Of a DNA stretch of 52,819 nucleotides, positions 1 to 52,819 are shown one piece after another. Under the pieces are notes generated by a model that ran no database searches, was not told where the DNA came from, and worked only from the letters and a program-made list of their open reading frames with translations. The DNA is from Thermoplasmata archaeon (GTDB lineage Archaea > Thermoplasmatota > Thermoplasmata > Halarchaeoplasmatales > Halarchaeoplasmataceae): the NCBI GenBank assembly GCA_003551065.1, contig PULU01000092.1, positions 1 to 52,819 on the forward strand. Direction: 5' to 3'. The first letter of the stretch is position 1. Each line of letters opens with the position of its first letter. The translations under genes and the position numbers were made by a program.

Positions 1-311
1 ATAGTTCTGTCATCGCCTTCACGCAGTGCCTCAGCGGCCAGCTCATGGGCGTAAAGCGGTGCATCGAGTGCTTCCGATAATTGTTCAGCCCCTCCAACGT
101 GATCGAAATGTCGATGAGATAGTATTATCCGGTCTATATCGAGTTCATTATCATCAACATAATCGACGACTCGTTTGATCGGACCTGCACCAGCGTCCAC
201 GATAAAATTCTTCTGAGACTTGATTATATAGATATTGGACGAGAACGCCTTGCCAGCTATCCTTTTGACTTTAACTGTAGATCTCTGCGAATCTCTCAAA
301 TGATCGGTCAT
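1..311 (-). CDS. Metallo-beta-lactamase-fold hydrolase, N-terminal part (truncated by window edge)
   Basis: Hand translation from ATG at 311: [43 protein letters not shown]...[42 protein letters not shown]; contains the HxHxDH motif. Absent from the ORF track because it has no stop within the window. Confidence 0.85.
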
Positions 312-462
312 AGGTTTCCTCCACGTCATCGGGGAATGCACAGGCCGGCAGTTCTTTGCGGGATAGGTGGTACTGGATACACTCGCAGCATATCCCTTTT
401 CTTGGACATCCAGGGTAAGAACAATTACAGTTATCCATATTTTCAGATTTTTGACACTCCAT
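271..462 (-). CDS. Small Cys-rich protein (DUF6485-like)
   Basis: 63 aa, [32 protein letters not shown]; Cys-rich pattern typical of this family. Confidence 0.7.
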
Positions 463-967
463 AATATCACGATTCGAACTTTGAGTTCATAGGGAGATTA
501 TAAATTTTTTGCGAGGATGAGTTTCAGCAGAACTAACTTTTCAGTCTTATGAAATGGTCTAGAAACGGATAATCTGGTGAATCGATATGAGTAATGGATA
601 TGGATAAGAGAGGCAAATCGATCTGATTTAGTAGATTTTCATTCATCTAGTTTGCTGAGCGTTCGTATAGTAGTCTTGTAATCACAAAGCTACTATGACC
701 ACAGCAGTGATGGGGCGAGGTGCAGGATTTTTTTCGCTATATCCTACAGATTATGGTGCAGGTTTGATGTGCAAGTTCATCCGTCCAACTTGACTGTTTA
801 TAGATTACAGGTAAATCTGAACCGCACTAAAATCGATATTAAATCAAATATAATAAAAAACATATACATTCAAAAACACCGATATATATATATATACAGG
901 TAGTCCTTTATGTATTGTTGAGAGTGATAAGATATCAAGCGATGTCTCTGAAAAGAATAAAGTACGG

Positions 968-1612
968 GTGATGGTGCTCACGATCGTATTGGTGCTGGTG
1001 GTAACCATGTTGATCACAGGGTGTTTGGAAGAGGAGGACCCGATCGAAGTAGAGGTAGATGAAGGATACGATGAGATAGTGATACCGGAGGAAGAGCAAC
1101 CGGATGAAGGAGGACCGGTAACTTATCCACAAAATCAGTCGATAGTGACAACTAATGTGAACAATGAGAGTTCCCTGGAATTTGAAGTGGAACCGAGATC
1201 TCTTAAGAGATCTGATGTTATAGATGCCCGGATCAAACTATCGGCTGAAGGAACATTTGAAGAGGAGTTAGACGTGAGCACTTTTAAGTTTAGAATATCA
1301 GAAAAAGAAGAAAGTGAAAGTCCATTTAATATTGCTCGAATTCATCCAGAGTATAGTCAAATCGATAATGGTGATCGTTGGCCTCATGATGAACAGCGAA
1401 CAGGACGTGCTATGGTAGGACCAGGGAATTTTGCGCACGAAGGTTATGACCTGGATTCAAATGAATTTTCAGTAGAAACGATGCTGTACTGGGAGATAGA
1501 TTCAGAAAATATAGGAGAAGAGTTTACCCTACAATTAGAAGCGATAGTAGGCGGACTTTCGGAGGATGTTTCAGCTACGATAGACATTCATTTAGAAGGT
1601 GGTGAAGAATAA
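968..1612 (+). CDS. Putative exported lipoprotein, paralog 1 of a tandem family
   Basis: Hydrophobic N-terminus followed by LITGC lipobox, then acidic low-complexity and beta-rich sequence; similar to the next two ORFs. Confidence 0.7.
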   Translation: MMVLTIVLVLVVTMLITGCLEEEDPIEVEVDEGYDEIVIPEEEQPDEGGPVTYPQNQSIVTTNVNNESSLEFEVEPRSLKRSDVIDARIKLSAEGTFEEELDVSTFKFRISEKEESESPFNIARIHPEYSQIDNGDRWPHDEQRTGRAMVGPGNFAHEGYDLDSNEFSVETMLYWEIDSENIGEEFTLQLEAIVGGLSEDVSATIDIHLEGGEE

Positions 1613-2667
1613 TGTCAGAGGAGAATAGAATTAGGCTGAAGGTGCTCACGATCGTATTGTTGCTGGTGGTGACGATGGTGGTCGTCGGTTATTATCAGAG
1701 AGAAGATGATGATAAAGAAGAATTGGAGATAGAAAAAGGTTCAGATGAATTGACGATCGAATATTTTCCTTCTGAGGGTGAGGTCGATGGAAGAAATTAT
1801 AACAAAAATAGTAATGCTACTACTCTCGTCGATCAAAATAATATTTTAGCTCTCGAAGTCGAAGTGTGGGATGTTAAAGCAGGTAGTCTATATCAGTATA
1901 TAGATTTAAAAATAAGAGGTGAAGGTAACTTTGAAGAAGATTTTGAGCCAGAAATACTCGAATTGAGAGCTCAGGGTAGAGATGAAGAAAATGCTTCGTA
2001 TAATTCTCATACTTTTTCTCAAGATAGAAATTGGCTAGAGACTGAGAATTGTTCAATTAAATATGATGAGGATTATACATCGCTTGGAAATTCTGGTGTA
2101 GAACCTGCAAAGTTAGGAGCTGATATAGAATCTAACAGATTTTTTGCTGAAAGTCGCTTTCAATGGTCGATACCTGATAGGAATTGGTACGAGTCTTATA
2201 CTCTCGAATTACAGGCGATTTTACATGGATTATCTGAAGAGGTAACAGCTAGTATAGATCTGTCGATAGATGTATACTCACAAGTTCAAGGTATGGAGGT
2301 CGAGACCGATAAAGAGCACTATTATACTAGTGATTACACTTCCGAAGAGGATGCTGAAGAAAACCAGTATTATGTTGAACCAAAACTCTATTACGAGTTC
2401 GAAAATCCGCAAATAGAAGAGGACCATCTCTACGACGTAAAGATATCTTTAAGATTAGATGATGGATGGGAGACTTTCTATGAAGGTGAAGACAAAATCG
2501 TGAATATCTCTTACGAAGCGGATTTTTCTTTGGAAGTCGACGAAGGTACAGAACAGCAGGAATATCAGGTAAGATTCACCATAATTTCGCAGGAGAGTGG
2601 ATGGGAATATGACTCTTCGGAGGATATCGAGATATCATTCTACGTGACAGAAGATGGGGGTGGATGA
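1612..2667 (+). CDS. Putative exported/membrane-anchored protein, paralog 2 with extra C-terminal domain
   Basis: N-terminus MSEENRIRLKVLTIVLLLVVTMVVVGYY similar to paralog 1; shared 'LELQAILHGLSEEVTASID' block; ~125 aa C-terminal extension. Confidence 0.7.
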   Translation: MSEENRIRLKVLTIVLLLVVTMVVVGYYQREDDDKEELEIEKGSDELTIEYFPSEGEVDGRNYNKNSNATTLVDQNNILALEVEVWDVKAGSLYQYIDLKIRGEGNFEEDFEPEILELRAQGRDEENASYNSHTFSQDRNWLETENCSIKYDEDYTSLGNSGVEPAKLGADIESNRFFAESRFQWSIPDRNWYESYTLELQAILHGLSEEVTASIDLSIDVYSQVQGMEVETDKEHYYTSDYTSEEDAEENQYYVEPKLYYEFENPQIEEDHLYDVKISLRLDDGWETFYEGEDKIVNISYEADFSLEVDEGTEQQEYQVRFTIISQESGWEYDSSEDIEISFYVTEDGGG

Positions 2668-3283
2668 ACATATGAATTTATCCGAAGAAGCAAAACCTAA
2701 GTTGATGGTGGTCGCGATCGTAGCGATGCTGGCGGTTACGATGATCGTGGCCGGGTATCGTGATGAGGGAGATCCGATTAAAGTGGTTGAAGGATTTGAT
2801 GAAACAAACCTTGAATATCTACCAGAAGAAGTAATGTCGGAAAATTATCCCGCTGATCCGGCAACTGCACTTACATCTATCAACAACGAGAGTTATATAG
2901 AATTACACGTTGTACCTCGATCTATTGCAGCAACTGGCATCCGGCAAATGATAAGGTTGGTAATTATCGTAGAAGGAATGATAGATGAGGAGCTTGAACC
3001 CGAATATATTCTCTTAGAAAATGAAGTATCCCGTTCTTTCACGGATTTCATGCTTTCGGATACCATGCTAAATAATGAATCGATCTCGGAATATCATCCT
3101 CAAACAGATACTATACGTAGAGTAGGGTCTTATATACACACGAACGAATTCGTTTTTGAGACCTTGCTACAGTGGGACATATACCCGGAGAACTGGGGCG
3201 AACCTTTGACTTTAGAGTTAAAAGCTACACTTGGAGGATTGTCTGAAGAGGTACCAGCAACCGTCAATATTCATATAGAATGA
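2654..3283 (+). CDS. Putative exported/membrane-anchored protein, paralog 3
   Basis: N-terminus LMVVAIVAMLAVTMIVAGYRDEGDPIKVVEGFDE and 'LELKATLGGLSEEVPATVNIHIE' parallel paralogs 1 and 2. Confidence 0.65.
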   Translation: MGVDEHMNLSEEAKPKLMVVAIVAMLAVTMIVAGYRDEGDPIKVVEGFDETNLEYLPEEVMSENYPADPATALTSINNESYIELHVVPRSIAATGIRQMIRLVIIVEGMIDEELEPEYILLENEVSRSFTDFMLSDTMLNNESISEYHPQTDTIRRVGSYIHTNEFVFETLLQWDIYPENWGEPLTLELKATLGGLSEEVPATVNIHIE

Positions 3284-3530
3284 GGATATGAAGGATAAAA
3301 TGTAACGGTTGATGACGAAATAGAACCTACTGATCATGATGTGTATTTTACATGCCCGATGAGGAATCGTATCATTTGAAGGACCTGACAGAACCTCGTT
3401 AGATATTATGATGTCACGTAACAATGTTCACGATATGACAGATGGGCCGTGACGGTGGACCTGATCCACCACACAATCTACCTTAGGGAGATGATACGTA
3501 GTTTGAAGAGAAGTAGTACGGACAACTAGA
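3284..3530 (+). pseudogene. Possible decayed C-terminal domain of paralog 3
   Basis: Translation read past the 3281-3283 stop, with further stops, gives ...DDEIEPTDHDVYFT, resembling paralog 2 'MEVETDKEHYYTS'. Confidence 0.3.
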
Positions 3531-3699
3531 ACAACCATCTTCCTCCCTAAACCCCTCTTCCTTTCCCCTTTCCGAACGATTGTTGATGTTGGATTTATTC
3601 AAAAGCCTCGTTGGTCCCACTCCAAAATTCAGATCTCGGTTCACCATTTAACATAACTTTCCGAAAAGAATAATTACCGTGACCAGTTCAGCATGAACG

Positions 3700-5616
3700 A
3701 TGGGAACGTTTTGTCAAAGATGTGGGACACTGCTTCCTCCAGATAAAAATGGATCGTACTGCCCAAGATGTAAGAGAGGAGGGATCAAGAAACAAAGAAA
3801 ACCGAAGATGATGAAGGATGAAGGCCCAGGATTATTTCCTTTCAAAGATGTTAGAGATGGACAAAAAGAATTCATGGACGATTCTGAACGAGCCTTCTCC
3901 CAGGGAAAAGTTTTGTTAGCACATGCACCCACGGGTATCGGTAAAACTGCAGCTGTACTCACCTCTGCCGTAAAATCAAAAACGGAGAACAAGAAGATTT
4001 TCTTTCTTACCAGTAAACAGTCTCAACATCGTATAGCGATAGATACAGTACAAAGTATGTCCTCATCTATCAACGCCATCGATATAATCGCTAAGCAGCA
4101 CATGTGTCCCAGGGAGGAATCAAAATTACCGTATCCAGTTTTTGAAAAGTTCTGTAGTGAGAAGGGGAAACAATACTGCAATCTATATAATCGAAAGATG
4201 AAAGATGTTTCAAACCAGTTGAAGGAGGACACGTTGCATGTACATGAGATAGTTGAGATGTGTAGTTCAAAAAACGTCTGTCCTCATAAAGCTGCTCTAG
4301 AAACCGGCAAATACGCAGATATAATCGTGTGTGATTACAATTATATCTTTTCGGACATCAGAGACCAGATATTGGAACAACTCGGTCTTGCCATAGATGA
4401 TTGTCTGGTCATAGTCGATGAAGCACACAACCTCCCAGATAGAGTGAGAGGTCACCTAGAGGAAACGATATCAACTCAGGTACTTCAGGAAGCACATGGA
4501 TTACTGAATATGTCTGATCCATCGCTAGCTAGCTTTATCAAAAGGCTGGTCATGGAGTTCGAAGAACTTGATATACAGGAACAACCTATAGAGAAAGAGT
4601 TCCTTGACGGCATTGTAGATGATGCCCTGAAAGGTGGTCTGATCCACGGCAAGGAGTTCGATACACTGCTGAAGGAATTGGAACAAGCAGCTAGTAGATT
4701 AGTAGAAGATGACCCAGCGGCTTCGGCCCCTTGGAGGGTCTTTTCGTTCTTCACTAAATGGAATAACGAGGGTCCTGAGATATTCAGAGGGTATCGACCA
4801 AATCCCCCGACATTCCAGGTGGGATTACTAGACCCTGCATATATGACAGGAGATATATTCTCACAGATCTCCGGAGCTGTTCTTATGAGCGGAACTCTGC
4901 ACCCTGGTGAGATGTACGCCGATCTTTTAGGTATCGACCGACCGATGATAAAAAGGTATGATTCTCCTTTCCCAGAAAAGAACAGAAAGATGATAAGTGT
5001 GAACAATCTCACAACGTCTTATAAAGAAAGAGGCCTACATATGTACCAGGCCTTTGCAAACAGTATCTCTGATGTTGCTAACAATGTCCAAGGGAACGTC
5101 GCTGTTTTCTTCCCCTCATACAATCTTATGGAGAAGGTCTCGAACAGACTCGAACTAGTACATCTCGATAAAGACCTCATACTGGAAGACAGGAGATATT
5201 CGAAGTGGGAAAAGGAAAGACTAGTAGATTCACTAAAACGCTCGGAAAACAATGTTCTGATGGGCGTCCAGGGCGGTAGCCTATCGGAAGGCGTTGACTA
5301 CGAGGATAATATACTTTCAGTCGTAATTATAGCTGGAATACCCTTCCCTCCTCCATCTATCGAATTGGATTCTTTGCAGGACTACTATACCGAAAAGTTC
5401 GGTGAACAAAAGGGTTTTGATTATGCAAGGGTGTATCCTGCTTTGAACCGTGTACAGCAGGCAGCTGGAAGGTGTATCAGGAGTAAATACGATAAGGGAT
5501 TGATCGTACTGATGGATAAACGTTTCAATTACGATATGTATAAAAATAAGATGCCCGATGATTTTGATTACGATATCGCCGATGACCTAAGATCAGAATG
5601 TGAAGAATTCTTTTAG
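3700..5616 (+). CDS. XPD/Rad3/DinG-type superfamily 2 DNA helicase with N-terminal zinc ribbon
   Basis: Walker A HAPTGIGKT, DEAH box (VDEAHN), Cys residues of the Fe-S domain, C-terminal motifs GSLSEGVDY and QAAGRCIRS; N-terminal CQRCG...CPRC. Confidence 0.85.
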   Translation: MGTFCQRCGTLLPPDKNGSYCPRCKRGGIKKQRKPKMMKDEGPGLFPFKDVRDGQKEFMDDSERAFSQGKVLLAHAPTGIGKTAAVLTSAVKSKTENKKIFFLTSKQSQHRIAIDTVQSMSSSINAIDIIAKQHMCPREESKLPYPVFEKFCSEKGKQYCNLYNRKMKDVSNQLKEDTLHVHEIVEMCSSKNVCPHKAALETGKYADIIVCDYNYIFSDIRDQILEQLGLAIDDCLVIVDEAHNLPDRVRGHLEETISTQVLQEAHGLLNMSDPSLASFIKRLVMEFEELDIQEQPIEKEFLDGIVDDALKGGLIHGKEFDTLLKELEQAASRLVEDDPAASAPWRVFSFFTKWNNEGPEIFRGYRPNPPTFQVGLLDPAYMTGDIFSQISGAVLMSGTLHPGEMYADLLGIDRPMIKRYDSPFPEKNRKMISVNNLTTSYKERGLHMYQAFANSISDVANNVQGNVAVFFPSYNLMEKVSNRLELVHLDKDLILEDRRYSKWEKERLVDSLKRSENNVLMGVQGGSLSEGVDYEDNILSVVIIAGIPFPPPSIELDSLQDYYTEKFGEQKGFDYARVYPALNRVQQAAGRCIRSKYDKGLIVLMDKRFNYDMYKNKMPDDFDYDIADDLRSECEEFF

Positions 5617-5620
5617 ATGC

Positions 5621-6058
5621 TTAGTCTTTCTCTTCTTTTAAGAACCTCATCTCGTTCCAGAGGATCTCATGTTCCAGGTCGTTCTTATCTAAGAAATCGC
5701 TGATCTTATTTGTGATCATGTCTATTTCGGATTCTTCCTCATCGATCCTCGGGTAGATAAAGAATTCAACCCTATCTCTATCTATGGGGAAGATCATCCT
5801 ATACCTTGCTTCCCTGTTATGCCCCATAGGTTTCCTGTTCTGCTGCAGATCTTCCAGATTCATCCTGATAAGCATCTCGATATATTCTTCTCCACTGTCT
5901 TCTGGATATTGATCAGCGATATCCATGAATAGATCGAATAACTCGGGAAATATCGGAGCTAGATCTTTGAACTCTACTTCTTCAGCGAACCTGAATAAAC
6001 TGCTCCTCTTTATGATATCGAATTCTTTCTGTTTCATCTGATTCTCAACCCAATTCAA
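5621..6058 (-). CDS. Hypothetical protein, 145 aa
   Basis: Intact ORF immediately downstream of ileS on the same strand. Confidence 0.6.
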   Translation of the reverse strand: MNWVENQMKQKEFDIIKRSSLFRFAEEVEFKDLAPIFPELFDLFMDIADQYPEDSGEEYIEMLIRMNLEDLQQNRKPMGHNREARYRMIFPIDRDRVEFFIYPRIDEEESEIDMITNKISDFLDKNDLEHEILWNEMRFLKEEKD

Positions 6059-6086
6059 TTACCATTATTTAGTGATTTTCGTCCGT

Positions 6087-9000
6087 TCATTCGATAGCTT
6101 CCACCCAGATAGTGATATCCTTGCCATTTATGGACCAATCCTTTTCTAGTCCTTCACCACTACCTTCATCTAGCGTCTCAGAGAGGGTCTCGTTCATTAT
6201 ATAGCTCTTCATCTCCTCAACAGCCTCGTGAAGATCATGATCTCCTTTGTATCTAGTATGTATCTTCTGGGTGTATCCTAGCTCCAGGTCTTTTCTCATG
6301 GTCTGTATCCTTCTGACGACGTCTCTAGCTAGACCTTCGATCTCCAAGTTCTTATCGATATCTACATCCATGAAGACCTTTACCTCTTTACCTTCACTAG
6401 CCGTGTATCCGCTTTTGATATCCTCTAGTATCTCAACATCTTCTTCGGTGATATCGAAGCCGTCCAATTCAGCTTCACCTTCATCTAAAAGATCTTTCTT
6501 CAGTGAATTTGCATCAGCAAACTCGATCAGTTCAGCGACTTTATCAGCATCACCTTTAAATTTTGGTCCTAAAGAGGAATAGTTCGGTTCTATCCTAGTT
6601 TCGGTAAGACCACTTTCATCACCGGAGAAAACGAGTTCCTTGACGTTCAACTCGTCCATCAAAATATCTTTGAATATCTCGCAAGCTTCTTCAAAGGAGT
6701 CGTTCTCAGAGACCACTACTGCCTGGTTTAATGGTTGCCTGAGCTTGATGTTCTCCTGCTGTCTCGCATTCCTACCCAATTCAGCGATCTTTATGACTGA
6801 ATCCATGTGCTGTTCTAAACTCTCTTTGATATACTCTTCATCGCTCTCAGGATAATCCAACATATGCACGGATCCTGGACCATCTTCAGTTTCTTTGAAT
6901 AAAGACTGATATATCCTTTCGGATAAGAACGGGGTAAAGGGTGCCATCACCTGGGTCAGTGTCTTCAAGGTTTCATAAAGCGTATTATATGCACTCTCTT
7001 TTTCCTTATCAGTCCCTTCCCAGAATCTCCTACGACTCCTTCTGAGGTACCAGTTACTCAGATCGTCTATGAATTTCTCTATAGCCCTGGTCGATCTATG
7101 GACTTCGAGCTCGTCTAATCCATCTCTTACTTCATTGATAAGAGTATTTTTCTTGGATATGAGCCATCTATCGATCTGGTCGTTGACCTCGTATTCACCA
7201 GGTTCAAAATCATCTATATTTGCATTGCTGGTGAAGAAGGATACCACATTCATCAAGGTATTCAAGGTCTTACTGATCTTCTCGGATACCAGCTCATCAC
7301 TGAATTTTGTGGATTTCCAAACCGGTGAACTCAGGAAATATACACGAGTAGCGTCCGCACCCAAATTCTCTAGTACTTCCATGGGTTCCACAGCATTACC
7401 TTTGCTCTTGCTCATCTTTTCCCCATCTTCATCCAGCACCAGACCTAGAGTCATACAGCTCTTGTAAGCCGGTTCGTCGAATAAAAGCGAACTTATAGCC
7501 AATAGACTGTAAAACCATCCTCTAGTTTGGTCTAAAGCTTCTGTGATGAAATCTATAGGGAAAGCTTCGTCGAACCCATCTTCGTTCTCAAAGGGATAAT
7601 GAAATTGTGCGAAGGGTGCGCTTCCGCTGTCATACCAACAGTCGATCACGTAATCTACTCTTTCCATGGTTCTGGAACATTCTGGACATTCTAGCTTCAC
7701 CCTATCCACCCATGGTTTATGGAATTCAAAATCCTCTTCTAGCGGTTCTTTAGCTAGATCTTCTAACTCCTCTCGACTGCCGACACAGTGTTCATGCCCT
7801 TCATCACATATCCATATAGGTAATGGGGTTCCCCAGAAACGGTTCCTACTCAGTGACCAATCCTTCAATTCGTCCAGGAAATTTCCGAACCTACCGTGTT
7901 TAAGATGTTCGGGTTTCCATGTCACCATATCATTATTATCTATGAGTTTTTGTTTCTCCTGAGAAGTTCTGATGAACCAGCTTTCAAGGGCATAGTAAAG
8001 TAAAGGAGATTCACATCTCCAGCAGAACGGGTAAGTATGGGTTACAGTCTTTCTTTTGATCAGATCTCCCCTTTCATCGAGGTTTTTCATTATCCCATTA
8101 TCTGCATCTTTAACGAACTGGCCAGCATGATCCGATACAATATTCTTGAATTTACCATCTTCATCGACAGGATTCACCAGTGAAACACCTTCTTCTTTAC
8201 ATAATTCAAAGTCGTCTTCACCGAATGCTGGAGCTATATGGACGATACCCGTTCCTTCTTCTAAACTAACAAAATCAGCATGGGTAACATAGTGACTCTT
8301 ACTATCAGAATCCACATAATCGAACATGGGTTTGTATTCCTTCCCTAAAAGGTCCTCACCTTTCATGGTTTCAAGGACTTCGGCATCTTCGAATATATCA
8401 TCTACAAGCTTTTCTGCAAGATAGTATCTTTCTTTATCATGTTCAACCAAGGCATAGTTCAGATCTTTTCCCACGACAAGAAGAAGATTCGAGATGAGTG
8501 TCCAGGGTGTGGTAGTCCAGGCCAAAAAGTAAGAATCTTCATCTTCCAACTTGAAACGGACATATATCGAGGGGTCTTCCGTTTGTTCATATCCTTGAGC
8601 GACTTCGTGACTTGATAAAGGCGTCCCACATCTAGGACAATATGGGACAACTTTGTAACCTCTCTCTAGAAGACCGTTCTTCCAGTGCTGTTTTAAACTC
8701 CACCAAACACTTTCGATATAATCATCTCTCATGGTCACGTAGGCGTTTTCATAATCGATCCAGAAGCCTATCCTTTCGCTCATATCCTCCCATTCTTTCT
8801 GATACTTGAACACACTCTCTTTGCAGAGTTCGTTGAACCGTTCTAACCCGAACTCCATTATCTCTTCCTTCGTATCTATACCTAACTGCTTTTCGACTTC
8901 GATCTCGACCGGCAGTCCATGGGTATCCCAACCTGCTATATTTGGGACGATCTGATATCCTTCCATGGTCTTGTATCTAAGATAAACATCTTTAGCGACT

Positions 9001-9200
9001 CTCGTCAAAACGTGACCCATGTGCGGCATACCGTTGGCTGTCGGCGGTCCCTCTGTGAAACTGAATTTTTTATCTCTTCCCCTATCTCTAGAGTTCTCTG
9101 CGATATCATGTGATCTCCAGAACTCGAGTATCTCCTCTTCCTTCTCCGGTATCGGCGCATTCTTGTCCAAGGGCTTGAACTTCCCGTTATTTTCACTCAT
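6087..9200 (-). CDS. ileS: Isoleucyl-tRNA synthetase
   Basis: HIGH-like PHMGH, KMSKS (EKMSKSKGN), WDTHGLPVE and TRGWFYSLLAIS. Start moved to 9200 (MSENNGKF), preceded by GGAGGATT; the track starts at 9233. Confidence 0.95.
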   Translation of the reverse strand: MSENNGKFKPLDKNAPIPEKEEEILEFWRSHDIAENSRDRGRDKKFSFTEGPPTANGMPHMGHVLTRVAKDVYLRYKTMEGYQIVPNIAGWDTHGLPVEIEVEKQLGIDTKEEIMEFGLERFNELCKESVFKYQKEWEDMSERIGFWIDYENAYVTMRDDYIESVWWSLKQHWKNGLLERGYKVVPYCPRCGTPLSSHEVAQGYEQTEDPSIYVRFKLEDEDSYFLAWTTTPWTLISNLLLVVGKDLNYALVEHDKERYYLAEKLVDDIFEDAEVLETMKGEDLLGKEYKPMFDYVDSDSKSHYVTHADFVSLEEGTGIVHIAPAFGEDDFELCKEEGVSLVNPVDEDGKFKNIVSDHAGQFVKDADNGIMKNLDERGDLIKRKTVTHTYPFCWRCESPLLYYALESWFIRTSQEKQKLIDNNDMVTWKPEHLKHGRFGNFLDELKDWSLSRNRFWGTPLPIWICDEGHEHCVGSREELEDLAKEPLEEDFEFHKPWVDRVKLECPECSRTMERVDYVIDCWYDSGSAPFAQFHYPFENEDGFDEAFPIDFITEALDQTRGWFYSLLAISSLLFDEPAYKSCMTLGLVLDEDGEKMSKSKGNAVEPMEVLENLGADATRVYFLSSPVWKSTKFSDELVSEKISKTLNTLMNVVSFFTSNANIDDFEPGEYEVNDQIDRWLISKKNTLINEVRDGLDELEVHRSTRAIEKFIDDLSNWYLRRSRRRFWEGTDKEKESAYNTLYETLKTLTQVMAPFTPFLSERIYQSLFKETEDGPGSVHMLDYPESDEEYIKESLEQHMDSVIKIAELGRNARQQENIKLRQPLNQAVVVSENDSFEEACEIFKDILMDELNVKELVFSGDESGLTETRIEPNYSSLGPKFKGDADKVAELIEFADANSLKKDLLDEGEAELDGFDITEEDVEILEDIKSGYTASEGKEVKVFMDVDIDKNLEIEGLARDVVRRIQTMRKDLELGYTQKIHTRYKGDHDLHEAVEEMKSYIMNETLSETLDEGSGEGLEKDWSINGKDITIWVEAIE

Positions 9201-9343
9201 CTGGAATCCTCCAAAAAACAAAATTATAACCATAACTGGGCGGATGGTTTATCTAATAGCTAATTATGATCCTTTCTTGATTAGCTGCCCAGTTCATAGG
9301 AATATCAGATAAGTATTCGATATTTAAATATTACCTATCGGGG

Positions 9344-10138
9344 TTAGTCTTCTTGGATCGACTCTGGTGCATCTGCGAAAGCGATGAGAGAATCTATCTC
9401 CATGAAATGCAGGTCACCAAATATCACAATGCACTGAAGCCCCTCTCCGAAATCGTGGTTTAAGATATCGGTTGGGTAGCCGGCTTTCAATTCTGGATCG
9501 GACGAACCGGCCCTTGCTATCCCAGCTGCGACCGTTTCTTCGTTGATCACTCCCTCTGATAAGGTCTCTTCGAGATGTAGCAGCGCTTCCATGCCTTCAT
9601 TTACCGTCATGAACTCCTCATTCTTTCCGTTTATATCGAGCAGTACCAGAGAGTGTAACCCCAGCTCCTGATTGTTTCTGATCCCCTGGTAAGGACTCTT
9701 TGGATAATTCTCCATTACTTTGAAAAAGGGCAGGGTCACTGTCTTTCCAAATTTGTAATGTTGAACCCCCAATATCGAAGGAGCAGCGGAGAATATCGAT
9801 GATGAATGTATCACCCTAGTCTCGATCCCTTCTTCTACGGCCCTCAACCTTAGATCGACATGTGTAGTAGCTGCCATGGGATCACCTGCTGTCAAAAACA
9901 CAACTTTTTTGTCCCTAGCTTCTTTGATAGGTGACGCCTGCTGTTCAACACCTTCCCTGTCTAATATCTGAATATCGACTCCCAACTCCTTTTCTATCTT
10001 AGTAAGATCTGTTCCTGCTAGATGACTAGTATAGAATTCAGAATACACTACGTCGGCTCTCTGAACGATCTTTTTACCTTTCAAGCTGATATCTTTTTCG
10101 TCGTACAATCCCAAACCGATGAATATTAATTCTCCCAT
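9344..10138 (-). CDS. dphB: Diphthine synthase (diphthamide biosynthesis methyltransferase)
   Basis: MGELIFIGLGLYDEKDISLKG..., LTAGDPMAATTHVDL, tetrapyrrole-methylase-type fold. Confidence 0.9.
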   Translation of the reverse strand: MGELIFIGLGLYDEKDISLKGKKIVQRADVVYSEFYTSHLAGTDLTKIEKELGVDIQILDREGVEQQASPIKEARDKKVVFLTAGDPMAATTHVDLRLRAVEEGIETRVIHSSSIFSAAPSILGVQHYKFGKTVTLPFFKVMENYPKSPYQGIRNNQELGLHSLVLLDINGKNEEFMTVNEGMEALLHLEETLSEGVINEETVAAGIARAGSSDPELKAGYPTDILNHDFGEGLQCIVIFGDLHFMEIDSLIAFADAPESIQED

Positions 10139-10156
10139 CTGTTTTACCTCTTTGAC

Positions 10157-11164
10157 ATGCTCTGTTTGAAAGTTCCTAAAACTAAAGGAGAAAAGGTTAG
10201 AAATAAGCTTTTGGAAGAAGATCTACTCGAAAAACGGGGTCGGATCACCTCTGATGAGGAATTCCTATATTTCCCGATAAAGAAAGTACCAAGCGAAGAT
10301 ATGGATTTCGAAGTCGTTGAAAAAGAAGTAGAGATGAGGGAAAATAAATTCAGTGATTACAGGGAGGCCGTTGAGATACCTTCAGGATTCAAAGAGAAAC
10401 TCCCTTCAAGTTATGATATAATAGGGGATATTGCTATAATAAAGATACCAGACGAGTTAAAAGATCACAAAAACGAAATCGGGGATGCTATACTCAGAAC
10501 CCATAATAATGTGAACTCGGTCCTTGAGGATCATGGGGTCATAGGGGAGTTCAGGATCAGAGATGTTGAAACCATAGCAGGTATCGATAAAAAGACCACT
10601 ATACACAAGGAATATGGTATTGAACTAGAGGTAGATATCACGAGTACATATTTTTCACCTAGATTGGCTACTGAACGTTGGAGAGTAGTTAAAAAAACTC
10701 AACCAAAGGAAAAAGTTCTAGATATGTTCGCAGGCGTAGGGCCGTACAGCATATTGATAGCTAAGAATGTAGACGTTGATAGGATCTACTGTATAGATAT
10801 CAATCCTCAAGCTATTGCACTTCTGAAGAAAAACGCTGAGCGAAATAATGTGGTAGATATCATCGATCCTCATCTCGGTGACGCTAAAAGATTAGCTCCG
10901 ATGTTCAAAGCAGATCGGATCATCATGAATCTTCCTCATTCATCCTTTGAATTCCTTGAATCCGCTTTAAAAGCAGCAAAAAGAGAATGTACCATACACT
11001 ATTACGATATGGTAGATGAAGAAGAACAGGAAACTCGGGTTGAGAGAGTGAAGCAAAAAATAATAGACTATGGGTTCGAACCTAAAATAATTGAACAGAG
11101 GGATGTCAGAAGTTATTCAGCTTATACCATACATAAAGCATTAGACATCGAAGTTAGAAGATGA
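10157..11164 (+). CDS. trm5: tRNA (guanine37-N1)-methyltransferase, Trm5 family
   Basis: VLDMFAGVGPYSI SAM motif, IIMNLPHSSFEFL, TYFSPRLATERWRV. Confidence 0.88.
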   Translation: MLCLKVPKTKGEKVRNKLLEEDLLEKRGRITSDEEFLYFPIKKVPSEDMDFEVVEKEVEMRENKFSDYREAVEIPSGFKEKLPSSYDIIGDIAIIKIPDELKDHKNEIGDAILRTHNNVNSVLEDHGVIGEFRIRDVETIAGIDKKTTIHKEYGIELEVDITSTYFSPRLATERWRVVKKTQPKEKVLDMFAGVGPYSILIAKNVDVDRIYCIDINPQAIALLKKNAERNNVVDIIDPHLGDAKRLAPMFKADRIIMNLPHSSFEFLESALKAAKRECTIHYYDMVDEEEQETRVERVKQKIIDYGFEPKIIEQRDVRSYSAYTIHKALDIEVRR

Positions 11165-11175
11165 ACTTACCACCG

Positions 11176-11463
11176 TCACTTTTCAAGTAACTCGTTGGCT
11201 GCCAGTAGAATGGTCTTACCCCTTACTTCTACTGCCTTTCCACTGATATTTTCTTCAAGTATTTCGACGATCTCATCTATGTCCTGGATCGGATTGTTTC
11301 TCAGTACCTTGATCTTTATCAATTCTTTGTCTTCCAACTGTCTCTCGATCTCTTCAATCATGTTTTCGTCGATCCCCTTCTTTCCGATCCTCACTGTTGA
11401 GTCGATTTCTTGTCCTTTGATCTTTGCCTTCTTTGCATCCATATTAATCCTCAATCTCTTCAT
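11176..11463 (-). CDS. YhbY/CRM-domain RNA-binding protein
   Basis: VRIGKKGIDENMIEEIERQLEDKELIKIKVLRN, CRM-type sequence. Confidence 0.8.
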   Translation of the reverse strand: MKRLRINMDAKKAKIKGQEIDSTVRIGKKGIDENMIEEIERQLEDKELIKIKVLRNNPIQDIDEIVEILEENISGKAVEVRGKTILLAANELLEK

Positions 11464-11755
11464 CTAGTCCGAAACGATTTATAGTTTTGCAATTGAGGCA
11501 TTTTGTCAATAATCTTCCTTTGTTAGTTCTTACGGTACAAGTTTTACCAGGAAAAAGATAAGAATAACATCTCTTGCACATCCTTCTTCTATACTGGGAA
11601 GGGATACTGACGTTGTATTTCATGCCTATCTTTCTAGCTAGTTCTACATATCTATTTGAGCGATCGTGATCTCCTTCTAGAGACGCTTTTTCTGCTCTCT
11701 GAAACAGCTTCATGATCCTTTCTTTAGCGATGTTCCTTTGTTTCCATCTAGACAT
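11444..11755 (-). CDS. rnp4: Ribonuclease P protein component 4 (Rpp21/Rpr2)
   Basis: AKERIMKLFQRAEKASLEGDHDRSNRYVELARKIGMKYNV...RRRMCKRCYSYLFPGKTCTVR...LTKCLNC zinc-binding pattern; start chosen at MSRWKQRN. Confidence 0.85.
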   Translation of the reverse strand: MSRWKQRNIAKERIMKLFQRAEKASLEGDHDRSNRYVELARKIGMKYNVSIPSQYRRRMCKRCYSYLFPGKTCTVRTNKGRLLTKCLNCKTINRFGLDEEIED

Positions 11756-11852
11756 CTTTTTAGCAGGTAATGTGGATATGATATATTTAATCTTCCTTCC
11801 AAAAAGTCGTACCATAATTATTATATAATTTACTCGTATTTTGGCTGAAATA

Positions 11853-12071
11853 ATGAAGTTATACATAGAGTTGTACTTTTCAAGTGAAGGAACCCCCCCT
11901 CAGATTATAATCAAAAAGATGAAAGATATGGGGTTCGAACCCGTAGTTGGTCAGTACGATTTTGCTAAAGAATATAACAGTCCTGAAGAGTATGCTGGTA
12001 TCGTGAAAAGGCTTAGTAAAGAACTTGAAGGCACGAAACTTAGGTATCGTTTAGTCACTAGAGCCGATTAG
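11853..12071 (+). CDS. Hypothetical small archaeal protein
   Basis: ORF MKLYIELYFSSEGTPPQIIIKKMKDMGFEPVVGQYDF...; start likely the internal ATG. Confidence 0.6.
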   Translation: MKLYIELYFSSEGTPPQIIIKKMKDMGFEPVVGQYDFAKEYNSPEEYAGIVKRLSKELEGTKLRYRLVTRAD

Positions 12072-12761
12072 ATAATCTTCTATTATCGATTCATGATCGA
12101 AGGCTAAGTCCGGTAGTTCATCTTTTGAAAAATACCGTGGTTTACGGGCATCACTTCCTCCAGATAGAGTACCTCCTGTTACTTGCAAAGAATATACTAT
12201 TGATACGGTGTGTCCCCTAGGGTCCCTGTTCGGTTCTGAATAAACCCCTACGAGATCGATGATCTTTGTTTCAAGACCGGTTTCTTCTTTTATCTCTCTA
12301 ACAACTGCGTCTTCCACTTTTTCGCCATATTCCACAAAACCTCCCGGGATAGCATAAGTACCTTCAAATGGAGGATTTTTCCTCTCTATCAATAATATTT
12401 TTTTCTCACTTTCTATTATACCATCTACAGTTAAAGATGGTTTTTGAAAGATATCTCCCCTATGGTCTTTCTTCATATTTTCATAGGTTTTCAGTAGTTT
12501 TTTTCCAGATTCTGAAAGTTTAGTTCCACCACCTTTATCTCCTCCTCTTTTGGAAATAACTATCTCTTCATCGGTGGCTTTTTCTATCCTTTTTATAATC
12601 CCCCATGCGTGTCTATACGACATATCCATCCTTTTTGCAGCTCCTTTTATAGAACCTGTCTCTTCAACGAGATTAAGTAGCTTTTTCCTTCCTTCCCCTA
12701 GTAAAAACCTGTCACCTTCTTTAAGCATACACTTACATTCTAGACGATACATATCTTTCAT
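12051..12761 (-). CDS. ModE-like winged-HTH / NUDIX hydrolase fusion
   Basis: LLNLVEETGSIKGAAKRMDMSYRHAWGIIKRIEK (ModE/LysR-like HTH) followed by Nudix box GGFVEYGEKVEDAVVREIKEETGLE; start set to MKDMYRLECK. Confidence 0.85.
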   Translation of the reverse strand: MKDMYRLECKCMLKEGDRFLLGEGRKKLLNLVEETGSIKGAAKRMDMSYRHAWGIIKRIEKATDEEIVISKRGGDKGGGTKLSESGKKLLKTYENMKKDHRGDIFQKPSLTVDGIIESEKKILLIERKNPPFEGTYAIPGGFVEYGEKVEDAVVREIKEETGLETKIIDLVGVYSEPNRDPRGHTVSIVYSLQVTGGTLSGGSDARKPRYFSKDELPDLAFDHESIIEDYLIGSSD

Positions 12762-12808
12762 AACAGAATCATCATTATTATATCTCTCGGTACATATGTA
12801 TACGTATG

Positions 12809-13759
12809 TTAGAAAACGTAAATATAGAACAATATAACGAAGATCGCCAATATTATTTCGAAGACCCATATTATTGTTACCAGCTGCCACTCCTTCAATT
12901 TGAAGTGTTTGACTAATATATGTGTAAGACTTTCGATTTTATCTGTTCTGCTGTGTAGATACCCTTCTTTATCTGGTACTGCAAAGTTTTCAGCTTTGAA
13001 TCCACCTTTAAATTTCAGGAAGAACTCAGCTATCATCGGTAAAAATAGGATTATACCTGGAGTTATAAGATTACTAACTATGGCTGCGATGCCTATCGCT
13101 GCACCACTAAAAAGGGTAAATGTATCACCTGGGAAGATCAAAGATGGATATAGGTTAAAAACTCCGAAACCCATAACAGCTCCTAACAAAGGGAACAGTA
13201 TAAGAAATCCAAGATCAGGTCCGTCGTTCAGGTATATCAAGATTATCAGTGTGGTGGAAACTATTATCGATAATCCTGCCCCTAACCCATTAAAACCTTC
13301 GAGCATATTGGAGGCATTAGCTGCACAGGTGACACCGAAAGGCACTATCAATATCAGGAGGTAAGGATGTTCTATATTGTAACCAAAAAATTCAAGGGAG
13401 TTCCCCATCATCTGTATCCCAAAAGGGATGGTGAATAGATAGGGAAGTATTGCCTTAGATCTTTGACGGATATTCACCATATCATCGACCATGCCGATCA
13501 AACCAGCTCCGATTATACCTATCAATGCTGTAAGAAAAAAAGGCTCTTCTAGACCTCTTTTCTCTCCTAGTAGCAGAGATAATCCAAATACGAATCCCAT
13601 CACCGCCGATAAACCCCCCATCTCCGGAATACGAGGTTTGTGTTTTTTATGCATATCAGTTCCGTCGATGCCAGCATGTCCAAAACTCTTAATCTGCCAT
13701 TTTGTTATGAGTAAAGAAACGAAAAAGGCAATCATTATAGATATGGAAATTACCAACAT
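12809..13759 (-). CDS. UDP-N-acetylglucosamine-1-phosphate transferase-like (MraY/WecA/GPT family)
   Basis: Multi-TM; HKKHKPRIPEMGGL, MVDDMVNIRQRSKAILP, NASNMLEGFNGLGAG, FPGDTFTLFSGAAIG. Confidence 0.85.
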   Translation of the reverse strand: MLVISISIMIAFFVSLLITKWQIKSFGHAGIDGTDMHKKHKPRIPEMGGLSAVMGFVFGLSLLLGEKRGLEEPFFLTALIGIIGAGLIGMVDDMVNIRQRSKAILPYLFTIPFGIQMMGNSLEFFGYNIEHPYLLILIVPFGVTCAANASNMLEGFNGLGAGLSIIVSTTLIILIYLNDGPDLGFLILFPLLGAVMGFGVFNLYPSLIFPGDTFTLFSGAAIGIAAIVSNLITPGIILFLPMIAEFFLKFKGGFKAENFAVPDKEGYLHSRTDKIESLTHILVKHFKLKEWQLVTIIWVFEIILAIFVILFYIYVF

Positions 13760-13858
13760 TTTATTCCTCTGTTTCAGACGTTGACTTTTTATCTCCTAAT
13801 ACATGTATCCAAATATCTATCATATATAAGTATTGTTTGCATATTAGTACAAGGCCTT

Positions 13859-14842
13859 TTAAAATAATAACCAAGCTGCTGTGGAGGATAAAATTACTAA
13901 AACATACATGATGAGTGTGGTCTGTCTTTCGTTTAAAGACCATATATGAGGGAATACCCACATCAACGTTTTGGCATTAGGTGGGTCAATGTTCCCTTCC
14001 TTGTCAACCTTTCCGAATTTTTCTCGTTTCTCTCCTCGTTCTGATAAGAACCAGATGGCTACCATCAGAAAATTTATAATGAGCGGCAGTAGACAAACGA
14101 AAGTAAAAGCCTCCAAATTACCTAAGATTGCAGTGATCCCTATGGCCGCTCCCATCATCATATCCCCGCAATCCCCTGGAAAAACACCTGCAGGATGTAC
14201 GTTGTAGGAGAGGAATGCTATAGTTGCTCCCATGAAAGGTAATAAAAAGAACAGAATATCAGTTTCACCGGTTTCCAATAGTTTAAGGGCCAGGAATGAA
14301 AGGATTATTATAGTAGTTCCTGCAGATTGTCCATTATAGTAGGAATACATGTTGATCAGATTTGCACTAACCATTATGTAAACTGGCATAAACAATAACA
14401 GATAGATAAACCCCAACTCGACTGTCCCTATAAATGGAACATACAATAAGGTATCAACGTATCTTATCAATGGGAATGAAAAGAAGATAGGAACGATTAT
14501 CTTCACAATCTCACTGTGTGTAAATTTAAGAGCACCTCCTACACCTACTATATCGTCGATCAGGCCAAAAAAGAAATAAAATATCAAAATGAATGTTATG
14601 ATGTATACTATGGAAGGAGTTATGCTGGTCGAACTCAAAAAAAGTAACCCAGTCAAGTAAGCGAAAGCTATACCTATACCTCCCAACTCTGGAACGGAAG
14701 GATAACCTATCTTATACATGTCCCTGCCTGTGAACCCCTCCTTTCTTAGCTTTTTAAGTAGAGGCTTGAATAAGATTATTCCTATTATGTACGTTAACAG
14801 CAGGGTTGTTATCAATAAAAGTCTTGTATACACGTTATACAC
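13859..14842 (-). CDS. Divergent second GPT/MraY-family membrane protein
   Basis: MYKIGYPSVPELGGIG, LIDDIVGVGGALKFTHSEI, NLINMYSYYNGQSAG, VFPGDCGDMMMGAAIG. Confidence 0.8.
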   Translation of the reverse strand: MYNVYTRLLLITTLLLTYIIGIILFKPLLKKLRKEGFTGRDMYKIGYPSVPELGGIGIAFAYLTGLLFLSSTSITPSIVYIITFILIFYFFFGLIDDIVGVGGALKFTHSEIVKIIVPIFFSFPLIRYVDTLLYVPFIGTVELGFIYLLLFMPVYIMVSANLINMYSYYNGQSAGTTIIILSFLALKLLETGETDILFFLLPFMGATIAFLSYNVHPAGVFPGDCGDMMMGAAIGITAILGNLEAFTFVCLLPLIINFLMVAIWFLSERGEKREKFGKVDKEGNIDPPNAKTLMWVFPHIWSLNERQTTLIMYVLVILSSTAAWLLF

Positions 14843-15014
14843 TTATATCTGGAATGTCTTACTAATATTAAAATGTTTGACATCGTCAGATTAGGTATGG
14901 AAACACATAAATAATAGCTTTTCTTAAGAGTATGTAGAGACATTTTGGAAAACCTTTTATTAGATAGAAACTAATTGATAAATAATTTAACTTAAATGGG
15001 TTGAGTGTGAAAAC

Positions 15015-15680
15015 ATGGATGAAATCGATGATATGAAAAAGAAAGGTACTACGACCGTTGGAATCGTGTGCGATGATGGAGTTGTCCTAGCTACTGAAAA
15101 GAGAGCTACCAAAGGACGTATGATTGCACATAAGGATACAAAGAAACTTTTCAGAATAGGGGATAACATGGCCTTGACCATATCTGGTTTAGTTGGAGAT
15201 GGGCAAGCTATTTCACGTTTCTTGAGCTCCGAAGTGGAATTGTACAGATTAAAAAGAAATAAAGATATGACAGTTAAAGCAGCTTCAACTTTATTATCAA
15301 ATATCCTACTCGGTAGAAGGATGATGCCGTATTTTGTAGGGTTGTTATTAGGCGGAGTCGATGATAACGGAGGAAAAGTTTATTCATTAGATATGGCAGG
15401 AGGAGCGATATCGGATGATTATGTTTCCGAAGGATCTGGTTCTCCTTTTGTGTACGGGGTTCTAGATGATCATTATGAAGATGGGATGGATGTAGACGCA
15501 GGTGTGGATCTAGTAATTTTATGTTTACTCGTTTCTAGCAGCAGGGATTCTGCATCTGGAGACGGAATAAAAGTTGTAAAGATCACTGAAGAAGAGGGGT
15601 TCGAGGAGATAGATGATGAAGAAGTTGAGAGAAGGATATCAAAGGTTCGGGAGAAGAAGAAAAATTTACCCCCATTATGA
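15015..15680 (+). CDS. psmB: Proteasome beta subunit
   Basis: Short propeptide ending KKKG before catalytic TTTVGIVCDDGVVLATEKRATKG; GxSDxxxS-like end. Confidence 0.9.
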   Translation: MDEIDDMKKKGTTTVGIVCDDGVVLATEKRATKGRMIAHKDTKKLFRIGDNMALTISGLVGDGQAISRFLSSEVELYRLKRNKDMTVKAASTLLSNILLGRRMMPYFVGLLLGGVDDNGGKVYSLDMAGGAISDDYVSEGSGSPFVYGVLDDHYEDGMDVDAGVDLVILCLLVSSSRDSASGDGIKVVKITEEEGFEEIDDEEVERRISKVREKKKNLPPL

Positions 15681-15727
15681 TATATCTATATGGATTTAGA
15701 ATACTCAAGTAAACAGTAATAAGAAGA

Positions 15728-17650
15728 GTGAACAGTATGAGCGTAGAAGATATTTTGAATGAGGCAAATAAAGCCATCAGGGATGTTCTGCCTAGACCAG
15801 TTAGAGTCTCAAACATTGAATTTGAAGGATCAACCATCGTAATATATACAAAAGATCTTAAAGAATTTACAAAAGAATCTGGGATCGTTAAAAAACTAGC
15901 TGAAAGGGTTAAAAGAAGGATATCCATAAGACCTGACCCTTCATTACTTGACAACCCTGAAGAAGCAGAAGGAAAGATCAAAGAGATAATACCAGAAGAG
16001 GCTAAAATCACAGATATGTTCTTTAAAGAAGATATGGGTGAGGTAACTATTGAAGCTGAGGCTCCTGGTATCGCTATCGGTAAGAAGGGTAAGATATTGA
16101 ATGAAATAAAAAGGAAAACTGGATGGGCTCCAGACGTTGTAAGAGCTCCCCCTATACCTTCTAAGACTGTCAAGGATATCAGAAGTTATCTAAGAGCTGT
16201 AAGGAGTGAAAGGAGAAAGTTCTTGAACACATTGGGCAGAAAGATCAACAGGGATACTAGACCTGGAGAGAAATTTGCAAGGTTAACGGCCTTGGGTGGT
16301 TATAGAGAGGTAGGCAGATCAGCACATCTACTTCATACCAGAGATAGTAAAGTATTGATCGATTGTGGAGCCGATGTGTCTTCTGATGGTGATGGTAGTC
16401 CTTATCTGAACGCTCCTGAGTTAATGCCTCTTGATAATATCGATGGTATAATCTTAACACATGCTCATCTGGATCACAGTGGATTAATCCCGGCTCTTTA
16501 TAAATATGGGTTCGAAGGGCCGGTTTATTGTACTCCACCGACTAGAGATCTAGCTGCACTTTTACAACTTGATTATATAAAAGTAGCTGTCGGTGAAGCT
16601 AGAGATCCTCCGTATGAATCATCGCATGTAAGAGAGGCTGTAAAACATACAATACCTCTTGAATACGGAGAGACCACGGATATAGCACCGGATATCAGAC
16701 TTACACTTCATAATGCTGGACACATACTTGGGTCAGCAGTTGCACATCTTCACATCGGGGATGGTGATTACAACGTAGCACTCACTGGTGATATAAAATA
16801 CGATAATACATGGTTATTCAACCAGGCGGTTAATAAGTTCCCCCGAGTCGAAACTGTGGTAATGGAATCCACATATGGTGGTTACCATGATCTACAGCCA
16901 AGCAGAAGAGATGCCGTCGCTCAATTGAAGGATATATTAGAACAGCACCTCAACAGTAAAACTGGAAAAGTGCTGATACCAGTATTCGCTGTAGGCAGGT
17001 CTCAAGAAGTCATGTTAGTTATAGAGGAGGCCATGAGAAAAGCTGAAGTACCTGAAGCACCGGTTTATCTAGATGGTATGATATGGGAAGCAACAGCAAT
17101 CCATACCGCATACCCCGAATTCTTAAACAATAAACTAAAAAAGAAGATATTCCACCATGATGAAAATCCATTCTTATCTGAGATATTTAATCAGGTGGAC
17201 AGCAGGGATATGAGAGAAGAGATATGTGATAGTTCAGAACCTGCTGTGGTCCTGGCAACTGCCGGTATGATGAACGGTGGACCAGTGCTCGAATATTTCA
17301 AAGCCTGGGGGGATGATCCTGAGAATGCTATCATATTCGTCGGTTACCAGGCTGATGGTACCATCGGAGATAGGATTCAAAAAGAATACGATCATATAAC
17401 TCTAAAAGAGAATGGAAATAACATCGACATAAAAGTTAAACTGCAGGTATATACATGTGAAGGTTTCTCAGGTCACAGTGATAGGATACAGCTGCTCCAT
17501 TATGTGAGCAGTATGAAGCCTAATCCTGAAAGGGTCATAGTCAGCCATGGTGAAGAAGGTAAGTGTACTAACCTTGCAAGCACTATATACAAAAAATATG
17601 GTATGGAGACAAGGACTCCCAAGAACCTAGAAACTGTAAGACTGTATTGA
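15728..17650 (+). CDS. KH-domain beta-CASP ribonuclease aCPSF1
   Basis: N-terminal KH domains, THAHLDHSG, GDIKYDNTWLFNQ, C-terminal SGHSDR and VSHGEEGKC. Confidence 0.92.
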   Translation: MNSMSVEDILNEANKAIRDVLPRPVRVSNIEFEGSTIVIYTKDLKEFTKESGIVKKLAERVKRRISIRPDPSLLDNPEEAEGKIKEIIPEEAKITDMFFKEDMGEVTIEAEAPGIAIGKKGKILNEIKRKTGWAPDVVRAPPIPSKTVKDIRSYLRAVRSERRKFLNTLGRKINRDTRPGEKFARLTALGGYREVGRSAHLLHTRDSKVLIDCGADVSSDGDGSPYLNAPELMPLDNIDGIILTHAHLDHSGLIPALYKYGFEGPVYCTPPTRDLAALLQLDYIKVAVGEARDPPYESSHVREAVKHTIPLEYGETTDIAPDIRLTLHNAGHILGSAVAHLHIGDGDYNVALTGDIKYDNTWLFNQAVNKFPRVETVVMESTYGGYHDLQPSRRDAVAQLKDILEQHLNSKTGKVLIPVFAVGRSQEVMLVIEEAMRKAEVPEAPVYLDGMIWEATAIHTAYPEFLNNKLKKKIFHHDENPFLSEIFNQVDSRDMREEICDSSEPAVVLATAGMMNGGPVLEYFKAWGDDPENAIIFVGYQADGTIGDRIQKEYDHITLKENGNNIDIKVKLQVYTCEGFSGHSDRIQLLHYVSSMKPNPERVIVSHGEEGKCTNLASTIYKKYGMETRTPKNLETVRLY

Positions 17651-17680
17651 ACAGTTCTTCCTTTATTTTTTTACTAATAA

Positions 17681-18301
17681 TTATAGTTCTTGTTCGAAAT
17701 CTTCTACTTCGAATGGGAATTCTTCTCGTTCCTCGACGTTTCCCTTTATCATCGCCATCTCTCTAGCAAGTAGCCAAAATACCAATGCTAGTGCTTTTCT
17801 ACCTTTATTGTTAGTAGGTAGAGCGATATCGATATTCTCTAATCTATTATTCGTATCAACTAGACCTACTATGGGGATACCTATACCTATTGCTTCTCTC
17901 ACTGCTTGTCGATCAGCGGCGGGATCAACAACAACCATGACTTCTGGTTCGATAAAAGTATGAAGCGAAGGGTTTGTAAGGGTCCCGGGGATAAATCTTC
18001 CAGCGATGCTCATCGTTCCTACTACTTCCGAGAACGTTTCTATGGGTTTTTTACCGTATTGTCTCGCAGAAACTAAGAGTATCTTTTCTGGTGGATACCT
18101 AGATAAAAGTTTAGCTATGGATGTGATCCTGCTGTCACTCTTTTCTACATCTAAGACAAATAGACCATCATCTCTAACTTTAAAAATAAATGGCTCCATC
18201 GAAGCGCTTTTCTGTTGTGTTCCGATGTGAACTCCTGCGGTCAAATACTGTTCTTCTGGTATCAGCATATCCTCTTCATCTTCAACCATACCTTCTTCCA
18301 T
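17681..18301 (-). CDS. rps2: Small ribosomal subunit protein uS2
   Basis: [13 protein letters not shown]..., [40 protein letters not shown]. Confidence 0.93.
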
Positions 18302-18303
18302 TG

Positions 18304-18483
18304 TTATTCCTCTTTTAAAACTGAGATTGGTATAACACCTTTATCATATTCGGCTATTGCTATATCTACTGGATCGATTATATCCGATGGCACCTCGATT
18401 ATAGGTGGTGCTCCCATAGATATCTGTAAAGATCTTGCGCCTATTATCCTAGCCTTTTCAAATCTGGTGTGTTCCCTAGTCAT
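18304..18483 (-). CDS. rpoK: DNA-directed RNA polymerase subunit K (Rpo6)
   Basis: Hand translation (59 aa, below track cutoff): [59 protein letters not shown]; adjacent to rps2. Confidence 0.92.
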
Positions 18484-18588
18484 ATTTACTTATCCATCTA
18501 CCCAAAACAAAGTCATATAATAAGCTTTTTGTTCGGGGTCGGTCATTTTCCTTAATCTTATATACATCTTACGCTTAAGAACCCTAAG

Positions 18589-19209
18589 ATGTCAGATAAG
18601 ATCGTAGTTTTGCTTTCCGGAGGTATTGATTCTCCCGTAGCCGCACATCTATTCGCCGAAACGGGTGCAGATGTGGTACTATTGACTATAGATCATCGTC
18701 CCTTCACCGATGATAATACTATCGAAAATGTCTTCGATCTTATGTCTCACTTGAAAAAGCTTCACCCTACTATCCGATGTTTCAGTACGTCATTTGAACA
18801 GATCCACAAAATGATCACAAAGAAAACAAAAGAAAGTTTTAGATGTATATTATGTAGGCGTATGATGTATCGGGCCGCTGAGAAACTCTCAGAACAGATA
18901 GACGCATCATCCATCGGTACAGGTGAATCACTCGGTCAGGTGGCTTCTCAGACGTTATCAAATCTAGCAACTGAGGATGATGCTATTGATATGAACGTAC
19001 ACCGGCCTTTGATCGGCCTAGATAAAAACGAGATCATCGAGATCGCCAAAGATATCGGCACTTATGAGATATCGATCAGACCAGCTACATGCTGTCTACT
19101 CACTCCCTCTGGCCCCCGGATAAAGAGTAGGAAAAATGAAGTCTTTGAAGAAGAAAAGAAACTTGAGATCAGAGCTTTGATCGACAAATTAGAGTTTTAT
19201 GAGATCTGA
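18589..19209 (+). CDS. ThiI-like PP-loop sulfurtransferase/adenylase domain protein lacking THUMP
   Basis: PP-loop LLSGGIDSPVAAHLF; RCILCRRMMYRAAE; GTGESLGQVASQTLSNL; PATCCLLTP. Confidence 0.82.
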   Translation: MSDKIVVLLSGGIDSPVAAHLFAETGADVVLLTIDHRPFTDDNTIENVFDLMSHLKKLHPTIRCFSTSFEQIHKMITKKTKESFRCILCRRMMYRAAEKLSEQIDASSIGTGESLGQVASQTLSNLATEDDAIDMNVHRPLIGLDKNEIIEIAKDIGTYEISIRPATCCLLTPSGPRIKSRKNEVFEEEKKLEIRALIDKLEFYEI

Positions 19210-19220
19210 TAACCGACCCA

Positions 19221-20225
19221 TCATCTACCTATGTATTCTGAGTAAAGACTTTTTGCTTTATTGATATCTTCGGTCCCCTTAACTATAATCCGTCCGTCTT
19301 TAAAGATATTCAATTCGTACCCTTCCTTTTTTAATCTTAAAAGACTTTCACCGATTATTTTAGAATCTTCATATCTTTTCTCTAGGTTTTTAAGATCTAG
19401 TTCTTTTTTATCCGATGGTATAATCTGGATCGAATCTCTTCCACATAGTTCTATAGCTTCGTCATCCTCACTTTCTAAAAATTTAAAATCCCGGTCTTCA
19501 CAGCATCCGCAGTCATCTCTTTTTAGGACTTCAGTTTGTTCAAAGTCATTCCTCCAAAGGTCCACAGTGAGAAGGGAATTTCTGGTTTTTTCTCCTATCA
19601 AGAACTTAACCGCTTCTGTAGCAGCGATGTTTGCTATCACCTTGGGTAAAGAGAAAAGGATCCCTTCTGAAGCACATGTGCCCAAACTTTCAGAGTCTGG
19701 TTGGTGTGGTATGATACATCTCAGGCATGGAGAATCCTTTGAAACTATATTCATGGTCATACCGTAGGTGCCCAACACAGCTGAATATATCCAAGGAATA
19801 TCGTGTTTTATGCATGCGTCATTTAATAGATATCTTAGTTTCATATTATCGGAAGCATCCATCACAAGATCAGATCCTTCGATGAGCTCTTCGATATTTT
19901 TAGTGTTGACATCCATTACATGTGCTTTCAGATTGACGTCAGAATTAATACGTGTTAGTTTTTTTTCTGCTACTTCGGCTTTAGCTTTATTTATATCATC
20001 TTCTTCATACAGGGTCTGCCGCTGGAGATTAGATAATTCTACAAAATCTCTATCTACGATAGTGATTTCACCTACCCCACACCTGACCAACCCATCGGCA
20101 ATGACCGTTCCCAAAGCCCCCAAGCCGAGTATAGTGATATTGCTATCGTAGATCCTCTTCTGTCCCTCCTCTCCGATCTCTTTCAGCACTATCTGTCTAG
20201 AGTATCTTTCTTTAAATCCGTTCAT
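19221..20225 (-). CDS. ThiF/MoeB/HesA-family E1-like adenylyltransferase
   Basis: RYSRQIVLKEIGEEGQKRI, GLGALGTVIADGLVRCGVG, VDRDFVELSNLQRQ, CLRC and CGCC; extra C-terminal domain. Confidence 0.88.
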   Translation of the reverse strand: MNGFKERYSRQIVLKEIGEEGQKRIYDSNITILGLGALGTVIADGLVRCGVGEITIVDRDFVELSNLQRQTLYEEDDINKAKAEVAEKKLTRINSDVNLKAHVMDVNTKNIEELIEGSDLVMDASDNMKLRYLLNDACIKHDIPWIYSAVLGTYGMTMNIVSKDSPCLRCIIPHQPDSESLGTCASEGILFSLPKVIANIAATEAVKFLIGEKTRNSLLTVDLWRNDFEQTEVLKRDDCGCCEDRDFKFLESEDDEAIELCGRDSIQIIPSDKKELDLKNLEKRYEDSKIIGESLLRLKKEGYELNIFKDGRIIVKGTEDINKAKSLYSEYIGR

Positions 20226-20320
20226 ACCATAACATATCTGACCTTAATAAATATATTTTTTCGAATGGCTATCATGACCAAGCAAAAATAATAAAGCAGT
20301 GGTATCAAATCTACTTATTG

Positions 20321-21982
20321 ATGAAAAGAAAATCGAAGGTGATATTATTATCATTGCTCTCGATAACCCTGATTTCTTTACTGTTGAGGACCATCCCCCT
20401 CTTCAGATATTCTATGTGGGGAATAGACTGCGGCGAATATATATATTATACGGGAAGATGGACTGAAACTGGTTCGTCTTATCTGAGTATAGACGGATGG
20501 GCCCAGGCTTATCCCTACTTCCCAGGGATGTTCGTCCTTAGCGGTAGTTTTGTTTTAATAAGTGGTTCCTCAACACTGGAAAGTACTGTGTTTTTGCCCG
20601 TCATCCTATCTTCATTTGTACCTCTAATGGTGTTTTTAGTATCCTATAAAATAACCAAAAGATGGAAACCCTCTTTGATAGCATCTATATTTTTAAGTGT
20701 CGTAGCCCCTTTTGTTTACAATCATTCTCAACCGAAACCCGAAACAGTAGGGGTTTTTATCATGATGATACTACTGATTTGCTTTGTGATGCTTTCTAAA
20801 AAGAGTAAAAAATTTTATTTATTGGTTATACCGACTGCCTTAGCTCTAGCGGTCACCCACCATCTTACTTCATATTTCTTGATATTATTCATGCTTGGCG
20901 GTATTTTTATATCCGAACTGTCTAAAAGAAGGACTGATAAAGATAACATTTACAGATTATTTGGTTATATCTCAGTAACAGCTATAGTCATATCCTTTTG
21001 GATGATCTATGCTGATCCATTCCGAGAAAGGAGAATATATCAAGCGCTAGGGACTCCTTCTTATTCTATAATCTTAGGACCTTTTGCAGTTCTTATAATT
21101 GCTTACATTTTAGTAAAGCTCAGGAGAAGGTCAGATTACGTACTACCGATAAACATTCATAAGCAGGATCTAAGGTCTTTTATAAAATTCGCAGTACCTG
21201 CTCTTTTGATTAGCAGTTTGTTATTATTGTTTGCAGGTTACTATAGGGTGCCGGGAAGAGATTTTAAACTGGGTCCACAGGTATTTTTCTATTTCCCTTT
21301 GATTTTCTTAGGTATACTTGCTGTAGAGGCAAGAAAGATAATCAAGTTTTTCAAAGATGGTATGCACGTCGTTGGATGGTTTTTGTTCGCTACGATATCC
21401 ATGATATTAGGTATAATCACTGAAGATTCTTCCCTTCTACCTATGAGACAACTCTCTTTCTTGATCTTACCATTAGCAATATTGTTGGGACTTGGGGTTG
21501 TTCAGGTCTTCGATCTGTATAATCCATTAAAGAAAAAATGGAAAACCACTGGGATGATCGTCTTGGTGATCCTGTTATTATCCTGGTCTATCCCTTTCAC
21601 GTATCCTGAGCAGGAAAGAGCTAGCGGTTATCACGAAGGTAGTGATTGGGAAGATGTCGAAGCAGCAATATGGAGCAGGAATTTGGACGGCAGGATCGCA
21701 ACTGATCATCGGATGAGCGCAGTCCTGTTTGCAGCGAGTAACCAAAATCTAACATGGGTCGATGGGTTCGATATGTATTTTTCTCCCGACCACGATGAGA
21801 TCCGTCGTGAATTAGATGAACTGAATATCAGTTACATATTATGGGACCAGGAGATGTTGAGGGGTGTAACAACTGCCCCTGGAGTCACCCCTTATCCTTT
21901 TGACGAATCAGCATTAGAATTTTATCGGCGAAATGATTATTCAATTTATAAAACTGAGGAATGCGAAGCATATATAGTATGA
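20321..21982 (+). CDS. Multi-spanning membrane protein, possible GT-C-type glycosyltransferase
   Basis: Many TM segments with an acidic/aromatic early loop (WGIDCGEYIYYTGRW) and a C-terminal soluble part; ATG at 20321 rather than TTG at 20318. Confidence 0.65.
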   Translation: MKRKSKVILLSLLSITLISLLLRTIPLFRYSMWGIDCGEYIYYTGRWTETGSSYLSIDGWAQAYPYFPGMFVLSGSFVLISGSSTLESTVFLPVILSSFVPLMVFLVSYKITKRWKPSLIASIFLSVVAPFVYNHSQPKPETVGVFIMMILLICFVMLSKKSKKFYLLVIPTALALAVTHHLTSYFLILFMLGGIFISELSKRRTDKDNIYRLFGYISVTAIVISFWMIYADPFRERRIYQALGTPSYSIILGPFAVLIIAYILVKLRRRSDYVLPINIHKQDLRSFIKFAVPALLISSLLLLFAGYYRVPGRDFKLGPQVFFYFPLIFLGILAVEARKIIKFFKDGMHVVGWFLFATISMILGIITEDSSLLPMRQLSFLILPLAILLGLGVVQVFDLYNPLKKKWKTTGMIVLVILLLSWSIPFTYPEQERASGYHEGSDWEDVEAAIWSRNLDGRIATDHRMSAVLFAASNQNLTWVDGFDMYFSPDHDEIRRELDELNISYILWDQEMLRGVTTAPGVTPYPFDESALEFYRRNDYSIYKTEECEAYIV

Positions 21983-22040
21983 TATTTTAATCGAAACGTT
22001 TATTTTGGATAAGTAAGGATAAAGTATAGTAAAAGATAGA

Positions 22041-22562
22041 ATGTCAGCGAAAGAAAATATAAAAAAAGGACTAACTATTGTTCCTAGATTGATAAAAAAT
22101 GAATTCCATAAAAATAGAAGTTCAGTTCCTTTCTTGATGTGTATTGCATTTTTGATATCATTCGTAGGTGCTAGATTATGGGTGATATATCTCGGAGCCC
22201 ATGAAACCACGCCTCCACCCACTTCTATCGGTAGAAATGTTGTCCTTGGAGGTTATCACATCCATCATATAACCTATGGTATCATACTCATCTCGATTTC
22301 CGCATGGTTGTCCATAAATTATTGGAGTCGCTCGATAGTCAGGATCAGCTCCATATTATATGGGTTAGGACTTGGCCTTATAGTTGATGAACTGGGGTTC
22401 ATAATAGGCGGCATCGAGGCATATAGGGCAGACCGAGAAGTATTCTATCTTGCGGTACTGATAATAGTGATCCTGTTAAGTATAGTTTATTTCCCCTCTT
22501 TTTACAGCAGTATAAAAAGAGATCTGAAGAGATGGAAGCGGGTATTCCTAGAACGGTCTTGA
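22041..22562 (+). CDS. Small integral membrane protein with HxHH motif
   Basis: GGYHIHHITYGIILISISAWL and LYGLGLGLIVDELGFIIGG; several TM segments. Confidence 0.7.
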   Translation: MSAKENIKKGLTIVPRLIKNEFHKNRSSVPFLMCIAFLISFVGARLWVIYLGAHETTPPPTSIGRNVVLGGYHIHHITYGIILISISAWLSINYWSRSIVRISSILYGLGLGLIVDELGFIIGGIEAYRADREVFYLAVLIIVILLSIVYFPSFYSSIKRDLKRWKRVFLERS

Positions 22563-22576
22563 ATTCAAGACCGTTC
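22551..22576. terminator. Perfect 26-bp palindrome at convergent gene ends, possible bidirectional terminator
   Basis: GAACGGTCTTGAATTCAAGACCGTTC equals its own reverse complement and spans both stop codons. Confidence 0.6.
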
Positions 22577-23212
22577 ACATCTATCTTTTAAAGGACAGTA
22601 AGAACAGTTGGGACTTTTTTTACAGTACTTTTTTCCCAATTCTACCAGTAACGCATGGTATTCCTTGAAGAGATCAACATCCTTAGGTAATCTATTTTCG
22701 AACAGTTCCTGAAGTTCTTTGTATCTCATATTTAGACTAAAAACCCTTTTCATTATCCGCTGGGTATATGCATCTATGACAAAGACAGGTTTCTCTGCAG
22801 CATATAATACGATACTATCTGCAGTCTCGGGGCCGATGCCCTTGATATTTAGAAGTCTCCCTCTAAGATCGTCTCGGTCTAATGTGTTTTCAATACCACC
22901 ATTATCTAGTATAGCGTTGGCTAATCTTTTCAATCTTCTAGATTTCTGTTTATAGAATCCAGTAGGCTTTATAGCACCTTGGATCTCCTTTAATCCCGCA
23001 CTTTTAATCTTACTTGGGTCGATCATATCTTCATTCTTTAGATTATCGATAGCCTTCTCAACATTACTCCAGTTGACGTTCTGGGTCAGTATAGCACCTA
23101 CCATCATCTCAAATTTACTTTCTGCTGGCCACCAGTATTGTTTACCGAACTCATACTTTAGCGTTTCAAATATTCGAAGTAATTCTTCAGTACTTGTCAT
23201 CGTTCTAACCAT
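22565..23212 (-). CDS. Endonuclease III-like HhH-GPD DNA glycosylase with Fe-S cluster
   Basis: LLNIKGIGPETADSIVLYAAEKPVFVIDAYTQRIMKRV; CKKSPNCSYCPLKDRC. Confidence 0.88.
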   Translation of the reverse strand: MVRTMTSTEELLRIFETLKYEFGKQYWWPAESKFEMMVGAILTQNVNWSNVEKAIDNLKNEDMIDPSKIKSAGLKEIQGAIKPTGFYKQKSRRLKRLANAILDNGGIENTLDRDDLRGRLLNIKGIGPETADSIVLYAAEKPVFVIDAYTQRIMKRVFSLNMRYKELQELFENRLPKDVDLFKEYHALLVELGKKYCKKSPNCSYCPLKDRCERS

Positions 23213-23300
23213 ACTACATCAATATAAATTGTTTTTCTACTTTCATGTATCATTGATGTCTCCCCAAAAAGGTTAAGTTACTATCTTAAGATGACAAGAT

Positions 23301-24401
23301 ATGCGCAGTAAAGGTACCGTGGATCTTCCTTTACACGGTGGTAGAGCCCCCCGATGGTTATTCGAAAAGATGGTGAAACTGAGCAGATGTATAACTGAAA
23401 TAATGATAGAAGAATATGGAAGAAAAGAGTTTCTCGAAAGGATAACTGACCCATACTGGTTTCAGGCCCTATCCTGTACTATCGGTTTTGATTGGCACTC
23501 AAGTGGGACAACTACCACTACATGCGGCGCACTGAAAGTAGCTCTCGATCCTCAGGAACATGGTATAGTTTTCCTAGGAGGTAAAGGTAAAGCCAGTATG
23601 AAGACACCTGATGAGATCTCTACTATGGAGGACCATTTTTCTCTGCCTCCAAAAATTTATGATGAGTTATCACACACATCTAGATTGGTCGCAAAGATCG
23701 ATAATTCTTGTATACAGGACGATTATAATCTCTATCATCATTCTTTTATACTAGCTGAAACAGGGGATTGGGGTGTTATCCAACAGGGTATGAATACAGA
23801 TACCGGTTATGCTAGACGGTATCATTGGCTTTCTGATGAAATCAAAGAACTTATTGTGGAACCACATAAAGGTGTTTGTTGTGACAGGAAAGAATATGAT
23901 GTGTTGAATATGACAGATCGTGCCAGTGAAGAGGCTAGAAAGATATCAGTCGATCTGATAAATGATGATCCAGACCACATTAGAAAGTATTTAAGAAAAC
24001 ATGGCCAAACCACCCTTACAGGTTTTAAAGAAGAAATAGAGATGCCTAGTCGTCATCAAGTTATAGATATGGATATTTCAAGTGAAGGATGGAAGACTTT
24101 GAAAAGAGCCTATGAATTTCAACCATCGGATTATGAAGAGATGGTCTCTTTGAATGGCATGGGCCCCAAGAAGATTAGGGCCTTGGCTTTGGTATCTGAT
24201 TTGATATATGGTTCCGACCCCAGTTGGAAGGATCCTGTGAAATACAGTTTCGCGCATGGTGGTAAAGATGGAATCCCTTATCCTGTAGATGAGGAGGTGT
24301 ACGATAATACCATCGAGAATTTACGGTGTGTTTTAGATAAGACTGAAATTCAAGAAAAAACAAAAAAAAGAGCTCTAAAACGGTTGAGTGAATTAATTTG
24401 A
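23301..24401 (+). CDS. DUF763 family protein
   Basis: MRSKGTVDLPLHGGRAPRWLFEKMVKLSRCI, FDWHSSGTTTTTCGALK; helix-hairpin-helix-like LNGMGPKKIRALALVSDLIYG. Confidence 0.85.
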   Translation: MRSKGTVDLPLHGGRAPRWLFEKMVKLSRCITEIMIEEYGRKEFLERITDPYWFQALSCTIGFDWHSSGTTTTTCGALKVALDPQEHGIVFLGGKGKASMKTPDEISTMEDHFSLPPKIYDELSHTSRLVAKIDNSCIQDDYNLYHHSFILAETGDWGVIQQGMNTDTGYARRYHWLSDEIKELIVEPHKGVCCDRKEYDVLNMTDRASEEARKISVDLINDDPDHIRKYLRKHGQTTLTGFKEEIEMPSRHQVIDMDISSEGWKTLKRAYEFQPSDYEEMVSLNGMGPKKIRALALVSDLIYGSDPSWKDPVKYSFAHGGKDGIPYPVDEEVYDNTIENLRCVLDKTEIQEKTKKRALKRLSELI

Positions 24402-24486
24402 TATACCGATTAGGATGCTCTGGGATATGACCACAATCTTTATAACAAACTAATTTCATGAAAAAATAAAGGTAAATGGTGGTCAT

Positions 24487-25695
24487 TTGGAAGAAGAGGA
24501 TCTGAGGAACAGCTCGAAGAAGTTGACACAAAAAATTGATGAGATTCAGCGTAAGCACGAGCAACTTCTCGAGGAAACAAATACACAGAGCTTTAACGAT
24601 GATTACGTTAGGGCGGAACTTGAAAGATTGAAAAGAGATACTAGAGAGCTAAAGAAAGAGGTAGCTAGACTTAAAAAACCTCCACTTATAGTAGGAACTA
24701 TCAAAGAAGCAATGCCAAATGGCCAAGCCGTCATAGAGAGTTCTACTGGTCCAGATTTCATCGTAAATGTAGCAGATTACCTACCAAAGAAGTTGATCAA
24801 GTCCGGGACTAGAGTGGCACTCAATAAACAAACATTATCTGTTGTAAAGACACTCCCCCCATCAGCTGATCCAAGCGTGATGGGTGCTGAGATAGTTAAC
24901 AAACCTGAGATAACCTATGAAGATATTGGAGGTCTGACCGAACAGATCCGTGAAGTACAGGAAACCATAGAGGAACCCTTACTTTTCCCAGAAAAATTCA
25001 AAAATGTGGGGATCGACCCACCTAAAGGAGTCCTTTTAGTAGGTCCACCTGGTACAGGTAAGACGATGATCGCCAAAGCTGCAGCTCACAGGACCAATGC
25101 AACCTTCATCAAGTTTGTGGGTTCTGAACTTGTTCAAAAGTATATCGGTGAGGGAGCTAGGATGGTTAGGGAACTTTTTGATATGGCTAGAGATAAAGCT
25201 CCATCTATTATCTTTATAGACGAACTCGATTCAGTAGCAACGAAAAGATTAGAAGGGGCTACATCAGGTGATAGAGAGGTACAGCGAACTATGATGCAGT
25301 TACTTTCAGAACTGGATGGTTTTGATTCTGTAGGCGAGATCAAAGTTATGGGAGCCACCAATAGACCTGAACTTTTAGACAAGGCACTTTTAAGGCCAGG
25401 TCGTTTTGATAGGATCATCAAGATACCTCTCCCCGATGTGGAAGCTAGGAAAAAGATATTTGAGATCCACATGATGAATATGTCTCTAGAAGAAGAAATA
25501 AATATAGACCGACTAGCCAGGAAAACCGATAACGCTAGCGGAGCAGATATCAAGGCTATATGCACAGAAGCGGGCATGTTTTCTATCAGAGATGATAGAG
25601 ATAGCACCAATTACAATGATTTCCTAAAATCAATAGATAAAGTACTGAGCGAGTCGCCTGAAAGGGAGATAAAAAAGCAAGTTATGTTCGCCTAA
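24487..25695 (+). CDS. pan: Proteasome-activating nucleotidase (PAN, AAA+ ATPase)
   Basis: N-terminal coiled coil, PPGTGKTMIAKAAAH, FIDELDS, RPGRFDRIIKI; C-terminal HbYX-like VMFA is atypical. TTG start. Confidence 0.9.
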   Translation: MEEEDLRNSSKKLTQKIDEIQRKHEQLLEETNTQSFNDDYVRAELERLKRDTRELKKEVARLKKPPLIVGTIKEAMPNGQAVIESSTGPDFIVNVADYLPKKLIKSGTRVALNKQTLSVVKTLPPSADPSVMGAEIVNKPEITYEDIGGLTEQIREVQETIEEPLLFPEKFKNVGIDPPKGVLLVGPPGTGKTMIAKAAAHRTNATFIKFVGSELVQKYIGEGARMVRELFDMARDKAPSIIFIDELDSVATKRLEGATSGDREVQRTMMQLLSELDGFDSVGEIKVMGATNRPELLDKALLRPGRFDRIIKIPLPDVEARKKIFEIHMMNMSLEEEINIDRLARKTDNASGADIKAICTEAGMFSIRDDRDSTNYNDFLKSIDKVLSESPEREIKKQVMFA

Positions 25696-25704
25696 GTGAT
25701 ATTT

Positions 25705-25866
25705 TTATTCATCTATTTTTTCAACATCTTCTTCTATTATCAAAACTCCGATGTAGTCACAATCCCTACATTGATATTTATATCCAGTCATCATACCCGC
25801 TATTGTAATGACGTCCGTACTACCACATTTTGGGCACCTTTTGATTTTTCTAGTTATAGTTATCAT
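25705..25866 (-). CDS. 53-aa zinc-ribbon protein
   Basis: Hand translation: MITITRKIKRCPKCGSTDVITIAGMMTGYKYQCRDCDYIGVLIIEEDVEKIDE, two CxxC knuckles; below track cutoff. Confidence 0.8.
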   Translation of the reverse strand: MITITRKIKRCPKCGSTDVITIAGMMTGYKYQCRDCDYIGVLIIEEDVEKIDE

Positions 25867-25877
25867 CCTTTTTTAGG

Positions 25878-26094
25878 GGTTGTCCCCTGGCCGTAACAGT
25901 AGGGTTCATCGTTTGGGACATCCATCTCCCCGTCCTGACTCTAACCAGGGGCATGTTCGGTCCTGGGGTTGTTCCTCGGTCACAGGAGGACAGCTCGTCC
26001 TGACCTCACAAGGGGACCCATCAGAACCATGTCCTGCACTTGCATCACGGTTCATCGTCCTGGGAAACTCATCGTGACCTTCTATACAGGACAA
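25878..26094 (-). ncRNA. Candidate structured non-coding RNA (identity unknown)
   Basis: GC-rich island (118/210 by hand count over 25881-26090) in AT-rich intergenic DNA; several potential hairpins; TATA-like TATAATA on the minus strand ~25 nt upstream of ~26094. Confidence 0.6.
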
Positions 26095-26206
26095 TAAAAA
26101 TATGTGCAAAGTATTATATCAATCCTCCGGAAAACTGGAATAAAGACGAAAAGTATAAATAATTTGGAATTTAGATATTTACATAATCTGGCGATGGAGG
26201 AACCTA

Positions 26207-26686
26207 ATGCCAAAAGGCCAGTACAGCGACGAAAGAATATTGCTAATCGCAAGCTATCGAGAGGAATATGACAAAAAAGCTCTCAGAAAGATTAAGAGAC
26301 TTATTTTAAAGATCAAACCTGATAGGGTAATAGTTACGAAGATCATAGAAGAGGAATCCACTCCAGAACTTGTAGATGCCGCTATTGGTATGGAAGAGAA
26401 GAAAGATTTTTTAGAGACCGTTCGTGAAGAAAAAAAGCACAAAGCGGATGAATATGCAGAAGGTTTGGTCAAGTTACTGAAATCTATGGATATGCCTACT
26501 GAAGTCCGTTTGAGGAAGACTGACCACATCTCAGAAGAGATAATCGACGATTATCAGAAGATCGGAGTTGATTACGTTATAATACACAGGAAGACAAAGG
26601 ACCCAATAAGCAGAGCATTGGGTGGTTCGACTGCAAAGAAAGTAAAAAAAGAACTACCTGATAAAAAAGTGATACCTGTAGATTGA
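26207..26686 (+). CDS. Universal stress protein-like protein
   Basis: ILLIASYREEYDKKALRKIKRL...VDYVIIHRKTKDPISRALGGSTAKKVKKELPDKKVIPV. Confidence 0.65.
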   Translation: MPKGQYSDERILLIASYREEYDKKALRKIKRLILKIKPDRVIVTKIIEEESTPELVDAAIGMEEKKDFLETVREEKKHKADEYAEGLVKLLKSMDMPTEVRLRKTDHISEEIIDDYQKIGVDYVIIHRKTKDPISRALGGSTAKKVKKELPDKKVIPVD

Positions 26687-26748
26687 TTTTTTCGGTTTAC
26701 ACATACTTATCCAAAAATCTTTTATTACATCCTAAGAGATGTTGGACT

Positions 26749-28569
26749 ATGTCTATCGTAAGGTTGGGTAAATTACACCTACATTGGTGTAAAAATTGTA
26801 ACGTCCCTATCGTAGAAAAGGGTGAGTGTGGGATATGCTCCGATGAAGGTAGTCAAGTTAAGATCACACCCCCAGGTGATGTACGGCCTGCTTTTGGATC
26901 TGATATCGCACTCATAAAAGAAATCATAGATAAACAGTGGGGTACTTCTTATTCCGACAATATCTTAGATCAAAATGATGTTGTACTTCTGAATAGTTCC
27001 CCCCATCTAGATAGGATGGACGAGGTCATAATCGATGGTCGAGTAATCGGTAATTTACGTTATAATGTCTTCAAGAAAGCTAGAGGAGAAGAACCCTATG
27101 AATTCCTCATCCGTCCCTGGGACGGTCTTGAAGAACCAGAGAGAGGTTATGTAATCGTTGACCGAGGAGCTGTCAATCCGATACTGAACGGGGCTAGTAT
27201 ATTGGCACCAGGAATAATTGATGTTCATGAAGATATCGACGAGGGCGACGAGGTATTGATATTGGATAAAGATCTTGACGTCATCGCCACGGGTCCAGCC
27301 CAGATGGATGCCCAAGAGATGAAAACATCCGATCATGGAAAGGCAGTTAAAAACCGCTGGAGGATCTCTGATAATACATCGAATGGTATTTCGAACGATT
27401 GGGATAAGGTTTTGGAGGCCAATAAACATCTTATAAAAAGAAGAGTAGAAAAGGCTATCAATTTCATAAAAAGAGAGATAAAAAAGAATGATCTCCCTCT
27501 AGCGGTGGCTTACAGTGGTGGGAAGGACTCTTTAGCAACACTTCATTTGGTTTTACATGCTGAAGTCAAACCAGACCTAATGTTTATCGATACTGGCATC
27601 GAGTTACCAGAAACCGTTGAAAATGTAACACATATCGCTGATAAACATGACCTTGATCTGATTTCAAAGAAGGCTGAAAGTGGATATTGGAATAATGTGG
27701 ATCACTTTGGCCCATCTGCTCGAGATTATAGATGGTGTTGCAAAACATGTAAGCTAGGTCCGACAGCTCTTTTGATCGATAAAAATTATCCCGAGGGTGT
27801 TCTGTCATTCATTGGTCAGCGAAGATATGAATCCAAGCAAAGGATGGATAAGGGTAATACTTGGGACAATCCATGGGTCCCGGGTCAGGAATCTGCCTCA
27901 CCTATACAGGAATGGACCGCATTGCATGTTTGGATGTACCTTTTTATGAAGGATGCCGACTATAATCCACTCTACGAAGAAGGTTTTGAAAGGATTGGAT
28001 GCTGGCTCTGCCCAGCTTCAGACCTAGCAGAGTTTGAATCTTTAGAAAACAGATATGATGAGTTCCATAAGCTCGATGAAATGCTTGACGACTTCAAGGA
28101 AAAAGCAGGACTTCCTGGCATATGGAAAGATCTAGGCATGTGGAGGTGGATCGATATTCCTAAAAATATGCAGGAAATATTGGATATTACAGATGAAGAG
28201 TCTATAACTGAGATTGATACCGATATCCCGAAACCCCAAATACCAGATATGCTTGAGGATAAGAGAACCAGGGAATTATTACAGATCATACTTTCTCTAG
28301 ATGATATATTACCAACCGAAAACTGTGATGTAGATGAGCTCCTCGACACGGTCAATAAAAATGGATTAGAACAAGATGAGATATATGAGATATATTTGAA
28401 GGCAAGGTATTGCACCGAATGTGGCATCTGTGTAGCTAGATGTCCCAACGATGCATTGTCTTTTGAAGATGGGATCTCGATATCGTCGGAAAAGTGTAGT
28501 AGCTGTAGGATTTGTTTAGGTAAATGTCCTGTCGTTGAATATCATCAAAGAGTTATTTTGAAAGATTGA
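26749..28569 (+). CDS. PAPS reductase-family protein with N-terminal zinc ribbon, PUA-like domain and C-terminal 2x[4Fe-4S] ferredoxin domain
   Basis: CKNCNVPIVEKGECGIC; PP-loop LAVAYSGGKDSLATLHL; WCCKTCKLGP; GCWLCPASDLAE; CTECGICVARCPNDAL and CSSCRICLGKCPV. Start set to MSIVRLGK. Confidence 0.88.
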   Translation: MSIVRLGKLHLHWCKNCNVPIVEKGECGICSDEGSQVKITPPGDVRPAFGSDIALIKEIIDKQWGTSYSDNILDQNDVVLLNSSPHLDRMDEVIIDGRVIGNLRYNVFKKARGEEPYEFLIRPWDGLEEPERGYVIVDRGAVNPILNGASILAPGIIDVHEDIDEGDEVLILDKDLDVIATGPAQMDAQEMKTSDHGKAVKNRWRISDNTSNGISNDWDKVLEANKHLIKRRVEKAINFIKREIKKNDLPLAVAYSGGKDSLATLHLVLHAEVKPDLMFIDTGIELPETVENVTHIADKHDLDLISKKAESGYWNNVDHFGPSARDYRWCCKTCKLGPTALLIDKNYPEGVLSFIGQRRYESKQRMDKGNTWDNPWVPGQESASPIQEWTALHVWMYLFMKDADYNPLYEEGFERIGCWLCPASDLAEFESLENRYDEFHKLDEMLDDFKEKAGLPGIWKDLGMWRWIDIPKNMQEILDITDEESITEIDTDIPKPQIPDMLEDKRTRELLQIILSLDDILPTENCDVDELLDTVNKNGLEQDEIYEIYLKARYCTECGICVARCPNDALSFEDGISISSEKCSSCRICLGKCPVVEYHQRVILKD

Positions 28570-28571
28570 TT

Positions 28572-29654
28572 TCAACCAAAGATATCTAATAAGTCATCCA
28601 CACAGGCATCGGTTTTTAATCCAGTAGGTTTAAAATGGGTTCTAGATGTACAAAATCCATTATCTTTTATCTTTTCTTCAAATTGATCCATAGGTGGTGG
28701 TGCCATCTTAAAATAACTGCTGACCATATTACTATCATAAAAGAATGGAGGCATACCACATTCATCTGACCAAACAGATAAAGCCTCTTCATCGAATTCG
28801 CCTATAGGCTGTATCTTTTTAAGGATTTCTTTAGAAAAGAGATTTCCACTCCATAACGGCCCTGCTTTTCTCAGACCCTTTCCTTGATCATCTAGATACC
28901 AACCTAATTCATCAAAGTAGAACGTATCCAACTTATCCAAGGCTTTATTCCCTCTCTTCGCTCCCTCTCGGATCTTTAAATAAGTTCTAAAATGATGACC
29001 ATTGTAGTATGAAATCAGAGGAGTAGCACCTTTATCAAACCTAGCTGCTTCCCTGATACAGAATCCCATGAGTATCCGTAGACCTATCTCATGACAGCAC
29101 CAGTTATTCACTGGATGTGCAGAGTACCTTCGCTGGCATACCTTAGGATAAGTTCCACACAATGGGGCAGTGTCCGTAGCAGTTACCGCTATAACACCGT
29201 GGTTGGACACCGATCTGACTGCAGGAGAAAAATAAGGTACTGGAGTTCCGAAGGGATCTATATCGATGTAGTCATATTTATAACGGTTTTCTAAAAGATG
29301 GATCTCTATAGCCTCTTGGCTGGTTTTCACATCCTGAAGACTATTCAATTCTATATTCTTCTTTATAAGATCGATGGAGTCTTTATCGACATCGTTTATT
29401 ACAACTGTCTCACAATCTACCTCGTTAGCCATGCGAACACCTCTAGCTCCTGAAGCGGCCGTACCGTCCAATAGCGTTTCTTTCCCTTTACACCAGGTTT
29501 TCAAAAAAGATATGCAGATATCCCTGTTCATTTTCATAGCTGGATTATAAAAAACCTTTGTTCTAGAACTCCTAGGACCGAGATGTTCCTCATGTTCTGG
29601 AACAAGCAGTATAGTCTCTTCTTCTCTGATCTTGATTAAATCCAAAGGTACCAC
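28572..29654 (-). CDS. trm1: tRNA (guanine26-N2)-dimethyltransferase
   Basis: VFYNPAMKMNRDICI, DGTAASGARGVRMANE, YIDIDPFGTPVPYFS, VTATDTAPLCGTYPKVCQRRY. Confidence 0.95.
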   Translation of the reverse strand: MVPLDLIKIREEETILLVPEHEEHLGPRSSRTKVFYNPAMKMNRDICISFLKTWCKGKETLLDGTAASGARGVRMANEVDCETVVINDVDKDSIDLIKKNIELNSLQDVKTSQEAIEIHLLENRYKYDYIDIDPFGTPVPYFSPAVRSVSNHGVIAVTATDTAPLCGTYPKVCQRRYSAHPVNNWCCHEIGLRILMGFCIREAARFDKGATPLISYYNGHHFRTYLKIREGAKRGNKALDKLDTFYFDELGWYLDDQGKGLRKAGPLWSGNLFSKEILKKIQPIGEFDEEALSVWSDECGMPPFFYDSNMVSSYFKMAPPPMDQFEEKIKDNGFCTSRTHFKPTGLKTDACVDDLLDIFG

Positions 29655-29686
29655 ATACCATATATGACCTATTTGACCTAGCCGTA

Positions 29687-30229
29687 TCAGATTTCTTCTT
29701 TGAAAAGGTCTACGACTTTATAAGGTAGAAGATCGCGGTTTACATCCGTAAGTTCCAACATCCTTACATCATCTCTTCTTCTTACATCTTGAAGTAATGG
29801 ATTCCTAGATTTCTTGTTGAATGTCAAGATCATCGGTTTGTTAACATCCAGTGCTATTTTAACCATATTGTTGAATTCTTCACTTTCCACTTCCATCTTC
29901 CCGATTTCATCTACGAGTATGAGATCTTCGTTTCGTATGGCGTCTTCGATAGCCCTCACCCCTACCTGGTTCAAAGCATCCAGATCTACTCCATAACCTT
30001 TGATACGTATAGATGAATCTAGGTTAAGGTGAGCAAAAACAGCCTTCTCTTTTGTTTTCCAGTTCATAACTTGGAATCCCATCTGTCTGTTATCTTCGAG
30101 TATAGGTTCGGTGATCATCCCTCCTACACTCACTCCCTCTTCAGAAAGCATATCTATAATCCTCTTCAATGTATCGGTTTTGCCGATACCGATGACACCA
30201 CTTATACCCACTTTTAAGCTTTTTACCAT
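29687..30229 (-). CDS. THEP1-family nucleoside-triphosphatase
   Basis: VGISGVIGIGKTDTLKRIIDML, VGGMITEPILEDNRQMGFQV, LILVDEIGKME. Confidence 0.88.
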   Translation of the reverse strand: MVKSLKVGISGVIGIGKTDTLKRIIDMLSEEGVSVGGMITEPILEDNRQMGFQVMNWKTKEKAVFAHLNLDSSIRIKGYGVDLDALNQVGVRAIEDAIRNEDLILVDEIGKMEVESEEFNNMVKIALDVNKPMILTFNKKSRNPLLQDVRRRDDVRMLELTDVNRDLLPYKVVDLFKEEI

Positions 30230-30321
30230 CTTTATCTAGTACCCCTAAACGTTCTTCTTATACTTGTATTTTATTTAAATTTTCATCTATTTTCTATTTG
30301 TGAATATTTTTTATCGTAAGT

Positions 30322-30702
30322 TTATTCTAATTTGTCAATATACATAAGAGGGTAGTTCAATTCTTTGATGTATTTCAATATGCCTACAGCTTCAATACCT
30401 TTGTATTCCACGGTTATCTCTGCTTCGATCATGTCTTCAGTAAGAGTGTTGTATTCAAAAACACCTTCCTTACCATCTCTTTTTCCTCTCCCCAGATCGA
30501 TATTAATCTTTGCTGATTTGACGTATGCTTGTCGTTCGGTTGTTTCCTCCATAGCTCTAGACAGTATCTTTGCGTTATCTTCAGTAACAGGAGCTCCGAT
30601 GAATTGATGGAAGAGTGAACCCAGTTTTATACCTAATTCAAAGGCTGTTCTCTCTCGGTCGTCACAATTAAAATAATTATCCGCTATTCCTTCCTTATCC
30701 AT
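30322..30702 (-). CDS. mptD: Archaeal dihydroneopterin aldolase MptD-like
   Basis: CDDRERTAFELGIKLGSLFHQFIGAPV; family pattern recalled, overlaps the pssA stop. Confidence 0.7.
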   Translation of the reverse strand: MDKEGIADNYFNCDDRERTAFELGIKLGSLFHQFIGAPVTEDNAKILSRAMEETTERQAYVKSAKINIDLGRGKRDGKEGVFEYNTLTEDMIEAEITVEYKGIEAVGILKYIKELNYPLMYIDKLE

Positions 30703-31429
30703 ATCTATCAACCAACATAGGACCAATTATAATGTATATTATACAGATAAACAGTGTTATCAATATAAATAAATTCCCACCTCCTATGGAGAGATGATCC
30801 ATATACAATCCCAAAAATGCAACCACTAAAAATATCAAACCGATACCCTTTAATTTTATACCACTCAATTTAGGATAGGATATATTACTGTATAGTAAAA
30901 AAGAAACGAACATGATACTTAACAAAGGTATGTATTGAGATATTACGTATTTTTCTCCCCATCCCACGAGGAATGTGATCGAGACTATCAATAGAGTGTA
31001 GAGTGGTGTTGGTAAACCTCTATATATCGACTCGACGTGACTTACATCTGCAAATCTAGAGAGTCTTAATACTCCAAAGAAAACCACCATCATCGGGACT
31101 AACGTGGCTAATGCGTTAATTGGAGATTCCCATGCCCGGCCTAATGTGATATCATAGTATGATGAGTAAACCAGCAAGGCAGGGGCAAAGCAGAAAGATA
31201 TGATATCGGAGAACATGTCCAAGTATGATCCCAATTCATGCACAGTATCTAATTTCCTGGCGACATATCCATCCAATCCGTCGATACCGATACAGACAAT
31301 TAAAAGCATAGAGGAAAGAAGATATCTTTCATCCAATATGTATGTTATAGCGAGGAAGCCTAACAGACCGTTTGATAGGGTGATATAGTCAGCTATACTG
31401 AGTTTTTTAATAGTTCTCCAGAACTTCAT
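30695..31429 (-). CDS. pssA: CDP-alcohol phosphatidyltransferase (archaetidylserine synthase)
   Basis: CDP-OH-P motif DGLDGYVARKLDTVHELGSYLDMFSD. Confidence 0.88.
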   Translation of the reverse strand: MKFWRTIKKLSIADYITLSNGLLGFLAITYILDERYLLSSMLLIVCIGIDGLDGYVARKLDTVHELGSYLDMFSDIISFCFAPALLVYSSYYDITLGRAWESPINALATLVPMMVVFFGVLRLSRFADVSHVESIYRGLPTPLYTLLIVSITFLVGWGEKYVISQYIPLLSIMFVSFLLYSNISYPKLSGIKLKGIGLIFLVVAFLGLYMDHLSIGGGNLFILITLFICIIYIIIGPMLVDRYG

Positions 31430-32028
31430 TTTATAACACCTATAGTTGATTCTCCGGCTTTCACTTTCATCCCCTCCTGAACAGTAATCTCAAACTTTTT
31501 TGGGAGATCTACTCTGACTCTAGAACCGAAGCGGATAATACCTATACGTTGACCTTTTTTAAGATGGTCTCCTTCTTCTATATAAGGAACTATCCTGCGT
31601 GCAAATATGCCGGTGATCTGGTATATACTCATCTTTCCATGATCTGTGTTTAATATGATCTGATGTCGAAAGTTCCTCTCAGAGGATTTAGAATAAGCGG
31701 GCTTGAAACTTCCTTCCTTCATCTTAGTATTCTCAACCCTTCCTCCGTATGGTGATCTATTTACATGGACATCGGTAATGTTCATAAATATGTCTAATCT
31801 GTTTACGTCTTTATTGACTACGATCACTTTTCCATCTGCCGGGGAAACAACCCCCCCACCTACATCTCTATCTGGGTCCCTAAAGAATATGATAACGGCG
31901 ATCAATAATACGATGAATAGCCCAGCGATATAGTATGACGGGGTCCAAAAAAATGCACCTATTATCAAAGTAATGATGGCGGGTACTGCCGATATGGAAA
32001 TAGGCTTAACTGCTCCACGGGCTATCAT
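31426..32028 (-). CDS. psd: Archaetidylserine/phosphatidylserine decarboxylase
   Basis: DPDRDVGGGVVSPADGKV; HVNRSPYGG; self-cleavage-type RFGSR; 4-nt overlap with pssA. Confidence 0.9.
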   Translation of the reverse strand: MIARGAVKPISISAVPAIITLIIGAFFWTPSYYIAGLFIVLLIAVIIFFRDPDRDVGGGVVSPADGKVIVVNKDVNRLDIFMNITDVHVNRSPYGGRVENTKMKEGSFKPAYSKSSERNFRHQIILNTDHGKMSIYQITGIFARRIVPYIEEGDHLKKGQRIGIIRFGSRVRVDLPKKFEITVQEGMKVKAGESTIGVIK

Positions 32029-32080
32029 AGATATTAAAAAAGAAAGAGGGGTAAATGTTTTTTGTTATCTCTTTTTCTCA

Positions 32081-33220
32081 TCAATCTACCATATCGATGC
32101 CTTCTTTCGTGAATTTCATGGATTCATGGGCTTCCTCATCAGATTCAGCCTGAACGTTGGTTATTACCAGAAGTATCTTTATCTCGTTTTTGAGATCTTC
32201 GATGACATTACAACCCCATATGATCCTAGCTTCACCAGATATCTTTTGGTTGACTAGTTCTGCCGCTCTTTCTGCTTCTGTGACAGTCATATCTGGTCCA
32301 CCTGTAACCCTTATAAGAGCTCCGTTAGCATCGCTTACATCTATGTCGCCGAGGAGTGGTGAACTAATCGCCTGTTCGACAGCATCATCTACTCTGTTAT
32401 TCGGGTCTTTTGAGTCGCCGATACCTATCATAGCTACACCCCCGTCGTCCATTATAGTTCTCAGGTCGTTGTAATCCAAGTTGACAAGACCGGGTTTTGT
32501 AATTATCTCGGTCATCCCTTTGATGGATTCCATCAATATCTCGTCTGCTACTTTAAAGGCTGCATTCAAGGAAAGATTAGGAACAAGTTCCAATAACTTG
32601 TCGTTAGGGATTATAACAGTCGTATCACAAAATCTCTCCATCTTCAAAAGGCCACGTTTAGCATTTTTCATCCTTTCTCTACCTTCTCCCTCGAAAGGCA
32701 ACGTAACGATCCCCATGACTAGAGCTTCTTCTTCCTTTGCCATCTCTGCTATCACCGGGGCTACACCTGTTCCGGTGCCACCTCCCATCCCTGCTGTTAT
32801 ATAAACTATATCAGAACCTTTGATATATCTCTCTAATTCGTCTTTTGACTCTCTAGCGGATTCTTCACCGATCTCTGGTCTCGCTCCTGCACCTAGTCCG
32901 CGTGTTGTGTTTTTACCGATGAGTACCTTTTTTTGAGCGTGAGTATGCAGGAGATGTTTTGCATCAGTGTTACATGCTATCAGGTCTGCTCCTGTGATCA
33001 CTTCTTCTGAAATACGATCTAGGGTATTGCATCCTCCTCCACCACAGCCGAATATTTTTATCTGAACCTCGAGTTGATCCACTAGGTTTCTAAGTTCTTC
33101 ATCTTCTGGAGCTTTTTCGATATCTTCTACATCTTCTACGGTCTTACCTCTCGGTTTTTCCTTATCTTTTTCTTCATCCTTCTCGTGCTTATTTAAAGCT
33201 TGGTTGACTATTGATTCCAT
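32081..33220 (-). CDS. ftsZ: Cell division protein FtsZ
   Basis: KIFGCGGGGCNTLDRI, GMGGGTGTGVAPVIAEMAK tubulin signature, NLDYNDLRTIMDDGGVAMIGIG. Confidence 0.96.
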   Translation of the reverse strand: MESIVNQALNKHEKDEEKDKEKPRGKTVEDVEDIEKAPEDEELRNLVDQLEVQIKIFGCGGGGCNTLDRISEEVITGADLIACNTDAKHLLHTHAQKKVLIGKNTTRGLGAGARPEIGEESARESKDELERYIKGSDIVYITAGMGGGTGTGVAPVIAEMAKEEEALVMGIVTLPFEGEGRERMKNAKRGLLKMERFCDTTVIIPNDKLLELVPNLSLNAAFKVADEILMESIKGMTEIITKPGLVNLDYNDLRTIMDDGGVAMIGIGDSKDPNNRVDDAVEQAISSPLLGDIDVSDANGALIRVTGGPDMTVTEAERAAELVNQKISGEARIIWGCNVIEDLKNEIKILLVITNVQAESDEEAHESMKFTKEGIDMVD

Positions 33221-33454
33221 ATAAGATCCCGTCCATTAAGTTGAAAATGGAACTTATTTAAAGTATTTAAATCATTTGCATCCCGACACTTTTTTATCTA
33301 CCTTTTCACCTAATTTTTGTCCTATATCTCATAAAAAAATCATTTATTCGCGGTTTTGTCATACGTTTTAATTGTAACCGTCTGACATTTTTAAAAAAAC
33401 TTTCATACTTCAACAATCTTTTTATCTGACTGTATTTTAGGTAAGACAGATAAC

Positions 33455-34375
33455 ATGGAAAAAAGAAAGGTTGAAGATTTCGATATAAACGGCGAGATCA
33501 CCATTGATGAATTGACGTCTCAATATTATAATGCCGGTGGGTTCGTTGCTAAGAAAGTAGGGATAGCTGTCAAAATACTTGAACAGATGATAGATAAGGA
33601 TTGTATCAATTTTCTTTCATTTCCGGCCTGTATAATATCCACTGGTACTAGGGGTGTTATCAAGGAGGCTATAAAAAAGGAATACTTCGATGTTATCATA
33701 ACAACATGTGGTACCCTAGATCACGATCTAGCTAGGGTTTGGGAGGATTATTTTCATGGGTCTTTTTCAGCAGATGATCGTGAGCTGCATTCACAGGGAG
33801 TAAATCGTTTAGGAAATATATTCATTCCGAATTCATCTTATGGTGAAGTACTTGAAAAAAATATGCAGCCTATTTTAGACGAGATAGTCGAATCCTGTGG
33901 TCCGGAACTAGGCCCTAGAGAGGTAATACACGAATTCGGAAAAAGGATCGATGATGAAGATTCGATATTATACTGGGCGGCAAAAAAGGATGTTCCTATC
34001 TATGTCCCGGGGATAACGGATGGAGCCTTCGGATCACAGCTTTGGATGTACTGGCAGAATGATAAAGAGTTCAGCCTTGATATGATGAAAGATCAACAGG
34101 AATTATCTGATATCGTCTTTCCTGCAGACGAAACCGGTGCTCTCATGATAGGTGGCGGTATATCCAAACATCATACCATATGGTGGAACCAGTACAGAGG
34201 AGGTCTAGATCATGCAGTTTACATCACAACTGCAGTGGAATATGACGGATCACTTTCAGGTGCTAGAGTTAGAGAGGCAGTCTCATGGGGTAAAGTAAGA
34301 GAGAAGGCTGACTATGTAACTGTTGAAGGCGATGCTACAGTACTGCTTCCACTCATCCTGGGAAAATTTTTATGA
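33455..34375 (+). CDS. dys: Deoxyhypusine synthase
   Basis: VIITTCGTLDHDLAR, PGITDGAFGSQLW, GGGISKHHTIWWNQYRGGLDHAVYITTA, GSLSGARVREAVSWGK. Confidence 0.94.
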   Translation: MEKRKVEDFDINGEITIDELTSQYYNAGGFVAKKVGIAVKILEQMIDKDCINFLSFPACIISTGTRGVIKEAIKKEYFDVIITTCGTLDHDLARVWEDYFHGSFSADDRELHSQGVNRLGNIFIPNSSYGEVLEKNMQPILDEIVESCGPELGPREVIHEFGKRIDDEDSILYWAAKKDVPIYVPGITDGAFGSQLWMYWQNDKEFSLDMMKDQQELSDIVFPADETGALMIGGGISKHHTIWWNQYRGGLDHAVYITTAVEYDGSLSGARVREAVSWGKVREKADYVTVEGDATVLLPLILGKFL

Positions 34376-34945
34376 TTATTTCTCTTCCAGTATTTTTTTG
34401 ATATCCTTATAGGTTTCATCGATGGGTTTGTTCGTATCTATAACGTGCCAATCAGAATCAATGATAGAAAATACCTTATTTCTTACTCTTGAAATATCTC
34501 TAAAATTTTCAAAGATCTCTCTATCTTCCCTTTTGTTCAGCCTTTTTAAAGCCTCTTCTGGATTGACATCTAGGAAAAACATATGTTCTGAGGTAGGCAA
34601 TATCTTTCTGAATACCTCATAACTTATACCACATAATGGATCAGGTAAGTAAGCTGTTCCCATCAAGTATCTAACCAATATCAGAACATCGACTTCATCC
34701 TCATCGTAATACTTTTTAAGGGACCGGAACACATCGAGGGCATAAAATATTGATGCCTTTAACTTATTTACAGCGCTTCCATCTTTAAGTAGGGCATCTT
34801 TAGCTATTCTTCCGAATAGGTTATCTCCTTCTGGATGTGATCTAATTTCTACTTTTTTATCCATTCTTTCGAACATATCTTTTATCTTATATGCATGTGT
34901 GTCTTTACCCGACGCATCACATCCATCTATTATGATGAGGTCCAT
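34376..34945 (-). CDS. Thymidylate kinase-like protein
   Basis: P-loop-like IIDGCDASGKDTHAYKI; MFFLDVNPEEALKRLNKREDREIFE. Confidence 0.8.
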   Translation of the reverse strand: MDLIIIDGCDASGKDTHAYKIKDMFERMDKKVEIRSHPEGDNLFGRIAKDALLKDGSAVNKLKASIFYALDVFRSLKKYYDEDEVDVLILVRYLMGTAYLPDPLCGISYEVFRKILPTSEHMFFLDVNPEEALKRLNKREDREIFENFRDISRVRNKVFSIIDSDWHVIDTNKPIDETYKDIKKILEEK

Positions 34946-35003
34946 AATGTCACCTTAAACATAAATTATAAAATGCCACACATATTTGAACTTACCTCAT
35001 AAC

Positions 35004-35879
35004 TTATAGCAATGCGCCCGAAAGAAATGCTACTAAGCCAAGCATCATAGCTATAAGGGTGAGTTTTCTAAATAGTTTGACGTTCGGTTTGTTTTTTATA
35101 ACCAACGAAGCCGTTACCCAAAGGAAAAGTATGTTCGGTACTGAAACGACTCCGAGATAGACCAAATTACCGTAGAATGTGGAATCAATTTTAACCAAGA
35201 AAGGCAACAAACTGATAATTACGGCACTCAGGAAGAAAATTCCAGCAATGAAAAAGGAATTTTTGTTACCGATGTATAGCGGTAAAGATTTGACTTTCTC
35301 TTTTTTGTCGCCTTCGATGTCCATCACATCTTTAATGATCTCTCTACCAACTCCCGATAGAAAAGCCATCAAAGACAGTACCCAGATGATTGGAGGTATC
35401 ACAGGGGAAAATGCCACCCCACCGAAAAGAAAAGGAACCGCCATGGTATATGCTATGTAGTAATTGCTGAAGACTTTTATTTTTTTCAGCTTGATATCGT
35501 ATGAAAGTGCTAACAACCCAGTTATCAAGGCGATGATAAAACAAGTAATATTTACAAAGAATGCCGATAATAAACCTAAAGGAAAGAAGATAATAGTGAT
35601 GAGTAATGAGGTTTTTGGCGAGATATCACCTCTTACTAAAGGTCTGTCCATGCGCTTATTTAATTTGTCGATGGGATAATCGAAGTAATCGTTCAAAGAA
35701 AACGTGCTTATCTCTAGGAAAATAGCTGTTGATACAGCTAGTGCCAAATTAACTAGATCACCGGGGATACCTTTTTTTGCTATCACTGCACCTATCAATA
35801 CTGCAACAGCTAACATCAATCCATGGTCTAGTCTGATAAGATCCCAAAGACCTTTTAATTTTCGCATGTCTATCCACAT
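35004..35879 (-). CDS. UbiA prenyltransferase (digeranylgeranylglyceryl phosphate synthase-like)
   Basis: NDYFDYPIDKLNKRMDRPLVRGDIS, REIIKDVMDIEGDKKEKVKSLPL. Confidence 0.88.
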   Translation of the reverse strand: MWIDMRKLKGLWDLIRLDHGLMLAVAVLIGAVIAKKGIPGDLVNLALAVSTAIFLEISTFSLNDYFDYPIDKLNKRMDRPLVRGDISPKTSLLITIIFFPLGLLSAFFVNITCFIIALITGLLALSYDIKLKKIKVFSNYYIAYTMAVPFLFGGVAFSPVIPPIIWVLSLMAFLSGVGREIIKDVMDIEGDKKEKVKSLPLYIGNKNSFFIAGIFFLSAVIISLLPFLVKIDSTFYGNLVYLGVVSVPNILFLWVTASLVIKNKPNVKLFRKLTLIAMMLGLVAFLSGALL

Positions 35880-35914
35880 ATCATATAGTGCTTGTTTGAG
35901 GTGAAAATGTATGC

Positions 35915-36385
35915 TTATAGAACGTTTTCAGAGATCTCTTCTCCCTTCATATCCCTTTCACAATAGACGCATTTTAGAGTAACCGGGTCCTTCCCGATAA
36001 CATCGAATTCAGGCTCTACGGGTTCGTTCTGATTAGTTATGCAGGTGTTATTTATGCAACTTACTATACCTTTCACCTTTTCAGGGAGTTTAACATCGTG
36101 TTTTTTTATGACTTCATAATTTCTGATTATGTTTACAGTAGCCCGGGGTGAGATAAGAGAGATTTTGTCCAATTCATCACTTTTTATCTCAATATTCTCG
36201 ACTTTTACTATATCTTTTTTACCCATGCTGCTGTTGACGTTCATCGCTACACTCACAATACTATCCATCTTTTTATCTAGGACTCCAATTATCCTTAGAA
36301 CTTTCATAGCATGACCGTTCTTTATATGATCTATAACTGTTCCATATTCAATTGGGGTTATCTTTATCTTCTTATCTTTATTCAT
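35915..36385 (-). CDS. pyrI: Aspartate carbamoyltransferase regulatory subunit
   Basis: GTVIDHIKNGHAMKVLRIIG; zinc domain CINNTCITNQNE...LKCVYCER. Confidence 0.95.
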   Translation of the reverse strand: MNKDKKIKITPIEYGTVIDHIKNGHAMKVLRIIGVLDKKMDSIVSVAMNVNSSMGKKDIVKVENIEIKSDELDKISLISPRATVNIIRNYEVIKKHDVKLPEKVKGIVSCINNTCITNQNEPVEPEFDVIGKDPVTLKCVYCERDMKGEEISENVL

Positions 36386-37325
36386 TGTATCCCTCCGTTA
36401 GAAGTTTTAAAAGGGCCATCCGTATCGGAACACCATTTGCAGCTTGTTTGAAATATTTTGCATGGGTTGTTGAATCCACATCTGAGTATATCTCATCAAC
36501 CCTAGGTAATGGATGCATTATGATCATATCATCCTTCACATTTTCCAACATATCCTTTTTTATTTTGTAGGTTTCAGCAACTTCTTCGTATTCTTCGTCG
36601 CTTGGGAACCTTTCTCTTTGGATCCTAGTCATGTATAGAACATCAAGATCGTCCAATACATCGGTTATGTTCTCTGCCTTTCTGTATTTTATGTCCATCT
36701 TTTCTATATCTTTGATGATCTCATCTGGAATCTGTAAAGATGCTGGGGCTATGAAGGTCAAATCACAATCATACATCGACAAAGCGTGGGTTAGTGAATG
36801 GACCGTTCTACCGTATTTCAAATCTCCAGCTATGCCTATCTTTTTGTTCTCGATCTCGTCTTTTTCTTCTCTTATGGTGAATAGGTCTAGAAGGGTTTGA
36901 GTTGGATGTTGACCAGCACCATCCCCAGCGTTGATTATAGGTTTTTCTGAAAACTTAGCAGCCAACCTAGCAGCCCCTTCTTGAGGATGTCTTAGAACTA
37001 TTATATCGACGTAGCTGGAGATAACTTGGACCGTATCAGCCAAAGTCTCACCTTTTTTTACAGAAGAGGTACCCGCTCTAGCAAAACCTATGCATGCCCC
37101 TTCCAATCTTTTCATTGCGCTTTCGAAGGATAATCTCGTTCTAGTACTGGGTTCAAAGAACAGTGTACCAAGGATATTTCCTTTCAAAGAGTCGTCACTT
37201 TTATTTCCTTTAGCGATCTCCGTCATATCTCCTGCTAGATCTAGAACAAAGTCTATCTCTTCTTTTGAAAAATCTTTTATGGAAACCACATGTTTTTTAT
37301 TGAATTTCGATACCATGATTCTCAA
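36378..37325 (-). CDS. pyrB: Aspartate carbamoyltransferase catalytic subunit
   Basis: FFEPSTRTRLSFESAM, HPTQTLLDLFTI, MHPLPRVDEI. Confidence 0.95.
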   Translation of the reverse strand: MRIMVSKFNKKHVVSIKDFSKEEIDFVLDLAGDMTEIAKGNKSDDSLKGNILGTLFFEPSTRTRLSFESAMKRLEGACIGFARAGTSSVKKGETLADTVQVISSYVDIIVLRHPQEGAARLAAKFSEKPIINAGDGAGQHPTQTLLDLFTIREEKDEIENKKIGIAGDLKYGRTVHSLTHALSMYDCDLTFIAPASLQIPDEIIKDIEKMDIKYRKAENITDVLDDLDVLYMTRIQRERFPSDEEYEEVAETYKIKKDMLENVKDDMIIMHPLPRVDEIYSDVDSTTHAKYFKQAANGVPIRMALLKLLTEGYNE

Positions 37326-37414
37326 AGGGTAATAATGAGAGATAAATATATGATTTTGGATGCCCTTTATATTATTGTTTGAAAGAAAATAAAATCCGTT
37401 TAAAAAGTATATCT

Positions 37415-38284
37415 CTATAGAAGACCTGCTTTTTGAAGGGTCATGATATCTTCTGTGCCGAGTTTTTCTCCCTTTTTAAATTGCTCGTAGAGTTTTTCAG
37501 CTTCTTCCTTAGTATCCTCTTCTTCCTTACGTTTCTTTGCCATTCTCTGCTTTTTCTGTAGACCCGAGATGATCTTGTTGTAATCCTGTACTTCATTTAC
37601 GGCTTCTATGTGTTTTTGATGATAATCGTCTGCTTCGACTTTTGCCTCGACAAATTTGGCCTGAGCCTCATCGGCTTTTTCACGGATTTCATCTGCTTCG
37701 TTGAATATCTCTATCATCTTGTCGTGCTTGTTTTGTGCTTCCTCGGCCTTCTTAGATACTTCCTTGTGGTAATGTTCAGCCTTCTCTTTTGCTTCCTCTA
37801 AGTCTTCGGATAACTTTTTCAATTCTTCGTTCTCGTTCAAGAGTTTTTCTCTTTCCTTGACTTTTTCCCTTAATGAAGAGATCTCATCTATCATCTCTTT
37901 TTCTTTATCTGGTGATAGAACATTGGTCATCTGTTTATATTCGAGTTTTTCAATCTTCTTATTGAGCTCCTCGATAGAAGTGCCATCTTTAGGTAGTATC
38001 TCCCGTTTCTTTTTCTTCAAGTTACTGGATAGGTTTCTTACCTTTTTGTTCCATTCATTTCTTTTTTCCTTGGCTGTTTTAACATCTTTATTTAGTTTGT
38101 TTCTTTCTTCCTTCAACTCGTTACCCTCTTCTATGAGCTCTTTGACCTTAGAATTGAGTCCATCTCTATTTTGAACCCACTTCTTAGCCTCTTGGTTCAT
38201 CTCGTTTCTGAGACGCTTATATTTTTCAGCCTGGGAATTGGCCCTTTTTCTTTTTTCTTCCAATTCCTTTAGAAGTTCAGTCAT
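37415..38284 (-). CDS. Coiled-coil protein (COG1340-like)
   Basis: Nearly continuous Lys/Glu-rich heptad sequence across 289 aa. Confidence 0.75.
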   Translation of the reverse strand: MTELLKELEEKRKRANSQAEKYKRLRNEMNQEAKKWVQNRDGLNSKVKELIEEGNELKEERNKLNKDVKTAKEKRNEWNKKVRNLSSNLKKKKREILPKDGTSIEELNKKIEKLEYKQMTNVLSPDKEKEMIDEISSLREKVKEREKLLNENEELKKLSEDLEEAKEKAEHYHKEVSKKAEEAQNKHDKMIEIFNEADEIREKADEAQAKFVEAKVEADDYHQKHIEAVNEVQDYNKIISGLQKKQRMAKKRKEEEDTKEEAEKLYEQFKKGEKLGTEDIMTLQKAGLL

Positions 38285-38470
38285 GTTTTCAGCACTATCC
38301 AGTCATTTAATATTTGATGAGTCAATCTTATCAATATGTGACCCCTTTATAACACTTTCGGATTAATCCTTGAAACTTTGGGGGTAAACCCTATCCTTAT
38401 ACATTAAAACATCTGTATGGACACGCAAATGTAATATATTAGTTCTTTATTTTAGCCTATAACTGGTAAT

Positions 38471-39892
38471 ATGGCTGAAGAAAAATCTAACCTCGAGGAC
38501 GAACTTACATTCTCTATAAAAAATGCCTGGGAACAATCAGACGAAGAAGAATTGGATGACATAACTGAATTTGCAGAAAAATACAAGGAGTACATTACCG
38601 AGTCTAAAACAGAGAGAGAGATCATAGATAACACGGTAAAGTTATTGGAAAAGAATGGTTTTGTTTCTATACAAGAGTGTGATGAACTGGATCAAGGGGA
38701 TAAGATATATATCTTAAACAAAAACAAAGCCATCGCAGTTGCTGTCATAGGAAATAAGGAAGTTACAGAAGGTTGTCATATATTAGCAAGCCATATAGAT
38801 TCTCCAAGACTAGACCTTAAGGCTAGACCAATATATGAGGATAATGACGCCTCTCTTGCACTTTTTAACACACATTATTATGGAGGGATCAAGAAATACC
38901 AATGGGTGAGTACACCATTAGCTATCCACGGAAAAGTAGTCAAGGAAGACGGAGAAATTATAAACATATCTATAGGAGAGGACAAGGAAGACCCTGTATT
39001 TGCGGTCAGTGATCTTCTTCCGCACCTTTCGAAAAAGAAGCAATCAGAGAGGAAGATGAAGGATGTTATCAAAGGTGAAGAGTTGAATGTCATCTTAGGA
39101 GGAAAGCCCATAGACGACGATGATATCGATAAGAAGGTTAAGATCAATATTTTAAAGATATTGAACGATAACTACGGTATCAAAGAAGAAGATTTTACGA
39201 GTGCTGAGATCGAGATAGTTCCTTCAGGTCCTGCTAGAGATGTGGGTTTGGATAGGAGTATGGTTGGAGGATACGGTCATGATGATAGGGTATGTGCTTT
39301 TACGAGTTTGATGGCCTGTATAGACTTGGAACCTCAATCTAAAACTAGTTTAGTGTTTTTGTTTGATAAAGAGGAAATAGGCAGTGAAGGTAATACTAGT
39401 GCCAATTCTAGATTCACCGAATCGGTATTCCAACAGATATTAGCGAAATCAAAAGGGGATTATAGTATGGAAGATTATCGATTGACACTTGAAAACAGTA
39501 ACGCAATGTCTGGCGATGTAAATCCTGGAGTGAACCCCTCTTTCAAAGGTGTTCATGATCTAAGGAACGCTGGCAGGATGGGAAAAGGTATAGTTTTAAC
39601 CAAGTATACTGGTTCAGGTGGAAAGTTCATGGCCAACGATGCTCATGCAGAATATGTGGCATATATACGACGTATTTTGAATGAAAATGATATATGTTGG
39701 CAGACTGCTCAACTCGGCAAGGTCGATGAAGGTGGCGGTGGGACCGTTGCAAAATTCCTGGCCAATTTGAATATGGACATCATAGATGCAGGCCCACCAC
39801 TTTTAGGTATGCATTCACCTTTTGAGATAGTGTCCAAGGTGGATATCTATCACACATATAAGGCCTATAGAGCGTTCTTAGAAGCCGAATGA
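38471..39892 (+). CDS. M18-family aspartyl aminopeptidase
   Basis: ILASHIDSPRLDLKARPIYE, YGHDDRVCAFTSLMA, FDKEEIGSEGNTSANSRF, GGTVAKFLANLNMDIIDAGPPLLGMHSPFEI. Confidence 0.88.
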   Translation: MAEEKSNLEDELTFSIKNAWEQSDEEELDDITEFAEKYKEYITESKTEREIIDNTVKLLEKNGFVSIQECDELDQGDKIYILNKNKAIAVAVIGNKEVTEGCHILASHIDSPRLDLKARPIYEDNDASLALFNTHYYGGIKKYQWVSTPLAIHGKVVKEDGEIINISIGEDKEDPVFAVSDLLPHLSKKKQSERKMKDVIKGEELNVILGGKPIDDDDIDKKVKINILKILNDNYGIKEEDFTSAEIEIVPSGPARDVGLDRSMVGGYGHDDRVCAFTSLMACIDLEPQSKTSLVFLFDKEEIGSEGNTSANSRFTESVFQQILAKSKGDYSMEDYRLTLENSNAMSGDVNPGVNPSFKGVHDLRNAGRMGKGIVLTKYTGSGGKFMANDAHAEYVAYIRRILNENDICWQTAQLGKVDEGGGGTVAKFLANLNMDIIDAGPPLLGMHSPFEIVSKVDIYHTYKAYRAFLEAE

Positions 39893-39898
39893 TAAAAC

Positions 39899-41827
39899 CT
39901 ATTTCTCTTCTTTTTCTAAAATCTTTACTCCCCCAGGCGGGAGTATCTTCTGAATCTCTTTTACAGGTACATTGTAGTATTTCCCCATCTCCTTTGCGAA
40001 TTCATTTTGATCCTTTGTCCCCGGGATAAAGATAACCCGTCTTCGGAACAGTTCATCATCTCTATTTTCAAGAGCGAAACTCGGGGCGCACATTATCTTT
40101 TTATTCTCCTCATAAGTTATCTCGGTCAATACCGCTTTTAGTGGTAGTTTATCGATATAATTCCTTTTACCTCTGATCACGAAAGCTCCGGTGGGTAAAG
40201 ACTCTCCAGCTTCAGCTGTTTTACTCACCTGACTAGGTTTTACCCAGTACGCTCTGCCTGATGCTATACCTCTTTTCCATTCTTTAGAATGGATCAAGGA
40301 ATACTGACATGCTTCGTTGAGCGATGCCTCTCCGATACCGTTGTCATTTTTTACCACTACACTCGGTGCACCTCCTGCATCGGCATGTGCATATCTTGTA
40401 TCATTTTCCATATATTTCTTAACGACTTCTTCATTGGTTTTAGTGTCTTTACCGGCTATGACCAGATTCTCCTCACTGGATATGAACCATTTGTAACGGT
40501 CGAACCAGAATTTCTCTGTAGGTTTTGTTGGTTCTTTTTGTAATTCTTCTTCTCTACCTTCCTCGATCTGCTTCTCCGTTTCTTTGATAGCTCTTTTAGC
40601 CCCAATTAATTTTTTCTTGGCTTTTTTACTTTTGTTGTAGTATTTTTGAGCATTCTCGTTCACATCTTTTCTAAAATCCAACTTGACATTTTTCTCGAGG
40701 TCTTCATCATCGATCTTACCCTTCAGTTTCACTACGATATATTCATCTTGGTCATTAACCTGTAAGACATCGTCTATCTCCCTCATCTTTTCAAATATCT
40801 CATCTCTTCTTCCTTCTTCTCTGGCACGATGTACAGCTTTTAGATATTCCTCGCATGCCTTGTAATTCTGATATATCATATCACCGATCTTCTTGTATTC
40901 ATCGATGTCTTTATCTAGATTTTCAACAGCCCTTTTCTGCTGGTCTAGCTTTCTTTCCAACTTCGAATCTTTCTTATCCTTTTCTTCCTTTGCTTCGTCG
41001 GGCTCAGGTATAGCTTCATCGAGTGCTTTGTTATATGAGTCCATCTTAGTTTGTTCGTACTCCTTATATATCCTAAGAGGGAAAGGGACTGCATCTATTT
41101 TGTTGTCTTCATCTTCGACAAGACATGGTGAGAGTTCATCCATATGTTTTATACGGCTATGAAAAATATTCAGTATTTGAAAAATATCTTCTGAATATTG
41201 AGTAAAATCATCTGTGTTCTTATCGACTCCAAGCCTTCTGCATATTTCCTCAGAGTACTTCCCTCCCAAATTAAGATCTACAGCTAATGTCCTAACTAGA
41301 TCCTGTTCAGAATCTTCCAATATCTGAATCAGCTCGCTTTCATTTATCATGAACGGGTTCAATCTGTGAGGGGGGAACCTGTAGAGTTCGCCCTTTTTCA
41401 ATTCCCTATGACTCCACGATTCGGACCTATAAGGTAAAAGTATCCTATCCTCACCTTCCAATATAAGATTCCCTTTACCGAATACCTCGAATATCAGTCT
41501 AGCACTTTTCTCCCTTTGTAGATCTATGACCACAACCCTATCGAACTCGTGTTGATATACATCGGAAATTATTGAATTGCTTAGGTATTTTCTCATGAGC
41601 ATGGTATAGTCCCCGGGATGCATTGGATTCTCTCTATCTCTTTGGCTTAAATAGAGAGCTTTACCCACCCTGAATATCAACATTTTTTTTCCGATGCCAG
41701 GAACATGGATACGAAAAGATATCTCCTCTTTATTAGGCTTGTATACTTTCTGGATATAACCTCCGACCAGGTCCTTTAATTCACTTACTACTGCCGATAT
41801 CTCTAGAGACTCCATCTTATCTTTCAT
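39899..41827 (-). CDS. NFACT (Rqc2/FbpA-like) ribosome-associated protein
   Basis: N-terminal NFACT-N, central coiled coil, C-terminal [50 protein letters not shown]-like domain. Confidence 0.9.
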   Translation of the reverse strand: [642 protein letters not shown]

Positions 41828-41958
41828 ATGGTTGAAAATCGAGCCTTAGTGTTTAAATATTTTTGCTTGGAAAAGAATTTTCCTTAGAGATACTATGATG
41901 TCTGAGATTACACAAATATTAAATCAACCTTTTTTCATCTATCTTTAGGAGGATTATA

Positions 41959-42597
41959 ATGAGGATAAGATGGCATGGACATTCGTGTTTCGAAATAGAA
42001 AATGAAAAGGTAGTTGTAACTGACCCTCATGATGGAAAGAGCATCGGTATCAGGTCACCAAATGTGAAAGGTGATATAGTTCTGGTCAGTCATGATCATT
42101 TTGACCATAATGCTGTGAGGCTAGTTGAAAAAGGTGAAACTAAAGTGATCAGGGAGCCTGGTGAACACCAAATAAACGAAATAGAAATCAGGGGAATCAA
42201 AACCTACCATGATGAGAAAGATGGAAAAAAAAGAGGAGAAAATATAGTTTATATTTTTGAAACAGATGGATTATCCTTCTGCCATCTAGGTGATCTAGGT
42301 CACGAACTGTCTGGTGATCTTATGGAAAAAATAAAACCTATTGATTTTCTTTTCATCCCCGTAGGTGGTACTTTCACCGTCGGACCTGTGGAGGCCGCCA
42401 ACATCGTTGATGAGATCGAACCAGCTATAGCGGTACCTATGCATTTCAAGGTTGGGGGTCTTTCTTTAGATATCAAAAATGTTCAACCCTTTTTAGATAA
42501 ATATCCCGATGAAAAAATCCACAAAGTCGGCGTTGAACTTGACTTTTTGAAAACAGATCTTCCTGAAGAAACAGAGGTTTGGGTTTTTTCATTATGA
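41959..42597 (+). CDS. Metallo-beta-lactamase-fold hydrolase (UPF0173-like)
   Basis: IRWHGHSCFEIE; VSHDHFDHNA; CHLGDLGH; VPMHFKV. Confidence 0.85.
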   Translation: MRIRWHGHSCFEIENEKVVVTDPHDGKSIGIRSPNVKGDIVLVSHDHFDHNAVRLVEKGETKVIREPGEHQINEIEIRGIKTYHDEKDGKKRGENIVYIFETDGLSFCHLGDLGHELSGDLMEKIKPIDFLFIPVGGTFTVGPVEAANIVDEIEPAIAVPMHFKVGGLSLDIKNVQPFLDKYPDEKIHKVGVELDFLKTDLPEETEVWVFSL

Positions 42598-42600
42598 CGA

Positions 42601-43251
42601 TCAGTCTAGATAACCCAATCCTTCTTCTATCCTACCCATCTCTATCGGAGTAGTTCGGTCACCGATGACGGCTCCCTTCGTGTTAGCTATCAAGCACGTA
42701 CCTATCCAGGCTGAGCCATGATTGGCCGTGGTCTTCATAACCGGAACGTCGAACAATTCCTCCATCATCTTTTTCTCGTCATCTTTCACATGGGGATGAC
42801 AGAGTAAACCTTTATTGGTAGCCACTGCCACCGATCCTACCATCTCTATTCCAGCGATTTTCCCTCTCTTCACAGGTACTTCCAAAAATGATTTCAAGGC
42901 ATCTTCGGTTTTTTTATGAAGTTTAGGATGTATCAAAGCCCCGTAATCATTGATCAATATATTATTTCCCAGAGCGTTGAATCGGTCAGGGACTAGAGTA
43001 ACATCCTTATGATCTAAAATAGGTTCTATCTCTCTTCTCTCTGCTATATCAGAAACGAGTATCCCGTTAGTATTAGCTGCCATCAAGGAACCCAGGACTC
43101 TAGTTCCTCCTACAGTTGTTCTAACGACAGGGGTCTCCATGGCTTCTTCGAAAACCTCTTCCTCTACTAAAGGGATTATAGATAAGTCTTCAGTTGCTAT
43201 GGAGAAAACACCGATGTACGGTTTTTGATCGATAGAATGTTTTTTTAGCAT
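42601..43251 (-). CDS. eif6: Translation initiation factor 6
   Basis: GVFSIATEDLSIIPL, GTRVLGSLMAANTNGILVSDIAERRE, KGAVIGDRTTPIEMGRIEEGLGYLD. Confidence 0.93.
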   Translation of the reverse strand: MLKKHSIDQKPYIGVFSIATEDLSIIPLVEEEVFEEAMETPVVRTTVGGTRVLGSLMAANTNGILVSDIAERREIEPILDHKDVTLVPDRFNALGNNILINDYGALIHPKLHKKTEDALKSFLEVPVKRGKIAGIEMVGSVAVATNKGLLCHPHVKDDEKKMMEELFDVPVMKTTANHGSAWIGTCLIANTKGAVIGDRTTPIEMGRIEEGLGYLD

Positions 43252-43254
43252 AGA

Positions 43255-43521
43255 TTATTCTCTCGGAACGGAGACCTCTACTATGCCATCTTCGAATTTT
43301 ATCGCACGGACTTTAATCTTCGATGGAGGTTTCTTGATGCCCTTTTTCCAGATCTCCTCATTTGTACTGGAATCTATCCAAACATCTTCCGAAGGAACAT
43401 TCATATGATTTGAAACGAAGTCTCTTACACGTTTCATAGCCAAAGAAGCACGTTTGCTGGCTGGAGATTTTTTGATCTCATTTAAAGGGATATTCATTAT
43501 TCTTTCTTCTTGGTCAACCAT
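43255..43521 (-). CDS. rpl31e: Large ribosomal subunit protein eL31
   Basis: MNIPLNEIKKSPASKRASLAMKRVRDFVSNHMNVPSEDVWIDSSTNEEIWKKGIKKPPSKIKVR. Confidence 0.93.
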   Translation of the reverse strand: MVDQEERIMNIPLNEIKKSPASKRASLAMKRVRDFVSNHMNVPSEDVWIDSSTNEEIWKKGIKKPPSKIKVRAIKFEDGIVEVSVPRE

Positions 43522-43535
43522 ATCCTCACCTGATA

Positions 43536-43691
43536 TTATTCGTCAAGATCATCCCTGCGCCAATTCCTTGATTTGGGGTGTCGAGTGAACCTTCTGTTTG
43601 TCCTCTGCATCACCCATGCAGGTACCCTTTTGTTCTCTTTACCTTTTTTGAGTAATCTCCTTTTTTTTGGTCCTGGTTTATTACTTGACAT
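43536..43691 (-). CDS. rpl39e: Large ribosomal subunit protein eL39
   Basis: Hand translation (51 aa, below track cutoff): [51 protein letters not shown]. Confidence 0.94.
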
Positions 43692-43694
43692 AGT

Positions 43695-44024
43695 TTATCT
43701 CCTTTTAATATTGATATCTTTCTTATTGCCTGTTATCTTTTTAAGTAGGTCCTTTAAAGTTTTATCGGTGATCCTATCTTGGATAGCCCCTCGTTGAGCG
43801 AGCATTATTATTTGGGATTCGATATTTTCTGCGATTTCAGGTCTAGCTATCCTTACCCTGCCTAGTCTCTCCCTTGCTTCAGGAGTCATCACCTGCCGGA
43901 GCAGGGCTTTCTTTTGAGCTTCGAACCGTTCTTCTGAATCTTCCTGTTCCTCTGCAGCTTCCCTTTGTTCTTTTAGCTGCTGTAGCTTTTGCTTTTTGAT
44001 CTTCTCTAACTCATCTTCATCCAT
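43695..44024 (-). CDS. PDCD5-family DNA-binding protein
   Basis: LRQVMTPEARERLGRVRIARPEIAENIESQIIMLAQRGAIQDRITDKTLKDLL. Confidence 0.92.
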   Translation of the reverse strand: MDEDELEKIKKQKLQQLKEQREAAEEQEDSEERFEAQKKALLRQVMTPEARERLGRVRIARPEIAENIESQIIMLAQRGAIQDRITDKTLKDLLKKITGNKKDINIKRR

Positions 44025-44037
44025 ATTTATCTAGCCT

Positions 44038-44490
44038 TCAGAGATACTTAGTCAATTCAGGCTCATCTTCAGCCATCTTTTTCAATATCTCATACGCGGA
44101 ATTGTCTAATAAAGACTGTCCCTCAGATGTGATAACTCTACCTTCTTTTTCCTTTTTGATGAGTCCTTCTTTTTCTAGCTGCTGAAGAGCGGTTCTGACG
44201 ATGGCCCCCGATCCTTTAGCGGCTCTACTCGGTTTCGATCCTCTCTCCTGTTTTCCACCATATTTACCCCTCAATTTGGATATACCGACAGGTCCTTGGA
44301 TATATACACTCCTCAAGATGGCCGACGTTCTTTTATACCACCAATCGTCCTCTAAAGGAGCTTTCTCCTTATGGATCCCTGTCTTCACATAGGGTGACCA
44401 GTCAGGACTCTTTATACTATCCATATCCTTCAGCTTTTTGCTTATATCCTCTATCAATTTGTTCGGAGGGACTTCGTATACTGTGACCAT
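44038..44490 (-). CDS. rps19e: Small ribosomal subunit protein eS19
   Basis: WWYKRTSAILRSVYIQGPVGISKLRGKYGG, GSGAIVRTALQQLEKEGLI. Confidence 0.95.
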   Translation of the reverse strand: MVTVYEVPPNKLIEDISKKLKDMDSIKSPDWSPYVKTGIHKEKAPLEDDWWYKRTSAILRSVYIQGPVGISKLRGKYGGKQERGSKPSRAAKGSGAIVRTALQQLEKEGLIKKEKEGRVITSEGQSLLDNSAYEILKKMAEDEPELTKYL

Positions 44491-44574
44491 GATATATTAC
44501 TCTCCAGTGAACTCAATATTAGACCTTATTTAAAGGTTGTTATTAAATATTTCCCACGGTACGACGACATCGGA

Positions 44575-45522
44575 CTACTCATTATCGTAAATTTCACCGT
44601 TCATCCTAGGCAGTAGAGCCTCTGTAAGGGCAGACTTGATATAACCTTTTTTTCCCTCGTTTCCACCGGTTATCAAACATATGGGGTCTAGTTCATCTCT
44701 CTCCTCTCCTATAACAACGTTCAGAGAATCTAATGTATGTATATTCTCTCCAGATTCCATCCATCTTCTTGGCACGCGTATACCTGGACTGTGGCCATGA
44801 GAGATGTATCCCGAGGTATCTTTTATCACTGCATGTTCGAACACTAATAGTTCTTCACCTAATTCAAAACTACCTGGTATTATGGCGATGCCGTATTCGA
44901 ATCCTTTCGGGACTTCTACTATTCTTTCTCCCCTTTCATTTATCTCAGTTCCATCATTATTTAGATCATTCTTATCGATTGGTTTCGTTTCGAATTCACA
45001 TTCAAAAAAATTTGAAAGTGTATCTATAGCGACATCGAAGGCATCGTCGTCCAAGCACTTTAGATATACCTTCACAGGCGTTAATCTATCTCCGTATTCG
45101 TTGATATCTCCATCTCGTATCCTGGTAGAGCTTATCCGTAGAAAATCCTCAGCTACCACCGGTTTTACCTCTATGATATCCAAAGGATCCTTACCCTTTT
45201 CTTTCCTTTTCTCGTTGATCTTTTCTCCTCTTTTTCTCGTTTCTGAAGACACCACCAGTTTATCGTAATCTCCTTCTACAGCTTTCTCGTATGGGTCCGA
45301 TATCTCTACGATCTTCCAATCTTCTTTATCCGCTAGATAATTTTCTAGATCGAGTTTCCGTTCTTTAAAACTCCTTTTCACCTCGGGCTTCCAATCCTTC
45401 AGCATCTCATCGGATACCAGACCGATGGTAACCTCCCCTTCCTCGAAAGCTCTGTCGATGAGTTTCATATGTCCCAGGTGTAGTTTATCGAAAGTCCCTC
45501 CGAGTATAACCTTATTTTTCAT
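44575..45522 (-). CDS. coaD: Phosphopantetheine adenylyltransferase fused to DUF84/NTPase-like domain
   Basis: N-term GGTFDKLHLGHMKLIDRAFE; C-term FEYGIAIIPGSF...SPGIRVPRRWMESG...LDPICLITGGNEGKKGYIKSALTEALLPR. Confidence 0.85.
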   Translation of the reverse strand: MKNKVILGGTFDKLHLGHMKLIDRAFEEGEVTIGLVSDEMLKDWKPEVKRSFKERKLDLENYLADKEDWKIVEISDPYEKAVEGDYDKLVVSSETRKRGEKINEKRKEKGKDPLDIIEVKPVVAEDFLRISSTRIRDGDINEYGDRLTPVKVYLKCLDDDAFDVAIDTLSNFFECEFETKPIDKNDLNNDGTEINERGERIVEVPKGFEYGIAIIPGSFELGEELLVFEHAVIKDTSGYISHGHSPGIRVPRRWMESGENIHTLDSLNVVIGEERDELDPICLITGGNEGKKGYIKSALTEALLPRMNGEIYDNE

Positions 45523-45523
45523 A

Positions 45524-45712
45524 TTACCATATCCCGGATATCTGTAAAAACATCAATGCAAGCAGAACTGCTAATAGGACATAGAAGATGTAAGTCCTTT
45601 TTTTCCTTTTTTGGAGATACTCATCATATTCTTCTCGGCATTTCTCGGAGCAGAATTTTTTATCCAAGGGCACAGGTTTGCTGCACACTTGACAATGGGT
45701 ATGTGGTTCCAT
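45524..45712 (-). CDS. Zinc-ribbon tail-anchored small protein (DUF2116-like)
   Basis: CQVCSKPVPLDKKFCSEKCREEYDEY followed by a single C-terminal TM helix. Confidence 0.8.
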   Translation of the reverse strand: MEPHTHCQVCSKPVPLDKKFCSEKCREEYDEYLQKRKKRTYIFYVLLAVLLALMFLQISGIW

Positions 45713-45751
45713 GGTAAGGAAATAAGCATCAGGGTTTTAATCATTTTCCCT

Positions 45752-47413
45752 TCATCTATGTCCGTAGGCAGCGGTCCAAGGATCATCATCCAGTATCCTT
45801 ACGAAACCATATCTTTCGAACTGTATTATATCTCCCATCTCTACCTCTTCGATATTCTTCTCCACTATCCCTTCATCAAAACTCCCGTCAGGCATCTCTA
45901 CTGAACAATCTTCACCGTCCGGTAGCCACTGTATCTTCAGAATGTCTTTGTTTTCTAGATCCGTGATATGTGCTTTTTTTTCCTCAAGTTCGATGTTGAA
46001 GAGATTCTTCAGTCTGACTTCTTTTCCTTCGTTCTCTTCCCAGTCCTTCTTTGATATGTACAATCTATCACTTATACCGATCTCTCTGTTACCCCTTTCA
46101 GGGAAATCTGGATGCCTGGGGATCTCTGAGGTCTGTAATGGTGCCTCTCCGATGAGCTCTATGCAGACAGGGTCCTTCACGAAAAAATATCTGTTAGCTT
46201 TTTCGTCAATCAACTCCCTGTTTTTTGCGTACAGTTTGGATGCAGGGACTTCTATATCTGTTTTGGATAATCCAAAATCCAAGATGAACTCTCTCAGCGC
46301 ATCTGGTTCAATACCTCTTCTTTCTAGTGACTGCATAGACCACGTCCTGGGATCGTCCCATCCTCTGAGTTGATCGTTTTTGATCTGCTGCTGGAACTCG
46401 CTCTTACTCAACTTTATATCTTTCAACCTGAGCATCCCATAGTGTAGGAACTCACAGTCTTCCCAACCGAAAAGATTCCAGATGTATTCTTCCATCTTGT
46501 CTTCCATGACCAGGTCTTTTCCCCGCAATATATGTGTCATTCCTAAAAGATGATCATCTATGGCCCATGAGAATTCTAAGAGAGGCCAAACGTGATATTT
46601 ATCCCCGACTTTTGGATGTTCATTATGGGATACACGGAACAGGACCCTATCCCTGAAAGCCGGGTCTGGGTACTGCATGTCTGTTTTCAATCTGACAGTC
46701 ACTTCTCCTTCCTTGAACTCTCCTTCAAGCATCTTTTCCCACTCTTCGAGGTTCTTTTCGATACTCCTCTCTCTGTGTTCGCAACCCACGCCCTTTTCCC
46801 GATTTTTTCTCAAGCTTTCAGCATCACATTCACATACGTAGGCTTCACCCATCTCTATTATCTTTTCACCGTATTCGTAATAGATCTCCATCCTCTCTGA
46901 TTTATAATAGTTTTCATGCCACTCCACATCCAGCCATTCAAGCCCTTCCTTTATAAGATCATAGGCTTCGAGGAGAGGTTTCTTTTTTTCTGATCCGATG
47001 GTATCATCATAAAAGAGCACGAGTTTACCATCGTACCTCTTCACGTACTCGTCGTTGAGTATGACCATCCTTGAGTTCCCAATGTGCAGGGGACCGCTGG
47101 GATAAGGGGCCATCCTCATGACTACGTCATCTGCATCGAGTTCTGGTAAGGTATCTTCTTCTTGTTTCTCCTTCTCTTCAAAAAACTCAGGCATCAATCC
47201 TTTCAGTTCTTTTTTCTGTTCTTCGAGAGAGAGTTGATTCACCTGTTGTATAGTTTTCATTATCAGATCCTTGGTGCCATCGGGATCCTCTCTACATTCT
47301 TCTGACTCCCCCATAACCTTCCCCATAACCGGACCTAAATTTGCTTCTCCATCGAACTTGACAGCGTTTCTGAGTGCGTATCTTTTGATGAGTTCTTCCC
47401 TTTCATCAGACAT
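45752..47413 (-). CDS. gltX: Glutamyl-tRNA synthetase, archaeal type
   Basis: APYPSGPLHIGNSRMVILND; LFYDDTIG; DIKLSKSEFQQQI. Confidence 0.94.
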   Translation of the reverse strand: MSDEREELIKRYALRNAVKFDGEANLGPVMGKVMGESEECREDPDGTKDLIMKTIQQVNQLSLEEQKKELKGLMPEFFEEKEKQEEDTLPELDADDVVMRMAPYPSGPLHIGNSRMVILNDEYVKRYDGKLVLFYDDTIGSEKKKPLLEAYDLIKEGLEWLDVEWHENYYKSERMEIYYEYGEKIIEMGEAYVCECDAESLRKNREKGVGCEHRERSIEKNLEEWEKMLEGEFKEGEVTVRLKTDMQYPDPAFRDRVLFRVSHNEHPKVGDKYHVWPLLEFSWAIDDHLLGMTHILRGKDLVMEDKMEEYIWNLFGWEDCEFLHYGMLRLKDIKLSKSEFQQQIKNDQLRGWDDPRTWSMQSLERRGIEPDALREFILDFGLSKTDIEVPASKLYAKNRELIDEKANRYFFVKDPVCIELIGEAPLQTSEIPRHPDFPERGNREIGISDRLYISKKDWEENEGKEVRLKNLFNIELEEKKAHITDLENKDILKIQWLPDGEDCSVEMPDGSFDEGIVEKNIEEVEMGDIIQFERYGFVRILDDDPWTAAYGHR

Positions 47414-47547
47414 GTTTAGATGTTACATGTCGTATGATATATGGGTTTTTGCCTTAGGAGTTTGTTTTAGATATATTGAATTTTCATTGAAAGAGAAGAT
47501 ATAGTAGTATGACAACCTCTAGATGATTTTACTCCTTCGATAGATCT

Positions 47548-47991
47548 CTAGTCCTTTGAACAGCTCTCATCATTGCATGAGGGTATCTCATTACCATGTG
47601 GACAATTACTAGGTCTTCCGAGTTTTTCACATAAGATGTCTATCATTTCAGCATCGAAGATATGCTCCAACTGACAGGCTTTATCGTGAAGTATTTCTTC
47701 ATCGAGTGAAAAGTATTTCTTGAGAAAAACTTCTAGTATCCTGTGGCTCCTCACTATGCGTTCCCCTTCAGTATATCCCTTTTCAGTGAGTTTCACTCCA
47801 TGATAGGGTATGTATTCGATATAGCTCTCTTCCTCAAGCTTGGGTAGGACTTCTGTTACCGTAGGAGGAGAAACGCCTAGATGATCAGCTATCTCACCGG
47901 TCTTGATATTATCTCCCTTGGATCCCTTGTATAATTTGTACATAGTTTCAAGATATTCTTCCTCGGTTTCTCTCTTCATAATCACTTTCAA
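47548..47991 (-). CDS. DtxR/MntR-family metal-dependent regulator
   Basis: TGEIADHLGVSPPTVTEVLPKLEEESYIEY; HRILEVFLKKYF; ACQLEHIFDAEMIDILCEKLG. Confidence 0.9.
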   Translation of the reverse strand: MKVIMKRETEEEYLETMYKLYKGSKGDNIKTGEIADHLGVSPPTVTEVLPKLEEESYIEYIPYHGVKLTEKGYTEGERIVRSHRILEVFLKKYFSLDEEILHDKACQLEHIFDAEMIDILCEKLGRPSNCPHGNEIPSCNDESCSKD

Positions 47992-48044
47992 TCTTATAAA
48001 ATATTTATAGGTTTGGAATTGTAAATATTAGTAAAAAACTGAAA

Positions 48045-48144
48045 TAGCGGGGAGTGGATTTGAACCACTGGTCTCCGGGTTCCTCAGGTGCATTTAGCTG
48101 CACCATATGAGCCCGACGGGTTTTCCTAGCTACCCTACCCCGCT
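48045..48144 (-). tRNA. Initiator tRNA-Met (CAU) with 25-nt intron at 37/38
   Basis: Cloverleaf AGCGGGG/CCCCGCT acceptor, D-arm GGGT/ACCC, anticodon stem TCGGG/CCCGG with loop CTCATA^A, T-arm AGTGG/CCACT. Intron 48081-48105 forms BHB: CTCA/TGAG 4-bp helix with 3-nt bulges TAT and GAA. No encoded CCA. Confidence 0.93.
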
Positions 48145-48242
48145 ATTATGGGAAAATCGAGATCAACTTTCTCTGGGATTCCTATATTAGGATGCATTTT
48201 ATAAATCTTTCTATGGTCGAGAGTTCAAAGGGCGGAACTTTA

Positions 48243-49964
48243 TCATGTTCGTTTGAACATCTTCTCCAATTCCTTTTCTGAGAAATTGATTATAGTGGGT
48301 CTCCCGTGAGGACATGTATATGGTATCTCCGTCCTGCCCAACTCATCGAGTAATCTTTTCGCCCTTGTGGGAGATATGTTGTCACCTGCCATGACAGACG
48401 ACCTACAGGCCATGTACTTGATCAGTTCTTCTTTCCTCTCTTCCAGACTGCTGTTCCTGAGCTCTAAAAGTTCGTCGAGTATAGAATGTATGATCTCATC
48501 TCCCTGCAGTTCTCCTAATACAACCGGTACTCCCGTGAGCCTGAATGTTGTCTTACCGAAGGGCTCTATCTTGAAGCCCAGTCGTTCTAAAAGCTCCTCG
48601 TTGGCCTTGATGAGAGCTGCTTCTCTGGGTTTTAGATCCATGGTTTTTGGAGATAATAGATCTTGGCATCCGATCTTTTCTTCGTATTTATCTTTCAATC
48701 TTTCGTAGTTCACCCTTTCATGGGCTGCATGTTGGTCTATTATCACGAACCCATCAGGGACTTCGGCCAATATGTAAGAATCCTTGATTATATCCATTAT
48801 CCTCATTTTTGGTAACTTAGATCCAGATACATCGACAGCTTCCTTTATACCCAATCTAGTTTGAGAGTAGGCATCTGTTATTGAGGCAACACCATTACCT
48901 TCAGTTGTTTTACTGTTTTTTTCCTCCTTGGGTTTTACCTCATTTACGTCCTTTTTTGGGGTAGGTATCAGGTCATTATCTAATAAACTCTTTCTGACAC
49001 CTTCAAAGACTATCCTTTTAACCTTCTCCTCCTCTTTGAACCTGATCTTGGTCTTAGTAGGATGTACATTAACATCGATCTCTTCACCAGGTATAGAGAT
49101 ATTTAATACAGTTATGGGGTATCGTCTTTTGGGCAGTAACGTCTTGTATCCCTCCATGAGTCCATCTCTCAGGAGGTTGTTTTCGATGAATCGATCGTTC
49201 ACATAGGTGTACATATGTTTCCTGCTAGCTCTTGTAACTTCTGGCTTGCTGACGAATCCTTCGATGTACATACCTTCACTTTCATAATCTACAAGGAACA
49301 TCTTTTTTGCGACCTGGGTTCCGTATATGGCCTTGATATTCTCCAGTATCGAATCTGACTTTGGAGCAAAGAACAATTCATTACCGTTGTGGATCAGTTT
49401 GAAACGGACCTCCGGTTTAGATAGTGCGTTCTTAGTAACTACATCCGTTACGTGGGCTAATTCAGTGTTCGTCTTTTTAAGATATTTCCGTCTAGCAGGA
49501 GTATTATAGAAAAGGTCGTTGACTTCTATCAGTGTTCCAGTAGGAGACCCTTTTGTATTTAACTCCTTGACATTTCCTCCATGTATCTTGGTTTCCACAC
49601 CTTCTAATTCGTCCTCTCTCTTTGTGACACATCTAACCTTCGAGACCGCAGCGATACTGGGAAGGGCTTCGCCCCTAAAACCCAGACTTTCGAGGTCATC
49701 TAGATCTTCTATCTCGTGTATCTTGCTAGTTGCATGCTTTTCGAAGGCCAGTTCCACTTCTTCTTTATTCATACCACATCCATTGTCTTTCACGAGTATG
49801 CGATCCTTACCTCCTCTCTCTATCTCCACCAGTATATCGTCCGCACCAGCATCTAAAGAATTTTCGATCAACTCCTTCACAACCGACGCTGGACGCTCGA
49901 TAACCTCACCAGCAGCTATCTGGTTGACGGTCTGTGATGATAACTTGTGGATCCGTGACATCAA
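48243..49964 (-). CDS. mutL: DNA mismatch repair protein MutL
   Basis: AAGEVIERPASVVKELIENSLDAG, LGFRGEALPSIAAVS; C-terminal DQHAAHERVNYE, ACRSSVMAGD, CPHGRP. Confidence 0.96.
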   Translation of the reverse strand: MMSRIHKLSSQTVNQIAAGEVIERPASVVKELIENSLDAGADDILVEIERGGKDRILVKDNGCGMNKEEVELAFEKHATSKIHEIEDLDDLESLGFRGEALPSIAAVSKVRCVTKREDELEGVETKIHGGNVKELNTKGSPTGTLIEVNDLFYNTPARRKYLKKTNTELAHVTDVVTKNALSKPEVRFKLIHNGNELFFAPKSDSILENIKAIYGTQVAKKMFLVDYESEGMYIEGFVSKPEVTRASRKHMYTYVNDRFIENNLLRDGLMEGYKTLLPKRRYPITVLNISIPGEEIDVNVHPTKTKIRFKEEEKVKRIVFEGVRKSLLDNDLIPTPKKDVNEVKPKEEKNSKTTEGNGVASITDAYSQTRLGIKEAVDVSGSKLPKMRIMDIIKDSYILAEVPDGFVIIDQHAAHERVNYERLKDKYEEKIGCQDLLSPKTMDLKPREAALIKANEELLERLGFKIEPFGKTTFRLTGVPVVLGELQGDEIIHSILDELLELRNSSLEERKEELIKYMACRSSVMAGDNISPTRAKRLLDELGRTEIPYTCPHGRPTIINFSEKELEKMFKRT

Positions 49965-52555
49965 TCTTCAGCCTCCTTTCTCAACTTCCACAATTCGTTC
50001 ATGGCTTCTAAAGGGGTCATATTCTCTAGATCCAATTCTTTCAACTCCTCGACAACGGGATGACTTTCTGAGGACGTATCACCGGATTCTGGATCGAAAA
50101 CCACCTGTTTCAATCTAGGGCCGTCATCGGTCTCCATCTTGATGGTATGATCTTTCTCGATCTGCTCGAGTACATCACCAGCTCTTTCGACAACTGGATC
50201 TGGAACACCTGCTAGAGAGGCAACATGGATACCATAACTTTCATCCGTGTGCCCATCACGTACTTTTCTGAGGAAGGTCACATCTCCTTCACTTTCCTTC
50301 ACTGCTACGTGGAGATTTTTGACCCCTTTCAGTGATCTCTCTAATTCGGTGATCTCGTGATAGTGGGTAGCGAAGAGTGTTTTAGCTCTCACATATTCGT
50401 TTATATACTCTGTCACGGCCCACGCTATACTCAGTCCATCGAATGTACTAGTTCCGCTGCCGATCTCGTCTAGAAGTATGAGGCTGTTCTCAGATGCGTT
50501 ATGTAGGATGTTAGCCAGTTCTACCATCTCTACCATGAATGTTGATTGTCCTTTGGTAAGGGCATCCAATGAACCGACCCTAGTAAATATCCTATCCACG
50601 ACACCGATATGAGCCTTTTCAGCAGGTACGAAACTGCCTATATGAGCTAAGAGGGTTATCAGAGCCACCTGTCTCATGTAAGTAGATTTACCGGACATGT
50701 TAGGACCGGTGATGATCAGGTACCTGTTATTATCCATATCTAGGAGTGAATCGTTGGGGATAAAACTTTCAACCGTTTTTTCCACAACTGGATGACGTCC
50801 TTCACTGATATCTATCCTTCCGTCTTCTCCAATCTCTGGTAGATTATAATCGTTCCGGACAGCTATATGTGCAAAATTACAGATCACGTCCAACCTTGCT
50901 ATCGTGTCGGCAGTGGTTTGAAACCTTTCAGACTCATCCCCAACCTTCTCTCTCACCTTCTTGAATATCTCGTACTCAAGGGCCTCCATCTTTTCTTCAG
51001 AACTGATGATCTCCTCCTCTTTTTCCTTTAATTTCTGGGTATAGTATCGTTCACTGTTTTTCAGGGTCTGTTTCCTGGAATATCCTTCTGGAACCTTGTC
51101 GATCTTGGACTTCGGCACTTCGATGTAATAACCATGGACCTTGTTATAACCCACCTTCAATCTTTCTATCCCTGTCTTATCCTTTTCTTCTTCTTCAAGT
51201 GAACTGATCCACTCTTTCCCTTGTTTCGTCTTCTTTTTCAGTTCATCCAACCTTTCGTGAAATCCTTCCTTGATTATACCCCCCTCTTTTACCGTAGCTG
51301 GTGGGTCTTCGATGATAGCGTTATCTATCATCTCTTTTACATCTTCCATGGGGTCTAGAGAATCTTTTATCTCCCTAAGATAACCACTATCTAGATCACA
51401 AATCAAATCTTTTAAAGGCTCTAGTCGAATCAATACATTCTTGATGGATATCAGGTCTCGGGCATTTGCGTTCCCATAAACGACCCTACTGATCAGCCTT
51501 TCTATATCGGACATACCGTTCATCTGCTCCCTGATATCGTCTCTTAAGAACAACTCGTTTTTAAGTTCCTGTACCGACTCCAATCTTTTTTCGATCTGCT
51601 CGATGTTCAACAAGGGCTGTTGCAGCCATTTTCTTAATTTTCTCGAGCCCATGGCGGTGACTGTTTCGTTCAATATATCCAATAGGGTACCTTTCTTTCC
51701 ACCATCCCGTAGATTTTGAAATATCTCCAGGTTCTTCAAAGTTGTGGCATCGATGGTCATGTAATCGTCGTGAGAGTAGCTCCTTATCCTTTGGATGTTA
51801 TCCATGGTCCTTTTTTGGGTATCCTCAATATAATCCAATACTCCGCCTGCGGCTTTGACGGCTTGTTTACTACCCTGTATTCCCAGGGGTTCTAAAGTTT
51901 CGATATCGAAATGAGCGAGTAACCTCTGTTTAGCTGGATGGTACCTGAAGGCATCGTCTTGGAATTTATTGACCATCATCGGTACATCTTTCTGTATCTC
52001 AGATAAGAACTCCTCTTCTTGGTAGATCCCCGAAGGTAAAATACATTCTGAGGGTTCGTATCGGATTATTTCAGAGATAAGACCTTCTTTATTTTTGAAT
52101 TCTGTCACTAAGAATTCTCCAGTAGAGATATCAACTGCAGCTAGACCGAAACCATTCCCTTTGGTGATGCTGATTAGATAGTTATTGCTGGCACTTTCCA
52201 GAATACCTTCGTCTATGACTGTACCAGGTGTTACCACCCTTACGACTTCCCGATCTACCAAACCCTTGGCTTTGCTCGGATCCTCGACCTGCTCAGCTAT
52301 CGCAACGGTGTAACCTTTTTTTATCAAACGCTGGAGGTAAGAATCGACGGAGTGGTAAGGTATTCCTGCCATAGGGATGGGATCATCCTTACCTTTATCC
52401 CGGGTGGTTAGGACGATATCGAGTTCGTCAGCAGCCGTTTTTGCATCCTCATCGAACATTTCGTAGAAATCACCCATACGGAAAAATAGGATAGACTCTG
52501 GATATTGTTTTTTGAGTTCATAATACTGTTTCATCATCGGAGTCCTGTCAGTCAT
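49961..52555 (-). CDS. mutS: DNA mismatch repair protein MutS (MutS1)
   Basis: FRMGDFYEMFDEDA (mismatch-binding FxE), GPNMSGKSTYMRQVALI Walker A, LLDEIGSGTSTFDGLSIAWA. Confidence 0.97.
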   Translation of the reverse strand: MTDRTPMMKQYYELKKQYPESILFFRMGDFYEMFDEDAKTAADELDIVLTTRDKGKDDPIPMAGIPYHSVDSYLQRLIKKGYTVAIAEQVEDPSKAKGLVDREVVRVVTPGTVIDEGILESASNNYLISITKGNGFGLAAVDISTGEFLVTEFKNKEGLISEIIRYEPSECILPSGIYQEEEFLSEIQKDVPMMVNKFQDDAFRYHPAKQRLLAHFDIETLEPLGIQGSKQAVKAAGGVLDYIEDTQKRTMDNIQRIRSYSHDDYMTIDATTLKNLEIFQNLRDGGKKGTLLDILNETVTAMGSRKLRKWLQQPLLNIEQIEKRLESVQELKNELFLRDDIREQMNGMSDIERLISRVVYGNANARDLISIKNVLIRLEPLKDLICDLDSGYLREIKDSLDPMEDVKEMIDNAIIEDPPATVKEGGIIKEGFHERLDELKKKTKQGKEWISSLEEEEKDKTGIERLKVGYNKVHGYYIEVPKSKIDKVPEGYSRKQTLKNSERYYTQKLKEKEEEIISSEEKMEALEYEIFKKVREKVGDESERFQTTADTIARLDVICNFAHIAVRNDYNLPEIGEDGRIDISEGRHPVVEKTVESFIPNDSLLDMDNNRYLIITGPNMSGKSTYMRQVALITLLAHIGSFVPAEKAHIGVVDRIFTRVGSLDALTKGQSTFMVEMVELANILHNASENSLILLDEIGSGTSTFDGLSIAWAVTEYINEYVRAKTLFATHYHEITELERSLKGVKNLHVAVKESEGDVTFLRKVRDGHTDESYGIHVASLAGVPDPVVERAGDVLEQIEKDHTIKMETDDGPRLKQVVFDPESGDTSSESHPVVEELKELDLENMTPLEAMNELWKLRKEAED

Positions 52556-52767
52556 CCAAGTTCCTCCTTTGGGTTTTTCATCGGCTTTATATCTCCTTTG
52601 GATTCGAAAGTCAAGATGTTAGTAATAAACCTTTTTTCTTAGTTATCTGTTAATTTCTCTATGCGCTCAAAAATTATATATAAAATATCTTGGTTACAAA
52701 ATTTAGTCCTTCGATAAAAATCAGATAAACTTAGATAAAAAAAGAGAATAATTTTTTTGATGGGTAA

Positions 52768-52819
52768 TTATTTTTCTATCTTAACTTCTATTTTTCTTTT
52801 CAATGTATCTTCGATAGGG
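52768..52819 (-). CDS. Possible C-terminal end of a CDS entering from the right edge
   Basis: Open minus-strand frame to window edge: ...PIEDTLKRKIEVKIEK stop; only 16 aa visible. Confidence 0.25.
   Translation of the reverse strand, partial: PIEDTLKRKIEVKIEK

Follow-up and report, generated by a model that had tools for sequence, protein, structure and literature searches.

The GC-rich island at 25881-26090 of the 52.8-kb window (by which we mean the whole stretch of DNA analysed, 52,819 nt) most probably belongs to a diverged homolog of HgcG/Pab40 (RF00064), a minus-strand H/ACA guide RNA of three hairpins that scores below the Rfam cut-off. We put the probability of this reading at roughly 0.93. 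It is built on homology, on conserved structure and on complementarity to rRNA, the last with one co-change of guide and rRNA. The biology of the island RNA is that of an ordinary, known RNA type, nearly all of whose relatives in this archaeal class are missed at the standard Rfam cut-off.

The island is set apart by its composition. An exact recount agrees with the 118 G+C in 210 positions (25881-26090) that the first-pass annotation had counted by hand; the flanks have 32.6% (25700-25880) and 29.7% (26095-26205) G+C, and the whole window 39.9%. Across the window there are 14 segments of 210 bases with at least 118 G+C, all starting at 25867-25884, and the island is the sole GC maximum of its kind. 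The motifs described earlier are likewise in place: minus-strand CAGGAC at plus coordinates 25932, 25960, 25997, 26031 and 26057, with an inverted copy at 26087, a 10-mer repeated at 25903 and 26049, and several potential hairpins. GTCCTG occurs 16 times on the plus strand of the entire window, and five of these copies are inside the island. Nothing unusual is needed to account for the repeats: the kink-turns of hairpins I and III have ACGAUGAACC as their 3' strand, and the CAGGAC copies sit in lower and apical stems and in the guide arm of hairpin III. A dispersed repeat was rejected as a candidate, a second copy being absent from the genome. Single-sequence folding energy is unremarkable (minus-strand z of -1.67, plus-strand z of -0.73); taken alone it is weak evidence for a structured RNA, and the comparative data carry the case.

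The identity of the RNA comes from Rfam. A local scan without a cut-off matched RF00064 on the minus strand (26146-25876) with 38.7 bits and an E-value of 2.9e-9, from end to end of the model (1-276 of 276), at half the curated gathering cut-off of 77 bits. The next best matches are chance matches, with E-values of 1.3 and above. Because 38.7 bits falls below the 77-bit cut-off, the default Rfam scan misses the island RNA: run at curated cut-offs, it is silent on the island and reports only a tRNA far away. The covariance-model check proposed in the first-pass annotation thus does return a known family, though only below its gathering score. What that annotation called an unrecognised structured RNA is a structured minus-strand non-coding RNA with a promoter-like TATA element, as it had supposed, but ‘unrecognised’ does not hold for a diverged RF00064 member. 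SRP RNA, RNase P RNA and C/D box RNA were also considered; none has an Rfam match at cut-off, and besides HgcG the local scan is empty below an E-value of 1. The earlier failure to match SRP RNA is therefore borne out, and RNase P RNA, which had been weakly suggested, finds no match. No tRNA or tmRNA was found at the island. Elsewhere in the window, a tRNA of ~100 nt (48045-48144, minus strand) is matched by Rfam with 51 bits and missed by ARAGORN with default settings; its length suggests an intron.

Gene layout and covarying structure

On the strength of the RF00064 match and of homologs throughout the class, we place the guide RNA gene at 25881..26095 on the minus strand, with the 3' end set by the last ACA box and the 5' end estimated from the spacing to the TATA element. 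This TATA-box-like promoter element, GGATTGATATAATAC (26111..26125, minus strand), lies ~20-25 nt upstream of hairpin I. Relatives have a TTTAAATA/TTGAAATA/TTAATATA-like column at an equal distance from the RNA, consistent with promoter function. Three things place the RNA on the minus strand, from which transcription had originally been proposed: the homology search, the TATA-like box conserved in relatives, and the logic of the guides.

All three hairpins are read on the minus strand. Hairpin I (26030..26095) consists of a lower stem (26085-26093 / 26030-26038), the guides GAAG (5', 26079-26082) and GCAAG (3', 26039-26043), and the kink-turn CGAUGAACC (26049-26057). Hairpin II (25954..26029), which is supported by covariation, has a lower stem (26022-26029 / 25957-25965), a pocket with the 5' arm AUGGGU (26016-26021) and the 3' arm ACAACCCC (25965-25972), a GA stem followed by the apical stem GGAC/GUCC (25988-26000), and an ACA box (25954-25956). 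Hairpin III (25881..25951), supported by covariation and by its target match, has a lower stem formed by CCCCUGGUU (25943-25951) and GGCCAGGGG (25884-25892), the guides AGAGUCA (5', 25936-25942) and GUUAC (3', 25893-25897), the kink-turn residues GA (25927-25928) and UGA (25906-25908), and an ACA box (25881-25883). Hairpins II and III of the window's RNA each have their ACA box exactly 14 nt past the pocket, counted from the first bases of AACCC and GUUAC, respectively. The ANA box of archaeal guides generally lies at a spacing of 14-16 nt, which narrows to 14-15 nt in productive guides (PMC4652768).

Comparison with related genomes, which the first-pass annotation had recommended together with covariation analysis, revealed a conserved and strongly covarying structure. 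In an alignment of 29 sequences, 84% of cells pair and 24 of the 29 pairs change on both sides. Double-change cells number 160, against a mean of 55.5 in shuffled alignments and at most 53 when the alignment is slid, and the covariation score is 0.516 against 0.227 for shuffled data. Column pair 22-58 is occupied by AU (11), GC (11) and UA (5), and column pair 33-45 by GC (13), CG (9), AU (3) and UA (2). The lower stem, internal pocket and upper stem of the H/ACA type are all supported by covariation. For the hairpin II lower stem, 47 of 48 cells are paired within the window's family; the figure across families is 58%, where this stem is poorly aligned. The tandem-GA kink-turn columns GA and UGA are invariant or near-invariant in hairpins II and III, and the ACA ending is conserved. 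The register of the hairpin III GA stem in the window's family is one base off from that of other families.

Distribution across the class and the neighbouring zinc ribbon

Of 61 genomes searched with the RF00064 model, 32 gave a match to the RNA, and only one exceeded the 77-bit cut-off, a cut-off that is conservative for this class. One sequence of the 29-sequence alignment, which also includes the window's RNA, passes the RF00064 cut-off with 78.7 bits (L004) and so links the alignment group to the RF00064 family. We also built a covariance model of hairpins II and III from the 29 sequences; the window's RNA is among them, and the Rfam model is independent of them. This model found the RNA in 126 of 161 class genomes at E <= 0.01, nearly always as a single copy. 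Among the genomes listed as having no match to it, most belong to one family, f17, and nearly all other families have the RNA. Many f17 genomes are 99% complete (e.g. G037, G046 and G054), and our model finds no RNA in this family; it was either lost or is too diverged. An rRNA guide RNA is thus conserved and nearly universal in an archaeal class where default annotation misses it, and the 29-sequence model, with its strong covariation, is a better annotation tool for it.

The 53-aa zinc-ribbon ORF (25705..25866, minus strand) starts 14 nt after the ACA box of hairpin III, outside the guide RNA. This proximity had led to the proposal of a structured leader; akin to a riboswitch or attenuator, such a 5' leader would control the zinc-ribbon gene. 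The two are adjacent in all 13 of the 13 family loci tested, and with so short a gap the zinc ribbon may share the promoter of the RNA. The zinc ribbon is conserved across the class, but it adjoins the RNA in the window's family only; in other families it lies on other contigs or kilobases away, and the RNA is still present. Because the RNA is found across the class without an adjacent zinc ribbon, a leader function is disfavoured. Nor would a leader need an ACA-box ending and pockets complementary to rRNA, and no cis-regulatory Rfam family matches at its cut-off. We consider this function very unlikely and regard the zinc ribbon as a neighbour that may be co-transcribed with the guide RNA. 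A Usp-like gene lies upstream on the opposite strand, and a convergent proteasome-activating ATPase gene is nearby. The window also encodes, at 26683-28569 on the plus strand, a 628-aa protein with PUA, PAPS-reductase and ferredoxin-like 4Fe-4S domains.

Predicted targets in 23S rRNA

Hairpin III is predicted to guide modification of a single uridine. The hairpin III guides GAGUCA and GUUAC pair with GUAAC-U-A-UGACUC of the 23S rRNA at 11 of 11 positions, with no mismatch; the 23S gene of the window genome lacks its second half and ends before the target site, and the match was taken from members of the same family. This site is the helix-69 loop, with the predicted target uridine equivalent to E. 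coli U1915. In a scan that covered 23S rRNA only, the U1915 equivalent ranked first of all 23S uridines for hairpin III across 18 genomes with both the RNA and a 23S gene (26.1 versus 17.7 for the next), and a perfect match arose 34 times in 200,000 trials with shuffled guides. The guide also follows its target. In the window's family the 23S sequence UGACCC has become UGACUC, and the guide GGGUCA has become GAGUCA alongside it. GAGUCA occurs with UGACUC in all four family genomes (4/4), and 19 of the 28 other genomes combine GGGUCA with UGACCC; of the remaining nine, six are f6 genomes whose guide is degraded and three have near variants. This co-change probably arose only once on the tree. 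The f6 sequences (L130-L135) have altered guides in hairpins II and III (CCAACG and [AC][AC]GUCA, the latter a degraded hairpin III 5' guide) opposite unaltered target rRNA, which suggests altered specificity or decay; the U1915 equivalent ranks only fourth there. The same position has been assigned to Pa40.3 and Af4.3 (PMC4652768), and is targeted by Pf7 stem III and, in vitro, by Pab40 and Afu4; it corresponds to H. marismortui 1956 (PMC2584109). Complementarity thus predicts that hairpin III acts on the helix-69 counterpart of E. coli U1915, numbered 2016 in P. abyssi.

Hairpin II would address one 23S site, for which there are two candidates. Its arms ACAACCCC and AUGGGU best fit GGGGUUGU-U-C-GCCCAU, the equivalent of E. 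coli U2555 (21.7 versus 15.1 for the next site); the U2586 equivalent is among the alternatives ranked after it. This A-loop uridine at the U2555 position lies beside tRNA-binding bases, and the duplex would be unusually long, with 8 bp and as many as 9 bp more. Pairing there requires the ACA box to be 16 nt away; at its 14-nt spacing, hairpin II points instead to GGGUU-U-A-GACC, the equivalent of E. coli U2586. The rRNA has changed at the U2586-equivalent site in four genomes, and in three of them the hairpin II guide does not follow. A guide-rRNA co-change in G055 was dropped as support for U2586, as three genomes with a like rRNA change keep the old guide. That hairpin II was retargeted in this class, from P. 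abyssi 1932 / H. marismortui 2621 to the A-loop U2555 equivalent, is a tentative idea that we rate as somewhat doubtful, and the data hint at a middle hairpin that changes its target between lineages.

The arms of hairpin I, GAAG and GCAAG, fit CUUGC-U-A-CUUC in the 23S rRNA of the family, at the equivalent of E. coli 2496. Judged by the distances between numbered sites, this position would be P. abyssi 2588, for which there is experimental support as the target of Pab40.1 (PMC6138745). An automated target scan constrained by the ANA box missed the hairpin I site, mainly because most genomes with a full 23S gene are without a hairpin I of the CGAAG/GCAAG type. Several other families have an ANA box 14 nt after the hairpin I pocket; in the window's family UGG (26027-26029) stands at this distance, and in one family member (L031) hairpin I is lost, with a short hairpin in its place. 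Hairpin I looks degenerate in the window's family and may be inactive.

The state of hairpin I, together with the ambiguous target of hairpin II, could be taken to mean that the island RNA derives from an H/ACA RNA, has lost guide activity and now serves as a scaffold or antisense RNA. Hairpin III speaks against this, having every canonical feature tested and perfect complementarity to rRNA and tracking a change in its target, and we give such a loss an extremely slim chance. A protein-coding stretch is vanishingly improbable: a 67-aa minus-strand and a 65-aa plus-strand ORF are both open across the island, but neither matches Pfam, and the homologs differ by compensatory changes and by single-base indels that break the frame.

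Proposed mechanism and comparison with known guide RNAs

Under the guide RNA reading, a single-copy local member of the HgcG/Pab40/Pf7/Afu4 family would be transcribed from the minus strand (~26095 to 25881) and form three hairpins. In each, a kink-turn would bind L7Ae, and an internal pocket would pair with rRNA and expose a single uridine for Cbf5 to convert into pseudouridine: the U1915 equivalent in hairpin III, the U2555 or U2586 equivalent in hairpin II, and, in hairpin I as the counterpart of Pab40.1, pairing at the equivalent of E. coli 2496. Transcription, RNP assembly and pseudouridylation are the steps that sequence comparison leads us to expect. All ten genomes tested, the window genome among them, encode Cbf5; Nop10 is present in the nine tested relatives and was not found in the window genome, which is 64% complete. 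The guide RNA reading makes specific pseudouridine sites in helix 69 and in the peptidyl-transferase region testable in these archaea.

The closest known systems are HgcG/Pab40 of P. abyssi, Pf7 of P. furiosus and Afu4 of A. fulgidus, which, like the island RNA, have three tandem H/ACA hairpins in equal order with their own promoter. The island RNA matches the HgcG/Pab40 covariance model from end to end, though with 38.7 rather than 77 bits, and shares with Pab40 hairpin III the guide logic and the predicted target uridine (P. abyssi 2016, E. coli 1915). The reported site of Pab40 hairpin II is P. abyssi 1932, whereas ACAACCCC of the island appears to fit a different site best. Also unlike Pab40, the window's family has lost the ANA box of hairpin I and has a zinc-ribbon gene directly downstream. 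In H. volcanii, HP2 is the homolog of hairpin III and has the U1915-equivalent target, and HP1 is the homolog of hairpin II, proposed for H. marismortui 2621, the U2586-equivalent candidate here (PMC2584109). HP1 and HP2 form a system of two hairpins with a long spacer, whereas the island RNA has three that are nearly contiguous. The Pyrobaculum H/ACA-like RNAs sR201-sR210 share with the island RNA the principle of pocket, kink-turn and ANA box; most of them are without a lower stem (PMC4652768), whereas in the island RNA the lower stem is present and covaries.
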